A stretch of DNA of 64,000 bases from Thermanaerothrix daxensis (GTDB lineage: Bacteria; Chloroflexota; Anaerolineae; Anaerolineales; Anaerolineaceae): the NCBI RefSeq assembly GCF_001306145.1, contig NZ_LGKO01000005.1, forward strand, positions 806,001 to 870,000, in the 5' to 3' direction. This document shows positions 1-64,000 of this stretch, one piece after another. The notes under the pieces were generated by a model, which had not been told where the DNA came from, did not search any database, and saw only the letters and a program-made list of their open reading frames with translations. The translations under genes were made by a program, and so were the position numbers. Each line of letters begins with the position of its first letter. The stretch's first letter is position 1.

Positions 1-740
1 ATGTGGTGCTGGTAGATGTGACTCCGCTGACGCTCTCGGTGGAAACCCTGGGCGGAGTGGCAACCCCCATTGTCGAGCGTAATTCGGCCATTCCCACCAG
101 CAAGAGTCAAATCTTCACCACTGCAACTGATAACCAGACTCAGGTAGAGATCCACGTGGTTCAAGGTGAACGTCCTATGGCCGCCGACAATAAATCGCTG
201 GGGCGGTTCGTCCTTGATGGCATTCCTCCTGCCCCCCGTGGGGTACCTCAAATTGAGGTGCGCTTTAACATTGACGCTAATGGCATTCTGACCGTGACGG
301 CTCAAGATAAAGCCACTGGACGACATCGGCACATCATCATCCAGGCCTCATCTGGGCTAACCGAGGAGGAGATTGAGCGCATGCGTAAGGAAGCAGAGGC
401 CAACGCTGAAGCCGATCGCCGTCGCAAAGAACTGGCTGAAGTGCGTAATCAGGCCGATAACATGATTTATGCTGCAGAGAAACTCCTCCGCGACTACAGC
501 GGGCGTATCTCGGATGCAGATAAACAGCAAGTTGAAGCCGCCATTGCTCACCTGCGCGAGGTTATGCAAGAGCAAGATATTCCTGCCATTCGTCAGGCGA
601 ACGATGCGCTCAGTCAAATTGTTCAGCGCATTGGTGGTGCAATGTACCAATCGGCAGGAGAAGCAACATCGGGTGGCACTACAACATCTCCCTCCCCGGA
701 TGACGGGGAAGTGGTTGAAGGCGAATTCAAAGAGCCGTGA
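1..740 (+). CDS. dnaK: Chaperone protein DnaK (Hsp70), C-terminal part
   Basis: This is the 3' portion of dnaK; the gene begins before the window. Reading from base 3, the protein opens in the linker and substrate-binding domain (VLVDVTPLTLSVET), which matches the conserved DnaK sequence just after the ATPase domain. It continues through the beta-sandwich (GERPMAADN, GIPPAPRGVPQIEV) and the helical lid, and ends in a Gly/Ser/Thr-rich tail with an acidic terminus (EVVEGEFKEP), as in bacterial DnaK. It holds unfolded polypeptides in the cytoplasm, with ATPase activity stimulated by DnaJ, the next gene. The internal ATG near base 22 is not the true start. The family assignment is very secure. 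Confidence 0.97.
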   Translation, partial: VVLVDVTPLTLSVETLGGVATPIVERNSAIPTSKSQIFTTATDNQTQVEIHVVQGERPMAADNKSLGRFVLDGIPPAPRGVPQIEVRFNIDANGILTVTAQDKATGRHRHIIIQASSGLTEEEIERMRKEAEANAEADRRRKELAEVRNQADNMIYAAEKLLRDYSGRISDADKQQVEAAIAHLREVMQEQDIPAIRQANDALSQIVQRIGGAMYQSAGEATSGGTTTSPSPDDGEVVEGEFKEP

Positions 741-801
741 ACAACCCTCTCTGCATTCGAATCAAACTTTTCGTCACACCGCATGGGTGTGAGGCTCTTT
801 T
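729..801 (+). terminator. Nested hairpin with T-rich tail between dnaK and dnaJ
   Basis: An inner stem pairs 774-780 (TCACACC) with 786-792 (GGTGTGA) around a 5-nt loop. An outer pair, AAAGAGCC (729-736) with GGCTCTTT (793-800), encloses it and the dnaK stop codon. The right arm runs into CTTTTGTTT. It could be a leaky intrinsic terminator or a processing hairpin that lowers dnaJ expression relative to dnaK. The long internal loop makes strong termination uncertain. Confidence 0.45.
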
Positions 802-823
802 GTTTCAAGTGAGATAGGCAACC

Positions 824-1942
824 ATGGCTCCGCGTGATTATTACGAGGTTTTAGGCGTTAGCCGGGATGCAACCCTGGATGAAATCAAGTCAGCCTTTCG
901 TAGTCTGGCGCGCAAATACCATCCAGATGTCAACAAATCGCCAGATGCAGAAAGTATTTTTAAGGAAATAAACGAAGCCTATAGTGTGCTCTCTGACCCG
1001 GAGAAGCGGGCTGCCTACGACCGTTATGGTCATGCAGGGGTCAGCGGTATGGGGGGCATGCCCGACTTCACCACCATAGACTTTGCAGATCTCTTTGAGG
1101 AGTTCTTCGGTTTCGGCATGGGGGGTGGTGCGCGCCGTCAGCGCCGTGCACCTCGGCGTGGTGCTGACCTGCATACCACCCTCTGGCTTGAATTTGAAGA
1201 AGCCGTTTTTGGCACCGAAAAAGAGATTGAGATCACCCGCGACGAAACCTGTAGCGTATGTCATGGGAGTGGTGCCGAACCGGGAACCTCCCCTACGCGC
1301 TGTCCCACTTGTGGGGGGAGAGGGGAAGTGCGCCAGACGCGCCAGACCTTCTTAGGTTCTCTGGTTCAGGTTATTACCTGCCCCACCTGCAATGGGAGCG
1401 GCGAGGTTATTCAGACACCCTGCCACCAGTGCCGCGGGCGCGGGCTTGAACGACGTACTCTCCGTAAAACCGTGCGCATACCGGCAGGAGTGGATAATGG
1501 CACTCAGATCCGCCTAGCGGGTGAAGGGCAGCCGGGTGTTTATGGGGGGCCAAATGGCAACCTTTATATCGAGATCCGTGTTAAGGAGCATAAGTACTTC
1601 CGGCGCAAGGATGATGATATTTTGCTTGACCTCAATATCAGCATTCCGCAAGCTGTACTTGGGGCTGAGATTGAGGTACCGACTGTGGATGGGAAAACTA
1701 AATTGACCATCCCGCCGGGTACTCAGCCGGGTAAGGTTTTCCGCCTGAAAGGGAAAGGCGTGCCTCATCTACGTGGGAATGGGCGCGGCGATCAACTTGT
1801 GATCGTCAACGTGGAGATACCAACACGCCTGACTACCGAACAGCGAGAATTGTTCGAGAAACTGGCCAAAACTATGGGGGCAGAGCCGCGTCCGCAAGAG
1901 AAATCCTTCCTTGATCTCTTAAAGGAGGTTCTGGGTGGCTGA
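824..1942 (+). CDS. dnaJ: Chaperone protein DnaJ (Hsp40)
   Basis: Full-length type I DnaJ of 372 residues, the usual size. The J domain spans about residues 4-70 with the HPD motif at 33-35. A Gly/Phe-rich stretch follows (about 71-112). The zinc-binding region has four CxxCxGxG repeats, with cysteines at 143/146, 160/163, 186/189 and 200/203. The C-terminal substrate-binding domains complete the protein. It stimulates DnaK ATP hydrolysis and delivers unfolded clients in the cytoplasm. It lies 83 bp after dnaK and overlaps the start of prmA by 8 bp, which supports co-transcription. No grpE or hrcA is visible, but the operon extends upstream of the window. Confidence 0.97.
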
Positions 1943-2858
1943 ACCACGCTGGCTGGAGGTTTCGCTGACGGTGGATGAGGAATTGGCAGAAGCCGTGGCC
2001 GAGGTGCTGGCGCGCTTTTCGTCTCAGGGCGGAGTGGCTATGGAGCAGGCAGTCAATTACGATGCCTATGAAATCGAGGGCCAGCCGGTTGGTCCAGTGC
2101 GGGTATTTGGTTACCTGGTGGTGAACGAGACGATAGAGGAAACCCGGCAACGCCTTGAAGAAGCCCTTTGGCACTTGAGCCGGATTCAACCCTTGCCCGC
2201 TCCGGTTTATCGCTGGGTTGAAGATCAAGATTGGATGGAAGCCTGGAAGCAGCACTATCACCCGCTGCCCATTGGTGCGCGATTGCTGGTAGCGCCTCCC
2301 TGGGCAGAGATTGAAGCAGGTGACCGGGTCGTCGTGCGGATTGATCCGAGCATGGCATTTGGCACTGGCACTCACCCAAGCACGCAGCTCTCGCTGGAAC
2401 TGCTGGAGCGTTATCTGCAACCCGGTCAGGAGGTTATTGACGTAGGGTGTGGCTCAGGTATTCTTTCAATCGCTGCGGTCAAACTGGGAGCACGGCAGGC
2501 TCTGGCGGTGGATATTGATCCGGCATCCGTGCGCGCCACCGACGAAAATGCCCATTTGAACAATGTGGCGACACAAATTGAGGTGGGGCAAGGCTCGGTG
2601 CGCGAAATTTTACAGGGCCGTTTTCGACTTCGGAGGGCGCCTCTGGTGATGGCAAACATTCTGGCGCCGGTTATTAAAGCCCTGCTTGAAACCGGGCTGG
2701 CCGATTTAATCACGCCGGGGGGTGTGCTCATCCTTTCGGGCTTGCTTCAGGAGCAAGTCCCAGAAATTGAGCAAGATGCTGCCACCAGAGGACTCTCGCT
2801 GTTGGAGCAGCGCACCAGCGGGGATTGGGTGGCCCTGGCCTTACGCAAAAATCATTAG
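1935..2858 (+). CDS. prmA: Ribosomal protein L11 methyltransferase
   Basis: A 307-residue protein with the PrmA layout. The N-terminal domain recognises L11, and a class I SAM-dependent methyltransferase domain follows. Visible motifs are GTGTHPST (143-150), the SAM-binding VIDVGCGSG (167-175) and NILAPVI near residue 237. It methylates lysines and the N-terminus of ribosomal protein L11. The GTG start at 1935 lies inside the end of dnaJ, and AAAGGAGG about 6 nt upstream is a strong ribosome-binding site within the dnaJ coding sequence. The dnaJ-prmA neighbourhood is common in bacteria. It ends 8 bp from the converging pncB stop codon. Confidence 0.95.
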
Positions 2859-2866
2859 CCCGGTTC

Positions 2867-4210
2867 TTACCACACCCGCTCCATGTCGGGGTTGTCCAGG
2901 GGGCGCCGTCCCACCTTGGCCATGTCAACCCACTGACCATGCACTTTAACCCGCACCACATCCGCTGTAAAATCGGTGACCGTAGGGCCGTGGTTATCAA
3001 ATAGGGCTGAGCCCACTGCATAGATATCCACCGGCACCTGCAGTTTCTCAAAGCGCGTGATCTTTTCCGGGTTAAAGCCACCAGAAACCACAATTTTTAC
3101 TCGCTGGCAGTATTTTCGGGCTTCCTCTCGCCATTTGGGGGGTATATCCCATTGCTCCCACTGGGTGTCTAACGCCTGGCGCACGTTAAAAACCAGGCGC
3201 GGGGTCACCCCTAAATCCAGGTTGGGATCCCCAAGAGGTGGCACGCTGCGATCACGCAAGTTGCCACTGGTGTCCAGACGTACGCCATATAAAATGTATC
3301 GGCGGGCTTCCTGCTCGTTCCCTTCTTCCATAAGGCGGTAGTAGCGCTCGAACATGGCTCGGCAGACCGCTAGGGAGTCGGTGACGCAATCGTTGTTAAA
3401 ATCCACCAGGGCAATGCGAGGAATATTGATCGGCAACACCTGTGCAAAAGCCAGCATGGCTTCGGCGGTATCCCCGAGAAATGAGGCAATGGCCGCATGG
3501 GCAACGGTGCCCCCGCCTGAGCCGCCCCACCAATCGCCTTGGGCATCGGTTGAGACAAAAGGCCCCAGAGTGCTACCGTAATCCATATTGTAGCGCTGTA
3601 CGGCAATCTGGTAGGCGTAACCATCGGCGGCCTGAACCTCATGCAAGTCGAAACGGGCTGGGAAGAAGAGCACTGGTTTGCCCCGGGCGGCGATGAGGGT
3701 TTCATACACATTTGTTGCAATCCGACTGGCACGGGTGAGTATTCCCAGGGTAGGAGTTTCTAGAATGGCGAAATCGCGATAGCGACCCCGCACACGCATG
3801 ACGGGTTGGGCGTTCATCGGATCGCCATTGCCGTGGACGACTGCACCATCGTGCACGGCCCAAACCTCGAGCTGATCGGCGGTGTTGACGAATTGGTCTC
3901 CTTCCCAGTAACCTGTGCAATGCCGGAGCATGGTTAGTGCCTTATCCACCCCGACAACAATCGTGCGCCCGGCTCGGCGGGTGAACCACTGCATCTCCAC
4001 CTCAATGTCCCCGCATTTTACTCCTTCAGGATTGATGCCCTCAGGGAGACGGTGGGCTTTCCCCTGATAAGTGTAGCCCATTTCAGAGAGGCGGGTGAGC
4101 ATATAAGCAATATTGACAAAGTACTTATCCGTGTACCAGCCACGGCGCATCCGCTCAATATCTAATTTGAACGTTGCATTTGTGAGGCGTTGACCATCGA
4201 AAATGCTCAT
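2867..4210 (-). CDS. pncB: Nicotinate phosphoribosyltransferase family protein
   Basis: A 447-residue protein of the nicotinate phosphoribosyltransferase family, which joins nicotinate to PRPP in NAD salvage. Supporting features are the N-terminal YTDKYF segment, a central barrel with TPTLGILTRAS, the histidine-bearing DLHEVQAADG segment, IPRIALVDFNNDC, and the phosphate-binding VVSGGFNPEKI and YAVGSALF near the C-terminus. It is a single-gene minus-strand unit. GAGGAG lies 9 nt before the ATG. A strong promoter overlaps an inverted repeat upstream (4241-4301), so it is probably repressor-controlled. The product could be a divergent family member, since nicotinate and nicotinamide types cannot be separated by eye. 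Confidence 0.88.
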   Translation of the reverse strand: MSIFDGQRLTNATFKLDIERMRRGWYTDKYFVNIAYMLTRLSEMGYTYQGKAHRLPEGINPEGVKCGDIEVEMQWFTRRAGRTIVVGVDKALTMLRHCTGYWEGDQFVNTADQLEVWAVHDGAVVHGNGDPMNAQPVMRVRGRYRDFAILETPTLGILTRASRIATNVYETLIAARGKPVLFFPARFDLHEVQAADGYAYQIAVQRYNMDYGSTLGPFVSTDAQGDWWGGSGGGTVAHAAIASFLGDTAEAMLAFAQVLPINIPRIALVDFNNDCVTDSLAVCRAMFERYYRLMEEGNEQEARRYILYGVRLDTSGNLRDRSVPPLGDPNLDLGVTPRLVFNVRQALDTQWEQWDIPPKWREEARKYCQRVKIVVSGGFNPEKITRFEKLQVPVDIYAVGSALFDNHGPTVTDFTADVVRVKVHGQWVDMAKVGRRPLDNPDMERVW

Positions 4211-4240
4211 TTCGGCAATCTCCTCGGAACTCAGTGCAGT

Positions 4241-4301
4241 AATGCTATTAAGTGTAGGATTTACACTAAAGCATTATATGCGGGGTTAGGAGTCGGGTCA
4301 A
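4241..4301 (-). promoter_or_regulatory. pncB promoter with overlapping operator-like palindrome
   Basis: On the minus strand TTGACC (4296-4301) and TATAAT (4273-4278) are separated by exactly 17 nt, an excellent sigma-70 promoter that places the start near 4266. An imperfect inverted repeat, with core AGTGTA (4251-4256) and TACACT (4262-4267) and outer arms AATGC (4241-4245) and GCATT (4271-4275), covers the -10 box and the transcription start. That is the classic position of a repressor site. The cognate regulator is not identified. Confidence 0.75.
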
Positions 4302-4383
4302 GTTAGAGATTTCGGGAAAAAACGATGTTTCCCGATGTGTGGGTTAATTTGCGGTAAAATACAGCCCGTGAGGTGGTAAGGTT

Positions 4384-4617
4384 ATGCAGGGTTTGGAACT
4401 TCTGGGACGTTTCATGGTTCTGGCGGGTGTGGTGCTTGTCCTTGTCGGCGGAGTTCTTTGGGGATTGGCTAAAATCCCTTCTCTTTCGAATCTACCCGGA
4501 ACCATCAAAATTGAGACCTCGGGAATCACCTGCATTTTTCCACTGCTGGCTTCGGTGATACTCAGTCTGGTTCTCACAGTGGCACTGAATATCATCGTCC
4601 GTCTGATTAATCGCTAA
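4384..4617 (+). CDS. DUF2905-family small membrane protein
   Basis: A 77-residue protein with two hydrophobic helices (about residues 8-28 and 50-73) separated by a short polar loop containing PSLSNLPGTIKIE. This pattern, including the LPGDI-like segment, is typical of DUF2905 proteins. Its function is unknown. The start ATG follows GAGGTGG and AAGG purine-rich stretches. A TAAAAT hexamer at 4355-4360 may be its -10 box. It is transcribed divergently from pncB and sits 26 bp before the phosphoribosyltransferase start codon at 4644. Confidence 0.75.
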   Translation: MQGLELLGRFMVLAGVVLVLVGGVLWGLAKIPSLSNLPGTIKIETSGITCIFPLLASVILSLVLTVALNIIVRLINR

Positions 4618-4643
4618 TTTTGAACGAGGAGAGTGAAACAACC

Positions 4644-5198
4644 ATGACTCATACGCGTCCCGTCTATACGGTTGAACTGGCTGGTCTGAAGCGTGATTTA
4701 CCGCTCTTTGAGGTAAAACCGGGGTTAAAGATCGCCATCCTTAATATTTTGGGAGATACCGCTTTGGTACAGGCTAGTGCTAAGGCATTGAGCGAGCGTC
4801 TCAGGGCGTATGCCTTCGATGTGATTGTTACGGCGGAGTCGAAGAGCATCCCGCTGGCTCATGCCCTTTCGCTGGAGTTGAATAAACCCTATATTGTGCT
4901 GCGTAAGACCTATAAATTCTACATGGGTGAGGCGCTCCATTCGGAAACCGTCTCCATTACAACCGGAAAACCCCAAACGCTTTACCTGGATGAGAAAGAT
5001 CGCGCCATGCTTCAAGGCCGTAGGGTACTGCTTCTAGACGATGTTGTCAGCACTGGTTCCACCCTGGAGGGTATGCGCACTCTTATGGCACAGGCGGGTG
5101 CAGAAGTGGCCGTGGAAGCCGCGATTTGTACGGAGGGTGATCGCGAACGCTGGAAGGGCATAGTGGCTTTGCATCATCTGCCACTCTTTACAGACTAA
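4644..5198 (+). CDS. Purine-type phosphoribosyltransferase (adenine phosphoribosyltransferase-like)
   Basis: A 184-residue type I phosphoribosyltransferase. The PRPP-binding signature VLLLDDVVSTGSTL lies near residue 131, and the N-terminal half resembles adenine and xanthine phosphoribosyltransferases (VTAESKSIPLAHALS, YIVLRKTYK). It should convert a free purine base and PRPP to the nucleotide. I chose ATG 4644 over the in-frame TTG at 4620 because GAGGAG sits at a normal distance upstream of it. galK follows after 21 bp, so the two may be co-transcribed. The base specificity (adenine, xanthine or other) cannot be read from the sequence. Confidence 0.83.
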   Translation: MTHTRPVYTVELAGLKRDLPLFEVKPGLKIAILNILGDTALVQASAKALSERLRAYAFDVIVTAESKSIPLAHALSLELNKPYIVLRKTYKFYMGEALHSETVSITTGKPQTLYLDEKDRAMLQGRRVLLLDDVVSTGSTLEGMRTLMAQAGAEVAVEAAICTEGDRERWKGIVALHHLPLFTD

Positions 5199-5219
5199 AA
5201 TAATTTGTGAGGGGGGATT

Positions 5220-6356
5220 ATGGAGCGCTTTTTTGCGACGGCACCCGGGCGAGTCAATTTGCTGGGTGAGCATGTGGATTACAACCAGGGGATTGTCTTG
5301 CCAGCGGCAGTGGATCGCCGGGTCAAGATCCATGCACGGCGTCTCTCGGAACCCCGTGTGATTTTGCATGCGCTGGATTTTTCCCAGCAAGTTGAGATTT
5401 CCCTCGCTCCGGAAGCGCTCGATGCTCGTTGTGATAGGGAGGGGAAACCTTTACCCACCTGGGCGCTTTACCCGGCCGGGGTGGCTTGGGCGTTGCTTCG
5501 CTCGGGTTACCCAATAGAAGGGCTTGAAGCCAGTTATACCTCAGATATCCCTGTCGGGGCGGGGCTTTCTTCCTCTGCCGCTGTGGAAGTAGCCTTTGCT
5601 ATCCTTTGGCAGGCAATGGGAGGATGGTCTCTCAGCCGGATGGACCTGGCCCGCTTGTGTCAATATGCAGAGAACGCCTATGTGGGCGTTAATTGTGGGC
5701 TCATGGATCAATTTGCCTCGGCACACGGCATAGCCGGACACGCTTTGTGTTTTGATGTGCGTGCCCTCACCTACGAACCCGTTCCATTACCAGCAGATGT
5801 GATGCTGGTCATTGCCGATTCCGCGGTACGCCGCTCCTTGGCGACCTCAGCCTATAACGAACGACGTGCTGCTTGCGAAGAAGCCGTTGAGCGACTAAGG
5901 CCCCATCTACCTGGTATCCAAGCCCTGCGTGACGTGAGCGTTGAGAATTTTTCCCGACTGGCTCATCTCTTGCCCGAGGTTGTGCGCCGCCGCGCGCAAC
6001 ATGTCGTGGATGAAATTGCCCGGGTTGAACACGCCGTAAAGGCGTTGAAGCGCGCCGATGTGGCTTTATTTGGTCAGTTGATGCTTGAAGGGCATCGCTC
6101 ACTGCGCGATCTTTACGAGGTAAGCACTCCAGAACTGGATTTTCTGGTGGACTTTGCAGCCCGTCAGCCCGGTTGCTGGGGTGCGCGCCTGACAGGAGCC
6201 GGTTTCGGTGGGTGTACGATTAATCTGGTGCAGCGCGAGTGGGTGGAGCCTTTCGTGCGCAATCTCCAGGAAGCCTACCAACGTGAGGTGGGACTCAACG
6301 CTGAGGTGTACGTTTGCCTGGCCAGTGCTGGTGCTCACGCCCAGCCCATGGATTAA
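5220..6356 (+). CDS. galK: Galactokinase
   Basis: A GHMP-family kinase of 378 residues, the normal galactokinase length. It carries the galactokinase signature near the N-terminus (PGRVNLLGEHVDYN, residues 9-22), the ATP-binding motif PVGAGLSSSAAVE (about 112-124), the catalytic-base region GLMDQFASAHG and the C-terminal GARLTGAGFGGC. It phosphorylates galactose at C1, the first step of the Leloir pathway. GAGGGGGGATT just before the ATG is a strong ribosome-binding site. No galT or galE is next to it in this window. Upstream is the phosphoribosyltransferase and downstream a ferredoxin gene. Confidence 0.95.
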   Translation: MERFFATAPGRVNLLGEHVDYNQGIVLPAAVDRRVKIHARRLSEPRVILHALDFSQQVEISLAPEALDARCDREGKPLPTWALYPAGVAWALLRSGYPIEGLEASYTSDIPVGAGLSSSAAVEVAFAILWQAMGGWSLSRMDLARLCQYAENAYVGVNCGLMDQFASAHGIAGHALCFDVRALTYEPVPLPADVMLVIADSAVRRSLATSAYNERRAACEEAVERLRPHLPGIQALRDVSVENFSRLAHLLPEVVRRRAQHVVDEIARVEHAVKALKRADVALFGQLMLEGHRSLRDLYEVSTPELDFLVDFAARQPGCWGARLTGAGFGGCTINLVQREWVEPFVRNLQEAYQREVGLNAEVYVCLASAGAHAQPMD

Positions 6357-6420
6357 AAAGAGGAGTCCCAAAGGGCGGATGCTCTTTGCTATGGACAATC
6401 CCAACTTGCAGGTGGATCCT

Positions 6421-6612
6421 ATGAAGGTCATTGTGGATGAGCAGCGTTGCATACGATGCGGCTTTTGCGAGACTATCGCCCCTGAGGTTTTCAGCCTGGA
6501 TGGTTCATCCCATACCCATGTGAAGATGGAGTCGATTCCATGGCATCTGCAAGATCTGGTTTTTCAGGCAGCCGAAGAATGTCCTGAGCACGCCATCCGC
6601 GTTCTGGATTAG
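6421..6612 (+). CDS. Ferredoxin, single [4Fe-4S] cluster
   Basis: A 63-residue ferredoxin. Cluster ligands are Cys10, Cys13 and Cys16 (CIRCGFC) and Cys54 followed by Pro (CPEHAI), the monocluster pattern of Thermotoga- and Bacillus-type ferredoxins. It is a cytoplasmic low-potential electron carrier. In-frame ATGs at 6379 and 6391 would add 10-14 residues. I prefer 6421 because the protein then begins MKVIVDEQRC as in homologues and AGGTGG lies 7 nt upstream. It begins 64 bp after galK and converges on tyrA with a 10-bp gap. Its redox partner is not evident; the radical SAM enzymes elsewhere in the window are possible clients. Confidence 0.9.
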   Translation: MKVIVDEQRCIRCGFCETIAPEVFSLDGSSHTHVKMESIPWHLQDLVFQAAEECPEHAIRVLD

Positions 6613-6622
6613 CACCCAGACC

Positions 6623-7606
6623 TTAGCCCTTCTTGGGAGTTTTTCTACCCAGTCCAAACATGCGTGCAAAATAGTGCCCGCTGGTTGGGATCTCGGTAGA
6701 GGGAGTGGTTTCCCAATCCCCTTTTTGGCGCTCTTGCCACCATTGAGAACGCACCCGCGAAGCCTCTTTCAGCAGATCGGCGAGGTGCTCACGGTCTTCG
6801 GCTTCCAGATACTCCCGTACTTCTTGAAGGACGGCAATGTAGTCATCCAAAAGGCGCATGAGGTTTTCGCGGTTGAGCAGGATAGATTCTCCCAGGTGTA
6901 TGTGGTCATCCAAATGGGTGATCGGTTCGGTGGCTTCAACGAAGGTTTGCCCGGCTAATTTGCGTGCTTCACGCCAGCCTGGCTGGCGGGTAATGGCTGT
7001 GATCAGGGCTGCAGCACTGAGCTGAGGAAGTCCGTGTACTGCGGCCATTAAGCCATCGGCTTCGTAAGGATCGGCAAAATAGGGTTTGCCGCCTAATAAC
7101 ACCGCTAGATCGCTGGCCAGTTTCAGTGCACCTCCGTGGGTATGTGGTGGGCTGGCAATGACAAACACTCCGCCCTTAAAGAGGTCAGCGCGTGCGCCCT
7201 CAGAAGTGAGGGCAGGGGGGTAGAGGCACTCAGGATTGAGGCTGGGGGAAAAGGAAACCAAATACCGTTCTTCGGGAAGCAAATCTTTGGCCCATCGGGT
7301 GACCAATGTTTTAAGGGGGGAGGTATCCAGCACAACCGCGCCGGGTTTCAAATCGGGAGCAATGGTGGCCAGTGTGTCCCGTACCTCATCCATGGGAATG
7401 GCGAGCACAACGATGTCAGCATCACTGACGGCAGTGTGCAAATTATGAACGACCTCATCCAGTGCCCCCATCTTGAGTGCTTTCTGTTCAAGGTGGGGGT
7501 CGGCGTCATTGCCGATGCGCACAATCTGGTGAGGATTGTCTTTGAGTGCCAATCCAATCGAGGCGCCAATCTGGCCCAAGCCAATAATCGTCATTCGGAT
7601 AGTCAT
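6623..7606 (-). CDS. tyrA: Prephenate dehydrogenase
   Basis: A 327-residue NAD(P)-dependent dehydrogenase. The N-terminal Rossmann motif is IIGLGQIGASIG (7-18). DADIVVLAIPMDEV and the prephenate-dehydrogenase segment VVLDTSPLKTLV follow, then an all-helical C-terminal domain. It oxidatively decarboxylates prephenate to 4-hydroxyphenylpyruvate for tyrosine synthesis. It could be arogenate-specific, which the sequence does not settle. There is no chorismate mutase or ACT domain. Its start overlaps the end of the M50 protease gene by 4 bp, so the two are translationally coupled. No other aromatic-pathway gene lies nearby. Confidence 0.87.
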   Translation of the reverse strand: MTIRMTIIGLGQIGASIGLALKDNPHQIVRIGNDADPHLEQKALKMGALDEVVHNLHTAVSDADIVVLAIPMDEVRDTLATIAPDLKPGAVVLDTSPLKTLVTRWAKDLLPEERYLVSFSPSLNPECLYPPALTSEGARADLFKGGVFVIASPPHTHGGALKLASDLAVLLGGKPYFADPYEADGLMAAVHGLPQLSAAALITAITRQPGWREARKLAGQTFVEATEPITHLDDHIHLGESILLNRENLMRLLDDYIAVLQEVREYLEAEDREHLADLLKEASRVRSQWWQERQKGDWETTPSTEIPTSGHYFARMFGLGRKTPKKG

Positions 7607-8256
7607 AGCAGCCCTCCCAGGAGAAGCGAAAGCAAATTGTGTAAAGCCGGGTACAGGATGAAACCGAGCACGTCAATTCCCAGGCTTGGCAGAACAAACA
7701 CAACAATCATGAGTAGTAGAGGGCCCATAGGGCGAATAGTCTCCAAGACTCGGGTGATGGAAGGGGGAGCGAAGTATTCCAGAATCTTATCCCCATCCAG
7801 AGGGGCAATGGGGATCAGGTTGAATAAGCACAAAATCAAGTTGATCCAGATGAAGCCCACCAGAAACTGGCCAGGGGAGGGTAGCCAGGAGTTGGTGCTC
7901 CCCCAGAGATAGGGGACCCACCCTAGCCGAAGTGGTATGGCTGCCAGGATGGCTAGGAGTAAATTGGAGAGCGGACCGGCCAGCGAGACCCACATGAGAG
8001 CGCTTGGTGTGCGTCGCCCCAAAACATATGGATTGACGGGCACGGGCTTTGCCCATCCAAACCCCGCCAGTAGAAGCGCCAGGGAACCCAGGGGATCGAG
8101 ATGAGCCAGAGGATTGAGGGTGAGGCGTCCGTTCAGGCGCGGGGTAGAATCCCCCAGGCGCGTTGCTGTCCATGCATGGGCGAATTCATGCACGGTAAAG
8201 GCGATGATGAGGGTGATGATGCGGGTGATTAGAGTGGCAGGATCAAGATTGAGCAT
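7603..8256 (-). CDS. Site-2 protease-like M50 family membrane metalloprotease
   Basis: A 217-residue integral membrane protein of the compact M50 (rhomboid-unrelated, YdcA/Rip-like) type. The zinc motif HEFAH (23-27) lies in the first helix. The second signature NLIPIAPLDGDK, near residue 150, supplies the third metal ligand (Asp). About five hydrophobic segments are visible, with no PDZ or CBS domain. Such proteins cleave substrates within the membrane, but the substrate is unknown. It is the first gene of a two-gene minus-strand unit with tyrA and diverges from the DUF951 gene across about 70 bp. Confidence 0.85.
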   Translation of the reverse strand: MLNLDPATLITRIITLIIAFTVHEFAHAWTATRLGDSTPRLNGRLTLNPLAHLDPLGSLALLLAGFGWAKPVPVNPYVLGRRTPSALMWVSLAGPLSNLLLAILAAIPLRLGWVPYLWGSTNSWLPSPGQFLVGFIWINLILCLFNLIPIAPLDGDKILEYFAPPSITRVLETIRPMGPLLLMIVVFVLPSLGIDVLGFILYPALHNLLSLLLGGLL

Positions 8257-8311
8257 TCAAACCTTAACACTGATCGAGAGATAGACTTTGCGGTAGGGAT
8301 TATAACATGGG

Positions 8312-8320
8312 TGGTATAAT
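8312..8320 (+). promoter_or_regulatory. Extended -10 promoter of the DUF951 gene
   Basis: TGGTATAAT is a consensus extended -10. Seven bases separate it from ATG 8328, so transcription should begin at or next to the start codon. No Shine-Dalgarno sequence is present, which suggests a leaderless mRNA. No -35 box is recognisable. Confidence 0.6.
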
Positions 8321-8327
8321 CCGATTG

Positions 8328-8534
8328 ATGTTGACGGATTTGCAACTGGGTGACATTGTGCACCTGCGTAAGCCTCACCCATGTGGAAATTACACCTGGC
8401 GCGTTGTGCGCCTGGGGGCAGATATTGGATTGGAATGCCTGAAATGCAATCGTCGGATACTTTTGCCCAGGCGCGAACTGGCCCGCCGACTTAAGGCTAT
8501 TTTACCCCGGGAGAACCATGAAACCGAAACCTGA
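8328..8534 (+). CDS. DUF951-family protein
   Basis: A 68-residue protein that matches the DUF951 pattern: [16 protein letters not shown], then a W-x-V-x-R-x-G-A-D-I segment and C-x-x-C in LECLKCNR. The conserved cysteines suggest metal or nucleic-acid binding, but the family function is not established. ATG 8328 is preferred to the in-frame ATG 8307 because homologues start at this point and a -10 box sits exactly 7 nt before it, inside the longer reading frame. It overlaps the next gene by 17 bp, which implies coupling. Confidence 0.82.
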
Positions 8535-9678
8535 TCTTCCACATATTCTTTTCCTTTTTTCAGACACGGGTGGGGGACATCGAAGTGCTGCCGAAGCAAT
8601 CATTGAAGCATTAAGCCTTGAATTTGGGGATCGGGTCACAGTTGAAATGGTGGATATCTTTCGGGAGTATGCTCCTCCGCCGTTCGACCTTGCTCCGGAG
8701 GCTTATCCAGTGCTCTCACGGATGCCCGAGGTGTGGCAACTGGGGTACCGTCTGAGCGATGGTCCGCGACGTACCCGCTTTGTTTTCAATGCTCTGTGGC
8801 CTTATGTGCGACGTTCGGCGGAACGCCTTATGGTAGAACATCCCTGTGATTTAGTTGTCTCGGTCCATCCGCTCTTCAATGACCCGATTTCCCGGGCAGC
8901 CCGCCGATTTTCTCGTCCTTACATTACAGTGGTTACCGATTTGGTTTCAACCCATACTGCCTGGTACTGTGGTTCCCCAGATTTGATCATTGTTCCAACG
9001 GAAGCAGCCCGCGAGAGGGGACTGGCCGCAGGGGTGCCTGCAGAACGGTTGCGGGTCATTGGTTTGCCAGTGGCCGAACGTTTCAATTCCTTTAGCGAAT
9101 CAGCCCAAATGATTCGTCATCGCTTGGGGTGGCCACTTGATCAACCAGTCATTCTTCTGATTGGGGGCGGCGAGGGTATGGGACCGCTCGAGACCGTGGC
9201 AACGGCGATCAATGAAGCGAACCTCAATGCGACGCTAGTGGTGGTGTGTGGGCGTAACCAGGCGCTTCAGAACCGATTAGAACAGGTAACGTGGAAGCGT
9301 CCGACATTCATCTACGGCTTTGTGCGTGAGATGCATAACTTCATGCGTGCGGCGGATATTCTCGTTACAAAGGCAGGGCCAGGAACCATCAGCGAGGCGT
9401 TCATTGTTGGATTGCCAATCATCCTTTATAGTCGCATGCCCGGCCAAGAGGATGGAAATGTTGATTACGTGATTAGCGAACAAGCCGGCGTTTGGGCGCC
9501 AGGACCCGAGCAAGTCGTTAATACGCTGAGGCTCTGGCTTGCGCGCCCTGAAGAGCGTCAACGCATAGCGGCAAACTCACGACGTCTGGCTCGACCGCAA
9601 GCCGCCCGGGAGATCGCTCGTGTGTTGGGAACATGGGCACAGCGTTCTTATGAAGAGCGTATGCGAACGCAGGTATAA
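8518..9678 (+). CDS. MGDG synthase / diacylglycerol glycosyltransferase-like GT28 protein
   Basis: A 386-residue GT-B glycosyltransferase. The N-terminal motif [15 protein letters not shown] (about 14-28) is the lipid-acceptor-domain signature of monogalactosyldiacylglycerol synthases and processive diacylglycerol glucosyltransferases. The C-terminal half has the nucleotide-sugar domain ([25 protein letters not shown]). It probably transfers a sugar from a UDP-sugar to diacylglycerol at the inner membrane face to make glycolipids. MurG is a more distant relative, and the N-terminus argues against it. It overlaps the DUF951 gene and ends in the -10 box of tsaE. Donor sugar and processivity are unknown. 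Confidence 0.85.
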
Positions 9679-9679
9679 T
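9674..9679 (+). promoter_or_regulatory. Putative -10 box of tsaE overlapping the upstream stop codon
   Basis: TATAAT contains the TAA stop of the preceding glycosyltransferase gene and lies 7 nt before the tsaE ATG. There is no Shine-Dalgarno sequence, so transcription from here would give a leaderless tsaE message. No clear -35 element is visible, and read-through transcription is also possible. Confidence 0.5.
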
Positions 9680-9686
9680 TTGGAAT

Positions 9687-10199
9687 ATGCCAATCCTGGA
9701 TGCGCACACGCTGGAACTTTTTAGCCGTAGCCCTGAGCAAACACGCCGTTTGGGAATGCGCCTGGGGGCTTTGATGCGCCCCGGCGATGTGATTTGCCTG
9801 CAGGGAGACTTGGGGGCTGGTAAAACCACACTGGTGCAGGGGATTGCACGGGGGTGGGGCTCGCTTGATCCGGTATCCAGTCCCACCTTTGTTTTGGTCA
9901 ATGTCTATCGTCAGCCCGAGGGGCGTATGCTTTTTCACCTGGATGCCTACCGCCTGAATTCCCTTGAAGAAGCCATTGATCTCGATATTGACGCCCTATT
10001 AAGCGAAGGAGCGCTGGTGATCGAGTGGCCGGAGCGAATTGCTGGCATCCTTCCGGCGGAGCGTTTGTGGGTGACGTTGACCTGGATTTCTGAAGAGCAA
10101 CGCAGCCTGCTTTTTAATCCATTGGGAGCACGATACCGAAATCTGGTGCACCGATTGCGCCAGCAGGTTTTGGGGGTGACTCATGCTGTTGGCCGTTGA
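9687..10199 (+). CDS. tsaE: tRNA threonylcarbamoyladenosine biosynthesis ATPase TsaE
   Basis: A 170-residue P-loop ATPase with Walker A GDLGAGKTTLVQG (about 38-50), the family motif SSPTFVLVNVY and the HLDAYRL Walker-B-like region. TsaE drives turnover of the TsaB-TsaD complex that installs t6A at position 37 of ANN-decoding tRNAs. The C-terminal tail is somewhat long but normal for the family. It overlaps tsaB by 17 bp. The promoter-like TATAAT just upstream and the lack of a ribosome-binding site suggest a leaderless start. tsaC and tsaD are not in this window. Confidence 0.93.
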   Translation: MPILDAHTLELFSRSPEQTRRLGMRLGALMRPGDVICLQGDLGAGKTTLVQGIARGWGSLDPVSSPTFVLVNVYRQPEGRMLFHLDAYRLNSLEEAIDLDIDALLSEGALVIEWPERIAGILPAERLWVTLTWISEEQRSLLFNPLGARYRNLVHRLRQQVLGVTHAVGR

Positions 10200-10848
10200 T
10201 ACCAGTACGCAGTGGATAGGGTTGGCACTCTATGACGGGAGCGCCGTGCTAGCCGAGCATGCCTGGTTGACCCAGGGGCACCACACGGTAGAATTGGCAC
10301 CTGCCATTGAATGGATGCTAACTCGAACGCGGGTTTCCATTAAGCAACTTAAGGCCCTGGGAGTTGCCCTGGGCCCTGGTTCCTTTACCAGCCTGAGGAT
10401 TGGATTGGCGGTTGTCAAGGGAATCGCTCTGGCTGAGAAATTACCCGTAGTGGGTGTGCCCACCCTGGACGTTCTCGTCTACGGCCTGCCACCAGATGAG
10501 CGCCGCCTAATCGCCGTATTGCAGGCTGGCCGTGGTCGCCTGGCAGTAGAGGATTATAGTTACCGGGCAGGGGCTTGGCAAGCCGAGAATCATCTACGCG
10601 TGGTTGGGCTTAAAGAACTGCTTGAAACGATCCAGGAACCGGTCATGATATGTGGTGAGTTAAGTGCCCAAGACCGCCAGCAATTGGCACGCCAACGTCA
10701 CATCACTTTGCTACCGCCTGCTCATTGTCTGCGCCATCCGGCATTTCTGGCTGAATTGGCCTGGAAGCGGTGGAAAGCCGGCGCTGTAGATGACGTAAAT
10801 AGCCTGGCTCCCCTTTACCTTCACCAAGCAGAGGGAATCTCTGCATGA
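10183..10848 (+). CDS. tsaB: tRNA threonylcarbamoyladenosine biosynthesis protein TsaB
   Basis: A 221-residue ASKHA-fold protein that begins LLAVDTSTQWIGLALYDG, with the conserved GVALGPGSFTSLRIGLAVVKG segment (about 61-79). TsaB is the catalytically inactive partner that dimerises with TsaD in t6A synthesis. The start codon lies within the end of tsaE, with GGGGGTGAC just upstream. The stop overlaps rimI by 4 bp (ATGA). The order tsaE-tsaB-rimI is widespread in bacteria and supports all three assignments. Confidence 0.93.
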   Translation: MLLAVDTSTQWIGLALYDGSAVLAEHAWLTQGHHTVELAPAIEWMLTRTRVSIKQLKALGVALGPGSFTSLRIGLAVVKGIALAEKLPVVGVPTLDVLVYGLPPDERRLIAVLQAGRGRLAVEDYSYRAGAWQAENHLRVVGLKELLETIQEPVMICGELSAQDRQQLARQRHITLLPPAHCLRHPAFLAELAWKRWKAGAVDDVNSLAPLYLHQAEGISA

Positions 10849-11399
10849 AAGCGGCGACTTTACCCAGAGTTTGGATTCGGCGGATGCGGGTTGAAGATAT
10901 TCCCCGCGTGCATGAAATTGATGTGGCATCATTCACGTTGCCCTGGCCAGAGAGTTCATATCGGTTTGAAATTGAAGCAAACCCCTCAGCACATTTGTGG
11001 GTGGCGGAGTGGCAGAATGATTGCGGCCAGTATGAGATTGTGGGCATGATTGTGATCTGGCTCATCATTGATGAGGCACACATTGCTACCTTCGCTGTTC
11101 ACCCCCAGTTCCGGGGTTACGGTATCGGGCAACGTCTTTTGGCCCAGGCGCTACTTGAAATGCACCGAATGGGGGCCCAGCGTTACACCCTGGAAGTGCG
11201 CCGTTCCAATCTCCCAGCGCAATCCCTCTACCGCAAGTTGGGCTTTGAGGTGATTTCTGTTCGTCCCGGGTACTATCGGGACAACCACGAAGATGCGCTG
11301 ATCATGAATCTCGAACATCTTAATGTAGGGCTTGTAGAGCGACTTGCCCGTGAAGAGAGTTTGCCCGGCAGATCAACTCTGACAGGAGGTCAGCCTTGA
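10845..11399 (+). CDS. rimI: Ribosomal-protein-alanine N-acetyltransferase-like GNAT protein (RimI)
   Basis: A GNAT-fold acetyltransferase of 184 residues, longer than E. coli RimI because of extensions at both ends. The acetyl-CoA-binding motif is HPQFRGYGIGQRLL, followed by LEVRRSNLPAQSLYRKLGFE, typical of RimI. The RimI role (acetylating the N-terminal alanine of ribosomal protein S18) is known from enterobacteria. In organisms like this one the true substrate may differ. It belongs to the tsaE-tsaB-rimI operon and overlaps the uracil-DNA glycosylase start by 4 bp. Confidence 0.87.
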   Translation: MKAATLPRVWIRRMRVEDIPRVHEIDVASFTLPWPESSYRFEIEANPSAHLWVAEWQNDCGQYEIVGMIVIWLIIDEAHIATFAVHPQFRGYGIGQRLLAQALLEMHRMGAQRYTLEVRRSNLPAQSLYRKLGFEVISVRPGYYRDNHEDALIMNLEHLNVGLVERLAREESLPGRSTLTGGQP

Positions 11400-12052
11400 A
11401 TGCAGAAGACGTTTTAACCCAAATTGCTGCTGAGGTTTCGGTTTGCACAAAGTGCGTTCTCCATTACTCGCGTAAACATGCGGTTCCCGGTGAAGGTCGT
11501 CCTGATGCTGAGATCATGTTCATCGGTGAAGGGCCGGGGTTTTACGAAAATGAGCAAGGACGACCGTTTGTTGGCCCTGCAGGGAAATTCCTGGATGAAT
11601 TGCTCCAGCGGGCAGGTTTGAAGCGGGAGGATGTGTTTATTACCAATGTAGTTAAGTGCCGCCCGCCAGGGAATCGGGACCCACAGCCTGAGGAATTGGT
11701 CGCCTGCGATGACTACCTGGAACGTCAATTGCAGGCCATCAATCCCCGGATCATTGTTACCCTGGGGCGATTCTCAATGGCAAAATTTCTCCCGAATGCG
11801 CGCATCAGCGATGTGCATGGCAAAGCCCTGTGGGTTAATGGCCGCCTGATCGTTCCCATGTACCACCCGGCTGCGGCCTTGCATCAGCCTTCATTGAAGG
11901 CCACGGTTATTGAAGATTTTAGCCGTCTGCCCGCTTACTTGGAAATGGCGCGCCAGGGTCAACCGGATCAGACCGCGGCAGAGCAAAAAACGTATGCGCC
12001 CGAACCGCCTGCCGATCAGGATGAACATCCAACCCAACTTAGTCTGTTTTGA
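11396..12052 (+). CDS. Family 4 uracil-DNA glycosylase (iron-sulfur)
   Basis: A 218-residue uracil-DNA glycosylase of the [4Fe-4S] family 4/5 type. Cluster cysteines are visible at 17, 20, 88 and 104. Active-site motifs are GEGPG (44-48) and MYHPAAAL near the C-terminus. It removes uracil from DNA to start base-excision repair and is common in thermophiles. The start is a TTG at 11396, supported by AGGAGG 7 nt upstream and by overlap with the rimI stop. The C-terminal 30 residues are a low-complexity polar tail ending TQLSLF, a sliding-clamp-binding-like ending (Q-x-x-L-F type, my inference). Confidence 0.9.
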   Translation: MNAEDVLTQIAAEVSVCTKCVLHYSRKHAVPGEGRPDAEIMFIGEGPGFYENEQGRPFVGPAGKFLDELLQRAGLKREDVFITNVVKCRPPGNRDPQPEELVACDDYLERQLQAINPRIIVTLGRFSMAKFLPNARISDVHGKALWVNGRLIVPMYHPAAALHQPSLKATVIEDFSRLPAYLEMARQGQPDQTAAEQKTYAPEPPADQDEHPTQLSLF

Positions 12053-12065
12053 AAGGGGAAAGTAA

Positions 12066-13388
12066 ATGGAACGCGATTATCGTGGTGAATTGGTAGAAAG
12101 ACTGACTACCCGGCAGGCACGCGTGGCTGTGGTAGGCATGGGCTATGTGGGCCTCCCGCTGGCGGTCGTCTTCGCTGAAGCCGGTTTTGATGTGACGGGC
12201 ATTGACCCGATCGCATCCAAAATGGAGGCTTTGAATCGAGGAGAGAGTTATATCCTGGATGTTTCTTCCGAGCAGGTGCGTGCATTGGTCGGCCAGGGGC
12301 GGTTGCGAGGCACCACCGATTATGCTGTGTTGCAAGATATTGATGCTGTTTCGATTTGTGTGCCGACCCCACTCCGCAAAACCGGTGATCCTGATCTTTC
12401 TTACATTGTCAGCGCTGCGGAAAGCCTGGCGCCATATCTTCACCCCGGCATGGTGGTGGTGCTGGAATCCAGCACATATCCGGGAACAACACGTGAACTG
12501 GTTCTACCAATACTGACAGAGCGGAGCGGCCTGGAAGTAGGAAAGGACTTCTTCCTGGCGTTTTCACCTGAGCGGGTTGACCCGGGGCGCAAGGACTGGA
12601 CCACTTACAATACCCCCAAGGTTATTGGCGGGATTACCCCTGCCTGCTGTGAGGTATCCACGGCCTGGTATCAACAGGCCATTCAAACGGTGGTGCCAGT
12701 CTCCTCGACCGAAGTGGCCGAGATGACCAAACTTCTGGAGAACACTTTTCGCATGATTAATATTGGGCTGGTCAACGAACTGGCGATCATGTGCGACCGT
12801 CTCAAAATTGATGTGTGGGAAGTGATTGAAGCCGCAGCCACCAAACCTTTTGGGTTTATGAAGTTTACTCCCGGGCCTGGGTTAGGGGGACATTGTATTC
12901 CTATTGATCCATTGTATCTTTCGTGGAAGTTGCGTTCGGTGAAGTATACGGCGCGGTTTATTGATCTTGCCTCGGAGATCAATACCTATATGCCCCGCTT
13001 TGTAGTGGGCAAAGTCCAAGATGCCCTGAACCAACAAGGCAAACCGGTAAAGGGAAGCAATATCCTGGTCCTGGGCGCAGCCTATAAAGCGGATATTGAC
13101 GATCTACGTGAATCACCCGCACTTGATGTTATTCATCTCTTGCGTGAGAAGGGTGCCGTTGTGTCTTATCATGACCCCTATATTCCGGTCATCCAACAGG
13201 ACGAACTGAGCATGGAATCGGTCCCGGATCTCATGGAAGCCGTGCGGGGGGCAGATTGTGTGGTAATCATCACCAACCACAGTAAATACGACTACCCGGC
13301 CATCCTTGAGGCTGCCCGGTTGATCGTGGACACGCGAAATGCCCTGGGCAAACTGGGGCGTAACAATCCCAAGGTGGTCCGCTTATGA
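12066..13388 (+). CDS. Nucleotide-sugar dehydrogenase (UDP-N-acetylhexosamine 6-dehydrogenase type)
   Basis: A 440-residue UDP-sugar dehydrogenase. The Rossmann motif is VGMGYVGLPLA (about 23-33), and the catalytic cysteine is Cys277 in GGHCIPIDP. The C-terminal UDP-binding domain follows. The length and the CVPTPL region resemble WbpA/WecC enzymes that oxidise UDP-GlcNAc or UDP-ManNAc to the uronic acid. UDP-glucose as substrate cannot be excluded. It is the first gene of the plus-strand polysaccharide operon, starts 14 bp after the uracil-DNA glycosylase behind AAAGGGGAAAG, and overlaps the epimerase by 4 bp. Confidence 0.88.
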   Translation: MERDYRGELVERLTTRQARVAVVGMGYVGLPLAVVFAEAGFDVTGIDPIASKMEALNRGESYILDVSSEQVRALVGQGRLRGTTDYAVLQDIDAVSICVPTPLRKTGDPDLSYIVSAAESLAPYLHPGMVVVLESSTYPGTTRELVLPILTERSGLEVGKDFFLAFSPERVDPGRKDWTTYNTPKVIGGITPACCEVSTAWYQQAIQTVVPVSSTEVAEMTKLLENTFRMINIGLVNELAIMCDRLKIDVWEVIEAAATKPFGFMKFTPGPGLGGHCIPIDPLYLSWKLRSVKYTARFIDLASEINTYMPRFVVGKVQDALNQQGKPVKGSNILVLGAAYKADIDDLRESPALDVIHLLREKGAVVSYHDPYIPVIQQDELSMESVPDLMEAVRGADCVVIITNHSKYDYPAILEAARLIVDTRNALGKLGRNNPKVVRL

Positions 13389-14362
13389 AGCGTTACCTGC
13401 TAACTGGGACTGCTGGCTTCATAGGCGCCAGGGTGGGGCACTACTTGCTTGAAGACGGGGCAGAGGTGGTTGGGGTGGATAACCTCAACGATGCTTACGA
13501 TGTCCGCCTGAAGCACTGGCGGTTGGAGCATTTGAGGGGTCGGCCTAATTTCCATTTTCTCCAACTCGACATCCGGGATCGCGAAGCGGTCGAGCAGTTA
13601 TTTGCCCGTTATGCTCCTTTTGAGGCCGTCATCAACCTGGCAGCGCGGGCTGGTGTACCCTATAGTGTGGTAAACCCGTGGATTTATTTTGAGACTAATG
13701 TCACCGGGACGTTGAATTTGCTTGAAGCCAGCCGCCGGTTTGGGGTGGTGAAATTCGTCCTGGCCTCGACCTCGAGTTTGTACGGCATTCTAAATCCGAT
13801 GCCTTTCCGCGAGGACGCCGATACCAGTCATCCTCTCTCACCATATGCAGCAAGCAAAAAGGCGGCGGAAACGCTGTGTTACACCTACCATCATCTATAT
13901 GGGCTGGATGTAACCGTTTTCCGGTATTTCACGGTCTACGGGCCAGCAGGACGCCCGGACATGAGCCTGTTCCGTTTTTGCCAGTGGATTGCTGAAGGGC
14001 GTCCTTTGCATCTGTATGGAGATGGCAGTTTCTCGCGTGATTTTACTTACGTGGATGATATTGCCCGAGGTACCCTTCTGGGGTTGAAACCAATGGGGTT
14101 TGAGGTGATCAATCTGGGGAGTGATCAGCCTCATACTATGATGGAAGCCATTCGCATCTTGGAAAAGGCGTTAGGACGCTCCGCGCAGATTGATTATCAT
14201 CCTCCTCAGGCAGTGGATATGCCTGCGACATGGGCTGATATCACTAAGGCGCGCACCCTCCTCGGTTGGGAGCCCCAAATAACCCTGGAAGAGGGACTTC
14301 AGCGCCTGGTCCAGTGGTACCTGGCGGAACGGACGTGGGCCAGCCAGATCAAAACTATATGA
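13385..14362 (+). CDS. NAD-dependent sugar epimerase (UDP-glucuronate 4-epimerase-like)
   Basis: A 325-residue extended short-chain dehydrogenase. The NAD motif is TGTAGFIG (7-14), and the catalytic pair is Tyr154 and Lys158 in SPYAASKKAAE. The segment ARAGVPYSVVNPWIY resembles UDP-glucuronate 4-epimerases. The second residue of the glycine motif is T-A rather than the more usual G-A. Paired with the upstream dehydrogenase it probably makes a uronic acid epimer for polysaccharide assembly. It is coupled to both neighbours by ATGA overlaps. Confidence 0.85.
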   Translation: MKRYLLTGTAGFIGARVGHYLLEDGAEVVGVDNLNDAYDVRLKHWRLEHLRGRPNFHFLQLDIRDREAVEQLFARYAPFEAVINLAARAGVPYSVVNPWIYFETNVTGTLNLLEASRRFGVVKFVLASTSSLYGILNPMPFREDADTSHPLSPYAASKKAAETLCYTYHHLYGLDVTVFRYFTVYGPAGRPDMSLFRFCQWIAEGRPLHLYGDGSFSRDFTYVDDIARGTLLGLKPMGFEVINLGSDQPHTMMEAIRILEKALGRSAQIDYHPPQAVDMPATWADITKARTLLGWEPQITLEEGLQRLVQWYLAERTWASQIKTI

Positions 14363-15726
14363 AGCGAGTTGCCTACCTGTGGACTAACTGGAAGGAAGAT
14401 CGCCTGTTGCGCCAGGTTGTGCGCAATACTGCGTACCTTTTCAGCGGTAATACCATAAGTTTGGGGCTAAGCCTTTATCAGGGGTTGTTGGCGGCTTATT
14501 TGCTAGGTCCAACCCAATATGGGGTCCTGGGGTTGGTTATTGCATTTGCCTCTAATGTGAACCGTTTACTCTCATTTCGCATGGGAGAACCGGTCATCCG
14601 CTATGTGAACCAGTACCTTAGCCAGGAGCGACGAGACCTGGCCGCAGGGGTGGTGAAACTCGCGGCTATCACCGAGGGGGTAAGTTCGATTATTGCCTTT
14701 TTATTGCTTGTCTTTATCTCGCCTTTAGCCGTGGAATGGCTCATTAAAGACCCGGTGGCCTTGCCCTGGATTCCTCTCTATGGGCTGGCGCTGTTGGGTA
14801 ACCTCTTCACCGAGACCTCAACGGCCATGCTTCAGATTGCGGGGCGCTTTCGCGCGCAGGCTACAATCACACTGGTGCAGAACATTGTCACCGCGGCTGG
14901 CATCACCCTGGCTTATTTCATGCATTGGGGCGTGTTTGAGGTGATGCTGGCTTACTTGATGGGCAAGTTGGTGTTTGGGCTGTTTATGCTGGGGGAGGGA
15001 TGGCAATCGGCGAGGAGGATGCTGGGATCGGGTTGGTGGCGGGTCCCCCTGCGCCAGGTGCCGGAAAAGACTGCGCTCGGACGTTTTGCAATTAGCACGA
15101 ACCTGAGTGGTACCGTTAACATGCTCATCCGGGATAGCGAGGTGCTATGGGCGGGATTCTTCCTGAGCAGTTTAGAGGCGGGGTATTATAAATTTGCCCT
15201 GGCTCTCATGAATGTCTTGATGTTGCCCATCCTTCCATTTATTCAAACCACTTATCCCGAGATTACCCGTGCGGTGTCTCAACGGTCGTGGGGAACCTTA
15301 CGGTCGCTCTTACGGCGTACCAGCCTGATGGCTCTGGCCTGGACAGCGATTGTGGGGGTTGGGCTGATCGTGCTTGGACCATGGTTTCTGACCTGGTTCA
15401 AGGGTGGCGCCTATTTGCCAGCTTTTCCTCTCATCCTGGTGCTTCTAGCCGGGTACGGTTTCGCCAACATTCTGTATTGGAATCGTCCCCTGTTGCTGGC
15501 GCTGGGAAAACCCAATGACCCTCTGGTGATCACGATGCTTGTGGGAGCCGTAAAGATGGTGCTCATGTTTGTTCTTGTCAAATCCTTTGGGGTCATTGCG
15601 CTGGCGCTGCTTTTGAGCGGTTATTTCATTATCTCAGTGGCGATAATTATCTGGCGGGGCAGTCAGGAACTCTTGCGAGCAGAACGAGCCGGTCTTGAGG
15701 TGGTGGATGCGGATCGCTTGTCTTAG
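14359..15726 (+). CDS. Polysaccharide flippase (Wzx/MurJ-MVF-like oligosaccharide transporter)
   Basis: A 455-residue integral membrane protein with 12 or more hydrophobic segments, beginning YLFSGNTISLGLSLYQGLLAAYLLGPTQYG. That is the typical N-terminus of Wzx/RfbX polysaccharide transporters, which flip lipid-linked repeat units across the cytoplasmic membrane. ATG 14359 is used rather than the longer frame open from 14266, because it makes the usual ATGA overlap with the epimerase and the extra 31 residues are hydrophilic shadow sequence. Together with Wzy and Wzz on the opposite strand it points to a Wzy-dependent pathway. Confidence 0.87.
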   Translation: MKRVAYLWTNWKEDRLLRQVVRNTAYLFSGNTISLGLSLYQGLLAAYLLGPTQYGVLGLVIAFASNVNRLLSFRMGEPVIRYVNQYLSQERRDLAAGVVKLAAITEGVSSIIAFLLLVFISPLAVEWLIKDPVALPWIPLYGLALLGNLFTETSTAMLQIAGRFRAQATITLVQNIVTAAGITLAYFMHWGVFEVMLAYLMGKLVFGLFMLGEGWQSARRMLGSGWWRVPLRQVPEKTALGRFAISTNLSGTVNMLIRDSEVLWAGFFLSSLEAGYYKFALALMNVLMLPILPFIQTTYPEITRAVSQRSWGTLRSLLRRTSLMALAWTAIVGVGLIVLGPWFLTWFKGGAYLPAFPLILVLLAGYGFANILYWNRPLLLALGKPNDPLVITMLVGAVKMVLMFVLVKSFGVIALALLLSGYFIISVAIIIWRGSQELLRAERAGLEVVDADRLS

Positions 15727-16867
15727 CACCTCTCAGATCCCTTCTAGTACGGCCAATAGCATCCAAGTAATGAAAATGTGCCAGGCGCTGGTGCAGTTAG
15801 GGCATTTAGTTAGGCTGTGGGTGCCGGGAAGTATGCATGCTGCCTGGCCTCAACTGGCAGCGCATTATGGTCTGCGCGATGCGTTTCACATAAACTGGGT
15901 AGCAGCCCATCCGGCGCTTAAGCGTTATGATTTTGTTGCAAAAGCCTGGCCTCAGGTATTGGCCTGGTCGCCTGACCTGATCTACACCTGGATGCCCCAA
16001 GTGGGGCTCCTGGCTTTGTGGGCCGGGCGCCCCTTGGTGCTCGAGATTCACGATCGCCCAAGCGGAAGATTTGGCCCTCGCTTACTCCGCCAGATCGTTC
16101 AAGCAAAAGGCAAAAAGCGGTTTGCCGTGATTACGCGGGCCCTCTATTGGGTGTTGCGGGAAGAATGGGGTCTGGCCATTCCAGAGGCTCAGGCGGTCAT
16201 TGCCCCCAATGGGGTGGATCTGGAGCGTTACCAGGATTTGCCTGCTCCGCCCGAAGCGCGTTGTCAGTTGGGGCTGACTGAGTGCTTTACCGCGGTGTAT
16301 AGCGGGCACTTTTATCCTGGACGAGGTATGGGGTTGCTTTTGGAGATGGCGCGTCGTTTACCTCACATTCAGTTCCTCTGGGTGGGTGGCCGAGAGGAAG
16401 CGGTGGCTCACTGGCGAAGAGTGGTGGCTGAGCAGGGGCTTCAGAACGTAATTCTGACCGGGTTTGTGGAAAATCGTCTTTTACCCCTTTATCAGGCCGC
16501 CGGAGAAGTGCTGTTGATGCCTTATGAACGGGCGGTAGCCGGGAGCAGCGGGGGAAATTCCGCTGACATCTGTAGCCCGATGAAAATGTTTGAATACCTG
16601 GCGTGTGGAAGGGCTATTCTGACCAGTGATCTGCCTGTGCTGCATGAGGTGCTAAACGATAAAAATGCCCGTTTTTGCCCTCCTGAAGAGGTGGATGCCT
16701 GGGTACAGGCGCTGGATGATTTAGCCGCGCATCCGGAGATGTGTCGCACACTCGGGGAGCAGGCTCGGACGGATGCGGCTCGCTACACCTGGGTAGCACG
16801 GGCGCAACGCATTCTGGCGGGATGGACCTTGGATCAAACGAGTTTCATGGAGGCAGGTGACCTGTGA
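15707..16867 (+). CDS. Glycosyltransferase family 4
   Basis: A 386-residue GT-B glycosyltransferase. The N-terminus MRIACLSTSQIPSSTANS followed by QVMKMCQALVQLGHLV is a typical acceptor-domain start. The C-terminal donor domain has YSGHFYPGRGMGLLLE, ILTGFVENRLLPLYQ and the E-x7-E type region PMKMFEYLACGR. It probably adds one sugar to the lipid-linked repeat. ATG 15707 is preferred to the upstream TTG 15695 because GAGG lies 6 nt before it. It overlaps the flippase gene by 20 bp and the next gene by 4 bp. Donor and linkage are unknown. Confidence 0.88.
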   Translation: MRIACLSTSQIPSSTANSIQVMKMCQALVQLGHLVRLWVPGSMHAAWPQLAAHYGLRDAFHINWVAAHPALKRYDFVAKAWPQVLAWSPDLIYTWMPQVGLLALWAGRPLVLEIHDRPSGRFGPRLLRQIVQAKGKKRFAVITRALYWVLREEWGLAIPEAQAVIAPNGVDLERYQDLPAPPEARCQLGLTECFTAVYSGHFYPGRGMGLLLEMARRLPHIQFLWVGGREEAVAHWRRVVAEQGLQNVILTGFVENRLLPLYQAAGEVLLMPYERAVAGSSGGNSADICSPMKMFEYLACGRAILTSDLPVLHEVLNDKNARFCPPEEVDAWVQALDDLAAHPEMCRTLGEQARTDAARYTWVARAQRILAGWTLDQTSFMEAGDL

Positions 16868-18483
16868 AACCCCGGATAACATTTCTCTATGCCCTGTTGG
16901 CTGTAATTGGTGTGGCGTTGGGGTTGGCTGTTGCAATCACTTGCCTAATGGAAGGGAGGGTAACTTTCCAAGGTGTAATCGCCGCGGGCGTGTTGCTAGT
17001 TCTGGCTTTAGGGAGTCTCCTTGGCGTATGGAGGTGGGGTGGACACGGCCGGTGGTTGGGCTGGATCATTAGTGGGGCATTTCTACTGCGTCTGATTTTG
17101 GGGTTGGGTTTAGCCCTTGCGTTGCCAGAATGGGGATATGACACTCCCCAACAGAACCGGGGCTACCTTTACTATGATGCGTTTAAACGCGACCAGCAGG
17201 CTTGGGAAGTGGCGACTTCCTCTGCACCAGTTCTCTCGGCCTTGGGTGGACGCTATGTCTCGGATCAATATGGGGGAATGCTGATGCTAAGCGCGTTGAT
17301 CTATCGCTATCTGAGCCCAGACCAACACCGTCCCTGGTTGATCCTGATTCTAACGGCTTGGGCTGGCGCAGTTGGAGCACCTTTCCTGGCCCGCGCGCTG
17401 AATCGGGAGCCCTTCCGAAAGGCTCGATACCTGGCCGTTGGATTGTTAGCGTTTTATCCTGAGGCGGTTTTCTTGGGCGCCTCGCAAATGCGTGATCCCT
17501 TCTTAATTGCTCTGGGGGCGGTGATGTTGTGGGCGTTTTTGGAACGCGAGCCTGTGAGTTTGAAAGCGCGCCTGGGATGGGGTGGGGCGGCGCTTGTCTT
17601 AATGTTCCTCTTCTCCTGGCTAGCAGTGAGTGTCTGGTTATTTGTGATTCTCGGCGGAAGTTTGCTTCTTTACTTGGGGCAGATCAAGATTAAACGGCCC
17701 TGGCAGTGGGTAGGGGCTGGGCTGGCTATTTTTGGTTTGCTAGGGCTGATAGCCTTTGGAGGGTGGTTACAGCGAGTTGCTGCGTGGGATGCTTACCTCA
17801 CTCAGCGGGGCTCTGGTTGGGTTCAAAAGTTACTTGGGGAACTGCCCTCCGCGCTTGAATTGCCTTTCATTGTGGGTTATGGTTTGTTCCAGCCGGTGTT
17901 GCCTGGAGCCATTTTTGACCCTTCATTACCGATCTGGAATGTCATCAGTACCTCGAGAGCGCTTGGGTGGTATGCGATTTTACCGGTGCTTTTTTATGCT
18001 CCGTGGGCTTTACGGCATCAGCCCGGGCGTTCCTGGAAATTCCACTTGCTTTGGTTGATCGGCGTAGCCTGGGGATGGGTGATCCTGGCTTCGCTTCGTG
18101 CCGGAGGGGATCTGTGGGACAATCCACGCTACCGCACGATGCTATTACCTGTGCTGGCTATGCTAGTGGCCTGGGTCTATTACCTTGCTCGTGAGGCGCG
18201 CGATCCCTGGTTATGGCGCTGGTTTGCTGTGGAAGGGGTGGGGCTGGCCTTTTTTACTGAGTGGTATGTCAGCCGTACTTATCGCATCCTTCCACGTTTG
18301 CCCTTTTGGATCATGATTGGAGCGATTGTAGTGGGTGCAGGGTTGATTCTGGTGGGGGGATGGCTGTGGGATCGCTTTCAGGCTTCTGGGGATGTTTCTC
18401 GTTCCGGTGAAGCGGGAGCGCTATTGGGTGAGAGCGGTAAAGATGCGGCGGCGGTAGCCAGTCCGAAGAGGGTCCAGAAATAG
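16864..18483 (+). CDS. Large multi-spanning membrane protein of the polysaccharide locus
   Basis: A 539-residue protein with about 11-13 hydrophobic helices. After the first three comes a luminal-type loop with YDTPQQNRGYLYYDAFKRDQ, then SDQYGGMLMLS. An acidic/aromatic first loop of this sort recalls GT39/PMT-type and related GT-C glycosyltransferases, but no decisive motif is visible. The C-terminal tail of about 35 residues is hydrophilic and low-complexity. It shares its last 106 bp with the 3' end of the converging Wzy gene. GTG start, preceded by GGAGGCAGG. It may be a lipid-linked-sugar transferase or a second polymerase-like protein, and I cannot assign a function. Confidence 0.75.
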   Translation: MKPRITFLYALLAVIGVALGLAVAITCLMEGRVTFQGVIAAGVLLVLALGSLLGVWRWGGHGRWLGWIISGAFLLRLILGLGLALALPEWGYDTPQQNRGYLYYDAFKRDQQAWEVATSSAPVLSALGGRYVSDQYGGMLMLSALIYRYLSPDQHRPWLILILTAWAGAVGAPFLARALNREPFRKARYLAVGLLAFYPEAVFLGASQMRDPFLIALGAVMLWAFLEREPVSLKARLGWGGAALVLMFLFSWLAVSVWLFVILGGSLLLYLGQIKIKRPWQWVGAGLAIFGLLGLIAFGGWLQRVAAWDAYLTQRGSGWVQKLLGELPSALELPFIVGYGLFQPVLPGAIFDPSLPIWNVISTSRALGWYAILPVLFYAPWALRHQPGRSWKFHLLWLIGVAWGWVILASLRAGGDLWDNPRYRTMLLPVLAMLVAWVYYLAREARDPWLWRWFAVEGVGLAFFTEWYVSRTYRILPRLPFWIMIGAIVVGAGLILVGGWLWDRFQASGDVSRSGEAGALLGESGKDAAAVASPKRVQK

Positions 18484-19889
18484 GGCAAGGCAAAGGTATC
18501 TACACTAAACCCCTCAATAACGAGGGCAATCAGTCCAAGCATAGCTGCCCAACCCAGCGTGCGCTGGTGGAGATCAGGGGCGCGCCCCAGCGAGCGCGCG
18601 GTTACCCAAATCACGTAGAGCCAGGTTAAGAAAGTGACAAAACCTATAACCCCGGTTTCGGTCAGCAAACGTACCCATAGACTCTTCGTGTTGGGGATGA
18701 AAGGCTTGCGGAACATCAGATCCTGCACCTCAGTGAGAGCCCAGCCAAAGGTCACCATTTTTTGAGGGAAGAAATAGCCCGCATTGCCCAATCCAACGCC
18801 CAGCCAGGGATAATCGGCGAAGATACGGTAACCGGTCTGCCAGTACACCAACCGTTCGGCAAAGACCAGACGGTTGGCGTAGCCGACCACCCCTTCTGTG
18901 CGCACAAACTCGAAGCGAAAGAGATCCCGCATACGCGGATCCAGGCGGCTGAGGACAAAGCCAGCGCCCAGGAAAAGACCCGCGTAAGCCGCAACCAGAA
19001 CGAAAGCCAATCCCAGTGGAATGGCACGTTCCATGATCCAGCGGGCCAGGTTCAGGTGCAGGTGCTTCTGGATCTGGTCGCGTGACCAGCGTATCAAGGT
19101 AAGGTTGGCTCGCAGAATCAGGTAGGCAAGCGTGCACAGAAAAGCCAACCACCCCACTCGAGAAAAAGAGAGGAACAGCACGGCTCCGCCGCCCAGTAGG
19201 CAAAGATTTTCCAGGCTGAGGCCGAGAACGCGGAAGCGGAAAACTGTGGTGCGTTGGAGAGTTGTGGCCAGCCAGAGGGGCAGATAAAGCAAATTTAACT
19301 GGTGGGCAAGCCACGAGGGCTCAAAAGCCAACCCGGTGACGCGTTGGTCAAAGAGGCGGCCGTTAGACGTCAGATAGGACTGAAGGACAAACATCCAGGT
19401 TGGGTAGCCCTGACGGGTATACCAGGTCACGGCCTGCCAGAACGACCAAAGTATGATGACAATCCCGCCGATGTGAATAACACGTAAAACGAACATCAGC
19501 CGTTTGGATGAATTGATCCAGGTGGCGGTTAATACATAGAAAGCCCCCCCTACCCCCAGAGTTAGCAGTCCTTCCCGGATATTGTTCCACACGTTGGCTG
19601 AGCGGAAGGGTGGAAAGGGAATTAGAAAGGCAAACAACGATGAAAGCACGGCTATTCCAGCGAAGACCAAGAGAGGGATTGTCTGAGAGGGGAGGTGTCC
19701 GTCGGGTGAGACAAGATGGGGCAGATACCACACCAAAAGCAAGCCGACCAGAGGAAGAGCAGCGGCTGGGGCAACCGAATGGATGTTGAAACGCTGTGCA
19801 ATCAGAGGAAAACTGGTGAGAGGGAGCAGTAACCCCACACTTCCCCATAGGATATACTGGAGGCTCAGGTACCAATTTTTGGTGCTCAT
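18378..19889 (-). CDS. O-antigen ligase/polymerase (Wzy/WaaL-like) membrane protein
   Basis: A 503-residue polytopic membrane protein with at least 10 hydrophobic helices. A long extracytoplasmic loop near residues 330-400 contains the hallmark YRIFADYPWLGVGLGNAG, the conserved H/P-x-GxG-type region of the O-antigen ligase domain. It should polymerise or ligate polysaccharide repeats on the outer membrane face. It follows Wzz with an ATGA overlap and is the last gene of the rfb operon. The final residues (ASPERETSPEA) are hydrophilic and overlap the converging neighbour by 106 bp. Confidence 0.85.
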   Translation of the reverse strand: MSTKNWYLSLQYILWGSVGLLLPLTSFPLIAQRFNIHSVAPAAALPLVGLLLVWYLPHLVSPDGHLPSQTIPLLVFAGIAVLSSLFAFLIPFPPFRSANVWNNIREGLLTLGVGGAFYVLTATWINSSKRLMFVLRVIHIGGIVIILWSFWQAVTWYTRQGYPTWMFVLQSYLTSNGRLFDQRVTGLAFEPSWLAHQLNLLYLPLWLATTLQRTTVFRFRVLGLSLENLCLLGGGAVLFLSFSRVGWLAFLCTLAYLILRANLTLIRWSRDQIQKHLHLNLARWIMERAIPLGLAFVLVAAYAGLFLGAGFVLSRLDPRMRDLFRFEFVRTEGVVGYANRLVFAERLVYWQTGYRIFADYPWLGVGLGNAGYFFPQKMVTFGWALTEVQDLMFRKPFIPNTKSLWVRLLTETGVIGFVTFLTWLYVIWVTARSLGRAPDLHQRTLGWAAMLGLIALVIEGFSVDTFALPYFWTLFGLATAAASLPLSPNSAPASPERETSPEA

Positions 19890-20695
19890 CTTTGTGACCG
19901 CGAGGGGTGGAAAATGGGCAAAGTTTCCACCAGTGCAAGCCCAATTACCCAGCCAATGAGTGCACCGGCCAGCATGAGATCGTTGCGTCCGTACTGAACG
20001 GGTCGGAGCGGGGGGGAGGCCGACTCAACCCATTGGACAGACAATCCCGGGAAAAGATTGCGGCTAGCCTGGCGTTCGGCCTGAAGTTGCTGACCAGTGG
20101 TAGCAAGCAGAGTCTGCAGATCTTCCAAAGATTGGTGGGGGCAAAATGAGGGGGCCGGTGCCACCCCTACCGCACGTTGAAGGCATTTTTCAACCGATTG
20201 CATATATTGCGTAAGGCTGGCCGCCTTCAAAGCATGGGCCTGCGCCTCGGTGAGAACTGCATTGGCTTCCTCTGCCCATAAATTGGCCAGTCGGGCTGCT
20301 TCCTGTGGGTCGGAGGTGCGCAAGCGAAGAATGAAGGCGTCCACCTGGCGTTCCACGGTGCCCATGCGTCGCAAGTCCGGCACGGTGAGAGCAAGCCCCT
20401 CTTCTTGGCCCTTGGCTACCATACGTTCAAGCACTTCGTTTGAGGCAATAAGGTGTCCTACGGCATTAAGGGCTTGATCCTCCTCAAACTGGGTCATCAG
20501 ACCGGTACGCGTGTAATCAATGGCGGCACTGAAAACAGCCTGGGCCTCGTAAACAGGGGGTTTAATGGCGTGAGCCAGCCAGCCGCTAAACGCTCCTAAA
20601 AGCGAGACCAACACGATAACCCACCACCAGCGAAGCACGCGCAGGAGTTCGGTTTGGGTGGAGAGGGCAGGTGGGGAGTCAGAAGGGGCACGCAT
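19886..20695 (-). CDS. Chain-length determinant (Wzz-type) membrane protein
   Basis: A roughly 269-residue protein with the Wzz/PCP topology. One N-terminal helix follows LRVLRWWWVIVLVSLLG and one lies near the C-terminus (LMLAGALIGWVIGLALV). A mainly helical extracytoplasmic region sits between them and begins PPVYEAQAVFSAAIDY. It sets the length of the polymer made by Wzy. No cytoplasmic tyrosine-kinase domain is fused. The reading frame is open to 20773, but ATG 20695 is chosen because AAAGGA lies 6 nt upstream and just follows the rfbD stop. An ATG at 20701 is also possible. Confidence 0.82.
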   Translation of the reverse strand: MRAPSDSPPALSTQTELLRVLRWWWVIVLVSLLGAFSGWLAHAIKPPVYEAQAVFSAAIDYTRTGLMTQFEEDQALNAVGHLIASNEVLERMVAKGQEEGLALTVPDLRRMGTVERQVDAFILRLRTSDPQEAARLANLWAEEANAVLTEAQAHALKAASLTQYMQSVEKCLQRAVGVAPAPSFCPHQSLEDLQTLLATTGQQLQAERQASRNLFPGLSVQWVESASPPLRPVQYGRNDLMLAGALIGWVIGLALVETLPIFHPSRSQR

Positions 20696-20705
20696 ACCCA
20701 TTCCT

Positions 20706-21584
20706 TTAGCGTTGCATGGCCAGGATAAGTGCTTCACGCCAGGGGGGTAGACATAAGCCAAACTTCTGTTCAAAACGGTTACAATCGAGGGCAGAGAAAA
20801 GGGGGCGCTGAGCCGGGGTCGGAAACTCCTCCGTTCGCGCAGGCAAAAGTTGGCGGGTGATTTGTTCTTCGCGTTGCGGATCAGAGGCTAGGATTGCCTG
20901 TGCCCACTCAAACCGGCTAGCCCAGCCTTTACCGGCCAGATGATAAAGCCCACGTTTTTCGTATAGTTGAGCATATGGGTCGTGACGATGAGAGGCCAAA
21001 AGGTTTGCCGTTACCTCGGCTAGCATCCGCGCCCAGGTAGGGTTCCCAATCTGATCATCCACCACGCGAAGCACCTCTTGTTTGCGGCTCCACTCCAGCA
21101 CTTTGGTGACAAAGCTATCCCGGCGCAGGCTATAAACCCAACTGGTTCGAAAAATCAAGTACGCGTTATCCACAGCCTGGATGGCCTGTTCTCCCAGCCA
21201 CTTTGTCTTTCCGTAAACATTCAGGGGGTTGGGGATGTCGTCTTCGGTATATGGGCTACCCTTGGTTCCGTCAAAGACGTAATCTGTAGAAAAGTGGATC
21301 AAAACCGCGCGAATTTCGCAAGCGCACTCAGCCAGTACGCCGGGTGCCACGGCGTTAATCTGCTCGGCCAGGTGGTGCTCTTGCTCGGCTTTATCAACTG
21401 CGGTGTAGGCCGTGGCATTGTAAATCACATGAGGCTTTATCTCTCGGATGAGCGGCGGCAAGGTGTGGGGCTGGCTCAAATCAATTTGAGGATAATCCAG
21501 GGCAATGATATCACCCAGGCAGGCCAGAGAACGCCGCGCCTCCCAACCCAATTGCCCTAAATGGCCAAGGAGCAAAATGCGCAT
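20706..21584 (-). CDS. rfbD: dTDP-4-dehydrorhamnose reductase
   Basis: A 292-residue short-chain reductase. The NAD(P)-binding start is ILLLGHLGQLGWE, followed by the family motifs VIYNATAYTAVDKAE, HFSTDYVFDGTKGSPYTE and the YGKTKWLGE catalytic Tyr/Lys pair. It performs the last step of dTDP-L-rhamnose synthesis. The first glycine motif is GHLGQLG, a small deviation from GxxGxxG that still keeps the pattern. It begins 2 bp after the rfbA stop and belongs to the minus-strand operon rfbC-rfbB-rfbA-rfbD-wzz-wzy. Confidence 0.94.
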   Translation of the reverse strand: MRILLLGHLGQLGWEARRSLACLGDIIALDYPQIDLSQPHTLPPLIREIKPHVIYNATAYTAVDKAEQEHHLAEQINAVAPGVLAECACEIRAVLIHFSTDYVFDGTKGSPYTEDDIPNPLNVYGKTKWLGEQAIQAVDNAYLIFRTSWVYSLRRDSFVTKVLEWSRKQEVLRVVDDQIGNPTWARMLAEVTANLLASHRHDPYAQLYEKRGLYHLAGKGWASRFEWAQAILASDPQREEQITRQLLPARTEEFPTPAQRPLFSALDCNRFEQKFGLCLPPWREALILAMQR

Positions 21585-21586
21585 AT

Positions 21587-22462
21587 TTACCAGGGGGTCT
21601 CCTCGAGAAGTCGAAGCAGATAGGCCCCGTATCCGTTATTTGCCATGCTCAGGGCCTGCTCACGGAGCTGTTCGGCGGTAATATAGCCCATACGATAGGC
21701 AATCTCCTCGGGGCAGGAGATCATCAGACCCTGCCGTTCCTCAACGGTCTGGACGAAGTTGCTGGCCTGAAGGAGGGCCTCATGCGTGCCGGCGTCCAGC
21801 CAGGCAATCCCGCGCCCCAGAATCTCGACCCTGAGCTGGCCTTTTTCAAGGTAAATGCGGTTCAAATCTGTGATTTCCAATTCACCACGTTGAGAGGGGT
21901 GCAAACCTTCGGCATACTCTACCACGTGGTGATCGTAAAAATAAATGCCCGGAACTGCGAGATTTGAACGAGGCTTCTTGGGTTTTTCCTCGATGCTTAG
22001 GGCGCGTCCGTCAGGACCAATTTCAACCACTCCATAGCGAGTAGGATCGTTAACCGGGTAGGCGAAGATAACCGCTCCCTCCTGCACCTGGGCGGCGCTC
22101 TGGAGCAAACGCGCCAGTCCGCGCCCGTAGAAGATGTTATCGCCAAGGATGAGTGCGCAGGGTTCCCCAGCAATAAAATGGCGCCCGATGAGAAATGCCT
22201 CGGCCAGGCCACGTGGTTCGGGTTGTTCTGCATATTGGAAGCGTAACCCCCATTGATGACCTTCGCCAAGCAGTCGCTCGAATAGGGGGAGATCTTGGGG
22301 GGTGCTGATGATAAGAATATCGCGAATCCCGGCCAGCATCAGCATGGAGAGGGGATAGTAAATCATTGGTTTGTTGTAAACGGGAAGAATTTGCTTGCTG
22401 ATTGCCCGAGTGATTGGATAAAGGCGGGTACCTTTACCACCTGCCAGAATGATCCCTTTCAT
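21587..22462 (-). CDS. rfbA: Glucose-1-phosphate thymidylyltransferase
   Basis: A 291-residue sugar nucleotidyltransferase with the RmlA signature [17 protein letters not shown] near the N-terminus (8-24), [18 protein letters not shown] and the metal-binding ILGDNIFYG. It makes dTDP-glucose from glucose-1-phosphate and dTTP, the first step toward dTDP-L-rhamnose. The length is normal. It overlaps the end of rfbB by 4 bp. The enzyme class is normally feedback-inhibited by dTDP-rhamnose, a property of the family rather than something seen here. Confidence 0.96.
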
Positions 22463-23544
22463 GTTTGAACTCCTCGTGAGGCGTAGTTGTTTTCTAGCCA
22501 GGCCTGGAAGTCAGGGCGCTTCAAGATGGATGAGACCCACTCCAAATTACTCAGATACCATAGGACAGTTTTTCGCAGGCCGCTCTCCAGGGTTTCACGT
22601 GGTTGCCATCCGAGTTCCTGTCGAATTTTGGTAATATCCATAGCGTAGCGCCGATCATGGCCGGGCCGGTCGGCAACAAAGCGGATCAGGTTGCGATGCG
22701 GACGGTGAGGGGATTCGGGACGGAGTTCGTCCAGCAGATCGCAGATGGTGTGCACAATGTAAAGGTTGGTGGGCTGATTGTTGCCACCGATGTTATAAGT
22801 TTCCCCCAAGCGGCCTCGCTTTAACACCCCCAGGATGGCCTCACAGTGATCTTCAACGTACAACCAATCCCGAATCTGCTGACCATCTCCATAAACAGGT
22901 AGGGGTTTCCCCTGGAGTGCATTTAAGATCATCAGCGGGATGAGTTTCTCCGGGAACTGATAAGGCCCATAATTGTTGGAACAGTTGGTGATTGTCACTG
23001 GGAGTCCATAGGTATGAGCATAGGCACGCACCAGATGATCGCTGGCTGCCTTCGATGCGGAATAGGGAGAATTCGGCGCGTAGGGATTGGTTTCGCGGAA
23101 GGGTGGCTCGTGGGGTTCAAGTGAGCCAAATACTTCATCCGTTGAGACATGGTGAAAACGACACTGCTCAAGCGGTACCATTTTATCTTCTATCCAGGCT
23201 TTGCGAGCCGCTTCCAGCAGAGTGAATGTGCCTACAATATTGGTTTGGATAAATTGAGCCGGGCCAAGGATGGAACGGTCTACATGGGACTCGGCTGCAA
23301 AATGCACCACAGTGTCAATTTCGTATTGGATGAATAAGCGATAGACCAAATCGGCGTCGCAAATATCTCCACGGACGAAGATATGTCTCTGTTCATCGGG
23401 CAAGTGGCGCAGATTTTCCAGACTGCCCGCATAGGTTAGGAGATCCAAATTGATTACCAATACCTCGGGTTCGTGTTGGAGAAGATAACGCACAAAGTTG
23501 GATCCGATAAACCCTGCACCACCTGTGACCAATACGCGTTGCAT
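22459..23544 (-). CDS. rfbB: dTDP-glucose 4,6-dehydratase
   Basis: A 361-residue extended short-chain dehydrogenase. The Rossmann motif is [14 protein letters not shown], the catalytic segment is [12 protein letters not shown], and the Tyr/Lys pair is in [12 protein letters not shown]. It converts dTDP-glucose to the 4-keto-6-deoxy intermediate in dTDP-L-rhamnose synthesis. The frame is open to 23568, but ATG 23544 is chosen because homologues start at MQRVLVTGG and GGAG lies 5 nt upstream. It begins 16 bp after the rfbC stop. Confidence 0.96.
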
Positions 23545-23560
23545 AGGCACTCCACGAAAT

Positions 23561-24109
23561 TCAATCAAATAACTCGGCTTCAGAAAGGTACTTGCCCTGG
23601 GCGTCCTTCTCAGAAAGCAAAGGGGGTTGGTGCTCTATCAGAGGCCAGTCAATTCCAATGTGAGGATCATCCCAGCGGAGAGTGCGCTCCCCACGAGGAT
23701 TGTAAAAGTCGGTGGTTTTATAGTGCACCTCCGCCCAATCGCTCAGCACATAAAAGCCATGTGCAAAACCAGGAGGGATCCAAATTTGGAGGTGATTTTC
23801 TGCCGAGAGAATCACCCCTACCCATTTTCCAAAAGTAGGAGAACTTTTTCGCAGATCCACTGCCACGTCAAAGATGGTGCCGGTAATGGCCCTTACCAGC
23901 TTGCCCTGCGGGTTCTGAATCTGATAATGGAGACCGCGCAGGATTCCACGATGTGACCCCGAGTGGTTGTCCTGAACGAAATGGGTGGGCAGACCTGCCT
24001 CGGCGAACTTACGAGCCTGGAAGATCTCCATAAAAAAACCGCGCGAGTCGCTGAATACCTCGGGCTCGATCAGAATAACATCGGGGATTGATGTGGGCAA
24101 GAAGCGCAT
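23561..24109 (-). CDS. rfbC: dTDP-4-dehydrorhamnose 3,5-epimerase
   Basis: A 182-residue cupin epimerase of normal RmlC length. It contains the conserved [31 protein letters not shown] active-site region (catalytic His) and the later [13 protein letters not shown]. It catalyses the third step of dTDP-L-rhamnose synthesis. The open frame continues far upstream to 24415, but the extra N-terminus is antisense shadow of the FKBP gene. ATG 24109 gives the family-typical start [16 protein letters not shown]. It is the first gene of the rhamnose operon and has a TATAAT upstream at 24149-24154. Confidence 0.94.
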
Positions 24110-24148
24110 ACTGTGTGAAGTCTTAAGGCAGGGATTGGCTGCGATTGG

Positions 24149-24157
24149 ATTATACCA
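24149..24157 (-). promoter_or_regulatory. Extended -10 promoter of the rfbCBAD-wzz-wzy operon
   Basis: On the minus strand the sequence reads TGGTATAAT, a consensus extended -10, with the predicted start near 24142 and a leader of about 33 nt. No -35 match at 16-18 nt is obvious. It lies between the FKBP terminator and rfbC, where an operon promoter is expected. Confidence 0.65.
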
Positions 24158-24180
24158 GAATACCCCTGGGCTTTTAGTCC

Positions 24181-24215
24181 AATAGAAAACCGCTGCGGGT
24201 ACGCCGCAGCGGTTT
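24181..24215 (-). terminator. Intrinsic terminator after the FKBP gene
   Basis: A perfect 12-bp stem pairs 24187-24198 (AAACCGCTGCGG) with 24204-24215 around a 5-nt loop. On the minus strand it is followed by TTTTCTATT. It ends transcription of the FKBP gene and insulates the rhamnose operon. Confidence 0.88.
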
Positions 24216-24236
24216 GGGTTGGCAGGCGGACGAGAA

Positions 24237-24770
24237 TTATTCCTCCTCGTCGCCGGGGAGGAATTCTTCCTCTTCTTCCATGCCCTCTTCGTGAACGTGG
24301 CCGTGGCGCAGTTCTTCTTCGGTGGCCTGGCGCAGATCAACAACCTTGACGTCGAAGACCAGTTCCTGACCAGCCAGCGGGTGGTTGAAGTCAAGAGTAA
24401 CGGCTTCGTCATCAACCCCTACGATGGTAGCATGCAGGATATTACCTTCCATGTCACGTACTTCAAGTTCCACGCCTGTGACCAGGGGGATCTGGGGAGG
24501 AAATTCCTCTTTAGGGATGCGCATGACGGCATCGGGGTCAATTTCACCATACCCATCACGAGGTTGGACAACGATGTGTTTTTCATCGCCAACGTGCAGA
24601 CCGTAGAGTTCGCGCTCGAGGCCAGGGATGATGTTGCCGTAGCCCTGAAGAAAAACGACCGGATTCGACTCATCCGAAGAGTCCACAACAGTGCCGTTGA
24701 CGCTGAGCGTATATGCCAGGGAGACCACGACGTCATCGGCGATTTGGGTGGGTTTTGCTGAGGGATTCAA
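24237..24770 (-). CDS. FKBP-type peptidyl-prolyl isomerase (SlyD-like)
   Basis: A 177-residue SlyD-type isomerase. It has the N-terminal FKBP strand (VVSLAYTLSVNGTVVDSS), an insert-in-flap chaperone domain about residues 80-130 and the return FKBP motif HPLAGQELVFDVKVVDL. It catalyses prolyl isomerisation and helps folding in the cytoplasm. The C-terminal tail is strongly acidic (EEGMEEEEEFLPGDEEE) instead of the His/Cys-rich metal tail of E. coli SlyD. The start is TTG at 24770, supported by GGAG 7 nt upstream. The gene has its own extended -10 and a strong terminator. Confidence 0.92.
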   Translation of the reverse strand: MNPSAKPTQIADDVVVSLAYTLSVNGTVVDSSDESNPVVFLQGYGNIIPGLERELYGLHVGDEKHIVVQPRDGYGEIDPDAVMRIPKEEFPPQIPLVTGVELEVRDMEGNILHATIVGVDDEAVTLDFNHPLAGQELVFDVKVVDLRQATEEELRHGHVHEEGMEEEEEFLPGDEEE

Positions 24771-24823
24771 TTTTTTACTCCGTTCTAGATTTCATGCATT
24801 TATGGGGGGCATGAATTTTGAAA

Positions 24824-24832
24824 ATTATACCA
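24824..24832 (-). promoter_or_regulatory. Extended -10 promoter of the FKBP gene
   Basis: The minus strand carries TGGTATAAT just after the relA-like stop codon, placing the start near 24817 with a 47-nt leader containing GGAG. It is identical to the extended -10 elements of rfbC and the DUF951 gene. Confidence 0.62.
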
Positions 24833-24836
24833 TAAC

Positions 24837-26699
24837 CTAGGTAATTTCAATGGATTCTAGTTCAACGCCACAGTGAATATAAGCCTGATAGAGGGGTTCA
24901 CACTGTTCGGGTGATAGATTGCTCACTACCAGCCGTAACGAAAAACGGCCATCTGGAAGCGTATTGTTCACCGAACGTAGAATATTCCCACCGGCTTGTG
25001 AAACCAGACTTGCAAGGCGCGCCAGTGTCCCGGGACGATTGGCCCGTGCACTGCCTATCATTTGAATGGTGGTCCAACGGAGGGTGTCATTGGTGATACC
25101 AACACTATCCAGGGTTTGAGAGACTTCCTGCTGGCGGATGGCACCACTTCCCAGCGCAGCATAGAAGTCTTCCAGGCTTGCACATGCCAATTGTTCCAGA
25201 AGATTATCCACCCGCGTTGGCTCCAGGGCCTGAACATCCTCAAGCGCCAGTAGTCCTCGCTCTTTGGGCAATTGCTTGGCGATTTGGCGCCCCTTTTCAG
25301 CACTGCGCTTGAGGGCTTCCGTTACCAGGACACTCCGCAGCAGGCGAGCGGTGGATGGATTGCTAAATGCCAGCCATTCCTCAGAGGGGGCTAAGCGGTT
25401 GCTCCCGGTTATCACTTCCACTATGTCACCGGGTTGAATGTGGTCGGATAATCGCGCCAAGTTACCGTTCACCTTGACGGCGCTGATTTTATCCAGGAGA
25501 AATTCTTGCTGAATAGAAGCAATGGCATCCAGGACCGTGGAACCTTCGGGCAGGAAACGCGCACTCCCGCTGGGGGTGAAGATTTCAATGGGGCGGTATT
25601 GACTAATGTCCTTTCCTTGTTGTAGGGCATAAACGACCCCCCAGTGGTTCTCACCCTCCATATCACGGGTGGCGATAGCAACCTCAATAGCCCCTAGATC
25701 GGGCAGCCAGGCAGTAACCTGAAGAGCACGGTAGCCGTTTTGCGGGCAGGCGATGTAGTCATCAAAACGATTCTGGTCTAAATAAGGGCCGAGGAACCGG
25801 TTGACCTTGGGGAGAAGGGCATAACATTGGGTTTCATCTTCGCTGTCTACAACCAATCGGAAGGAAACCAGGTCATTAACTGCTGCAAATGAATCCATCG
25901 AAGCACGCCGTGCCCGTGCCATACGGCGCAGTTTCTGCCAGGTTTGCCAATAACCATTGACGGTAAGTTCCACACTGCCGCTGATGCCGCTTTCTTCCAT
26001 CAAGTTGCCCAGTTGCTCCATCATCGGGTTAATGAAGGAGAGATCTAGGCGGGGATCGGCATCAATTTTCTCTTTGACAAAAGAGTAGGTTTCGGGGTCT
26101 GCATAGGGGAATGCTAAGTCTTCCAGCCAGCGCCGCCAGCGATAACAGTTCAAAATGCCCGCCAGCTTGCCGTAAGCGCGGATGACCTCAAGGGCTTTCT
26201 GCTGGCGTTTGTGCTCTGGCATGTAGTGAAGCGTTAGCAAGTTATGGCTTTTATCTGCCAGTTTGACCAGGAAGACTCCGGGATCACGGAATTGAGCCAG
26301 TTTGCGTAGCGTTTCGATCTCGCGGGTTCGCCCATCGCGCGGCGTGCTGATCTTGGTGACTCCGTCTACAATGTAGGCAACTTCTTCGCCCAACGGACCG
26401 GGGAAGCGTGCTCGAATAGCATCTAATGTTTCGCCCTGGTCTTCCACGGCGTCGTGAAGCAAGCCGGCAATGGTCCAGGCTTCGCGGCCGATGAGTTTAT
26501 CCAGAAATGCGCCTACCCACACGCAATGGGTTTCAAAGTAGGGTTCCCCACTCAGGCGACACTGCCCTTTATGTAATTCGCGTCCCCATGCGTAGGCTTC
26601 GGCAATTGCCGGGGTGCGTGGGATGAATTCGCCTGGATTGAACTCATCCTCTAGGCGAGGGCGGATTTCTTTGACCGGGGTTACGGTTACTTTAACCAT
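24837..26699 (-). CDS. RelA/SpoT homologue with intact HD hydrolase and degenerate synthetase domain
   Basis: A 620-residue RelA/SpoT-family protein, about 100 residues shorter than typical Rel. The N-terminal HD domain is well kept: HKGQCRLSGEPY (43-54), His58, LLHDAVED (80-87) and KLADKSHN (146-153), so ppGpp hydrolase activity is likely. The synthetase region (about 240-365) lacks the usual RxK signature (NGYWQTWQKLRRM) but keeps NDLVSFR with Asp276, NGYRAL and Glu339 in EVAIAT. TGS (about 370-435) and C-terminal ACT (about 545-620) domains follow. It may be hydrolase-biased. It is transcribed alone, 66 bp upstream of the FKBP gene. Confidence 0.85.
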   Translation of the reverse strand: MVKVTVTPVKEIRPRLEDEFNPGEFIPRTPAIAEAYAWGRELHKGQCRLSGEPYFETHCVWVGAFLDKLIGREAWTIAGLLHDAVEDQGETLDAIRARFPGPLGEEVAYIVDGVTKISTPRDGRTREIETLRKLAQFRDPGVFLVKLADKSHNLLTLHYMPEHKRQQKALEVIRAYGKLAGILNCYRWRRWLEDLAFPYADPETYSFVKEKIDADPRLDLSFINPMMEQLGNLMEESGISGSVELTVNGYWQTWQKLRRMARARRASMDSFAAVNDLVSFRLVVDSEDETQCYALLPKVNRFLGPYLDQNRFDDYIACPQNGYRALQVTAWLPDLGAIEVAIATRDMEGENHWGVVYALQQGKDISQYRPIEIFTPSGSARFLPEGSTVLDAIASIQQEFLLDKISAVKVNGNLARLSDHIQPGDIVEVITGSNRLAPSEEWLAFSNPSTARLLRSVLVTEALKRSAEKGRQIAKQLPKERGLLALEDVQALEPTRVDNLLEQLACASLEDFYAALGSGAIRQQEVSQTLDSVGITNDTLRWTTIQMIGSARANRPGTLARLASLVSQAGGNILRSVNNTLPDGRFSLRLVVSNLSPEQCEPLYQAYIHCGVELESIEIT

Positions 26700-26793
26700 C
26701 GCTTGCTTTACGGGGTATTACCATTATTATCTTATTGTTCTATTTTAACCCCTAAAAATCCCTGTACCAATACCCAGGCAACAGCGTCCCGCA

Positions 26794-27786
26794 TTAACGA
26801 GACACCATGCTATAAGGTGTACGTTCTTCCGAGCGATCCGTGGCAGGTGGTGGCTCAGGCGAGAGTGAGGATATTTTTTCTCGCAGGTCAGGTGTCATGG
26901 GGATTTCCAGAGCTTTTAGGACCCCTTCCAGCTGTTCTAGGTTCCGGGCGCCAATGATTGGGGCGGTTACAGCGGGGTGGCTGGCGACCCAGGCAATGGC
27001 CAGAGGGGCCGGTTCATAGCCATGCTCCTGGGAAAACCGGGTGAATCGTTCGGCAACTTCGTACATCCAGGGTTCCCCATAGCGGGTTCGATACATGGTG
27101 TTCTCAACAAGCCGACCTTTTTCAGGTTGGCGATTCACACCGTATTTTCCGCTCAGCAAGCCACCTCCAAGCGGGCTGTAGGGCACTACCCCGAGCCCCT
27201 CTGCCTGAGCCATGGGCAGGATTTCCACCTCTGCCTGACGTTTGACCAGATTGTACATGGGCTGAATGCAGGCGAAAGGCGTCCAGCCGTGATGTTGGGC
27301 GATCCCCAGGGCTTTTTCAATTTGCCAGGCAGCAAAATTGCTGGCAGCGGGATAGAGAATTTTGCCCTGGCGCACCAGGTCCTCCAATCCACGCAGAGTT
27401 TCCTCAAGATCGGTGAAGTCATCAAAATGATGGATGTAGTAAATATCAATATAATCGGTGCTAAGCCGCCTGAGGCTGGCTTCTACGGCGTGCCTCAAAT
27501 GTCTGCGCGAAGCGCCGCGTGCGTTAACATCAGGGCCTGTGGGGAAAAAGGCTTTGCTTGTTATAATCACTTCATCGCGATGGCCGGCGATCAGGCGTCC
27601 GAGGATGATCTCGGATTGGCCGCCGGCGTAAATATTGGCTGAGTCGAAGAAATTAATGCCTGCATCGCGACACCGTTGATACATGGCAGCCGCTGTCGCT
27701 TCGTCGGCTTCATGACCGAACGACATCGTACCAAAGCATAACTTTGAAACCTTGACACCTGTTTTGCCTAAAAAACGATATTCCAT
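26794..27786 (-). CDS. Aldo/keto reductase (first copy)
   Basis: A 330-residue NADPH-dependent aldo/keto reductase with a (beta/alpha)8 fold. Key segments are FFDSANIYAGGQSEIILG (catalytic Asp and Tyr), IITSKAFFP (Lys), YIDIYYIHHFDD (His) and PIIGARNLEQLEGVLKAL for cofactor binding. It reduces aldehydes or ketones in the cytoplasm; the substrate is unknown. ATG 27786 is chosen rather than the longer frame to 27867, since AGGAGC lies 8 nt upstream and MEYRFLGKTGVKVS is the canonical start. It is transcribed divergently from glgX. A second copy lies at 37027-37992. Confidence 0.9.
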   Translation of the reverse strand: MEYRFLGKTGVKVSKLCFGTMSFGHEADEATAAAMYQRCRDAGINFFDSANIYAGGQSEIILGRLIAGHRDEVIITSKAFFPTGPDVNARGASRRHLRHAVEASLRRLSTDYIDIYYIHHFDDFTDLEETLRGLEDLVRQGKILYPAASNFAAWQIEKALGIAQHHGWTPFACIQPMYNLVKRQAEVEILPMAQAEGLGVVPYSPLGGGLLSGKYGVNRQPEKGRLVENTMYRTRYGEPWMYEVAERFTRFSQEHGYEPAPLAIAWVASHPAVTAPIIGARNLEQLEGVLKALEIPMTPDLREKISSLSPEPPPATDRSEERTPYSMVSR

Positions 27787-27866
27787 GAGTCTTGCTCCTA
27801 AAAAATTCTTCTTCCTAAGAAAGATATTTTGATTGTAATCCTGTTTGCTCGTGCCGGAGAGGTGCA

Positions 27867-29939
27867 ATGTCCCAAATAAGAGTGTATCGCGGTCATAGTT
27901 ACCCCTTAGGCGCTACGATCCACGATGGCGGTGTCAATTTTTCCCTCTTTTCCATGAACAGTGAGAGGGTAGATCTGCTCCTCTTTGAGAATCCAGAGGA
28001 TTCTGAACCTCAGCATGTGATCCGCTTGAATCCTGACGAGCATCGGACCTTTGCCTACTGGCACGTATATATCAGTGGGATTGGTGCGGGGCAAATTTAT
28101 GCCTACCGTGTGTACGGTCCTCATGATCCGGAACGTGGTCTTCGTTTTGATCCCAGCAAGCTCTTGTTGGATCCTTATGCTCGTGTGATTGTCAATACAG
28201 AAAACTACCGCCGTGAAGCTGCGCTGCAACCCGGAAGCGACTGGGGACACCTGATGAAATGTGCGGTGATGGATCCTCGTGGCTACAATTGGGAGGGGGA
28301 TGAGCACCTGCGTTTACCTTACGCCCAGACGGTAATCTACGAACTCCATGTGGGCGGTTTTACGCGCCATCCTTCCTCTGGAGTTGCTAAGGAGAAGCGG
28401 GGCACATATGCAGGCCTGATCGAAAAAATTCCTTACCTCAAGTCTTTGGGCATCACCTCAGTAGAACTGATGCCGGTACAACAGTTCGATGAACAAGATG
28501 CGCCCCCGGGGTTGACCAATTACTGGGGATATAGCCCAATCGCCTTTTTTGCTCCTCATCGAGGTTATAGTTCGCGTCAGGATATCTTAGGCCCAGTAGA
28601 TGAGTTCCGCGATATGGTCAAAGCCCTGCATCGGGCAGGAATTGAGGTCATTCTCGATGTGGTTTTCAATCATACGGCTGAGGGAGATCATCGAGGGCCA
28701 ACTCTGGGCTTTAAGGGGCTTGAAAACCGCATTTATTACATGCTTGATCCTCGTGACCCCTCTCGTTATTTGAACTTCAGCGGGTGCGGAAATACCTTGA
28801 ATACCAATAATTCTATAGTAAGACGTTTGATCCTGGATGCCTTACGCTATTGGGTGCAGGTGATGCATGTGGATGGCTTCCGTTTTGATCTTGCTTCAGT
28901 GATGGCGCGGGATGAGGATGGGCAATTGCTTAAAAATCCCCCCATCCTCTGGGAGATTGAAACCGACCCCGTATTGGCTGGAACCAAGATCATTGCTGAA
29001 GCCTGGGATGCAACCGGTCTCTATCAGGTGGGAACGTTCATTGGACATCGCTGGGCTGAATGGAATGCGCGCTTTCGAGACGATGTGCGTCGTTTCATAC
29101 GAGGGGATGAGAGCATGGTTTGGGATTTCGCAAACCGACTGATCGGCAGCCCCGATTTATTCCGTCAGCCTGATCGTGAGCCTAATCGAAGCATTAACTT
29201 CGTCACTTGTCATGATGGTTTTACTTTGAACGACCTGGTTTCATATAACCAGAAGCATAATGAGGCAAACCTTGAAGATAATCGGGACGGGGTTGAGGAA
29301 AATTATTCCTGGAATTGTGGCATTGAGGGCCCGAGCGAAGACCCTGAGGTCGAAAGATTGCGTCAGCGGCAGATCCGCAATTTTCTGGTGGCGTTACTGG
29401 TTGCGCAGGGAACACCAATGCTCTTAATGGGGGATGAGGTCCGGCGTACTCAGCAGGGAAACAATAATGCCTATTGTCAAGATAACGAAATTTCCTGGCT
29501 GGATTGGGGGTTATTGGAGCGCGAAAAGGGACTGTGGCGGTTTGTCCAGACGTTGCTGGCCTTCACCCAGTCCTACCACATATTCCGCGAGGAATCTTTT
29601 TGGGCCCGCAAACCGGGTGAGAACACCCCACGTATTGCCTGGCATGGAGTAAAGCGTAATCACCCTGATTGGCGGAGCATTTCCCATTCACTGGCAATCG
29701 AATTATGCTGCGCTGAAGCCGGAGAGCATGTCTATGTGGCTTTCAATGCCTATTGGGAGCCTTTAACTTTTGAACTGCCTTTGTTGCCCTCAGGGCAATG
29801 CTGGTATCGGTTGGTAGATACCAGTTTGCCCAGCCCCGAGGATATTTATGATCTGCGCCAGGCACCCTCAATCAAGGGGGACACCTATACCTTAGCCGCG
29901 CGTAGCAGTCTCATTCTGGTTGCCCAGTCCGAAGGATGA
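27867..29939 (+). CDS. glgX: Glycogen debranching enzyme (isoamylase-type GH13)
   Basis: A 690-residue GlgX/isoamylase-type enzyme. It has an N-terminal CBM48 domain (YPLGATIHDGGVNFSLFS), then the GH13 barrel with VILDVVFNHTAEG, the nucleophile region GFRFDLASVMARD, the general-acid region IIAEAWDA and FVTCHDGFTLNDLVSYN. It hydrolyses alpha-1,6 branch points of glycogen or related glucans. The length matches the family. It stands alone, with no glgA, glgB or glgP beside it. It converges on the radical SAM gene with an 18-bp gap. ATG 27867 has GGAGAGG upstream. Confidence 0.93.
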   Translation: MSQIRVYRGHSYPLGATIHDGGVNFSLFSMNSERVDLLLFENPEDSEPQHVIRLNPDEHRTFAYWHVYISGIGAGQIYAYRVYGPHDPERGLRFDPSKLLLDPYARVIVNTENYRREAALQPGSDWGHLMKCAVMDPRGYNWEGDEHLRLPYAQTVIYELHVGGFTRHPSSGVAKEKRGTYAGLIEKIPYLKSLGITSVELMPVQQFDEQDAPPGLTNYWGYSPIAFFAPHRGYSSRQDILGPVDEFRDMVKALHRAGIEVILDVVFNHTAEGDHRGPTLGFKGLENRIYYMLDPRDPSRYLNFSGCGNTLNTNNSIVRRLILDALRYWVQVMHVDGFRFDLASVMARDEDGQLLKNPPILWEIETDPVLAGTKIIAEAWDATGLYQVGTFIGHRWAEWNARFRDDVRRFIRGDESMVWDFANRLIGSPDLFRQPDREPNRSINFVTCHDGFTLNDLVSYNQKHNEANLEDNRDGVEENYSWNCGIEGPSEDPEVERLRQRQIRNFLVALLVAQGTPMLLMGDEVRRTQQGNNNAYCQDNEISWLDWGLLEREKGLWRFVQTLLAFTQSYHIFREESFWARKPGENTPRIAWHGVKRNHPDWRSISHSLAIELCCAEAGEHVYVAFNAYWEPLTFELPLLPSGQCWYRLVDTSLPSPEDIYDLRQAPSIKGDTYTLAARSSLILVAQSEG

Positions 29940-29957
29940 TCGGAGATGTAAGCCGGT

Positions 29958-30866
29958 TCATCGGTCCAGCCGATATAAACCTGCTTGGTGGGCGGCTTCG
30001 ACGGCTTGGCGATACTCTTCGGGGGTAATGCGCCGGTTGATTTCCGGGTACCAGTGGGCTCGGTAAGTGGGGTAGTACTGTTCCATTATATTCAGATAAG
30101 TGTGAGGCGAGATCTCCTGAGCCAGGAAGCGAACAATGGCTTCGGTTCCAGCCAGATGGTTGGGCAAGACAAGGTGGCGAACCAATAATCCACGCGTCGC
30201 CAAGCCATTTTCATCCAGTTGCAAATCTCCAACCTGGCGATGCATTTCTCGCACGGCTGCCTGGTTGATCTGGGGGTAATTTGGAATACGGGAGTAGCGC
30301 TTGGCAATTTCGGCGTCGGCGTACTTCATATCCGGCATGTAGATATCAACCACCCCATCAAGCAGTTGCAAGCTTTCCATGGAGTCGTAACCTCCGGTGT
30401 TGTAAACCAGGGGGATACGTAGACCGGCTTGAGCCGCGATCAGCACGGCGGCTAGAATTTGGGCGACCACGTGGCTGGGTGAGACCAGGTTTATATTGTG
30501 ACAGCCCAAATGTTGCAAGCGGAGCATAATTTCCGCCAGTTCTTCCGGTTCGACCTCAACCCCGGCATCGGTCTGGCTGATTTCGTAATTCTGACAGTAC
30601 TGACAGCGAAGATTGCAATGGGTAAAAAAGATGGTTCCCGAACCCCGCCAGCCTCGTAGCGGGGCTTCTTCACCGAAATGCGGGCCGTAACTGCTGATTT
30701 TGGCTTTTTCCCCGGTTCGGCAAACCCCTAACTGACCTGCGCGACGATTAACTCTGCACTTCCAGGCGCATAGATCGCAGGCTTCCAGGTGAGCGTAAGC
30801 AGTTTCAACGCGTCGTTTGAGTTCGCCACTCTCCAGGAGTTTGAGGTAGGAGGGTTGGAACCCCAT
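29958..30866 (-). CDS. Radical SAM protein, PflX/pyruvate formate-lyase-activase-like
   Basis: A 302-residue radical SAM protein with the cluster motif CxxxCxxC at Cys84, Cys88 and Cys91 (CNLRCQYC). It has an N-terminal cysteine set at 30, 33, 37 and 49 that resembles the extra metal-site region of PflX proteins (COG1313). The rest of the barrel includes VYNTGGYDS and DIYMPDMKYAD. It could be a glycyl-radical activase or another SAM-radical enzyme; no partner glycyl-radical enzyme is nearby. It begins only 14 bp after livF on the same strand, so it is probably the last gene of the liv operon. Confidence 0.83.
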   Translation of the reverse strand: MGFQPSYLKLLESGELKRRVETAYAHLEACDLCAWKCRVNRRAGQLGVCRTGEKAKISSYGPHFGEEAPLRGWRGSGTIFFTHCNLRCQYCQNYEISQTDAGVEVEPEELAEIMLRLQHLGCHNINLVSPSHVVAQILAAVLIAAQAGLRIPLVYNTGGYDSMESLQLLDGVVDIYMPDMKYADAEIAKRYSRIPNYPQINQAAVREMHRQVGDLQLDENGLATRGLLVRHLVLPNHLAGTEAIVRFLAQEISPHTYLNIMEQYYPTYRAHWYPEINRRITPEEYRQAVEAAHQAGLYRLDR

Positions 30867-30880
30867 AAAAAGTGAGAGTC

Positions 30881-31588
30881 TTACACGCCCAAGTAAGCGG
30901 CTTTGACCATCGGGTTTTCTGCTACTTCCTTGGCTGTGCCTGAAAGCACGATTCGCCCTGTTTCAAGCACGTAAGCCCGGTGCGCGATGGATAATGCCAT
31001 GTGAGCATTTTGTTCTACTAGGAGGATGCTGGTGCCCTGTTGGTTAATTTCCTGGATGATGCGGAAAATCTCTTCTACCAGGATTGGACTGAGCCCCATG
31101 GAGGGTTCGTCGAGGAGCAAAAGGGTGGGGCGGCTCATGAGACCGCGCCCCATGGCAAGCATTTGTTGCTCGCCACCCGAGAGGGTTCCCCCGAGTTGGT
31201 TAATGCGCTCTTTGAGGCGTGGGAAGGAAGCGAAGACCCGTTCCATGGTGCGTTGAATCTCATTGGGGTCATTGCGGGTGTAGGCCCCCATGAGCAGATT
31301 TTCACGTACTGTCAGGGGAGCGAAAATTTTGCGCCCCTCCGGTACGTGGCTGATGCCCATCTTGACAATTTCTTGGGCAGGGGTATTGGTAATATCTCGC
31401 CCTTTGTAACGAATATAACCGGTACGGGTGCGCAAAAGTCCGGAAATGGTGCGCAGAGTAGTGGATTTTCCAGCGCCATTAGCGCCAATGAGGGTAACGA
31501 TTTCTCCTTCCTCCACATGAAAAGAGATTCCCTGGAGGGCGTGAATGGCGCCGTAGTACACATTTAGATTATGGACTTCAAGCAGCAT
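30881..31588 (-). CDS. livF: Branched-chain amino acid ABC transporter ATP-binding protein LivF
   Basis: A 235-residue ABC ATPase. Walker A is GANGAGKST, the signature is LSGGEQQMLAMGRGLM, and Walker B is LLLLDEPSMGL. The sequence SHVPEGRKIFAPLTVRENL is characteristic of LivF. It energises uptake of branched-chain or related amino acids at the inner face of the membrane, paired with LivG. Its start overlaps the end of livG by 11 bp. The operon order livJ-livH-livM-livG-livF is the standard one. Confidence 0.95.
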   Translation of the reverse strand: MLLEVHNLNVYYGAIHALQGISFHVEEGEIVTLIGANGAGKSTTLRTISGLLRTRTGYIRYKGRDITNTPAQEIVKMGISHVPEGRKIFAPLTVRENLLMGAYTRNDPNEIQRTMERVFASFPRLKERINQLGGTLSGGEQQMLAMGRGLMSRPTLLLLDEPSMGLSPILVEEIFRIIQEINQQGTSILLVEQNAHMALSIAHRAYVLETGRIVLSGTAKEVAENPMVKAAYLGV

Positions 31589-32381
31589 GGGTCACTCCTT
31601 TCCCCAGGTAGGCTTCGATGACCAGCGGGTTCTCTTGAATTTCCTTGGGGGTTCCTCGGGCGATTACCTGGCCAAAGTCCATCACTGTGATCCACTCACA
31701 GATGCCCATGACCACGCGCATTTGATGTTCGATGAGCAAGATGGTCAGATTGAAGCGCTCGCGGATAAAGTGGATCAGATCCATGAGTTCAATAATCTCG
31801 CGCGGGTTCATACCGGCGGCGGGCTCATCCAGGAGCAAAAGTTTGGGGTTACAGGCCAATGCTCGTGCAATTTCGACCCGACGTTGTTCACCGTAGGGTA
31901 GATTTTTGGCGGTCTCGTTGTAAATTCGGTCGAGCTGAAAGATGCTGAGGAAATCCAATGCCTGTTCGGTCAATTCTTTTTCCTTAATATTAAAACGCGA
32001 GGTGCGTAGCAAGCCATCGCTCAGCGTGTAGCCGCAGTGAGGGTGGTATGCAATGCGCACATTATCCAGAACCGTGAGGTTGGGGAACAGGCGAATATTC
32101 TGAAAGGTTCGTGCTATGCCCATGCGGGTAATCTCATGAGGTTCCAGACCAACGATGTTAGTCCCGTTGAAGAAAATCTCTCCGCTGGTGGGCACATACA
32201 ATCCCGTAATCATATTAAACACCGTGGTTTTCCCGGCACCGTTGGGGCCGATCAAACCCACCAGTTCACCGTGTTTCAGGGTCAGGTCGAAATTACGTAC
32301 CGCTGCTAGGCCGCCGAAGAATTTCGTCAGACCGCGAATTTCAAGCACAGTGGGAGAAGTCGAGGTTGCGGAGGTCTCCAT
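31578..32381 (-). CDS. livG: Branched-chain amino acid ABC transporter ATP-binding protein LivG
   Basis: A 267-residue ABC ATPase. Walker A is GPNGAGKTTVFN, the signature region LPYGEQRRVEIARAL uses the LivG variant of LSGGQ, and Walker B is LLLLDEPAAGMNP. The N-terminal ARTFQNIRLFPNLTVLDNV and C-terminal RGTPKEIQ extension are typical of LivG. It forms a heterodimer with LivF on the LivH-LivM permease. It begins 12 bp after livM and overlaps livF by 11 bp, so translation is coupled. Confidence 0.95.
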   Translation of the reverse strand: METSATSTSPTVLEIRGLTKFFGGLAAVRNFDLTLKHGELVGLIGPNGAGKTTVFNMITGLYVPTSGEIFFNGTNIVGLEPHEITRMGIARTFQNIRLFPNLTVLDNVRIAYHPHCGYTLSDGLLRTSRFNIKEKELTEQALDFLSIFQLDRIYNETAKNLPYGEQRRVEIARALACNPKLLLLDEPAAGMNPREIIELMDLIHFIRERFNLTILLIEHQMRVVMGICEWITVMDFGQVIARGTPKEIQENPLVIEAYLGKGVTHAA

Positions 32382-32392
32382 GGGTGCTCCTC

Positions 32393-33751
32393 TCAGATTG
32401 CGCTCTTATGAGCGGGTTCAGGCTGTTGGCGTGGGGCGGTAATAAACTCAGGTCCTTTGAGAAAGCCCCATTCAATGGATCCGAACAACCCCTGCGGGCG
32501 AATGAGCATCAAGAGAAGCAGAGTGATTGGGTAAAGAACAAAGCGCCACGTGGGTGCCTCGGTACCCATTTGGCTCAACAGCACGCGCAGCATACCTTCG
32601 AGGAAGAAGATCCAACCAAAGGACGCGGCAATGGTTCCGGTCATGCTCCCTAAACCGCCAAACACCACAATAATAAGAGGGTTGAAACCAGCCAGGAAGT
32701 TGAAGGTGCCTGGGCTCAGGAATCCAATGTAGTGGGCATATACTGCCCCTCCGATTCCGGCGAAGAAACTGCCGACTACAAAAGACATCAACTTGGCGCC
32801 AGCCACGTCAATTCCCATGGCTTTGGCCGCGATTTCGTCTTCGCGTACAGCGACGATGGAACGGCCCGTGCTGGAATGAACAAGGTTGCGCATAATGATG
32901 ATCACTGCCATCATGAAGAAGAATGCCGAGAACCAGGTGGTCAGTTTGGGAATTCCGATCATACCTCGCCCACCTTTCATCTCAGGGAAAGGCAGGATGG
33001 TATCGGAATTTATCATTAAGGTGTTGACCACAATGGTAAACCCCAGAGTAGCGATGCCAAAATAATCGCTTCCCAGCGTTAGCACGGGTAGGCCAAAAAG
33101 AAACGAGATTTGGGCGGCAAAAATTCCAGCCAGGATGACCGCCAGGAAGTAAATGACCTGCTGCGCCACGGGAGAATTGAGAGGGCCCGGCTCGGCCACT
33201 GAGCCCAAGAGTGGGGTCAGCAAGGGGTTTAGTTGATTGCCCAGATAAACAGCAGCGGCTCCGGTGATCAAAGCGCCGATCAGGTAAAGGGTGAACGATG
33301 AAAGGACCGGAATGCCTCGAAAACGCTGAAGCCATTTATTGATTCCAAGCAGGGTCAGAGTGCCGATTAAAGCGCCCAGCCCCAGGACTAACAACCCTCG
33401 TGCATCTCCGTTAATCCAGCGATAGGTAATATCGGCTGCGGCGTACGCACCAATTCCATAGAAGCCCCATTGCCCCAGGCTGAACTGGCCGTTGAAGCCG
33501 TAGATCAGATTCAGCCCCAGTGCCACCATGGTCATTGCAGAGGCCTGGAAGAGCAAACCGCTGTCAAAGTTGTTGAGTAAACGGAACCCATTGATATCTG
33601 TTAAGGCCAATTGCACAATGCCAAATGCCCCCACCAGGCCGGCAATTTTGATCCAGATAGATGGGCGGGCGAGAAGCCACATGAGTCCGTACAGGTAGGC
33701 GATAATGGCAATGATTTTGACCAGAGAACCCAGTAGGAATCCCAATTCCAT
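32393..33751 (-). CDS. livM: Branched-chain amino acid ABC transporter permease LivM, with enlarged loop
   Basis: A 452-residue membrane permease. The LivM core is clear: LGLNLIYGFNGQFSLGQWGFYGIGAY (about 78-103), then PVLTLGSDYFGIATLGF (222-238), RSIVAVREDEIAAKAMGID and the C-terminal IVVFGGLGSMTG. Between GAY and the next core motif there are about 118 residues, against roughly 35 in E. coli LivM. That leaves an insert of about 80 residues with two or more added hydrophobic segments (about 118-215). It partners LivH. The gene begins 12 bp after livH and precedes livG. Confidence 0.92.
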   Translation of the reverse strand: MELGFLLGSLVKIIAIIAYLYGLMWLLARPSIWIKIAGLVGAFGIVQLALTDINGFRLLNNFDSGLLFQASAMTMVALGLNLIYGFNGQFSLGQWGFYGIGAYAAADITYRWINGDARGLLVLGLGALIGTLTLLGINKWLQRFRGIPVLSSFTLYLIGALITGAAAVYLGNQLNPLLTPLLGSVAEPGPLNSPVAQQVIYFLAVILAGIFAAQISFLFGLPVLTLGSDYFGIATLGFTIVVNTLMINSDTILPFPEMKGGRGMIGIPKLTTWFSAFFFMMAVIIIMRNLVHSSTGRSIVAVREDEIAAKAMGIDVAGAKLMSFVVGSFFAGIGGAVYAHYIGFLSPGTFNFLAGFNPLIIVVFGGLGSMTGTIAASFGWIFFLEGMLRVLLSQMGTEAPTWRFVLYPITLLLLMLIRPQGLFGSIEWGFLKGPEFITAPRQQPEPAHKSAI

Positions 33752-33763
33752 GGATCGTTCTCC

Positions 33764-34885
33764 TTAGGCTTTTTCTTTTTCGGGCTCGCCGAAGATGCCG
33801 GTAGGGCGGAGGAGCAGCACGATAATCAGAATGGTAAAGGCTACCGCGTCGCGCATCGGCGTGGAAATGTAACCCATGGTCATGGCTTCAGCCTGACCCA
33901 TGATGAGTGCTCCCACAAGGGCGCCCGGGATGCTGCCAATCCCCCCTAGTACGGCTGCCACGAAGGCTTTTAGTCCGGGTAGAATGCCCAATTGGGTCCA
34001 AATAAGGCTGTAAGCGATGGCGTATAATACGCCTCCTGCGCCAGCGAAAGCGGCCCCAACAGCAAATGTGAATGAAATTACTCGATCCACATCAATGCCC
34101 ATCAGGCGGGCTGCCTGACGATCATAGGAGCAAGCCCGCATGGCGATACCAATCTTTGTACGTCGAACCAGATATTGTAGGAAGAGCTGGATAAGTACCG
34201 AAACGCCGATGATGATGAGGAAGATATTAGAAAATGTAACGCTGTTTTCCGGCGCCTGTTGGCCGGGCATAACCAGGTGAATCCCATTTTTGATGTACCA
34301 GGCAACGACCTCGAAGGGGCGCTCATAAGGAATAAAACGCGGGGAAAAGACAAAATTCAGAGCCCCATAAAATTCCAAAAAGAATGACACACCGATTGCC
34401 GTAATGAGAGCCGAAATACGCGGAGCATCGCGTAGTGGTTTGTAGGCAACCCGCTCAATGGTGATGGCCAGGATGACACAAACCAACATGGATAGGAGGA
34501 TGACCGTAATAGAACCGATGAGAACGCTGAGAGTGGGGTTAATACCGGGGAAGGCGCTGGCTGGCCATTGATGCAGACGATACTTGGCAACAGCATAATA
34601 ACTGGCGAACGCCCCTACCATAAACACATCACCATGGGCAAAATTGATTAATTTGACAATTCCATAGACCATGGTGTAACCCAGGGCGATCATGGCGTAC
34701 ACAAACCCTAGTTGAAGGCCACTGATAAATATCTGGGCAAACAGGGTGGGATTCTTTATCAGGTTCGTGCCAAGAATATAAGCGACGACTAAGCCCAAAA
34801 GAATGAAAAAGCCTCTACCAACCCAAATTAAGGGCTGACGTTGCTGGTAGATGACCGGGGTGGAGGGTGCTTGTGCGGTTTGCAT
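33764..34885 (-). CDS. livH: Branched-chain amino acid ABC transporter permease LivH
   Basis: A 373-residue permease with about eight membrane helices and an added N-terminal stretch (MQTAQAPSTPVIYQQRQ plus one helix) before the LivH core GLQLGFVYAMIALGYTMVYGIVKLINFAHGD. The conserved RTKIGIAMRACSYDRQAARLMGID (cytoplasmic ABC-contact loop) and LGGIGSIPGALVGAL are present. It forms the membrane channel with LivM. It lies 92 bp after livJ, a gap that contains a stable hairpin, and 12 bp before livM. Confidence 0.94.
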   Translation of the reverse strand: MQTAQAPSTPVIYQQRQPLIWVGRGFFILLGLVVAYILGTNLIKNPTLFAQIFISGLQLGFVYAMIALGYTMVYGIVKLINFAHGDVFMVGAFASYYAVAKYRLHQWPASAFPGINPTLSVLIGSITVILLSMLVCVILAITIERVAYKPLRDAPRISALITAIGVSFFLEFYGALNFVFSPRFIPYERPFEVVAWYIKNGIHLVMPGQQAPENSVTFSNIFLIIIGVSVLIQLFLQYLVRRTKIGIAMRACSYDRQAARLMGIDVDRVISFTFAVGAAFAGAGGVLYAIAYSLIWTQLGILPGLKAFVAAVLGGIGSIPGALVGALIMGQAEAMTMGYISTPMRDAVAFTILIIVLLLRPTGIFGEPEKEKA

Positions 34886-34919
34886 AGGCTATAGGCTCCC
34901 AATGCCAGATTTGCAGCAT

Positions 34920-34951
34920 GCGGGGGAGCGACCTGGGTTGTCGCTCCCCGC
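34920..34951. other. Strong intercistronic hairpin between livJ and livH
   Basis: A 12-bp G+C-rich stem with one bulged base pairs 34920-34932 with 34940-34951 around a 7-nt loop. Neither side is followed by a T-run, so it is not a standard intrinsic terminator. In the livJHMGF message it probably protects the livJ 3' end or marks a processing site, allowing more binding protein than permease. Confidence 0.7.
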
Positions 34952-34977
34952 TTTGAACTGCACTTGCTAAAAGGAGG

Positions 34978-36153
34978 TCACGGATTAACCACAGTTTCGA
35001 ATCTGACGGCTCCGTCTTTGACAGCCAGGATGACCGCCGATTTGATCGGATTGTGGTTGGCATCGAAAGTGATTTGACCGGAGACACCGCTGAATTTGAT
35101 CTTCTCCAGGGTATCTTTCACCTTGGCGGTGTCGGTAGTGCCGGCCTGGTTGATGGCCTCAAGCAACAGGTTGGTGGCATCATAAGCCAGCGCCGCCAGC
35201 GCATCGGGGACCTTGGGGTTGCCGTTTTCATCCTTGTATTTCTCGCCGTAAGCCTTGCGGAAGTTCTGGACCTCGGGCCGCGGGTCATCCGGTGAGTAGT
35301 GGTTGGTGAAGAAGCCACCATCTGCAGCGGCCAGATCCAGATCGGCGGAATCCCAACCATCGCCACCTACAAAGGGAACGTTGATGCCCTTTTCCTTGGC
35401 CTGCTTCATGACCAGGTTCACAATGTTGTAGTAGTCAGGTAGATAGACAACATCGGGCTTGGCATCGGCGATCTGAGCGAGGATGGCCGAGAAGTCCGTG
35501 TCTTTATCGGTGTAGGTTGCTTTGCCAACAATCTCACCACCCAGGGCAGTAAAGGCCTTCTCAAATTCCTCGGCCAGGCCCTTAACGTAGTCGTTAGCCT
35601 GATCTAGCATGATAAACGCCTTCTTGGCACCCAGTTTTTCCCAGGCGAACTTGGCGCCAACCTGTCCCTGGAAGGGATCAATAAAGCAGGCGCGGAAGAT
35701 GTAGGGCTTCACCTTGCCTTGGCTATCCACCGTCACGCTGACGTTGGTGGAAGTGGGGCTGATTTGCAACACGCCCTTGGCGTTGGCAATTTCCGATACC
35801 GGGATGGACGCTTTGGAGCAGACTTCACCGATGATGAACTTCACGCCATCCTGGTCAATGACTTTGTTGGCTGCATTAACGGCCGGATCGGGGGTGCACT
35901 GGCTGTCTTCCACAATGGGCACGATCTTCATGCCCAGCACACCACCCTTCGCATTCCATTCATCGATAGCCATCAGAGCACCATCGCGGGTGGAGACACC
36001 GAACGTGGGCACAGGGCCCGAAAGAGGGGCCAGAATGGCGACCTTAAGTTCTTTGGCTTGCGCCTCGCCGCCACCCCCACCGCTACTAGGAGCACAGGCT
36101 GCCAGGATCATGGCCAAAGCAACAATAGCATACAGGAACTTAACCGAGCGCAT
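34978..36153 (-). CDS. livJ: Branched-chain amino acid ABC transporter substrate-binding lipoprotein LivJ
   Basis: A 391-residue type I periplasmic-binding protein. The signal peptide ends in lipobox LAAC with Cys20, followed by a Ser/Gly-rich linker, so it is anchored outside the membrane. The LivJ fold is shown by VAILAPLSGPVPTFG, FIIGEVCSKASIPVSEIAN and the C-terminal ANHNPIKSAVILAVKDG. It captures branched-chain or other amino acids for LivHMGF; specificity cannot be read. AGGAGG lies 5 nt before the ATG. It is the first gene of the operon, with a consensus-like promoter about 200 nt upstream. Confidence 0.94.
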   Translation of the reverse strand: MRSVKFLYAIVALAMILAACAPSSGGGGGEAQAKELKVAILAPLSGPVPTFGVSTRDGALMAIDEWNAKGGVLGMKIVPIVEDSQCTPDPAVNAANKVIDQDGVKFIIGEVCSKASIPVSEIANAKGVLQISPTSTNVSVTVDSQGKVKPYIFRACFIDPFQGQVGAKFAWEKLGAKKAFIMLDQANDYVKGLAEEFEKAFTALGGEIVGKATYTDKDTDFSAILAQIADAKPDVVYLPDYYNIVNLVMKQAKEKGINVPFVGGDGWDSADLDLAAADGGFFTNHYSPDDPRPEVQNFRKAYGEKYKDENGNPKVPDALAALAYDATNLLLEAINQAGTTDTAKVKDTLEKIKFSGVSGQITFDANHNPIKSAVILAVKDGAVRFETVVNP

Positions 36154-36354
36154 ACTCTCCTCCTATTGGCTTTTGAGTTGTGACAAACAAAATGGGTGGG
36201 AAAAAGGGGTTAAAAATTGTAATTGGATTGGAATTGAGCGCCATCACCTCCTTTGGCTGAAGAGTAATTGCAACGCCTATTTCGAGTTAAAAACACCAAG
36301 ATGGCTGGGATGAAAAGATGTTTACCGCAGGGCAGGAATCGCCCTTTTTAATTG
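36154..36354 (-). promoter_or_regulatory. Long 5' leader of the liv operon
   Basis: About 200 nt of untranslated leader separate the predicted transcription start (near 36354) from livJ. It contains a small hairpin near 36328-36345 (AGGGC/GCCCT) and, at 36242-36253, a perfect AAAGGAGGTGAT match to the anti-Shine-Dalgarno sequence, about 90 nt from the livJ start. A 34-codon reading frame starting right at that site overlaps the livJ start, but the spacing is too short for normal initiation. No known riboswitch class was recognised. Confidence 0.45.
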
Positions 36355-36360
36355 CGCACA

Positions 36361-36389
36361 ATGATAGGTGAGCCTTGGGGATTTGTCAA
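36361..36389 (-). promoter_or_regulatory. Promoter of the livJHMGF operon
   Basis: On the minus strand a perfect TTGACA (36384-36389) and TATCAT (36361-36366) are separated by 17 nt. It fires away from the plus-strand promoter at 36441-36469. Confidence 0.82.
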
Positions 36390-36440
36390 GAGTTTTTCGG
36401 TCAACTTGTGAGAGAATATATATATTTCTAGCGCTTTTGC

Positions 36441-36469
36441 TTGACAAAGGCAAGGTTGTGCACTATTAT
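36441..36469 (+). promoter_or_regulatory. Promoter of the membrane protein gene at 36524
   Basis: A perfect TTGACA (36441-36446) and TATTAT (36464-36469) are separated by exactly 17 nt. The start is predicted near 36476, giving a leader of about 48 nt with AGGAG before the ATG. It is divergent from the liv promoter. Confidence 0.82.
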
Positions 36470-36523
36470 CGGGGTCACAATAATCCCCCAAGAACTTTGC
36501 AATATTGCTCAAGGAGAGACAGC

Positions 36524-36937
36524 ATGTTGCCCAGGGTTTTCTTCCAGCCGGGTGTAATTGCAACCTTCTTGATCCTTCAGGTGGTCCCGCTGCTTTTGTA
36601 TCCGCCTGCGTCGTTTGATCCGGCTTCACAGGAATGGTGGTTACCTGTGGTTCTGGCGGTGCTGGCTTTAATTGGGACAATCCAGGTGCTGAGGCGCAGT
36701 TTGGCGGCATGGCCATGGTATCTGATTTCATTCTCGCAGGGCTTCAATATTATCAGCCGGCTAATGCTGGTGCTTTCCCGCGTTACCGTTAATGTGGACG
36801 GGAGTCAGGTATTTAATGCCCCTTATGTCTTGATGACGCTGGTGGCAATGGGGCTTTCCGCCTTTCTGATTTGGTACACTGACCTACCAGAGGTGCGGAT
36901 GGTCATTTTGGGTGGTGTAGCCAGGAAAGAAGCCTGA
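36524..36937 (+). CDS. Small integral membrane protein of unknown function
   Basis: A 137-residue hydrophobic protein with about four membrane helices (roughly residues 9-27, 40-56, 66-84 and 97-117) and a short C-terminal cytoplasmic tail. I do not recognise the family. ATG 36524 is supported by AGGAG 7 nt upstream. The frame is open upstream but that part is promoter sequence. It has its own strong promoter and a bidirectional terminator, so it is a single-gene unit divergent from the liv operon. A link to amino-acid transport is only positional. Confidence 0.78.
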   Translation: MLPRVFFQPGVIATFLILQVVPLLLYPPASFDPASQEWWLPVVLAVLALIGTIQVLRRSLAAWPWYLISFSQGFNIISRLMLVLSRVTVNVDGSQVFNAPYVLMTLVAMGLSAFLIWYTDLPEVRMVILGGVARKEA

Positions 36938-36975
36938 GTCTCCCTTACCGCATCTGAGTTTCCGAATGAAAACAA

Positions 36976-37005
36976 AAAACGCGGTGAAGTGAATCACCGC
37001 GTTTT
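36976..37005. terminator. Bidirectional intrinsic terminator
   Basis: A perfect 12-bp stem (AAAACGCGGTGA, 36976-36987, paired with 36994-37005) has a 6-nt loop and T-rich flanks on both strands (TTTTGATTT after the plus strand, GTTTTTTGTTTT after the minus strand). It serves both converging genes: the membrane protein and the aldo/keto reductase. Confidence 0.9.
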
Positions 37006-37026
37006 GATTTATCCGGGTGGTGAAAC

Positions 37027-37992
37027 TTAGTCGTTGTCGCTGGGGACCCCTACAATGCGATCAATTCGCTCCAGCACGTCATCTGTGAGTTTATTCACTG
37101 CCTCGGCTGCTCCGAGATTCTCATCCAGTTGCTCAAGACGGGTTGCCCCTGTGATGACACTGGAAACTTCCTTGCGGCGTAGCACCCAGGCAATGGCAAG
37201 TTGCGCCGGGGTGAGGCTGAGTTCCTTTGCCAAATCGGTTAATTGACGCACCTTTGCGATGCGGTCGGGAGTGAGCATATCCCGAATCCAGGCCATGTCA
37301 GGGAGCGAAGCCCGGCTGCCGGCCGGGATACCATCGTTGTATTTGCCGGTGAGGATGCCAAATGCCAGGGGACTCCAGGTTGTCAGCCCAATGCCCAGTT
37401 CATGGCATACTGGCGCCAGTTCCTCTTCCACTCGGCGGCGATGTAAAAGATTATATTGGGGTTGCTCCATGGTTGGCGGTACCAGCCCATATTGACGACA
37501 AATGCCGTATACCTGGGTGATCTGAGCGCCGCGCCACTCCGAAGTGCCCCAATAAAGCACCTTGCCTTGATGTACCAGATCATCCATGACCCGTGCCACT
37601 TCTTCAAGTGGCGTGTCAGGATCGTAGCGATGGCAGAAGTATAGGTCAACGTAATCTGTGCCTAGACGTCGCAATGATGCATGAATGGACTCCATAACAT
37701 GCTTGCGAGAAAGGCCGCGTCCGTTCGGCCCGGGCATGGTCGGCCAGAAAACCTTGCTGGAGATTACAAGGGCCTCACGAGGCAGGTCTTTAATGGCCTT
37801 GCCCATCACGATTTCAGCCTGTCCATTGGCATACACATCGGCATTGTCGAAATAGTTGATCCCATGGTCGTACGCTGCATGGATCAGGTCAATGGCGGTT
37901 TTTTCGTCAATCTGGTTACCAAAGGTCACCCAGGCCCCCAATGAAATCTCACTTACCTTTAACCCAGAACGACCCAAACGTCGGTAATGCAT
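37027..37992 (-). CDS. Aldo/keto reductase (second copy, Kv-beta/YghZ-like)
   Basis: A 321-residue aldo/keto reductase. It has the catalytic segment YFDNADVYANGQAEIVMG (Asp, Tyr), ISSKVFWP (Lys), YVDLYFCHRYDPDTPLEEV (His) and the C-terminal SSVITGATRLEQLDENLGA cofactor motif. This pattern resembles potassium-channel beta-subunit and YghZ-type reductases. It is related to, but clearly distinct from, the copy at 26794-27786. AAGGAGGTATCT directly before the ATG is a strong ribosome-binding site, and TATAAT at 38022-38027 (minus strand) gives a start near 38015. The physiological substrate is unknown. Confidence 0.91.
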   Translation of the reverse strand: MHYRRLGRSGLKVSEISLGAWVTFGNQIDEKTAIDLIHAAYDHGINYFDNADVYANGQAEIVMGKAIKDLPREALVISSKVFWPTMPGPNGRGLSRKHVMESIHASLRRLGTDYVDLYFCHRYDPDTPLEEVARVMDDLVHQGKVLYWGTSEWRGAQITQVYGICRQYGLVPPTMEQPQYNLLHRRRVEEELAPVCHELGIGLTTWSPLAFGILTGKYNDGIPAGSRASLPDMAWIRDMLTPDRIAKVRQLTDLAKELSLTPAQLAIAWVLRRKEVSSVITGATRLEQLDENLGAAEAVNKLTDDVLERIDRIVGVPSDND

Positions 37993-38032
37993 AGATACCT
38001 CCTTATGTGATGTGAATGTATATTATAAGGTG

Positions 38033-39376
38033 TTAGGTGGGATCTGCTTCTTCGTTACCGATCCCTAGGGGTTTCCACTTCGAAGGGTCAGCGCGCAGGC
38101 GATGAACCTCGCCGCCGCGCCGATGAAGCAGATCGAATCCTTCTGGTTTTATGAACATTTCCTCACCGTCCAGTAGGGCAGTAATGCCTTTCTGCCCAGG
38201 TTCTGGGCGTTTGTTCTGGCAGTAGAAGCATGTTTTGGGATCATGCGGTTTGTACTCGATAGGTTCTTCGTAGGTGGTAATGTACCCCTCGTAGTTGCGC
38301 AGCACAATTTTATGATCGGACATGCTGATCAGGTAATTGGGCATGACCGGAATTTTGCCCCCACCTCCCGGTGCATCAACCACGTAGGTGGGCACCGCAT
38401 ACCCAGATGTGTGCCCCCGCAGTCCTTCAATGATCTCGATCCCTTTTGCTACTGGAGTACGAAAATGCCCAGCGCCTTCTACCAGGTCACACTGGTAAAG
38501 ATAATAGGGGCGTACGCGGATGCGGACCAGGTCATGTACCAGTTTACGCTGAATATGAACGCAATCGTTGATACCTGCCAGAAGCACAGATTGGTTACCT
38601 AGCGGGATACCGGCTCGCGAGAGGCGGTCGCAGGCCTCGGCCAGTTCTTTGGTGATTTCGTTGGGGTGGTTGACGTGGATGTTCATCCACAATGGGTGGT
38701 ATTTTTCCAGCATGTCACATAATTCATCTGTGATGCGCATGGGTAGGAACACGGGCACGCGCGTTCCAATACGAATAATTTCGATGTGAGGGATCTCCCG
38801 CAATTTTTGGAGCAGTTCCTCCAGCAGTCGCGGGGCCAGGGTCAGAGGATCACCCCCAGAAAGGAGGACATCGCGTACTTGTGGGGTGTGACGCAGGTAG
38901 TCCAATTGCATTTCAAATTCGCTGCGGGAGAAGGTGGCGCTTGGGTCGCCTACAATGCGCGAACGGGTGCAGTAACGGCAGTAGGAGGCGCACTGCGTTG
39001 TGACCAGCATCAGCACACGGTCGGGATATCGATGCACCAAGCCGGGCACAGGAGAGTGCTGATCCTCTGCCAATGAATCCTCCATCATTCCCGTGAAGGG
39101 CACAATTTCTTCCTCTCGTGGGATCACCTGTTTGCGAATGGGGTCTTCGGGGTCATTGGGATCAATGAGTGACACGAAGTAGGGGGTCACATCCACGCGG
39201 AAGAGGCCTTTTTGGCTAAGGGCTTTCCGTTCGCTTTCGGTAAGATTCAGAACGCGTTCAAATTCCTCAACCGTGTTCAAGCGGTTGCTAAGTTGCCAAC
39301 GCCAGTCGTACCACTTTTCATCCAGGACATCCGCATAAGCAGGTGCACGCTTGGAGGGGAAAGGGTTGCTGAACAT
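38033..39376 (-). CDS. kamA: Lysine 2,3-aminomutase family radical SAM/PLP enzyme
   Basis: A 447-residue KamA-family protein. The radical SAM cluster motif is CASYCRYC (CxxxCxxC). DVLLSGGDPLTL follows, then the PLP-lysine region around GGGGKIPVMPNY and a C-terminal cysteine pair (TCFYCQNK) like the zinc site of lysine 2,3-aminomutase. It interconverts L-lysine and beta-lysine, or a related amino acid such as glutamate. No other lysine-fermentation gene and no beta-lysine acetyltransferase lies nearby. ATG 39376 is chosen over the frame start 39418 because AAGGAG lies 8 nt upstream. The leader is about 147 nt. Confidence 0.9.
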   Translation of the reverse strand: MFSNPFPSKRAPAYADVLDEKWYDWRWQLSNRLNTVEEFERVLNLTESERKALSQKGLFRVDVTPYFVSLIDPNDPEDPIRKQVIPREEEIVPFTGMMEDSLAEDQHSPVPGLVHRYPDRVLMLVTTQCASYCRYCTRSRIVGDPSATFSRSEFEMQLDYLRHTPQVRDVLLSGGDPLTLAPRLLEELLQKLREIPHIEIIRIGTRVPVFLPMRITDELCDMLEKYHPLWMNIHVNHPNEITKELAEACDRLSRAGIPLGNQSVLLAGINDCVHIQRKLVHDLVRIRVRPYYLYQCDLVEGAGHFRTPVAKGIEIIEGLRGHTSGYAVPTYVVDAPGGGGKIPVMPNYLISMSDHKIVLRNYEGYITTYEEPIEYKPHDPKTCFYCQNKRPEPGQKGITALLDGEEMFIKPEGFDLLHRRGGEVHRLRADPSKWKPLGIGNEEADPT

Positions 39377-39529
39377 AGAAAACGCTCCTTGGGCGGTTAA
39401 AATCCGGGCTGTAAGCATCAGAAAAAAGAACAGTCTTTCCGCCAGCGCGATTCTAAGATCCCTTAGGAGGGCGGATCGTGATCGGGGCGGTAGAAACCAG
39501 CCGGTAAGAACACCATATCCCTCAGTTTT

Positions 39530-39558
39530 ATTTTAAGAGTGATAGGGGACTGGGTCAA
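39530..39558 (-). promoter_or_regulatory. Promoter of kamA
   Basis: On the minus strand TTGACC (39553-39558) and TAAAAT (39530-39535) are 17 nt apart. The predicted start near 39523 leaves a leader of about 147 nt. The leader holds a paired element (CTAAG/CTTAG inside CCGCC/GGCGG, roughly 39427-39475) followed by a T-rich stretch, possibly an attenuator. Confidence 0.72.
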
Positions 39559-39614
39559 CCAACGCACTGGATGATTTAATGCTCATGTCTAAGGGTTACA
39601 AATTAGCGAATGCC

Positions 39615-39643
39615 TTGCTGAGAGAGCGAGAGGTGCTTATACT
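39615..39643 (+). promoter_or_regulatory. Promoter of alr, placed at the start codon
   Basis: TTGCTG (39615-39620) and TATACT (39638-39643) are separated by 17 nt. The -10 ends 8 nt before ATG 39652, so the alr message should start at or next to its start codon. No Shine-Dalgarno sequence fits. Confidence 0.7.
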
Positions 39644-39651
39644 ATACCCCT

Positions 39652-40782
39652 ATGGAGGAAGCGCTCACCACCTGGTTAGAAGTGGATCTGGGGGCCATTC
39701 AGCATAATTATCGTCTCCTGCAGACCATCAGCCGGCGACCGGTGATGGCGGTGATTAAGGCGAATGCGTATGGGCATGGCATCAGCGGGGTTGTGCCCGC
39801 TCTCATTCGGGCAGGGGCTGATTGGTGCGGGGTGGCACGCATTGAGGAAGCGCTTGATGTGCGTCGGTTTGGAAGTGAAATCCGGGTTTTGGTTTTGGGG
39901 TACACGAATCCCGGCTGGGTAGATGAGGCCATAGCTCGGGATATCCGCTTTACAGTGTTTGACCCTGCTACAGCAGAAGCCTATGCCATGCGTGCGCAGG
40001 CCTTAGGGAGGGTTTTACGTGTCCATATCAAGGTGGATACTGGCATGGGGCGATTGGGTGTGCTACCTGACGAGGCGGTGGAGTTTGTTCGTTGGGTAAC
40101 AGGGTTACGTGGTTTGGAAGTGGAGGGGCTTTATACCCACTTTGCCCGTGCTGATGAGAGCGATCCGGGTCCAACCCTGGAACAAATACGGCGCTTTGAT
40201 GAAGTGGTACACGCCTTAACCACTTTGGGATTGCGTCCTCGCTGGGTACATGCCAGCAATTCGGCTGCCATTTTCAACTTTCCCCAGGCGCGATACGACC
40301 TGGTGCGGGCGGGCATTGCACTCTATGGATTGCACCCATCGCCCGAAACCCCGCTCCCTACCGGGTTTCGCCCTGCGATGACCCTGAAAGCCCGACTGAT
40401 TTCTCTCAAAATCCTACCGCCGGGCAGCGGTGTGGGGTATGGACATCGTTATGTAACCAGGGGCCGTGAGCGAATCGGTGTTGTGGCTGCAGGGTATGCT
40501 GATGGAATGCGTCGGGTCTTGGGCAATGAAGTTTTGATCCGCGGGCAAAGAGTGCCAGTTTTGGGAACCCCCTGTATGGATCAGATCATTATTCAATTGG
40601 ATGGGGTGAAGGAAGCCGTTCCAGGGGATGAAGTGGTTATTTTTGGGTGTCAGGGAGGCGCGTGTATCTCAGTCGAGGAAGTTGCCCAACGCTGGGGGAC
40701 GATTAACTATGAAGTTGCGACTAGCATGATGGCGCGGTTACCGCGGATTTACATCGAACCTCGCAATGAGGAGAACGGATAA
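39652..40782 (+). CDS. alr: Alanine racemase
   Basis: A 376-residue fold type III PLP enzyme of normal length. The PLP-lysine motif is VIKANAYGHG (Lys36), followed by HIKVDTGMGRLG, the ASNSAAIFNFP phosphate region, and the catalytic-tyrosine segment GVGYGHRYV. It converts L-alanine to D-alanine for peptidoglycan precursors. That is consistent with a murein-containing cell. The start MEEALTTWLEVDLGAIQHN aligns with family starts, and a promoter ends 8 nt before it. It ends 2 bp before recJ, so the two are co-transcribed. Confidence 0.95.
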   Translation: MEEALTTWLEVDLGAIQHNYRLLQTISRRPVMAVIKANAYGHGISGVVPALIRAGADWCGVARIEEALDVRRFGSEIRVLVLGYTNPGWVDEAIARDIRFTVFDPATAEAYAMRAQALGRVLRVHIKVDTGMGRLGVLPDEAVEFVRWVTGLRGLEVEGLYTHFARADESDPGPTLEQIRRFDEVVHALTTLGLRPRWVHASNSAAIFNFPQARYDLVRAGIALYGLHPSPETPLPTGFRPAMTLKARLISLKILPPGSGVGYGHRYVTRGRERIGVVAAGYADGMRRVLGNEVLIRGQRVPVLGTPCMDQIIIQLDGVKEAVPGDEVVIFGCQGGACISVEEVAQRWGTINYEVATSMMARLPRIYIEPRNEENG

Positions 40783-40784
40783 GA

Positions 40785-42479
40785 ATGCCTCCTCGAGTAG
40801 AAAAACGCTGGGAAATCTATCCTCCTCTTCCACCTGCCGTTGATACGGCCCTGAGCGCTTATCCCTTTCCGGTGCGCCAGTTGCTTTATAACCGGGGTAT
40901 TGAAACCCATGAACAGGCTGAGGCGTTTTTGAGCGGAGAAGCGTTGCTGCACAATCCCTGGCTGCTAAGCGATATAGGAGAGGCAGTCGAACGCCTGTTG
41001 TGGGGTATTGACCATGGCGAGCAGATCATAATTTATGGGGACTACGATGTGGATGGCGTTACGGCAAGTGCCCTTTTGTACGAGGCGCTTCAAGCATTGG
41101 GGGCCAGCCACGTAAGGGTTTACATTCCCAGTCGCTTTGATGAGGGATATGGTTTAAACATTGCTGCTATTGAGGAACTGGCAGGTGGCGGAGCCAATCT
41201 AATCGTCACCGTTGATTGTGGAATCCGTTCGATTGACGAAGTGGCTTATGCCAGGCAACTTGGCCTGGATATCATTGTGACTGATCACCATCACCCTCAA
41301 AGCGAATTACCCCCAGCGCGAGTAGTGGTATCTCCCAAACGTCCTGCGGACCCTTACCCCGAAAAGCACCTGGCTGGGGTGGGTGTGGTGTATAAACTGG
41401 TTCAGGCCCTTTTTGAGCAGCGTCCGGTGCCGGGGGTTGAGCCTACGGATTGGCTGGATCTGGTTGCGCTGGGCACCGTAGCCGATGTGGTGCCGCTGGT
41501 AGGAGAAAATCGGGGCCTGGTCCGGCAGGGCATTGTACAAATGCGCCAGGCAAAGCGGATGGGATTGGCAGCCCTGGCCCGTGTTGCTGGTTATGATCTG
41601 ACACGTGTAAACGCTGAGGCAATCGGGTACATACTGGGACCGCGCTTGAATGCATCCGGACGTTTAGAGACCGCCATGGACGCCTATCAACTGTTGGTTG
41701 CCCGCCAGCCTGAGGTGTGCGCGCACCTGGCTCAGGTGCTGGATAACCGCAATCGAGAGCGACAGCGCTTGACTCAGGAAATGCAGCGCCGTGCAGAAGA
41801 AATCATTCATGATCCTCATTCACGTACTCTTCTGGTGGTTTTTGAAGAGGGTTTTAACGAAGGAATTGTCGGATTGGTGGCCTCACGATTGGCCGAGGCT
41901 TATTACCGCCCTGCCGTGGTTGGGGTGCGTGGAGAGACGTTTTCGAAAGCGTCCTGCCGGAGCATCCCCGAGTTTCACATTACCGAGGCTCTGGATCAGT
42001 GTGCAGACTTGCTTGACCGACATGGTGGACATGCTCTTGCGGCCGGTTTTACGGTGCGCACCGAGAGACTTTCTCAGTTAATTGAGCGCCTGGAGGAGGT
42101 TGCTGAGCAAACGCTGCGCGCACGTGTGCTTAAACCGGTATTGCGGGCAGATCTGGAGATATCGCTTTCAGAAATGCGCCCCGATCTTCTGGTTTATTTA
42201 CAGCAGTTTGAGCCCTTTGGGTTGGGTAATCCTGAAGCCACTTTTGTATCGCGGGGGGTAGAGGTGCGTTCAGCCCGTCAGGTGGGGGCTGAGGGACGGC
42301 ATCTTTCGCTGAAACTTAGCGATGGACGTTTTATCTATGATGCGATTGCCTTTGGTCAGGGCGAACGGTTGGGGGAGGTAACCTCGAGGCTAGATGTCGT
42401 ATACAGCCTGGGAGTCAATCGTTATAACGGTCAGGAAACCCTGCAACTGACCTTACGAGATTTTAAACCCGCTGAGTAG
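40785..42479 (+). CDS. recJ: Single-stranded-DNA-specific exonuclease RecJ
   Basis: A 564-residue RecJ. DHH-superfamily motifs are YGDYDVDGVTAS (about 83-94), VTVDCG, the DHH motif in VTDHHHP (about 165-171) and, later, the DHHA1 signature HGGHALAAGF. The C-terminal OB-type domain includes PFGLGNPEATFVSRG. It degrades single-stranded DNA 5' to 3' in mismatch repair and recombination. The length is normal. AGGAGAACGG precedes the ATG. It is co-transcribed with alr and converges on the GT2 gene across 4 bp. Confidence 0.95.
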   Translation: MPPRVEKRWEIYPPLPPAVDTALSAYPFPVRQLLYNRGIETHEQAEAFLSGEALLHNPWLLSDIGEAVERLLWGIDHGEQIIIYGDYDVDGVTASALLYEALQALGASHVRVYIPSRFDEGYGLNIAAIEELAGGGANLIVTVDCGIRSIDEVAYARQLGLDIIVTDHHHPQSELPPARVVVSPKRPADPYPEKHLAGVGVVYKLVQALFEQRPVPGVEPTDWLDLVALGTVADVVPLVGENRGLVRQGIVQMRQAKRMGLAALARVAGYDLTRVNAEAIGYILGPRLNASGRLETAMDAYQLLVARQPEVCAHLAQVLDNRNRERQRLTQEMQRRAEEIIHDPHSRTLLVVFEEGFNEGIVGLVASRLAEAYYRPAVVGVRGETFSKASCRSIPEFHITEALDQCADLLDRHGGHALAAGFTVRTERLSQLIERLEEVAEQTLRARVLKPVLRADLEISLSEMRPDLLVYLQQFEPFGLGNPEATFVSRGVEVRSARQVGAEGRHLSLKLSDGRFIYDAIAFGQGERLGEVTSRLDVVYSLGVNRYNGQETLQLTLRDFKPAE

Positions 42480-42483
42480 GTTT

Positions 42484-43170
42484 TCAATCTACAAAGCGGT
42501 ATTTGATGAGTGCCCAGAGCGCTTCAAATGCATCCCAGGCCTTGATTTTCTTTCCCTCGGAGTAATCGCGCGGGTTGAAGTCAATGGGCACTTCGTAAAT
42601 TCGAATGCGGCGCTTGAGGATTTTAGCCGTGAACTCGGGTTCGAAGTCAAAGCGCTGTGCCCGCAAGGGGATATTCTGAATTGCCTCGCGCTTGAAGACC
42701 TTATATCCGGTTTCCATGTCGCTCAGGATGTTGTTATAGAGCACATTGGTGATAAGGGTCAGCAAGCGGTTGGCGACCATGTTCCAGAAGAGGATGGGGC
42801 GGCGTGCACCTCCTAAGAATCGGGAGCCGTATACCACCTCGGCAATGCCTTCTTCAATGGGGCGCAGGAGTTTGGGGTATTCTCGAGGATCGTATTCCAA
42901 ATCTGCATCCTGAATGATAATCACATCGCCACGAGCGTTTTGAATGCCGGTGCGTACGGCGGCTCCTTTGCCGGCATTTGCTTGGTGCAGGATCACGCGG
43001 ATGGGAGGCAGGTTTTCCAGCTCTTTTAAAATCTCGCGCGTTCCGTCGGTGGAGCCATCGTCTACAATAATGACCTCGTAAATCAGGCCGGTATCCAGGA
43101 CGCGCTGTACGATCTCACGAATGGTTTGACGTTCGTTATAAACCGGAATAACTACGCTGACTTTCATCAT
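42484..43170 (-). CDS. Glycosyltransferase family 2 (dolichol-/polyprenyl-phosphate mannosyltransferase-like)
   Basis: A 228-residue GT-A glycosyltransferase with the DPM1/GtrB start VSVVIPVYNERQTI, the nucleotide-binding VDDGSTDGT and the metal-binding IIQDADLEYDP, then GSRFLGG and LSDMETGYKVF. There are no C-terminal membrane helices. It probably loads a sugar onto polyprenyl phosphate at the inner membrane, feeding a GT-C or envelope polymer pathway. The ATG lies exactly where transcription from the TTGCAT/TATAAT promoter (43177-43205) should begin, and no Shine-Dalgarno sequence is seen, so it is a leaderless candidate. Confidence 0.9.
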   Translation of the reverse strand: MMKVSVVIPVYNERQTIREIVQRVLDTGLIYEVIIVDDGSTDGTREILKELENLPPIRVILHQANAGKGAAVRTGIQNARGDVIIIQDADLEYDPREYPKLLRPIEEGIAEVVYGSRFLGGARRPILFWNMVANRLLTLITNVLYNNILSDMETGYKVFKREAIQNIPLRAQRFDFEPEFTAKILKRRIRIYEVPIDFNPRDYSEGKKIKAWDAFEALWALIKYRFVD

Positions 43171-43176
43171 GAAAGC

Positions 43177-43205
43177 ATTATATAAAAGGCAGGCTAATCA
43201 TGCAA
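43177..43205 (-). promoter_or_regulatory. Promoter of the GT2 gene, placed at the start codon
   Basis: On the minus strand TTGCAT (43200-43205) and TATAAT (43177-43182) are separated by 17 nt. The -10 ends about 6 nt before the ATG at 43170, which predicts a leaderless mRNA. Confidence 0.7.
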
Positions 43206-43214
43206 GCCGCTGCA

Positions 43215-43223
43215 TGCTATAAT
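43215..43223 (+). promoter_or_regulatory. Extended -10 promoter of the AAA+ ATPase gene
   Basis: TGCTATAAT is a consensus extended -10, with the start predicted near 43230 and a leader of about 40 nt that carries GGAGG. It is divergent from the GT2 promoter. Confidence 0.62.
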
Positions 43224-43270
43224 CGGAAATAATCAGGCAATTATTCCCTCATGATGGAGGTCATAAAAGG

Positions 43271-44617
43271 ATGAGTACCCCTGCTCGCCCCGGTACAACC
43301 GGCAATACCTCACTGCCCCCGGTTGAGCCTCCTCCTTTTGTTCCACCTCCGATCACTCGAATTGACGAAACCGGTCTCTCTCCTCTCTGGCTGCAAGATC
43401 TGGTGCTTAAGATCTTCTATTTCCAGGGATACATGAGCGGTTTTAAGGTGGCGGAGGAGATCGCCTTACCTTTTACAGGGGTGGTGGATCAGATCCTGGA
43501 TGCATTGAAACGTGAAAAATGCATCGAGGTGCGCACTTCGCAGATGGGTTTAGGGGAGGGCGCGTATGTTTATGGAATTACAGGTGTTGGCATTGCACGC
43601 GCGCGAGAAGCACTGGAACGCAGCCAATATGCGGGTCCTGCACCGGTGCCCTTGCACGCCTATAACGAGGCAATTCGTAAACAGAGTCGAGGGCGTCTTC
43701 AGGTAACCAGCCGTCTCCTGCGCCAGGTGCTCTCTCATCTGGTTCTTTCCGAAAGCACTTATCAGCGAATTGGACCGGCGGTCAATTCGGGCACTTCAAT
43801 TTTCCTTTATGGCCCACCTGGTAACGGTAAAACCTCGGTAGCCCGCGCCATTGGGGATTTGATCCAGGTGCAGAGCATGTATATCCCGTACGCGCTTTAT
43901 GTAGATGGCCAGGTTATAAAACTTTATGATTCGGTAAATCACCAGCGCGTGCCTGAAGAAAACGTAGCCCAGGGAACTGGTGCGCTGCGCACCGGTGCAA
44001 GACGCGACCCCCGCTGGGTGTTGATCCGACGCCCGTTCATTGTAACCGGCGGAGAACTCACCCTGGCTGGTCTGGATCTGGTCTTTGATGATACGCTGAA
44101 ATATTACGAGGCCCCGTTCCAGGTTAAGGCAAACGGAGGCATTCTGTTGATTGACGATTTCGGGCGTCAGCTAGTACGTCCGCGCGATCTGCTGAATCGC
44201 TGGATTGTGCCGCTTGAAAATCGCATTGATTACATGACTCTGCACACCGGACGAAAGTTTGAGATTCCGTTTGATGTGCTGGTCATTTTCTCCACCAATA
44301 TTCCTCCTAAGGACTTGGTAGATGAGGCGTTCCTAAGACGCTTGCGTCATAAGATTGAGATCCAAGATCCTTCTTACGAAGAGTATCGTGAGATTTTCCG
44401 TCGTGTGGCCGCTCAAAAAGGGGTCAAATACAGCGACCAGGGTCTGGCTTATCTGCTACAGGAACACTATATCAAACGCAACCGCAAACTACGCGCTTCC
44501 CACCCGCGAGATTTATGCGATCAGATTCTGGATATCTCGCGCTATCTGGGTGTAGAGCCAGAAATGAGCACCGATCTCATTGATCGGGCAGCAGAATCTT
44601 ACTTTGTTGAGTTGTGA
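43271..44617 (+). CDS. AAA+ ATPase with N-terminal proline-rich and winged-helix-like region
   Basis: A 448-residue protein of unclear role. Residues 1-35 are proline-rich. Residues about 40-125 look like a winged-helix unit (FKVAEEIALPFTGVVDQILDAL, then a wing-like turn). The AAA+ core has Walker A GPPGNGKTS (about 181-189), Walker B ILLIDD near 293-298, sensor-1-like IFSTN and an arginine-rich FLRRLRHKIEI helix. A C-terminal helical lid follows. It probably remodels a protein or nucleic-acid partner using ATP. It overlaps the downstream glycerophosphodiesterase by 4 bp. I do not recognise a named family. Confidence 0.8.
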   Translation: MSTPARPGTTGNTSLPPVEPPPFVPPPITRIDETGLSPLWLQDLVLKIFYFQGYMSGFKVAEEIALPFTGVVDQILDALKREKCIEVRTSQMGLGEGAYVYGITGVGIARAREALERSQYAGPAPVPLHAYNEAIRKQSRGRLQVTSRLLRQVLSHLVLSESTYQRIGPAVNSGTSIFLYGPPGNGKTSVARAIGDLIQVQSMYIPYALYVDGQVIKLYDSVNHQRVPEENVAQGTGALRTGARRDPRWVLIRRPFIVTGGELTLAGLDLVFDDTLKYYEAPFQVKANGGILLIDDFGRQLVRPRDLLNRWIVPLENRIDYMTLHTGRKFEIPFDVLVIFSTNIPPKDLVDEAFLRRLRHKIEIQDPSYEEYREIFRRVAAQKGVKYSDQGLAYLLQEHYIKRNRKLRASHPRDLCDQILDISRYLGVEPEMSTDLIDRAAESYFVEL

Positions 44618-45414
44618 GTATGTTGGAGAAGTTGCCTCAACCTGTCATTTTTGCGCATCGCGGAGCCTCGGCATACGCTCCGGAGAATACCCTGGCAGCC
44701 TTCCGTCTGGCGGCTAAGCAAGGTGTGGAAGCCATTGAGTTGGATGCGAAACTAACCGCCGATGGCGAGGTGGTGGTCATCCACGATATGACTGTTGACC
44801 GCACGACTAACGGTCATGGGGAAGTACGCCGCTTACGCCTTGAGGAAATCAGAAGGTTGGATGCGGGGTCCTTCTTCTCAGAGGCTTATCGTGGCGAGAA
44901 GGTCCCCTTATTACGCGAAGTATTTGAAGAATTAGGTCAACGCTTGTTTATCAATGTGGAATTAACCAACTACAATGCTCCGCTGGATCCCCTCCCAGTC
45001 AAGGTGGCGCAGTTAGTCCGTGAATATCACCTGGAGGAACGCGTTCTTTTCTCCTCGTTTAATCCCTGGAACCTGCTCCGTATTCGTCGCCGACTACCAG
45101 AATGTCCGGTGGCTTTGCTGGCCCTGGAGGGACGCTCGGGCTGGTTAGCGCGTTCTGACCTGATGCACTGGGTTTCACCGCGCATTATTCACCCCTATTT
45201 TGCCGACGTCACCCCTGAATGGATAAGGCACGCGCATCAACGTGGACGGCGTATTCACGTTTGGACGGTCAACCGGGCAGAGGATCTGGAGACTCTTTTC
45301 CGTTGGGGGGTGGATGGGGTGTTTACGGATGATCCGATTCTGGCTATGCAGATTCGCTCTCGGGTGAAGGGGCTTGAGGCTGGCTCCGTGGACGAGGTGG
45401 TTGCGAGGTTATGA
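44614..45414 (+). CDS. Glycerophosphodiester phosphodiesterase
   Basis: A 266-residue GDPD-family TIM-barrel enzyme. The N-terminal signature is HRGASAYAPENTLAAF (His, Arg, Glu), followed by ELDAKLTADGEVVVIHD, which supplies metal ligands and the second catalytic histidine, and the C-terminal VWTVN and GVDGVFTDDP. It hydrolyses glycerophosphodiesters to glycerol-3-phosphate and an alcohol. No signal peptide is visible, so it is probably cytoplasmic. The start is a GTG overlapping the AAA+ stop (GTGA), and its own stop overlaps the GH3 start, making a three-gene coupled unit. Confidence 0.93.
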   Translation: MSMLEKLPQPVIFAHRGASAYAPENTLAAFRLAAKQGVEAIELDAKLTADGEVVVIHDMTVDRTTNGHGEVRRLRLEEIRRLDAGSFFSEAYRGEKVPLLREVFEELGQRLFINVELTNYNAPLDPLPVKVAQLVREYHLEERVLFSSFNPWNLLRIRRRLPECPVALLALEGRSGWLARSDLMHWVSPRIIHPYFADVTPEWIRHAHQRGRRIHVWTVNRAEDLETLFRWGVDGVFTDDPILAMQIRSRVKGLEAGSVDEVVARL

Positions 45415-48299
45415 GTCGAGGTAGGCAGACTAAGATTGAAGATGAGCGCGCGAACCGGTACTGGGGGTGGGTGGTGCGTATTGGTTTGCTAATCCTTGCT
45501 CTAATGGCTCTTTTAGGTGGATCACCCACGCCGAGTCTTGCTCAAACTTCCCCCAATAGCGCTGAGGCACGTGCGCGTGAACTTTTGGCTCGTCTTTCGC
45601 CCGAGGAAAAGGTGGGGCAATTGTTCCTGGTGGGGTTTCAAGGCCGTGATGTCAGCCCGGGCACGCCGATTCATACGCTTATTACCCGCTACCATATTGG
45701 GGGTGTGGTTCTCAGTGCTGCCAATGATAACTTCACGGGCCCCGAAGGTACGGTGGCCCAAACTGCGGCTTTGATTCGCAATCTGCAGCAGGTGGCATGG
45801 GATATCACTCAGACCCCTGCTATGGATGTTCGAAGTGGGCAGCCCCTAGCTCTAACCTACATTCCCTTGTTGGTGGGAATTTCGCAGGAGGGGGATTTAT
45901 ATCCCAATGATCAAATTTTCAATGGGGTGACCCCCTTGCCCAGTGCCATGGCAGTGGGTGCCACCTGGAAACCGGCACTGGCTGAACAAGTGGGGCAGGT
46001 TCTGGGAAAAGAACTTTATGCCCTGGGGTTTAACCTCTACCTTGGTCCATCCTTGGACGTGTTGGATGTGCCGAATCTGGGCATCAGCGGTGAAGATTTG
46101 GGAACACGCACGTTTGGTGGTGATCCTTATTGGGTAGGTGAGATGGGAAAGGCGTTCATTCGAGGGGTGCACGCCGGGAGCAACGGGCGAATTGCGGTCA
46201 TAGCGAAGCATTTTCCGGGTCAGGGCAGTTCCGATCGTTCACCCGAAGAAGAGGTGGCCACGGTCAGGAAATCGCTGGAACAACTTAAGCAAGTTGAACT
46301 GGCACCTTTCTTTGCGGTGACCCAGGCGCTTCCTGGAAATCCTATTTCGCCAGATGGGGTACTCGTCTCGCATATTCGCTACCAGGGATTTCAAGGGAAT
46401 ATTCGTGCCAGCACACGCCCGATCTCATTAGATGCCACGGCGCTGGAACAATTGCTCAAACTTGAGCCGATTGGCATCTGGTATCAGGGGGGTGGGCTGA
46501 TCATTAGCGACAACCTGGGAAGCAATGCGGTAAAGCGCTTTTTTGATCCAACTGGCCAGAATTTTGACCCGCGTTTGGTAGCGCGCACAGCATTTCTGGC
46601 GGGCAATGATCTGCTTTACCTGAATAATTTTGTAGGGTCAGGAGATACAGATGCCTTCGACTCAATTGCGAAGACGCTGGATGCTTTTGTTCAGAAATAT
46701 CTGGAAGATCCAGCCTTCGCGGAGAGGGTGGACGCTTCGGTATTGCGCATCCTTACCCTCAAATTTCGTTTGTATCCTTCGTTTGTGCTGGAAGATGTGA
46801 TTCCCGAAGCAATTGCTTTGAACGAGGTAGGGCGCTCTCAATCTGTTGTCTTTGAAGTTGCCCGTCAATCTGTTACCCTGCTCAGCCCAGATGCGGCAGA
46901 CTTAAGTGATGCCCTGCCTCGTCCACCTGCCACTCGAGAAGGGATGATCTTCTTCACGGATGTAGAGAACGCCCGTCAATGCAGCACCTGCCCGGAGCAA
47001 TCTGTTTTCGCTGTAGATGGATTGAAGAAGGCTATTGTGCGTCTTTACGGGCCTCAGGCAGGCGGTCAGATCAACGAAGCCTATCTTTCTGCCTATTCAT
47101 TTCAGGACCTTACCGCTTATTTGAACGGCGGGCAGGAAATGACTGCCTTGGATAACAATCTGCGTCAAGCCGAATGGGTGATTTTCTCGATCTTGAATCC
47201 ACGTCGCGGGCATCCGGAAGCCAACGCCTTGCGACGATTGTTGACCGAACGTCCCGATCTGATCCGCAATAAACGGGTCATTGTATTTGCCTTCAATGCC
47301 CCCTATTATTTGGATGCTACCGACATCAGTAAGTTAACCGCCTATTATGCCGTATATAGTAAAGCGCCGCCTTTCCTGGACATGGCCGCACGCGTACTTT
47401 TTCAGGAAGTTGTGCCGGTTGGGGCGTCTCCGGTTTCAGTGCCCGGGATAGGCTACGATCTTATCACGGCGACTTCACCCGATCCAACGCAGGTGATCCC
47501 CATCATAGTGGAGCCGGTTGGGAGCGAAGGTGCCGCAATTCCCTCAAATACCCCTCAAATAACGGCAACGGAAGCCCCCTCGTTTAGAGTGGGTGACGTT
47601 ATCTCCATACGTACTGGATTGATTTATGACCACAATCGTAATCCCGTGCCGGATGGAACGGTTGTGCGGTTTATGGTCACGGCAGGGGTGGGGGAAAAGC
47701 GTATTCAACAACAGATTGAGACGGTAACCGTTCAAGGGGTGGCGCAGACCACTTACAAGATTACTGAGACCAGCCCAATTGAAATTCGCGCCGCCAGCGA
47801 TCCGGCGTTGTTGTCGCAGATCATTACCATCAACATAATAAATGGTCAGGAAGCGGCTGTAACGGCCGTTTTACCAACCACGATCCCCACTGAAGTTCCC
47901 GAGAGGACTGTGACACCTGCCGAGATCACCCCGACTCCTACTGTAGAACCCCCAACAGCCGAGGAGGAGACCTTGCCTTTCGGGGTGGGGTTGATTTCCC
48001 TGGTAGTGGTCTGGGGCATTGGTCTTGGTGTCGGGGGGATAGCCGCCAAAAAGCTTGCAATGCGTTTGGCCTATCAGCAATCTATGTTTACGATTATTGG
48101 GGGAATGGTGGCTTACGTGGCGACGTTATTGCTACCTGCCTCTCGAAGTGGTTTCTTGCAGGCCGGGTTGCCGGGGATTCTGGTAGCCATCTTATTGGGG
48201 TGTGGTGTGGGTTGGGGGCTGGGACGCTTATGGCAGGTGGCAGGAGGCCAGATGCGCACCTGGCTGGAGCATTGGCTTGGGATCAACGAATCAGAGTGA
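45411..48299 (+). CDS. Secreted, membrane-anchored glycoside hydrolase family 3 protein with atypical dyad
   Basis: A 962-residue protein. An N-terminal signal or anchor (about 21-45, ending SLAQ) precedes a GH3 catalytic barrel. The KHFPGQG motif lies at 266-272 and the likely nucleophile Asp367 is in IISDNLG. NagZ enzymes carry a DSH acid/base dyad after KHFPG, but here the sequence is SSDRSPEEE with no histidine. A second domain, an Ig-like/beta domain (about 740-800, GDVISIRTGLIYDHN), a Thr/Pro-rich linker and two or three C-terminal membrane helices follow. It may act on cell-wall or environmental glycans. It overlaps the converging kinase by 17 bp. Confidence 0.87.
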   Translation: MSRGRQTKIEDERANRYWGWVVRIGLLILALMALLGGSPTPSLAQTSPNSAEARARELLARLSPEEKVGQLFLVGFQGRDVSPGTPIHTLITRYHIGGVVLSAANDNFTGPEGTVAQTAALIRNLQQVAWDITQTPAMDVRSGQPLALTYIPLLVGISQEGDLYPNDQIFNGVTPLPSAMAVGATWKPALAEQVGQVLGKELYALGFNLYLGPSLDVLDVPNLGISGEDLGTRTFGGDPYWVGEMGKAFIRGVHAGSNGRIAVIAKHFPGQGSSDRSPEEEVATVRKSLEQLKQVELAPFFAVTQALPGNPISPDGVLVSHIRYQGFQGNIRASTRPISLDATALEQLLKLEPIGIWYQGGGLIISDNLGSNAVKRFFDPTGQNFDPRLVARTAFLAGNDLLYLNNFVGSGDTDAFDSIAKTLDAFVQKYLEDPAFAERVDASVLRILTLKFRLYPSFVLEDVIPEAIALNEVGRSQSVVFEVARQSVTLLSPDAADLSDALPRPPATREGMIFFTDVENARQCSTCPEQSVFAVDGLKKAIVRLYGPQAGGQINEAYLSAYSFQDLTAYLNGGQEMTALDNNLRQAEWVIFSILNPRRGHPEANALRRLLTERPDLIRNKRVIVFAFNAPYYLDATDISKLTAYYAVYSKAPPFLDMAARVLFQEVVPVGASPVSVPGIGYDLITATSPDPTQVIPIIVEPVGSEGAAIPSNTPQITATEAPSFRVGDVISIRTGLIYDHNRNPVPDGTVVRFMVTAGVGEKRIQQQIETVTVQGVAQTTYKITETSPIEIRAASDPALLSQIITINIINGQEAAVTAVLPTTIPTEVPERTVTPAEITPTPTVEPPTAEEETLPFGVGLISLVVVWGIGLGVGGIAAKKLAMRLAYQQSMFTIIGGMVAYVATLLLPASRSGFLQAGLPGILVAILLGCGVGWGLGRLWQVAGGQMRTWLEHWLGINESE

Positions 48300-49272
48300 T
48301 CATCAGCCCTAGCAGTGTCAGTGCAATGGCAGTATAAAGCAATAAGCGCTCCGCAGGCAGTGCCAGGAAGTACCACTTAGGGTATTTGATCTGCCTTGGA
48401 AGTGAGCGGGGATAGGTTGGTCGGTCCCCAATTAAACTGAGGCGAAATTGTTCTACGCTTTCAGGGCGTTCGCTGGGATGTAAGCCCATGGCCCACAGAA
48501 TGGCACGTTCGGTGCGGAGACTGATGGCAGGGTTGATTTGGCGGGGAGGAATCAGAGCCTCGGGGTTAAGGAAACGCTCTTTGGCATCCGCTGGAGGGGT
48601 GTTGGTGAGCAGGTGGTATAGCGTAGCACCAAAGGCATAAATATCGCTGCGGACATCGGTGTGCCCCCCGTCGCCTCCGTATTGTTCCAGAGGCGTGTAG
48701 AGGGCTGTGCCCTGACCTTGCAAGATGGTAATCGTCACTTCCCCTGGCGCCAGCATTTTGACCAAACCAAAATCCACCAATTTGAGCAATCCGCTGGGTG
48801 TGATTTTGAGATTGCTGGGCTTGATATCCCGATGCAAAATAGGAGGATTCTGGCTATGCAAGTAGGTCAAGGCATCGGCGAGCTGATTAGCCCAGTTCAG
48901 AACATCGCTTTCGGGCAAGAACTCGCGGCGGGCTTTGGCTTCCAGCATTAATGTGCGCAGGTCCTTGCCTGGAATGTAATCCATGACCAGATAGTCACGC
49001 TCTTCGACCGAAAAGAAGTCCGAAACCTTGGGAAGATTCGGGTGATCCAACCGCGCCAGGACGGTGGCTTCACGGAAAAACTGCTCTCGGGCTTCTTTGA
49101 GCAGCTCCGGAGGCAATGAACGGTCGTATTCGACTTCCTTGAGTGCACATTGACGCCCCTCCAGACGCAGGTCGTCAGCCAGATAAATATTCCCCATCCC
49201 GCCATGGCCGATGATTCGGCGGATGCGGTAGCGGTTCCGCAGAATACTCCCGGCTTTCAGGGGTAAGGGCAT
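48283..49272 (-). CDS. Hanks-type serine/threonine protein kinase with C-terminal membrane anchor
   Basis: A 329-residue eukaryotic-like kinase. The glycine loop is GHGGMGNIY (22-30), Lys45 lies in CALKEV, the catalytic loop HRDIKPSN is at 147-154 and DFG at 167-169, so it should be active. A single hydrophobic helix lies at the C-terminus (about 307-327) with no extracellular sensor (no PASTA domain). It would face the cytoplasm. It is divergent from the FHA regulator gene and shares a 155-bp promoter region with it. FHA domains bind phosphothreonine, so the neighbour is a likely target. Confidence 0.93.
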   Translation of the reverse strand: MPLPLKAGSILRNRYRIRRIIGHGGMGNIYLADDLRLEGRQCALKEVEYDRSLPPELLKEAREQFFREATVLARLDHPNLPKVSDFFSVEERDYLVMDYIPGKDLRTLMLEAKARREFLPESDVLNWANQLADALTYLHSQNPPILHRDIKPSNLKITPSGLLKLVDFGLVKMLAPGEVTITILQGQGTALYTPLEQYGGDGGHTDVRSDIYAFGATLYHLLTNTPPADAKERFLNPEALIPPRQINPAISLRTERAILWAMGLHPSERPESVEQFRLSLIGDRPTYPRSLPRQIKYPKWYFLALPAERLLLYTAIALTLLGLMITLIR

Positions 49273-49366
49273 GGTGGTGACTTCCTGACATCATTGAGAG
49301 TGGCTGGCATCTTAATAGCGGCGTAAATGCCAACCGAAAAGGGCGTACCTTCTGTGGTCATTTTCT

Positions 49367-49379
49367 GTTATATTATAAC
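49367..49379. promoter_or_regulatory. Palindromic -10-like element shared by kinase and FHA genes
   Basis: GTTATATTATAAC is an exact 13-bp palindrome. It contains TATAAT on the minus strand (49372-49377) and TATTAT on the plus strand (49371-49376). It could serve as a bidirectional -10 or as a regulator site. No -35 match is clear on either side. Confidence 0.45.
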
Positions 49380-49427
49380 TGAGGGTCGGTGGACTGTTTG
49401 AAGCGATTTCTGAGCCTGGGAGCCTGA

Positions 49428-50111
49428 TTGAGGAACATGCTAGAAAAAGATTTGCCGCTACTTATCGGTCAGACGGGGCCATTGAACGGGCAGCGCTGGG
49501 CTATTGATCGGGTGTTAACTATTGGACGCGATGCGCAGTGTGAGGTGGTGATCCCCGATCGTCAGGTCTCCCGTTATCATGCGCGGTTGGTGCCTGATGA
49601 GGAGGGGGTGCTTTTAGAGGACTTAGGAAGCAAAAATGGGACCTTTCGTAATGGTCAGCGTATTGAAGGTGAAGTGCGATTAGAGGATGGGGATTTGATC
49701 CAGATTGCGCTGGTGCAACATTTTGTGTTTCTGGCTTCCGATGCCACCCTCCCTCTCCTGGAGCCATTAGTCGTACCTGGGGAGAGAGAATCTGAGCCCT
49801 GGCGGCGGCGCCTGTATTTAGACAGGCAGTCTCATCGCGTGTGGGTGGCGGGGCGCGAGGTTCTACCTCCTTTGTCGGTCCCCCAGTTTCGTCTCCTGGA
49901 ACTGCTTTATGAACATCAGGGGGAAGCGGTATCACGGCAGGAAATTATTTCCGCAGTGTGGGGGAATGAGCAGGCATTGGGTGTATCCGACCAGGCGTTG
50001 GATGCGTTGGTGCGACGGTTGAGAGATCGCCTTGCTGCAAGTGATGAGTACCCATACTTGGTGACCGTGCGGGGTTACGGATTTCGTCTGGATAATCCGT
50101 TGTACCCATGA
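49428..50111 (+). CDS. FHA domain fused to OmpR/PhoB-type DNA-binding domain
   Basis: A 227-residue two-domain protein. The N-terminal FHA domain has the phosphothreonine-binding residues GR (33-34), SRYH (48-51) and SKNG (68-71). The C-terminal winged-helix domain of the OmpR/PhoB class begins near 125 and ends with the wing LVTVRGYGFRL. There is no receiver domain. It is probably a transcription regulator whose activity depends on binding a phosphorylated partner. The start may be TTG 49428 (GGGAG 5 nt upstream) or ATG 49437. It is divergent from the kinase gene. Confidence 0.88.
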   Translation: MRNMLEKDLPLLIGQTGPLNGQRWAIDRVLTIGRDAQCEVVIPDRQVSRYHARLVPDEEGVLLEDLGSKNGTFRNGQRIEGEVRLEDGDLIQIALVQHFVFLASDATLPLLEPLVVPGERESEPWRRRLYLDRQSHRVWVAGREVLPPLSVPQFRLLELLYEHQGEAVSRQEIISAVWGNEQALGVSDQALDALVRRLRDRLAASDEYPYLVTVRGYGFRLDNPLYP

Positions 50112-50173
50112 ATTTGAAAAGCAACTGTTAGGTATGGAGAATTGACGAGAGAGCCAGCGGCGATTAAGATAAA

Positions 50174-51079
50174 GTGCAGAAACCTGAGAGTCCGTCGTTG
50201 CCAGAGTCATTGAATGCCAAGATAAGGGGTGGGAAAATTGTGAAGCGAAAAAATCGAAAGTCCGCTACACAAAATACGGGGGCATCTATTCAGGAAGGGA
50301 CAAAGTCCAATCTCAAATCCACACGGCGCTCGGGGGGATTGGCGATTGATTCTGATCCGGTTGAAGCGGTTCCCTCTGCCGCTGGGGTCTCGGAGCGCAC
50401 GGTGCCCGTGCGTTTTCTGCTTGGGGTGTTGGGAGGAGGCCCGATTGGCTTAACCCGTGATCTTTCCAGTAAATTCTGGGATGGCCTGATCCCAATGGCG
50501 GCACTTGTGTTGCTAACGCTTGTATTGCATATGCTGGCCGCCCCTATTCAGGGGTTTTGGGGGAATTCGGGGTTGTTGGTTTATTTGGTTTCTTTACTAG
50601 GCCTGGGAGTGGTATTGCTCAATCATGCCATTCTCCAGACATACTCGGAAATTGCGCGGGGGTGGCTGGGGCTTGCCAGTGGGATTGTGATGTGGTACGT
50701 GATCTTGCTCAGTGAAAAAATCGGGGGTGCCCAAATACCGGGAGCCACTATTCTCTTGCTATTGGTTGTTATTGGGTTGGTTAGTGCTATTTTGTGGAAA
50801 TCAGTGTTTCCTATCGGGATCAAGTTCTTTGTCCTCAGTGTATTCCTGGCTGCGGTTGCCCGCTTCTGGATCACTTCCCAGCAACTTATGGCTACAGCAT
50901 GGCCGTTATTTAACTCTAGCTTGATCATTTCGGGCTACGTGGCCCTGGCGGCGTTGGTGTTCGTTTTGGTGTGGATCATTGTGTTGAGCAAGGAGCGCAC
51001 CCAACGTTTGTGGGCAGCAATGTGGGGCTGGTTCTGGGCCTTACAAGTACTCTCGGTGTTTCTAGGTAAACCCCTTTAG
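50174..51079 (+). CDS. Membrane protein with basic N-terminal tail, unknown function
   Basis: A protein of up to 301 residues. About 75 residues are polar and basic (RKNRKS, RRSGG), and about five or six hydrophobic helices follow from residue 95. The helical part resembles YIP1-like small membrane domains, but I cannot confirm that. The frame starts at GTG 50174 without a ribosome-binding site. GTG 50240, with GGGTGGG about 6 nt before it, may be the real start. It lies 62 bp after the FHA regulator on the same strand and may be co-transcribed. It converges on the GT4 gene with a 1-bp gap. Confidence 0.7.
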   Translation: MQKPESPSLPESLNAKIRGGKIVKRKNRKSATQNTGASIQEGTKSNLKSTRRSGGLAIDSDPVEAVPSAAGVSERTVPVRFLLGVLGGGPIGLTRDLSSKFWDGLIPMAALVLLTLVLHMLAAPIQGFWGNSGLLVYLVSLLGLGVVLLNHAILQTYSEIARGWLGLASGIVMWYVILLSEKIGGAQIPGATILLLLVVIGLVSAILWKSVFPIGIKFFVLSVFLAAVARFWITSQQLMATAWPLFNSSLIISGYVALAALVFVLVWIIVLSKERTQRLWAAMWGWFWALQVLSVFLGKPL

Positions 51080-51080
51080 T

Positions 51081-52364
51081 TTAGATAGGAGTCGCTGTCA
51101 CGACGCCGGGTGGAGCCGCCTGAAGGGTAAGCAGTCGGTCATAGACCTGGATGATCTGGCGGGTAATCTCGGCCCAGGCGTAGGGTTGTGCGCGTTCCAC
51201 GGCGCGTTTCCCCATTTGTTCACGCAGGTTGGCATCCAGAATCAGTTGAGTTAAGCGATCAGCAAGCAAAGCAGGCTCCCCATCGGGTATAACAAAACCG
51301 GTTATTCCATCTTTTACCAGGAAAGGCAAACCGCCTACCTGCGAGGCAATGACAGGGGTACCACATGCCATGGCTTCGAGGGCCACCATACCGAAGGATT
51401 CATAGTGGGAAGGGAGCACTAAAACATCGGCAGCAGAGTAATAATACGGCAGCGATTCTTGGGCTTGCTTACCGAGAAAGAGCACCACGTCTTTAACCCC
51501 AAGTTGTTTGGTCAGCCATTGCAAGCGGGCCATTTCGGAGTCCATTTGCTGAGCATCTGCTGAGGGATCGCCCCCGATAATCGCCAGATAGTGGGGACAA
51601 CACGTCAGGCGTCCAGTGTCCTGGATCAGCCGCAGGGCGCGGATCAGGGTCTCTATTCCTTTCAGGGGTTCGATGCGCCCCACAAAAAGGATCATTCTTG
51701 CCTCGGCAGGCACCCCCACAAAGGCACGTGCTTCATCCTTAGGAATGGGGTAGAAACGCCCTAAATCCACACCCGGGGGAATGATGGAGATTTTCCGGGA
51801 GTCCGCATGATACAAAAATTCCAGTTGGGCCTTTTCGGCAGGGGTAGCAGCGATGATATGATCAACAGTTTGAACCAGATGGGCTTCTTTTTCTAACCGG
51901 AGCGGCGACTCGCGTTCAGAAGGGGAGCGGGCTACCCGGTTTTTCATCACGCCGAGGGTATGGAACATGTGTACTACGGGTGTGTTCCATTCATTTCTCA
52001 ATCTCTCGGCTGCCAGGCCTGAAAGCCAATAGTGGCTGTGTACGAGATGGTATTGAATGTGTTTATTCTGGGCAAATTCCAGAATGCCGCGCGTGAAGTC
52101 ATCAAGGTAGGTGTAGAGATCCGATTTAGGGAGGGGCTCTTCTGGGCCGGCAGGCACGTGAACAACGCGATTCCCATAGCCCAGGTTATGCAAAACGTGA
52201 GGGACGTGCTCATCTTGGGAGCGCGTGAATACATCCACATGTATGCCCATTTGCCCCAGATGACGGGTAAGTTCGGCGACATAGACATTCATCCCCCCGG
52301 TATCTTTGCCACCAAGCGTAGCCAGGGGGCAGGTATGATAAGAGATCATGGCAACGTGCAGCAT
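51081..52364 (-). CDS. Glycosyltransferase family 4 (MshA / sucrose-synthase-like group)
   Basis: A 427-residue GT-B glycosyltransferase. The N-terminal acceptor domain starts MISYHTCPLATLGGKDTGGMNVYVAELTRHLG, close to the MshA and sucrose-phosphate-synthase group. The donor domain has FVGRIEPLKGIETLIRAL, VLPSHYESFGMVALEAMACGTPVIAS. It transfers a sugar from a nucleotide donor; acceptor unknown. Mycothiol synthesis is not expected in this lineage, so MshA should not be read literally. It stands alone between a converging membrane-protein gene and the divergent tRNA-Thr. Confidence 0.88.
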   Translation of the reverse strand: MLHVAMISYHTCPLATLGGKDTGGMNVYVAELTRHLGQMGIHVDVFTRSQDEHVPHVLHNLGYGNRVVHVPAGPEEPLPKSDLYTYLDDFTRGILEFAQNKHIQYHLVHSHYWLSGLAAERLRNEWNTPVVHMFHTLGVMKNRVARSPSERESPLRLEKEAHLVQTVDHIIAATPAEKAQLEFLYHADSRKISIIPPGVDLGRFYPIPKDEARAFVGVPAEARMILFVGRIEPLKGIETLIRALRLIQDTGRLTCCPHYLAIIGGDPSADAQQMDSEMARLQWLTKQLGVKDVVLFLGKQAQESLPYYYSAADVLVLPSHYESFGMVALEAMACGTPVIASQVGGLPFLVKDGITGFVIPDGEPALLADRLTQLILDANLREQMGKRAVERAQPYAWAEITRQIIQVYDRLLTLQAAPPGVVTATPI

Positions 52365-52373
52365 TGTAAAACC

Positions 52374-52403
52374 TTGTCGAAAACTTCACTCCTGAGATAT
52401 AAT
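52374..52403 (+). promoter_or_regulatory. Promoter of tRNA-Thr
   Basis: TTGTCG (52374-52379) and TATAAT (52398-52403) have an 18-nt spacer. The predicted start near 52410 lies just before the mature 5' end at 52413. Confidence 0.7.
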
Positions 52404-52412
52404 TTTGACCGC

Positions 52413-52485
52413 GCCACCGTAGCTCAGCCGGCAGAGCAGCCGCTTCGTAAGCGGCGGGTCAAGGGTTCGATTCCCTTCGGTGGCT
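52413..52485 (+). tRNA. tRNA-Thr (anticodon CGT)
   Basis: A 73-nt cloverleaf. The acceptor stem is GCCACCG paired with CGGTGGC, the D-arm GCTC/GAGC, the anticodon stem GCCGC/GCGGC with loop TTCGTAA (anticodon CGT, reading ACG), and the T-arm AAGGG/CCCTT with TTCGATT. The discriminator is T, and the 3' CCA is not encoded. As an ANN-decoding tRNA it is a normal substrate for the t6A modification made by the TsaE/TsaB pathway in this window. Confidence 0.97.
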
Positions 52486-52527
52486 CTAATATTTTAATCG
52501 AGTGGGGTAAAGCGAGCGCCTTATGTG

Positions 52528-52995
52528 TCAGGTTGAGGGGTAAGGGGTTCTGTGAGTGGCAAGCAATGAAAGCGGATAAGCAGGAGCACCCGAGGCTAGA
52601 TTTTCCAGGATTTGCCGAACTTCTGGGCTGCGGAGAGGGTATTGAGAGAGTTGTTCCAGCGTGATCCATCGGGCTTGCAGGGATTCTGCATCGGGTTGAG
52701 ACTTTGGGGGTGCAGGAGTGGCTGGATGAGCGAGAAAGAAAAAACGCATTCGTGCTGCGCCGATGGGCAGTGCGGTGTGTTCGATGCATAATAGCCCATC
52801 CAGTTCAACGGGAATGCCGGCTTCCTCAAGGGTTTCACGATAAGCAGCCTCCAAAATTGTCTCGCCGGGTTCAACGCGCCCAGCCGGAAAATACCAGGTC
52901 TGCCCGTGACGGCTTTCCTGAATTAGAAGAAACTGGTTGTTCTGGCGTACAATGATCACAACAAAGAACCACGCTGGGATTGGATCTCGTGACAT
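52528..52995 (-). CDS. Nudix hydrolase
   Basis: A roughly 155-residue Nudix protein. The Nudix box reads GRVEPGETILEAAYRETLEEAG, which fits Gx5Ex7REUxEExGU. The surrounding beta-strands include FVVIIVRQNNQFLLIQES and WYFPAG. It hydrolyses nucleoside diphosphates linked to another moiety; the substrate cannot be read. ATG 52995 is chosen over the in-frame ATG 53004 because AGGAG fits it better. The C-terminal 20 residues are a polar tail. It is divergent from the TPR gene. Confidence 0.9.
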   Translation of the reverse strand: MSRDPIPAWFFVVIIVRQNNQFLLIQESRHGQTWYFPAGRVEPGETILEAAYRETLEEAGIPVELDGLLCIEHTALPIGAARMRFFFLAHPATPAPPKSQPDAESLQARWITLEQLSQYPLRSPEVRQILENLASGAPAYPLSLLATHRTPYPST

Positions 52996-53037
52996 TACCT
53001 CCATCTCCTGAGAACGCCTGGATCAAATTAGGTTGAT

Positions 53038-53043
53038 TATAAT
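53038..53043 (+). promoter_or_regulatory. Putative -10 box placed at the TPR gene start
   Basis: TATAAT lies 6 nt before ATG 53050. There is no Shine-Dalgarno sequence. The -35 region is unremarkable. This fits a leaderless mRNA, as seen for several other genes here. Confidence 0.55.
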
Positions 53044-53049
53044 GTCAAT

Positions 53050-54531
53050 ATGACCAGCGGGCGTTCCCCATTGGATTGGTGGAAAGTAACCTGGCTTCGG
53101 CGGGCCTGGAAGCGTTACGCTTCTTGGTTAGAAGAAGGGATCTATCTAATTCTTTTTCTGATCATCCTTGGGCTTAACTTGTGGCCTCGTCCCTGGGCGG
53201 TTGATGCATGGGTGGCAGAGGGGCGCTTGGCGCGACTGCGTGGGGACAGGTCACAGGCATTGACCAAGTGGCTCCGAGCAGGGGAATATATGCCAGAGAC
53301 CCCTGAGCTCTGGCGGGGTATGGCCAGTCTGGCTTATGAGGCCGGGGATTATTCCACTGTCGTTCGGGCTTTGGTTCACCTCTCGGCGTATGAGCCACTT
53401 TCACCAACGGAACAGCGGAACCTGGCTGAGGGTTATTTCCAAACGGGTGATAAGGCTGCTGCTAAGGAAATATGGCTCGAACTCATGCGCGATGTACGCG
53501 TTCCCTCGACGGAACGGGCCAATCTCGTCACTCATCTACGGCAGATTGATCTGAACTTGGCGCGTCAGGCTTTACATGTTTGGTTGGATCAGGTCCCCGA
53601 AGATCTGGAAGCACTACAGTTGGGGATTCTCCTCTTTGCTTCACAAAATCCTGGCCGTGCGCTTGAGTGCTTTCAGAGAGCGAGCACGATAAATGCTCGG
53701 GTTCAAAACATCTACCAGGAACTTGGGGAGGTGCTTGCGGGTGCCACCCGGCAGTCGGGCGAGGTCGCAGACCTGGTGCGCATTGGTCAGGTGCTGGGGC
53801 GTTATGGGGAATGGGACCTGGCTCAAGAGGCTTTTGAACAGGTTGTGGCGCGGGTTCCCGAGTATGCGGAGGGGTGGGTTTTGCTAAGCGAAGCCCGCCA
53901 ACAGTTGGGGCAAAGTGGGTTGGAAGAATTGGAAACAGCCCAAACGCTGGCTCCCGAGGCGGTTGCGGTTCGAGCCGCATGGGGACTGTATTGGCGCCGT
54001 GCTGGGCAACCTGAAAGAGCCCTCTATTTCTATCAGTCCCTGGCTCGCCAGTTTCCGGAGGAACCGCGTTGGCAGATGGAGTTAGCCGAAACCTATGCGG
54101 CGATGGGCAATGTGGCGTTGGCGGTGAATTTATATGATAAAGCCGTTGCGTTGGCACCTCGGGATGCCTTGATCTGGCGTTACTATGCACGCTTTGCGCT
54201 TGCCTACGGGTTAGATTTGGAAACCTACGCTCTCCCGGCTGCTCGAAAAGCGCTGGAATTGGAACCCGAAAATCCTGAAGCATTGGATCTGATGGGCTGG
54301 ATTACTTTTCTGAGCGGGGATGCGGTTCAGGGGGAACGATTCTTGCAACAGGCTCTTATCAAAGATGCGCGATATATGCCAGCCTTATTACATCAGGCAC
54401 AAATCTGGCTGTGGCAACACGAATGGGAGAGCGCTCATGAGGCTCTGGTTCAAGTGGTTTCGCAATCCAGAAATCCTGAATTGGTCGCACAGGCTCAACG
54501 GCTGCTGGATCAGTACTTCTCTCGTCGGTAA
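53050..54531 (+). CDS. Membrane-anchored tetratricopeptide-repeat protein
   Basis: A 493-residue protein. A single membrane helix lies near residues 30-47 (IYLILFLIILGLNLW), followed by about 12 helical TPR-like repeats to the C-terminus, several with the W-x2-L-G-x-Y/A-x8-A-x3-F-x-A-x4-P pattern. It is a protein-protein scaffold on the outer or inner face of the membrane; partners unknown. The last 95 bp overlap the start of the downstream lipoprotein gene, so the two proteins are probably made together. Its start codon sits just behind a TATAAT. Confidence 0.88.
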   Translation: MTSGRSPLDWWKVTWLRRAWKRYASWLEEGIYLILFLIILGLNLWPRPWAVDAWVAEGRLARLRGDRSQALTKWLRAGEYMPETPELWRGMASLAYEAGDYSTVVRALVHLSAYEPLSPTEQRNLAEGYFQTGDKAAAKEIWLELMRDVRVPSTERANLVTHLRQIDLNLARQALHVWLDQVPEDLEALQLGILLFASQNPGRALECFQRASTINARVQNIYQELGEVLAGATRQSGEVADLVRIGQVLGRYGEWDLAQEAFEQVVARVPEYAEGWVLLSEARQQLGQSGLEELETAQTLAPEAVAVRAAWGLYWRRAGQPERALYFYQSLARQFPEEPRWQMELAETYAAMGNVALAVNLYDKAVALAPRDALIWRYYARFALAYGLDLETYALPAARKALELEPENPEALDLMGWITFLSGDAVQGERFLQQALIKDARYMPALLHQAQIWLWQHEWESAHEALVQVVSQSRNPELVAQAQRLLDQYFSRR

Positions 54532-55165
54532 GGTCCTGTCTTTATTGCTGGCTTTATCGTGGCTTGGAGGGTGCAGTTGGCTACCAACCTCCGCAGGAGA
54601 TGCCACCTCCCAGAGGAATCTTTTGTTCTATGATGACTTTTCGAACCCGCGAAGTGGTTGGCAGCAGTGGAATGGTGCCCAGAGCCACATAGCAGTTCGG
54701 GAGGGTGGACTGCGCTTTTTTATTGGAGAACCTCATTACGATTACTGGTCACTGGCAGGCCTGGAGGTCGGGGATGCCATCCTGGCAGTGGAGGCGAGGG
54801 TGGTCGGAGGGCCTCTTAACAATGATTTTGGGTTGATTTGTCGTTACCGGGGCCCCAATCAGTTCTATGCTTTTGTGGTCAGCAGTGATGGCTATGCAGG
54901 GGTCGTGGCCGTTGATGGGGATGGCTATCACCTCCTTACCGATTCCGGTCTGACATACATAGCGGCCTTAGATCGCGGCCTGGCCACTTATCTACTCCGG
55001 GCGGATTGTGTGGGACCTTCACTTGTACTTTATGTAGACCGGCAGAAACTTTTTGAAATTGAGGATCATCGGTATAATTCAGGCGACGTTGGTGTGTTTG
55101 CAGGCACCTTTGATGACACGGGCGTTGAGATCATTTTTGACAATTTTTATGTGTTTAAGCCTTAA
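54437..55165 (+). CDS. Lipoprotein with concanavalin/LamG-like domain
   Basis: A 242-residue protein. A hydrophobic stretch (about 33-43) ends in a lipobox LGGC (43-46, Cys46), preceded by an unusually long basic N-region of about 30 residues. The mature part is a beta-rich domain (NLLFYDDFSNPRSGW, VGDAILAVEARVVGGPLNNDFG, DVGVFAGTFDDTGVEIIFDNFYV), close to the LamG/3-keto-disaccharide-hydrolase fold, which binds or cleaves sugars. No catalytic residue set is clear. ATG 54437 lies inside the TPR gene. No other start codon precedes the signal segment in frame. It ends 9 bp before mtaB. Confidence 0.78.
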   Translation: MRLWFKWFRNPEILNWSHRLNGCWISTSLVGKVLSLLLALSWLGGCSWLPTSAGDATSQRNLLFYDDFSNPRSGWQQWNGAQSHIAVREGGLRFFIGEPHYDYWSLAGLEVGDAILAVEARVVGGPLNNDFGLICRYRGPNQFYAFVVSSDGYAGVVAVDGDGYHLLTDSGLTYIAALDRGLATYLLRADCVGPSLVLYVDRQKLFEIEDHRYNSGDVGVFAGTFDDTGVEIIFDNFYVFKP

Positions 55166-55174
55166 TGGGTTGAA

Positions 55175-56464
55175 ATGCGTGTTTACCTGGATACTGTAGG
55201 GTGTCGGCTCAATCAGAGCGAGATTGAGAGACTGGCTGCAAATTTTCGAGCCAGTGGTCACGAAATAGTAGCCTCGGCCTCTCAGGCGGATATCGTCGTT
55301 ATTAACACATGTGCTGTTACTGCCGAGGCGGCCTCGGACTCACGCCAGAAAATCCGGCAGGCAGCCCGCCAGGGCGCAGGACAAATCATTGTGACCGGCT
55401 GTTGGGCAACGTTGGAGCCAGCGGAAGCGGCTGCATTGCCACGGGTGAGTCGGGTGGTCCCCAACGCTGAGAAAATGCGCCTAGTTGCTGACCTGATCGG
55501 GACACCCCTCTACGAGATAGAGCCCATTGCTCGCGAACCCCTGCCTGGTGCACACCGTCGGACACGGGCTTTTATCAAGGTTCAGGATGGGTGTGACAAC
55601 TTCTGTACCTTTTGCATTACCCGCGTTGCCAGGGGAAAGGGGCGTAGTGAAAGTGTGGACCAAGTCGTGCGTGAAGTGCAAGCCGCTCTGGCGGGAGGGG
55701 CAAAGGAAGTGGTTCTCAGTGGAGTGCACCTGGGTTCATGGGGACAGGATTTACGGCCACCTCGTCATTTACGTCATCTGATTGAAATGATCTTAAGAGA
55801 GACAGATGTGCCGCGCTTGCGTCTCTCCTCGCTAGAACCGTGGGATCTTGATGAGGCTTTCTTCGGATTATGGGAGAACCCCCGCCTGTGTCGGCATTTG
55901 CATCTCCCCTTGCAATCGGGATGTGCTCAGACACTGCGTCGCATGGCTCGTAAGGTTACTCCTGAAGAATACGCGGCCTTGCTGGAGCAGGCACGACGGG
56001 CGATCCCCGGCTTGGCTGTTACGACTGATATCATCGTCGGCTTTCCGGGTGAAGATGACACGGAGTTCGAGACCAGCCTTAAGTTTGTGGAGGCAATGGC
56101 GTTTGCCGGGGGGCATGTCTTTGCATATTCTCCTCGCCCCGGTACCCCTGCGGCACGATTGCCCGGTCAGGTTCCTCCGTCGGTTAAGAAAGAGCGTAGT
56201 CGCCGCATGAGAGAGGTTTTATCGGAAGCCAGTTTGCGTTTCCGCCAATCCTTTCTGGGGGCAGATGTACAGGTGCTTTGGGAAACCACAGATGGTTTGG
56301 GGCCTCAGGGTTGGCGATTGCGGGGATTGAGTGATAACTACTTGCATGTGGAGGCGTTTGCCCCTGAACCCCTGTGGAATCAGATCAGCCAGGTGCGGTT
56401 GGTGGATTTAAATGCACAAGGGATGGTGGGGCAGATTCTGGTGCCGATTACTGCGCCTCCATAA
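55175..56464 (+). CDS. mtaB: tRNA-t6A37 methylthiotransferase MtaB
   Basis: A 429-residue radical SAM methylthiotransferase. The N-terminal UPF0004 domain has cysteines 10, 46 and 76 (TVGCRLNQSE, INTCAVT, VTGCWA). The radical SAM motif is CDNFCTFC, and a C-terminal TRAM-like region follows. The motif TVGCRLNQ is typical of MtaB, which adds a methylthio group to t6A at position 37 of tRNAs decoding ANN codons. tsaE and tsaB, which help make t6A, and a tRNA-Thr are in the same window. It begins 9 bp after the lipoprotein gene, so it may be co-transcribed. Confidence 0.93.
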   Translation: MRVYLDTVGCRLNQSEIERLAANFRASGHEIVASASQADIVVINTCAVTAEAASDSRQKIRQAARQGAGQIIVTGCWATLEPAEAAALPRVSRVVPNAEKMRLVADLIGTPLYEIEPIAREPLPGAHRRTRAFIKVQDGCDNFCTFCITRVARGKGRSESVDQVVREVQAALAGGAKEVVLSGVHLGSWGQDLRPPRHLRHLIEMILRETDVPRLRLSSLEPWDLDEAFFGLWENPRLCRHLHLPLQSGCAQTLRRMARKVTPEEYAALLEQARRAIPGLAVTTDIIVGFPGEDDTEFETSLKFVEAMAFAGGHVFAYSPRPGTPAARLPGQVPPSVKKERSRRMREVLSEASLRFRQSFLGADVQVLWETTDGLGPQGWRLRGLSDNYLHVEAFAPEPLWNQISQVRLVDLNAQGMVGQILVPITAPP

Positions 56465-56534
56465 ACCCGCGTAGTTAGTATTATCTATCATATCCAAATC
56501 TAATCTTCGAAGAGAGGAGCGGCTTGCAATCATC

Positions 56535-58256
56535 ATGCAGAATCCGTGGTGGCAAGAGGCAGTTTTCTATCAAATCTATCCGCGCAGTTTTGCCGATGGC
56601 AATGGCGATGGTATTGGCGATATTGAGGGAATAATTCAATCTCTGGATTATTTGCAGTGGTTGGGGGTAGATGCTATCTGGCTTTCACCTCACTATCCTT
56701 CGCCGCAGGTGGATTGTGGTTACGATGTTGCTGACTATTATGGGGTGGCACCGGAGTATGGCACTCTGGAGGATTTCAAGCGCTTACTAGGTGAAATGAA
56801 GCGTCGTAATATGCGGCTGATTCTGGATCTGGTGCTCAATCACACCTCTGATCAGCACCCCTGGTTTATAGAATCGCGCTCTAGCCGCGAGAATCCGCGT
56901 CGCGACTGGTATATCTGGCGTGAGGGTCGTAATGGTGGGCCTCCAAATGATTGGTATTCCACCTTTGGTGGGAGTGCCTGGACCTGGGATGCAACCACCC
57001 GCATGTACTACTATCATTTCTTTTTCAAGGAACAACCCGACTTGAATTGGCGCAATCCAGAGGTCAAAGCGGCGATGTTTGATATGGTGCGCTACTGGCT
57101 GGACATGGGGGTGGATGGTTTTCGCCTGGATGCTGTGGGTACCATTTTTGAGGATCCCAACTTGCCTCCTCATGGGAAGGAATACGGCATTGATGATCTC
57201 TATGTTATGCTCCGGAAGGCGCGTACCCAGGAGGAACAGGAGCAGGTCAGACGGCTTTTTGATGAGTTGGTGCGTTTCCAGGTGGATTTACCCGAGGTGC
57301 ACGATCTAATGCGGACTTTGAGGGGAGTAGTGGATGAGTTTCCGGATAAGGTCCTGGTAGGAGAATCGGAGGAGATTGCCTTTTACGGGAATGGGCAGGA
57401 CGAGTTGCATCTGGTGTTCAACTTCCCGCTCATGCGCACCCGGCGGATTACCCCCCAATGGGTGCTAAGGAATCAGCACGAGCGTCTGGGAGCAATGCCG
57501 GCAGGCGCCTGGCCATGTAATACCCTGGGGAACCATGATACGTCTCGCTTGCGCAGTGCCTTTGGGGATGGAGTCAACGATGAAGGGCTGATGCGGGTGC
57601 TGGCAGCGCTGGTGTTGACCCTGAAAGGAACACCATTTTTGTACAATGGTGAAGAAATTGGAATGACCGATTACTTATTTACCGATGCGACGCGCTTTCG
57701 TGACCCACTGGCGTTACGTGCTTACGACCTGGAAATTCGTTTGCTGGGGGCTTCTCCAACGGAGGCGGCGCGTTATGCGGCGGCTTACGGGCGTGATAAA
57801 TGCCGTACCCCCATGCAGTGGCGCAATACCCCGAATGCAGGTTTTTGCCCAGAGCATGTAACTCCCTGGCTCCCAGTTAATCCGAATTATCGTGACGGGA
57901 TTAATGTGGCTGATCAGGAACGGGTTTGTGATTCGTTACTCCACTTCTATCGAGATTTGCTTCATTTTCGACGCCAATGTCCGGCATTGCGCCGGGGTGA
58001 TTTCCAGCCTCTAAGCGAAGAAGACAAGGACTACCTGCTTTTCTTGCGTTCGACGCCTGAGCAAACCTGCCTGGTGGGGTTAAATTTCTCGGCACATCCT
58101 CAAGAAGTGGTCTTGCCAGCCGAGTGGAAAGGCGTGCGCTGTTGGTTCTCTTCGCACTCTGCTTCCGGAGTGGTGTCTTGGCGCAGCCTGACGCTGGCTC
58201 CTTTTGAGGTATGGATTGGCGAAATTCTTAGTGGTGAGGAAGGTGCTCCCTCATAG
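56535..58256 (+). CDS. GH13 alpha-glucosidase / oligo-1,6-glucosidase-type enzyme
   Basis: A 573-residue GH13 enzyme. The N-terminus WWQEAVFYQIYPRSFADGNGDGIGDI is that of the oligo-1,6-glucosidase, alpha-glucosidase and trehalulose-hydrolase group. Catalytic regions are GVDGFRLDAVG (nucleophile Asp), LVGESEEI (general acid Glu) and TLGNHDTSR (transition-state Asp). There is no signal peptide, so it acts inside the cell on small alpha-glucosides. Fine specificity is not determinable. AGAGGAGCGG lies before the ATG. It overlaps the end of the converging lipB by 6 bp. Confidence 0.93.
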   Translation: MQNPWWQEAVFYQIYPRSFADGNGDGIGDIEGIIQSLDYLQWLGVDAIWLSPHYPSPQVDCGYDVADYYGVAPEYGTLEDFKRLLGEMKRRNMRLILDLVLNHTSDQHPWFIESRSSRENPRRDWYIWREGRNGGPPNDWYSTFGGSAWTWDATTRMYYYHFFFKEQPDLNWRNPEVKAAMFDMVRYWLDMGVDGFRLDAVGTIFEDPNLPPHGKEYGIDDLYVMLRKARTQEEQEQVRRLFDELVRFQVDLPEVHDLMRTLRGVVDEFPDKVLVGESEEIAFYGNGQDELHLVFNFPLMRTRRITPQWVLRNQHERLGAMPAGAWPCNTLGNHDTSRLRSAFGDGVNDEGLMRVLAALVLTLKGTPFLYNGEEIGMTDYLFTDATRFRDPLALRAYDLEIRLLGASPTEAARYAAAYGRDKCRTPMQWRNTPNAGFCPEHVTPWLPVNPNYRDGINVADQERVCDSLLHFYRDLLHFRRQCPALRRGDFQPLSEEDKDYLLFLRSTPEQTCLVGLNFSAHPQEVVLPAEWKGVRCWFSSHSASGVVSWRSLTLAPFEVWIGEILSGEEGAPS

Positions 58257-59012
58257 GAGAGATCTGATTTCTGAGTTCAGCAAGTTAAGCCCCTCGTAAA
58301 GGGGGGCAGGTTCAAATTCGAAAACCGCGCAGAAAAGATGAGCCGTTTGTACTGCCAGGGTCGGCATCGAGGGGGGCGCGGGTAGTAGTTCGGCCATACT
58401 GGTCATTCTAACGCCTTCCAGTCCGCAGGGGATAATCCCGTTCCAATATTCCATTTGAGGGGCAACGTTCAGGGCAAACCCATGACGAGAGATACCAAAG
58501 CGATCCACTTTGACGCCGATAGAAGCAATTTTGGCTGGCTGTCCTGGTGGGCTGGAATGTGGCAGGTTTACCCATACCCCGGTTAGCCCCTCTCGGCGGT
58601 AAGCAGAAATGCCGTATGCATCTAATAAACGGATGAGCAATTCCTCAAGTTTACGCAGATAACCTACGAAATCGGCCTGGGGCAAGCGTTCTCCTTCCCA
58701 ATCGGGTTGGGCCAAAGGGAGAATGGGATACCCAACAAGTTGGCCCGGCCCGTGATAGGTGACATCGCCACCGCGATCCACTTCCCGCAGGATAATACCG
58801 CGGCGCGTGCATTCGGCTTCATCCCATAGAATGTGGGCGCGAGAGCCGCGACGGCCGATGGTGAAGACATGGGGGTGCTCAAGGAGCAGAAGTGTTGCCG
58901 GGCGTTGACCCCAATGAATTTCATCGGCAATCTGATTTTGAAGCACCCAGGCCGCATCGTAATCTACAAGACCTAACCAGTAAATCTCACAACGCTTTTT
59001 ATCAAGTTTCAC
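58251..59012 (-). CDS. lipB: Octanoyltransferase LipB
   Basis: A 253-residue lipoyl-protein ligase family protein with the LipB signature GGDVTYHGPGQLVGYPI, then KIASIGVKVDRFGISRHGFALNV, which includes the catalytic lysine, and IIPCGLEGV with the catalytic cysteine. It transfers octanoyl from acyl carrier protein to lipoyl domains, the first step of lipoate synthesis. Slightly longer than usual. GTG start, with AAAGG 8 nt upstream. No lipA lies next to it. It converges with the GH13 gene in a 6-bp overlap. Confidence 0.94.
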   Translation of the reverse strand: MKLDKKRCEIYWLGLVDYDAAWVLQNQIADEIHWGQRPATLLLLEHPHVFTIGRRGSRAHILWDEAECTRRGIILREVDRGGDVTYHGPGQLVGYPILPLAQPDWEGERLPQADFVGYLRKLEELLIRLLDAYGISAYRREGLTGVWVNLPHSSPPGQPAKIASIGVKVDRFGISRHGFALNVAPQMEYWNGIIPCGLEGVRMTSMAELLPAPPSMPTLAVQTAHLFCAVFEFEPAPLYEGLNLLNSEIRSLL

Positions 59013-59137
59013 AGGGTTAACCTTTGTGAAGGGGCATATATTTTTTTAACATTGCTCTAATACATTTACTACGGAACACGGCTATACATAAAGGCGATAC
59101 ACGCACTTATTTTAGCGGTAAATCTGGAAATATCGAA

Positions 59138-59157
59138 GGAGGTATTCGGAGGTATTC
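59138..59157 (+). promoter_or_regulatory. Tandemly duplicated ribosome-binding site of clpB
   Basis: The 10-mer GGAGGTATTC occurs twice in direct tandem (59138-59147 and 59148-59157), directly before A-ATG at 59158-59161. Either GGAGG could pair with 16S rRNA; the second has the better spacing. Confidence 0.85.
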
Positions 59158-59158
59158 A

Positions 59159-61750
59159 ATGAATCTAGAACGGTATACTCAAAAAGCACAGGAAGCTCTC
59201 TTCCAGGCGCAGCAACTGGCTCGCGACCTGAATCATCAGGCTATTGAACCAGCTCATTTGCTCCTGGCTTTGGTACAACAGGCCGAAGGCATTATCCCGG
59301 CGATTATTACAAAGGTGGCTGGTAGCGTCATTGGCTTACGCGATGCGGTGCGTGCCGATCTCGAACGACGCCCCAAGGTTTACGGCACCACGGCTCAGGT
59401 GGGCGTTTCGCAAGCCTTAGCAGACGTGCTGGCTGCGGCCGAGCGGTATGCCAAGGGCATGCAGGATGAATATGTTTCGACCGAGCATCTGCTCCTGGGG
59501 CTAGCCGATAGCATTGAGGGTAAACGCCTGGCTCAGTTTGGCCTGACTAAAGAGGCCATTCTCAAGGCACTGGCTGAGATTCGTGGAACTCAGCGGGTCA
59601 CCTCTCCCAATCCTGAGGACACTTACCAGGCGCTGGAAAAGTATGGGCGTGACCTGACGGCAATGGCACGCCAGGGGAAGCTGGATCCGGTGATTGGGCG
59701 AGATGAGGAGATCCGCCGTGTGATCCAAATCCTCTCAAGGCGGACGAAAAACAATCCTGCTCTGATTGGTGACCCGGGCGTGGGTAAAACCGCCATTGTC
59801 GAGGGACTGGCTCAGCGGATTGTCAAAGGCGATGTCCCCGAAGGCTTGAAACATAAACGCATCATCCAGTTGGATATGGGAGCCTTAATTGCCGGGGCAA
59901 AGTATCGGGGTGAGTTTGAGGAGCGGCTCAAAGCCGTCCTGCAAGAGATTACAGCTGCCGCGGGCGAAATCATCCTTTTTGTGGATGAGATGCACACGGT
60001 GGTCGGTGCTGGTGCAGCTGAAGGCGCCATGGATGCCAGCAACATGCTCAAGCCCATGCTGGCACGGGGTGAACTTCACATGATCGGCGCTACCACGGTG
60101 GATGAATACCGAAAATACGTAGAGAAGGACCCGGCGCTGGAGCGTCGTTTCCAACCTGTGTATGTGGCAGAACCCTCGGTTGAGGATACTATCAGCATCC
60201 TACGAGGGTTGAAGGAACGTTATGAAGTTCACCATGGTGTGCGCATTACGGATGCGGCGGTTATTGCAGCGGCAACGCTCTCACATCGTTACATCCCGGA
60301 TCGGCGCTTGCCGGATAAGGCCATTGACCTGATTGATGAAGCCGCTGCCCGCCTGCGCACTGAGATTGACTCCAAACCCCAGGCGCTGGATGATGTTGAT
60401 CGCCAAATCATGCAATTAGAGATTGAGCGTCAGGCACTCCAGAAGGAGCAGGATAAGGCTTCTCGCGAGCGCCTGGAGAAGATCGAAGAGGAACTTAAGG
60501 TGCTCAAAGAACGCTCACGTCAATTGCATGAGCGCTGGCAGGCCGAGAAGCAGGCCATTGCTCAATTGCGTGCGATTAAGGAGCGGATCGAGCAGACCCG
60601 CATTGAGATCGAAGACGCCGAGCGTCGTGCGGATCTGGAGAAGGTTGCTCGTTTGCGCTACGGCACTTTGCGTGAACTGGAGGCCCAACTTCGCGCAGCC
60701 GAGGAGCATCTGCGCAAGTTACAGGCTGAGGGGGCGTTGCTGAAGGAAGAGGTGGATGCTGAGGAAATTGCCGAGGTTGTCTCGCGGTGGACGGGCATCC
60801 CGGTAGCGCGTCTCATGGAGGGCGAGACCGAAAAACTGATCCATATGGAAGAACGCTTGCACCAGCGCGTAGTGGATCAGGAGGAAGCGGTACGTAGCCT
60901 GGCCAATGCCGTGCGCCGCGCACGGGCGGGTTTGCAAGATCCCAATCGCCCCATCGGTTCATTCATTTTCCTTGGACCAACCGGTGTGGGCAAGACCGAA
61001 CTGGCACGCGCTCTGGCAGAGTTGCTCTTTGATGACGAGCGCGCCATGATCCGCATTGACATGAGCGAGTACCAGGAGAAACACACGGTCTCGCGCCTGA
61101 TCGGCGCCCCGCCGGGCTATGTAGGCTATGAGGAGGGCGGTCAACTGACCGAAGCCGTACGACGTCGCCCGTTCAGCGTCATCTTGTTTGACGAGATTGA
61201 AAAGGCCCATCATGAGGTCTTCAATGTCTTGCTGCAGGTTCTGGATGACGGTCGTTTGACGGATGGGCAAGGACGAACCGTGGACTTTCGCAACACGGTG
61301 ATCATCATGACGAGCAACCTAGGCAGTGACCTGTGGCTTAACCGCCACGGAGCGGTTACACGAGATGAAGTGACCCGTGTGTTGCAAGCCTATTTCCGCC
61401 CTGAATTTCTCAACCGCATTGATGAGATTTTGGTCTTCAAACCGCTGACTCGTGAACATCTTGTCCAAATCGTCAATATTCAGTTGCGGCGGTTGGAGAA
61501 ATTGATAGAAGAGCGTGGCTATCGTCTGGAGGTCACCGAGGCGGCTCGTCAGTACTTGGCGGAAGTGGGTTATGACCCGGATTTTGGCGCCCGTCCTCTC
61601 AAACGCGCGATCCAGCGAGAACTTCAGGATCCTCTGGCTCTGAAGATCCTGGCAGGCGAATTTAGGGAGGGCGACACCATTCGCGTGGACCGCGGCCCGG
61701 AGGGTTTAACCTTCCAGGCAATCGTAGCGGCAGAAACCGTAGCCGCTTGA
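59159..61750 (+). CDS. clpB: ATP-dependent disaggregase ClpB (Hsp100)
   Basis: An 863-residue ClpB of normal length. The N-domain (1-145) precedes AAA-1 with Walker A GDPGVGKT (204-211). The coiled-coil middle domain (about 410-525) is rich in Glu, Arg and Lys. AAA-2 has Walker A GPTGVGKT (606-613) and ends in the [18 protein letters not shown] sensor-2 segment. It extracts polypeptides from aggregates together with DnaK-DnaJ, both at the start of this window. A duplicated ribosome-binding site precedes it and a strong terminator follows. No CIRCE element is visible upstream. Confidence 0.97.
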
Positions 61751-61763
61751 AGCCAGGCATTTT

Positions 61764-61808
61764 CCAAACCCCAGAGGTGCTGATAAACCCTCTGGGGTTT
61801 GGCTTTTT
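61764..61808 (+). terminator. Intrinsic terminator after clpB
   Basis: A perfect 14-bp stem pairs 61764-61777 (CCAAACCCCAGAGG) with 61789-61802 around an 11-nt loop, followed by CTTTTTAT. It is placed 14 bp after the clpB stop. Confidence 0.93.
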
Positions 61809-61822
61809 ATCGGGATGAAGCG

Positions 61823-61831
61823 TGCTAAAAT
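61823..61831 (+). promoter_or_regulatory. Extended -10 promoter of the downstream membrane-protein gene
   Basis: TGCTAAAAT ends 6 nt before ATG 61838. There is no ribosome-binding site, so this is another likely leaderless start. Confidence 0.55.
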
Positions 61832-61837
61832 AAAAGC

Positions 61838-62311
61838 ATGATGGAAAGTCAACCTGCACGCTCTTTTCGAACCTCGATTCAGCAGCATCGGAAGCAGGTG
61901 TTCATTCAAATTTATTTTCCGCTTGCTGTAGCACTGCTTTTGTTTCTTATTCTGCCTACAGCAGCACTGATCTTCACCCTTAATCCGCTTGGGGTGGGCA
62001 GTGGTCAGTGGGCCGCCATTGCTCTGATTGTGTTGATAAGCCCTCTTTTCATTTTGATTCTGCTAAGCCTGGTTATAAGCGTGGCTCTGGCGGTCCTGCT
62101 TTACCGTTTGACAGCAAACCTTCCAATTTGGACTGAGAGGTTACTGGCTGGGGTGGAGCGGGTAAGGAATGGGGTGATTAACTGGAGTGATCGTAGCGTG
62201 CAGCCTGTGTTTGCAGTACATAGTATGTTGGCCGTTTGGCGACGTGCCAGGGATCTCTTCTGGCAACTCATCTTAGCGGTCAGGAATTCCACTCGAGGAG
62301 TGAAGGTATGA
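61838..62311 (+). CDS. Two-helix membrane protein of unknown function
   Basis: A 157-residue protein with two long hydrophobic segments (about 24-50 and 60-90), flanked by a basic N-terminal tail and an amphipathic C-terminal half containing two tryptophan-rich helices. I do not recognise the family. ATG 61838 is followed by a second ATG, and a TGCTAAAAT element lies just upstream. It overlaps the next small gene by 4 bp, so the pair is probably one functional unit. Confidence 0.72.
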   Translation: MMESQPARSFRTSIQQHRKQVFIQIYFPLAVALLLFLILPTAALIFTLNPLGVGSGQWAAIALIVLISPLFILILLSLVISVALAVLLYRLTANLPIWTERLLAGVERVRNGVINWSDRSVQPVFAVHSMLAVWRRARDLFWQLILAVRNSTRGVKV

Positions 62312-62514
62312 TGGAGCCATGGAAACGCAATGCCCTGATTTTAGGGGCTGCCCTAGGGCTAATTTCGGGGGTTTTGGCTGCCTATTTGCTAATCCAGCGC
62401 GCCGAGCAATCTCAATCCCAGGTAAAACTGACTGCTCAGGACGGGGTTAAGGTAGGAATAAGCGTGTTAAGTGTGCTGAGGCAGATTGCCGAATTGGGAA
62501 GCGGGCGGCGTTGA
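62308..62514 (+). CDS. Small single-helix membrane protein (YtxH-like)
   Basis: A 68-residue protein with one N-terminal membrane helix (about 10-29, LILGAALGLISGVLAAYLLI) and a soluble, probably helical tail. The glycine-spaced helix recalls YtxH-type proteins, but the match is loose. ATG 62308 overlaps the previous stop (ATGA) and GAGG lies upstream, so translation is coupled. It is too small for confident assignment. The sugar-kinase start follows 43 bp later. Confidence 0.65.
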   Translation: MMEPWKRNALILGAALGLISGVLAAYLLIQRAEQSQSQVKLTAQDGVKVGISVLSVLRQIAELGSGRR

Positions 62515-62557
62515 ACCTGTAGGACTGGGCGTAAAAAAGGGCGGAAAACGAATTCTT

Positions 62558-63568
62558 ATGGAGTCCCATTATTTGCGCTATGTGGTGGCTGGGCGTCTCC
62601 AGCGCGACTTTATCCTCCCCCTCGAAGGAAGGCCTTGCCTGGACGTACCAGGGGGTGGCGCCATTTATGCAGCCGTAGGAATCTTGATTTGGGATCGTGC
62701 GGTTGGGTTGATCAGTCGGGTGGGTGAGGATTATCCCCAAGAGTGGCTGGAGGGGTTTGCGTCTTATGGGCTGGATACGCGGGGGATTCGCATTTTACCC
62801 CAGGCTGTCGACTTGCGCCGAGTGATTTGCCATCTGGAAGGCGCAGAAGAGGCAGGCAACCCACTGGCGTGGTTTGCGCAATTGGGAATTCCTGTTCCCA
62901 AAGCATTATTGGGCTATGTTCCGCCACACCGGAGCCTTAACCATCCCGCTCATCCCACACCACTCACTTTGCGTTTGAATGACATTCCGGCGGATTATCT
63001 GGAAGCCACGGCGGCTCATCTTGCCCCCATGGATTATTTAAGTCACGCACTGCTTCCCTCGGCTCTGCGTAAGGGAAACATAACCACGATTACATTAGAT
63101 CCAGGTAGCGAATATATGCATCCAGCCATGTGGGAGCAGATCCCCCCTCTTGTCCGGGGCGTCACGGCTTTTATCGTCGCCGAGGAGGATCTCAGGCATC
63201 TATTTCAGGGACGAAGTACAGATATCTGGGAAATGGCAGAAGCAATAGCCTCCTGGGGATGCGAGTTTGTGATCATTAAGCGCGGGGAAGCGGGGCAATA
63301 TCTGTTTGAAAAAAGTGGGCGGAAACGCTGGGTGATACCGGCGTATCCTGCACGAGTTGCTGATCCAACAGGGGCTGGGGATGCGTTTGGGGGGGGATTT
63401 TTGGCCGGATACCGCCAAACCTACGACCCTTTAGAGGCAACGCTATGTGGGAATATCTCAGCCTCTCTTGTGGTGGAGGGTAGCGGTCCATTTTATGCCT
63501 TAGATGCTTTACCGGGCCTTGCCCAAGCGCGTCTTGAGGTTTTACGCGATTCCGTAAGTGTGCTGTGA
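62558..63568 (+). CDS. PfkB-family carbohydrate/nucleoside kinase
   Basis: A roughly 336-residue ribokinase-like (PfkB) kinase. The N-terminal substrate region is GGGAIYAAVGI, the middle has RVGEDYP, and the C-terminal signature DPTGAGDAFGGGFLAGY contains the catalytic Asp and anion hole. It phosphorylates a sugar or similar metabolite; which one cannot be told, although inositol or nucleoside kinases also belong here. ATG 62558 gives a canonical start MESHYLRYVVAGRL; the open frame continues upstream to 62486 but without family similarity. It overlaps the next gene by 4 bp (GTGA). Confidence 0.86.
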   Translation: MESHYLRYVVAGRLQRDFILPLEGRPCLDVPGGGAIYAAVGILIWDRAVGLISRVGEDYPQEWLEGFASYGLDTRGIRILPQAVDLRRVICHLEGAEEAGNPLAWFAQLGIPVPKALLGYVPPHRSLNHPAHPTPLTLRLNDIPADYLEATAAHLAPMDYLSHALLPSALRKGNITTITLDPGSEYMHPAMWEQIPPLVRGVTAFIVAEEDLRHLFQGRSTDIWEMAEAIASWGCEFVIIKRGEAGQYLFEKSGRKRWVIPAYPARVADPTGAGDAFGGGFLAGYRQTYDPLEATLCGNISASLVVEGSGPFYALDALPGLAQARLEVLRDSVSVL

Positions 63569-64000
63569 GTGATTCCATTCCCATTTCATTGATTGAGGAT
63601 CTTAGAACCTATGTCTTGCAGCAGGCCTGTGCTATTCAGGCCATTCCTGCTCCATCGCTCAGGGAGTCTCAGCGCGCCAGTTATCTAAAAGAGCAGTTGA
63701 TCCAAATAGGCCTTCCAGAGGTGATACAGGACGAGGTGGGCAATGTACTGGCATGTCTACCCGGAGGCAGCGGTGCGCCGCTGCTTCTGACGGCGCACTT
63801 AGACTCGGTGTTTTCAGAGGGGCAAAATCTTTCGTTAAGCCGTTCTGAAAGTAAGATCACCGGTCCCGGCATCGGGGATAATGCCTTGGGATTGGCGGTT
63901 CTACTGGGGATAGGACTTCTAGGGGCACAACACCAATGGCATTTACCGGGTGATCTTTGGTTGGTAGCCACGGTCGGCGAAGAGGGGCACGGCGACTTAA
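63565..64000 (+). CDS. M20/M42-type zinc peptidase, N-terminal part
   Basis: The gene runs off the right edge, so only about 145 residues are seen. The start is GTG at 63565, overlapping the PfkB stop. The protein begins MSDSIPISLIEDLRTYVLQQ and shows the metallopeptidase pattern: AHLDSVF (first His and Asp), GPGIGDNALGLA (bridging Asp) and TVGEEGHGDL (catalytic Glu pair). These are the ligands of M20 dipeptidases, tripeptidase T and relatives. It should be a cytoplasmic zinc aminopeptidase or dipeptidase. The exact family cannot be settled without the C-terminus. Confidence 0.85.
   Translation, partial: MSDSIPISLIEDLRTYVLQQACAIQAIPAPSLRESQRASYLKEQLIQIGLPEVIQDEVGNVLACLPGGSGAPLLLTAHLDSVFSEGQNLSLSRSESKITGPGIGDNALGLAVLLGIGLLGAQHQWHLPGDLWLVATVGEEGHGDL

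Follow-up and report, generated by a model that had tools for sequence, protein, structure and literature searches.

In the window, by which we mean the whole 64,000-nucleotide stretch of Thermanaerothrix daxensis DNA that was analysed, three adjacent genes were considered. The first encodes an exported, NagZ-like GH3 membrane protein (45411–48299, + strand; Pfam PF00933, E 6.3e-36). It converges on a Hanks-type Ser/Thr kinase gene (48283–49272, − strand; PF00069, Pkinase, E 3.8e-36), the 3′ end of which it overlaps, and the kinase is divergent from a regulator that joins an FHA domain to a winged helix, here called FHAW. An earlier note, made from the letters alone, had placed the pair at 48283–50111, with the regulator at 49428–50111, and both genes are there. 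The end of the regulator gene stands, but the ATG at 49437 is a likelier start than the TTG at 49428 because a 93% identical relative (L048) has the ATG alone; we therefore use 49437–50111 (+ strand).

FHAW has the domain order that had been read from its sequence. The FHA domain (49518–49706, + strand; PF00498, E 1.4e-22, 80.3 bits against a Pfam cut-off of 20.7) comes before an OmpR-type winged-helix DNA-binding domain (49872–50090, + strand; PF00486, Trans_reg_C, E 1.2e-17, 64.1 bits against a curated cut-off of 26.2), and the C-terminal half is also matched by the PhoB model. A Pfam scan of FHAW found no receiver domain, which sets the protein apart from the OmpR/PhoB response regulators, and no match to the BTA domain. 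The phosphothreonine-binding residues GR, SxxH and NG, which the earlier note had described as intact, are G30 R31, S45 to H48 and N67 G68 when numbered from the ATG, with N72 G73 following. As that reading needed, they are conserved among homologues, G30, R31, S45, H48, N67 and G68 being present in 63 of 63 FHAW rows. FHAW is probably able to recognise phosphorylated partners. A residue comparison also found the recognition-helix residues of the winged helix to be near-invariant among FHAW relatives. Directly after the FHA domain lies an SDxTxP motif whose threonine, Thr104 (codon 49746–49748, + strand; ATG numbering), occurs in all 63 full-length rows and in 41 of 42 wider rows. It is a candidate phosphoacceptor; that it may be structural counts against the pathway proposed below.

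The kinase had been described as apparently active, and its residues agree with this. K45, E68, HRD, N154 and DFG are present in the window protein, and the corresponding Lys, Glu, HRD, Asn and DFG occur in 64 of 64 kinase rows, as expected of a Hanks-type enzyme. Both threonines of the activation-loop T180-x-T182 (48727–48735, − strand) are likewise found in all 64 rows, and we presume this loop to be the site of autophosphorylation and of FHA docking. In 63 of 64 rows the kinase is tail-anchored and lacks an ectodomain; the anchor is a hydrophobic 19-mer (48289–48345, − strand, in the window) that ends 0–4 residues before the C terminus. Against the PASTA kinase model (Stk1/PknB equivalog NF033483) the window kinase scored 183 bits, below the cut-off of 450 and through its kinase domain alone, and Pfam found no PASTA repeats in it.

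The Asp-Ser-His motif is catalytic in NagZ and other GH3 β-N-acetylglucosaminidases. This motif was not found in the window GH3 protein: among its relatives a DRxPxEE consensus replaces the DSH of two aligned solved chains, and Asp367, aligned with the presumed nucleophile, is lost in 10 of 59. We propose that the exported protein is an extracytoplasmic sensor. GH3 was present in 33 of 33 kinase-positive but in only 2 of 268 kinase-negative sampled genomes of the phylum. Eleven of these kinase-positive genomes, belonging to four genera, keep both GH3 and kinase although the two are unlinked; one genus supplies seven of the 11, which we count against the same pathway. In the two kinase-negative genomes a single protein comprises GH3, a membrane helix and the same kind of winged helix as FHAW. 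In the fusion protein of G323, 765 aa align with the window GH3 at 37% identity (E 4e-147) and 96 aa align with the winged helix of the window's FHAW at 50% identity (E 1e-25). This fusion shows that GH3 and the winged helix share a path, though one without kinase or FHA, a limit that we also count against the pathway. The label of a one-component regulator, given in the earlier note, probably names the wrong class, because a third gene, that for the exported GH3 protein, follows the kinase from genome to genome and in two genomes is joined to a winged helix of FHAW's kind.

The adjacency of FHAW and kinase, to which the same note had drawn attention, is conserved. Of the two findings that the note had named as able to refute its reading, neither was obtained. 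Our survey for FHAW covered Chloroflexota and a plasmid collection, the latter yielding one partial FHA match. A divergent FHAW/kinase pair was found in 55 of 59 FHAW genomes (own genome included), with a spacing of at most 500 bp in 54, and in 9 of 9 additional named contigs; of the other four genomes, three have genes that end at contig ends and one has the pair 22.6 kb apart. This arrangement is far beyond chance. Outside the class it is seen again, with another kinase: there, a second FHAW type has as its divergent neighbour a kinase of a different subfamily in 9 of 11 loci. Among 301 sampled genomes FHAW was present in all 33 that carry the kinase, and both were present in 24 of the 25 genomes sampled from the order and in 8 of 14 from the rest of the class. 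One genome contains two divergent pairs, with a separate GH3 beside each, and in one genome (L145) GH3, kinase and FHAW are consecutive on one strand. In the literature searched, which takes in few subscription journals, no paper was seen to describe a pairing of FHA-winged-helix protein and kinase in Chloroflexota.

Together, GH3, kinase and FHAW look like an undescribed path linking the cell surface with the genes in Anaerolineae, a little-studied bacterial group. The reading towards which we lean is a membrane-to-DNA phosphothreonine pathway running from the GH3 sensor through the tail-anchored kinase to FHAW. The exported, membrane-anchored GH3 protein would sense something on the far side of the cytoplasmic membrane, perhaps a piece of cell wall that contains GlcNAc, and would act on the adjacent kinase, which itself lacks an ectodomain. 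Once active, the kinase would autophosphorylate its T180-x-T182 loop and the FHA domain of FHAW would dock on a phosphothreonine there; passages in PMC4238996 (PknQ/MupFHA) and a title cited in PMC6213207 (GarA/PknB) provide precedents for FHA docking on a kinase activation loop. FHAW would then be phosphorylated, most likely at the invariant linker Thr104, and a change in its dimerisation or domain packing would alter DNA binding by the winged helix at a putative regulon. The AlphaFold pTM of 0.52 is too low to fix the domain packing and is counted against this pathway.

FHAW might instead be a general phosphothreonine reader of several kinases, its neighbour being just one, with GH3 and kinase forming a separate pair. 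We regard this as unlikely, although two observations that count against the membrane-to-DNA pathway speak for it. FHAW with an intact FHA core persists in five class-level genomes without kinase or GH3 (each absence judged at E 1e-60), so it may serve something else or other kinases, and the genomes do encode kinases besides the FHAW-linked one. In G011 and G252, where the cluster is split, GH3 and the leader hairpin described below stay beside the kinase while FHAW lies elsewhere, so the GH3–kinase bond is tighter than that between kinase and FHAW. A general reader is harder to reconcile with the presence of FHAW in every kinase-carrying genome of the sample, with the recurrence of a divergent kinase neighbour from another subfamily, and with the fusion, which links GH3 to FHAW's kind of winged helix.

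FHAW and kinase share a divergent promoter region in most genomes. In the window this region contains the palindrome GTTATATTATAAC (49367–49379), suggested in the earlier note to be FHAW's own site; no second exact copy occurs within the window. We rejected it as an operator: among 63 intergenics of at most 600 bp (one longer intergenic was left out) the perfect 6+1+6 palindrome is kept at the motif in three (the window, its 93% relative and one other), as against 59 with a kinase-facing TATAAT (300 mononucleotide shuffles: mean 4.4, maximum 10). An FHAW-facing extended −10 is present in 27 (300 such shuffles: mean 0.1, maximum 1). We read the palindrome as a pair of abutting −10 elements within a putative bidirectional promoter. 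A scan of the window found no consensus promoter with both hexamers, so −35 elements would be weak or absent. A position profile around the shared promoter revealed no strongly conserved element besides the −10 region, and the sole other conserved element is a hairpin in the kinase leader (49302–49335, − strand; conserved loop core ACGCC at 49320–49324), which travels with the kinase. Its loop ACGCCGAAA is conserved and its stems vary; the window hairpin's own loop is ACGCCGCTA, so the ACGCCGAAA pattern leaves it out. MAFFT aligned the loops and not the arms, and wobble pairs favoured neither strand for the hairpin, at two T-G versus two A-C/C-A (91 rows, four genomes entered twice). A search of Rfam 15 with positions 49000–49700 of the window, the hairpin included, gave nothing at a threshold of E 5. 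As a genome-wide element the hairpin was unsupported in our sample: ACGCCGAAA was not enriched, with 71 occurrences in G047 and 38 in G000 where the pattern reversed gave 95 and 50, and stems of at least 5 were seen at 4 (G047) and 6 (G000) of the 30 sites examined per genome, about the shuffle rate.

The common promoter region could also suit a feedback circuit, in which FHAW would mainly control the divergent kinase promoter, have few targets besides, and act like MupFHA or EmbR2 as a brake on the kinase by binding the activation loop; passages in PMC4238996 describe FHA proteins that inhibit their own kinase. We hold this to be improbable, since no strongly conserved promoter element accompanies the −10 region, the hairpin goes with the kinase, and the recognition helix is conserved in three of the five FHAW genomes that lost the kinase. 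Linkage within the order is partly general synteny, more distant neighbours being conserved as well (GDPD near 38 of 62 loci and AAA near 28 of 62, counted against the pathway), yet a cluster merely slow to rearrange and without common function is very improbable given the co-retention in unlinked genomes, joint absence, co-duplication and fusion.

Returning to the membrane-to-DNA pathway, we tentatively suggest, with some doubt, a new three-protein class in Anaerolineae. This signalling class would consist of an exported, catalytically altered glycosidase serving as detached sensor, a tail-anchored Ser/Thr kinase with no ectodomain, and a dedicated FHAW switched via Thr104; a related family would fuse sensor and winged helix and so bypass the kinase, and a leader RNA hairpin of undescribed kind would further control kinase expression. 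If this is true, Ser/Thr kinases would gain an equivalent of the two-component system with a sensor candidate beyond the membrane, for which R31/S45, T104 and T180/T182 are the exact residues to test. The GH3-winged-helix fusion would connect, in evolution, transmembrane signalling that is direct with signalling that passes through a kinase.

Among known systems, EmbR/PknH of Mycobacterium tuberculosis, with a SARP-family regulator that carries an FHA domain, likewise unites FHA and an OmpR-type winged helix in one protein and has a kinase at the same locus. Passages in PMC4601284 and PMC4238996 state that the FHA domain is required for phosphorylation, and PMC4601284, where it describes EmbR, gives the order DNA-binding domain, BTA, FHA. 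FHAW reverses this order, as the earlier note had recognised, with FHA N-terminal, the winged helix C-terminal and no BTA, and its kinase differs from PknH in being tail-anchored without an ectodomain and in having a GH3 partner. With the OmpR/PhoB response regulators FHAW has the winged-helix output in common, but an FHA domain takes the place of the receiver. The FHA switches GarA and OdhI, among the closest FHA folds to FHAW, also have a threonine outside the FHA core; their phosphothreonine sits in an N-terminal tail, whereas T104 follows the FHA domain, and they have no DNA-binding domain. The PASTA kinases PknB and StkP belong to the same kinase domain family, PknB having a TxT activation loop as well, whereas the FHAW-linked kinase has a single C-terminal anchor in place of PASTA or any other ectodomain. 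NagZ and the GH3 β-N-acetylglucosaminidases share the GH3 N-terminal domain with the window protein, whose family departs from them at the DSH motif and, in some members, at Asp367.

Comparing the window genome with 60 relatives (61 genomes), we counted an FHAW orthologue (FHA domain, then OmpR-type winged helix) in 59, G018 and G024 being excluded (best E 1.1e-19 and 7.7e-8). In the window, domain searches place this receiver-less regulator at 49437-50111 on the forward strand and the Ser/Thr kinase at 48283-49272 on the reverse strand. The pairing of the two claimed in the earlier note is real and conserved: the kinase is present in the fetched stretch, and divergent, in 55 of the 59 genomes. 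As to whether such regulator genes lie beside kinases in relatives, the two are within 500 bp in 54 of the 59, the sole wider pair among the 55 being that of G049 (2.7 kb). Of the other four, three have FHAW genes at or near contig ends (L090, L097 and L103), and in G011 the kinase is 22.6 kb away. Further named contigs carry the divergent pair in 9/9 cases; eleven were returned, of which we omitted L047, where the match is confined to the winged helix, and L037, equal in length to a contig of G001. The latter, from an uncultured Thermanaerothrix, holds the closest named relative of the window FHAW (93% identity). Downstream of FHAW, the window ORF at 50174-51079 (forward strand) has hydrophobic stretches and gave zero matches in Pfam and NCBIfam scans. 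A CpXC-domain protein gene follows FHAW at L053:6020-7507 (forward strand), and the CpXC-protein cluster occurs in 39 of 62 order-level loci and is absent from the window. Two FHA-protein genes lie side by side elsewhere in the window's own genome (L002 and L004).

Among 301 genomes sampled from the phylum, FHAW (at least 198 bits) occurs in 38 and the orthologous kinase (at least 336 bits; next match 274) in 33, every one of them among the 38. The five with FHAW and no orthologous kinase are G092, G206, G287, G308 and G349; the FHA core is intact in all, with the winged helix deviating in G092 (L138) and G308 (L149) and kept in the other three. Within the class but outside the order, eight of 14 sampled genomes have FHAW, kinase and the GH3 protein. 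The pair is divergent in G143, G182 (two complete pairs, both divergent), G198, G244 and G329, co-directional in G236 and unlinked in G260 and G322; it is divergent in G070, outside the class, as well. G143 has a second FHAW (L140) with no kinase nearby and S45 lost. The single-contig genome G018, of the same family, has no orthologue of FHAW, kinase or GH3 at the cut-offs used; a distant FHAW-like gene there lies close to other kinases.

The FHA binding residues, which the earlier note had seen as intact in the window protein, are near-invariant among homologues. Once 5 truncated rows had been set aside, 63 full-length rows from 55 genomes and 8 named contigs remained; G30, R31, S45, H48, N67 and G68 (numbered from ATG 49437) are kept in all 63, with N72/G73 altered in 9. 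In 42 wider rows S45 is lost once (L140) and G68 once (L139). T104 and P106 are each present in 63/63 rows, the T104 position being threonine in 41/42 wider rows; the remaining near-invariant threonines, T69 (61/63) and T210 (62/63), fall within the domains. In the kinase, the catalytic residues and activation-loop T180/T182 are kept in 64/64 rows, and in 63 a hydrophobic 19-mer stops 0-4 residues short of the C terminus, the lone exception being a sequence that holds unknown bases. AlphaFold models the FHAW domains confidently (mean pLDDT 90.3) and their packing with uncertainty (pTM 0.52). Of the 50 solved structures listed as matches, most are FHA-domain entries (OdhI, GarA, DgcB and EmbR among them), and no entry name indicates an FHA-winged-helix protein with this domain order.

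Outside the class we find a second FHAW type (rows L154-L161 and L169-L171), whose divergent neighbour in nine of 11 loci (exceptions L169 and L170) is a different kinase of 557-872 aa. With the Anaerolineae kinase model these neighbours reach 84-115 bits, whereas in eight of the nine genomes the best kinase at another locus has E 3e-65 to 7e-77; the ninth, G196, has no kinase match at E 1e-60. On these scores the neighbours are not the same kinase, and those beside L154-L161 and L171 are of another subfamily. In seven divergent kinases outside the class (L164 included) a membrane segment starts at about residue 330-440, with more than 150 residues after it. Other FHAW-like rows have a kinase that is divergent (L164), co-directional (L167) or 1.5 kb off (L168); no kinase was found in the stretch around L162, L163, L165, L166 and L172-L177. 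One record filed under plasmids, NZ_CP104448.1 (Acinetobacter, 4.09 Mb), has a size that suggests a chromosome.

The third gene encodes the exported GH3 protein (45411-48299, forward strand), whose ORF reaches into the 3' end of the kinase gene by 17 bp. A homologue is present in 54 of 62 order-level loci, 53 of them convergent with the kinase and no more than 400 bp from it, and several of the eight loci without it are on short contigs. Of 41 wider loci, L139, L141, L142, L145 and L153 also have GH3 beside the pair. Across the phylum GH3 (E up to 1e-60) occurs in 35/301 genomes: G323, G336 and every one of the 33 that have the kinase. It does not adjoin the kinase in 11 of the 33, from four genera in all: G047, G060, G101, G135, G166, G315 and G342 of one genus, G198, G329, and G260 and G322 of another. 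In G244 and G294, where GH3 is at contig ends, it may be adjacent. The naive hypergeometric probability of this co-occurrence, with kinship ignored, is 5e-42; because the genomes are related, independent events weigh more. Both genes are absent from G018, family f16 genera g61 and g66, and G287, which makes two to four losses, and both are kept in f16 genus g71. For G092 and G308 the GH3 match is weak and partial (E 1e-31). In G059, which is outside the 301, we found GH3 but no kinase matching at E 1e-48 or better; about 400 bp separate the end of its GH3 from a contig end, and its FHAW begins 166 bp into a contig. We consider it highly probable that GH3 and kinase work together.

The GH3 domain is closest to solved GH3 beta-N-acetylglucosaminidases, and the proteins have hydrophobic segments at the N terminus (46/59) and, one to four, at the C terminus (58/59). 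Two aligned solved chains carry a DSH motif, whereas the window family has the consensus DRxPxEE, with no histidine at alignment columns 273-281 in any of the 58 rows that have letters there. The residue in line with the presumed nucleophile, Asp367, is conserved in 49/59. We infer that catalysis may have been lost, although the aspartate retained in most rows argues against full loss. The genomes G323 and G336, from two genera in a single family, lack both an orthologous kinase (at E 1e-60) and a separate FHAW (at E 1e-25). They carry fusions (L243:4774-7773, reverse strand; L244:4511-7387, forward strand) of 999 or 958 aa, in which an N-terminal hydrophobic segment, GH3 ectodomain and membrane helix precede a C-terminal FHAW-type winged helix. 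Compared with the window proteins, the G323 fusion shows 37% identity to GH3 over 765 aa and 50% identity to the FHAW winged helix over 96 aa. With the FHAW model the two fused winged helices reach 114 and 123 bits, as against 63 and 66 for Pfam's general winged-helix model; the best twelve matches listed for each are FHAW proteins, but the compared ORFs came from FHAW neighbourhoods, so this comparison is not neutral. Read as fusions usually are, this one places GH3 and the winged helix in a single signal path, and it is a predicted transmembrane regulator with a glycosidase-like sensor.

The kinase leader contains a conserved hairpin (49302-49335, reverse strand) whose loop is conserved and whose stem sequences vary freely. 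The loop consensus is ACGCCGAAA and the window loop ACGCCGCTA, the core ACGCC lying 43-81 nt upstream of the kinase start codon. After removing 8 repeats and adding G252, we compared 88 upstream regions, a single one for each genome or named contig apart from G182, which gave two. Many of these regions are related, so that the counts are not independent events: the core occurs at -38 to -100 in 54 and is missing from 34, the next unrelated permuted five-mer reaching 9. Core plus a Watson-Crick stem of at least 5 is found in 41 regions (200 flank shuffles: mean 10.4, maximum 19), and of at least 6 in 30 (mean 2.9, maximum 11); the stem arms differ in sequence in 40/41. Folding of the window hairpin gives -15.6 kcal/mol with z -3.3, and z is -1.8 to -4.0 for five others; the window hairpin has no Rfam match. 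Where FHAW lies apart from the kinase (G011 and G252), the hairpin is still immediately upstream of the kinase, and no loop core was seen upstream of FHAW. Most simply, the hairpin is read as a structured leader RNA in the kinase mRNA; alternatively, it may act as a DNA element. The palindrome at 49367-49379, proposed earlier as the regulator's own site, is most plausibly a pair of abutting -10 elements; divergent transcription from near-symmetric -10 elements has been described (PMC10268837).

On balance we lean towards a pathway from membrane to DNA in which GH3, kinase and FHAW would act together. Kinase-FHA partners sharing a locus are reported in M. tuberculosis (PknB-Rv0019c, PknF-Rv1747 and PknH-EmbR; PMC4238996), and kinases with fused FHA domains are known from cyanobacteria and Chloroflexus (PMC1262709). 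As far as literature searches show, an FHA-first winged-helix factor deeply linked to a tail-anchored kinase is new.
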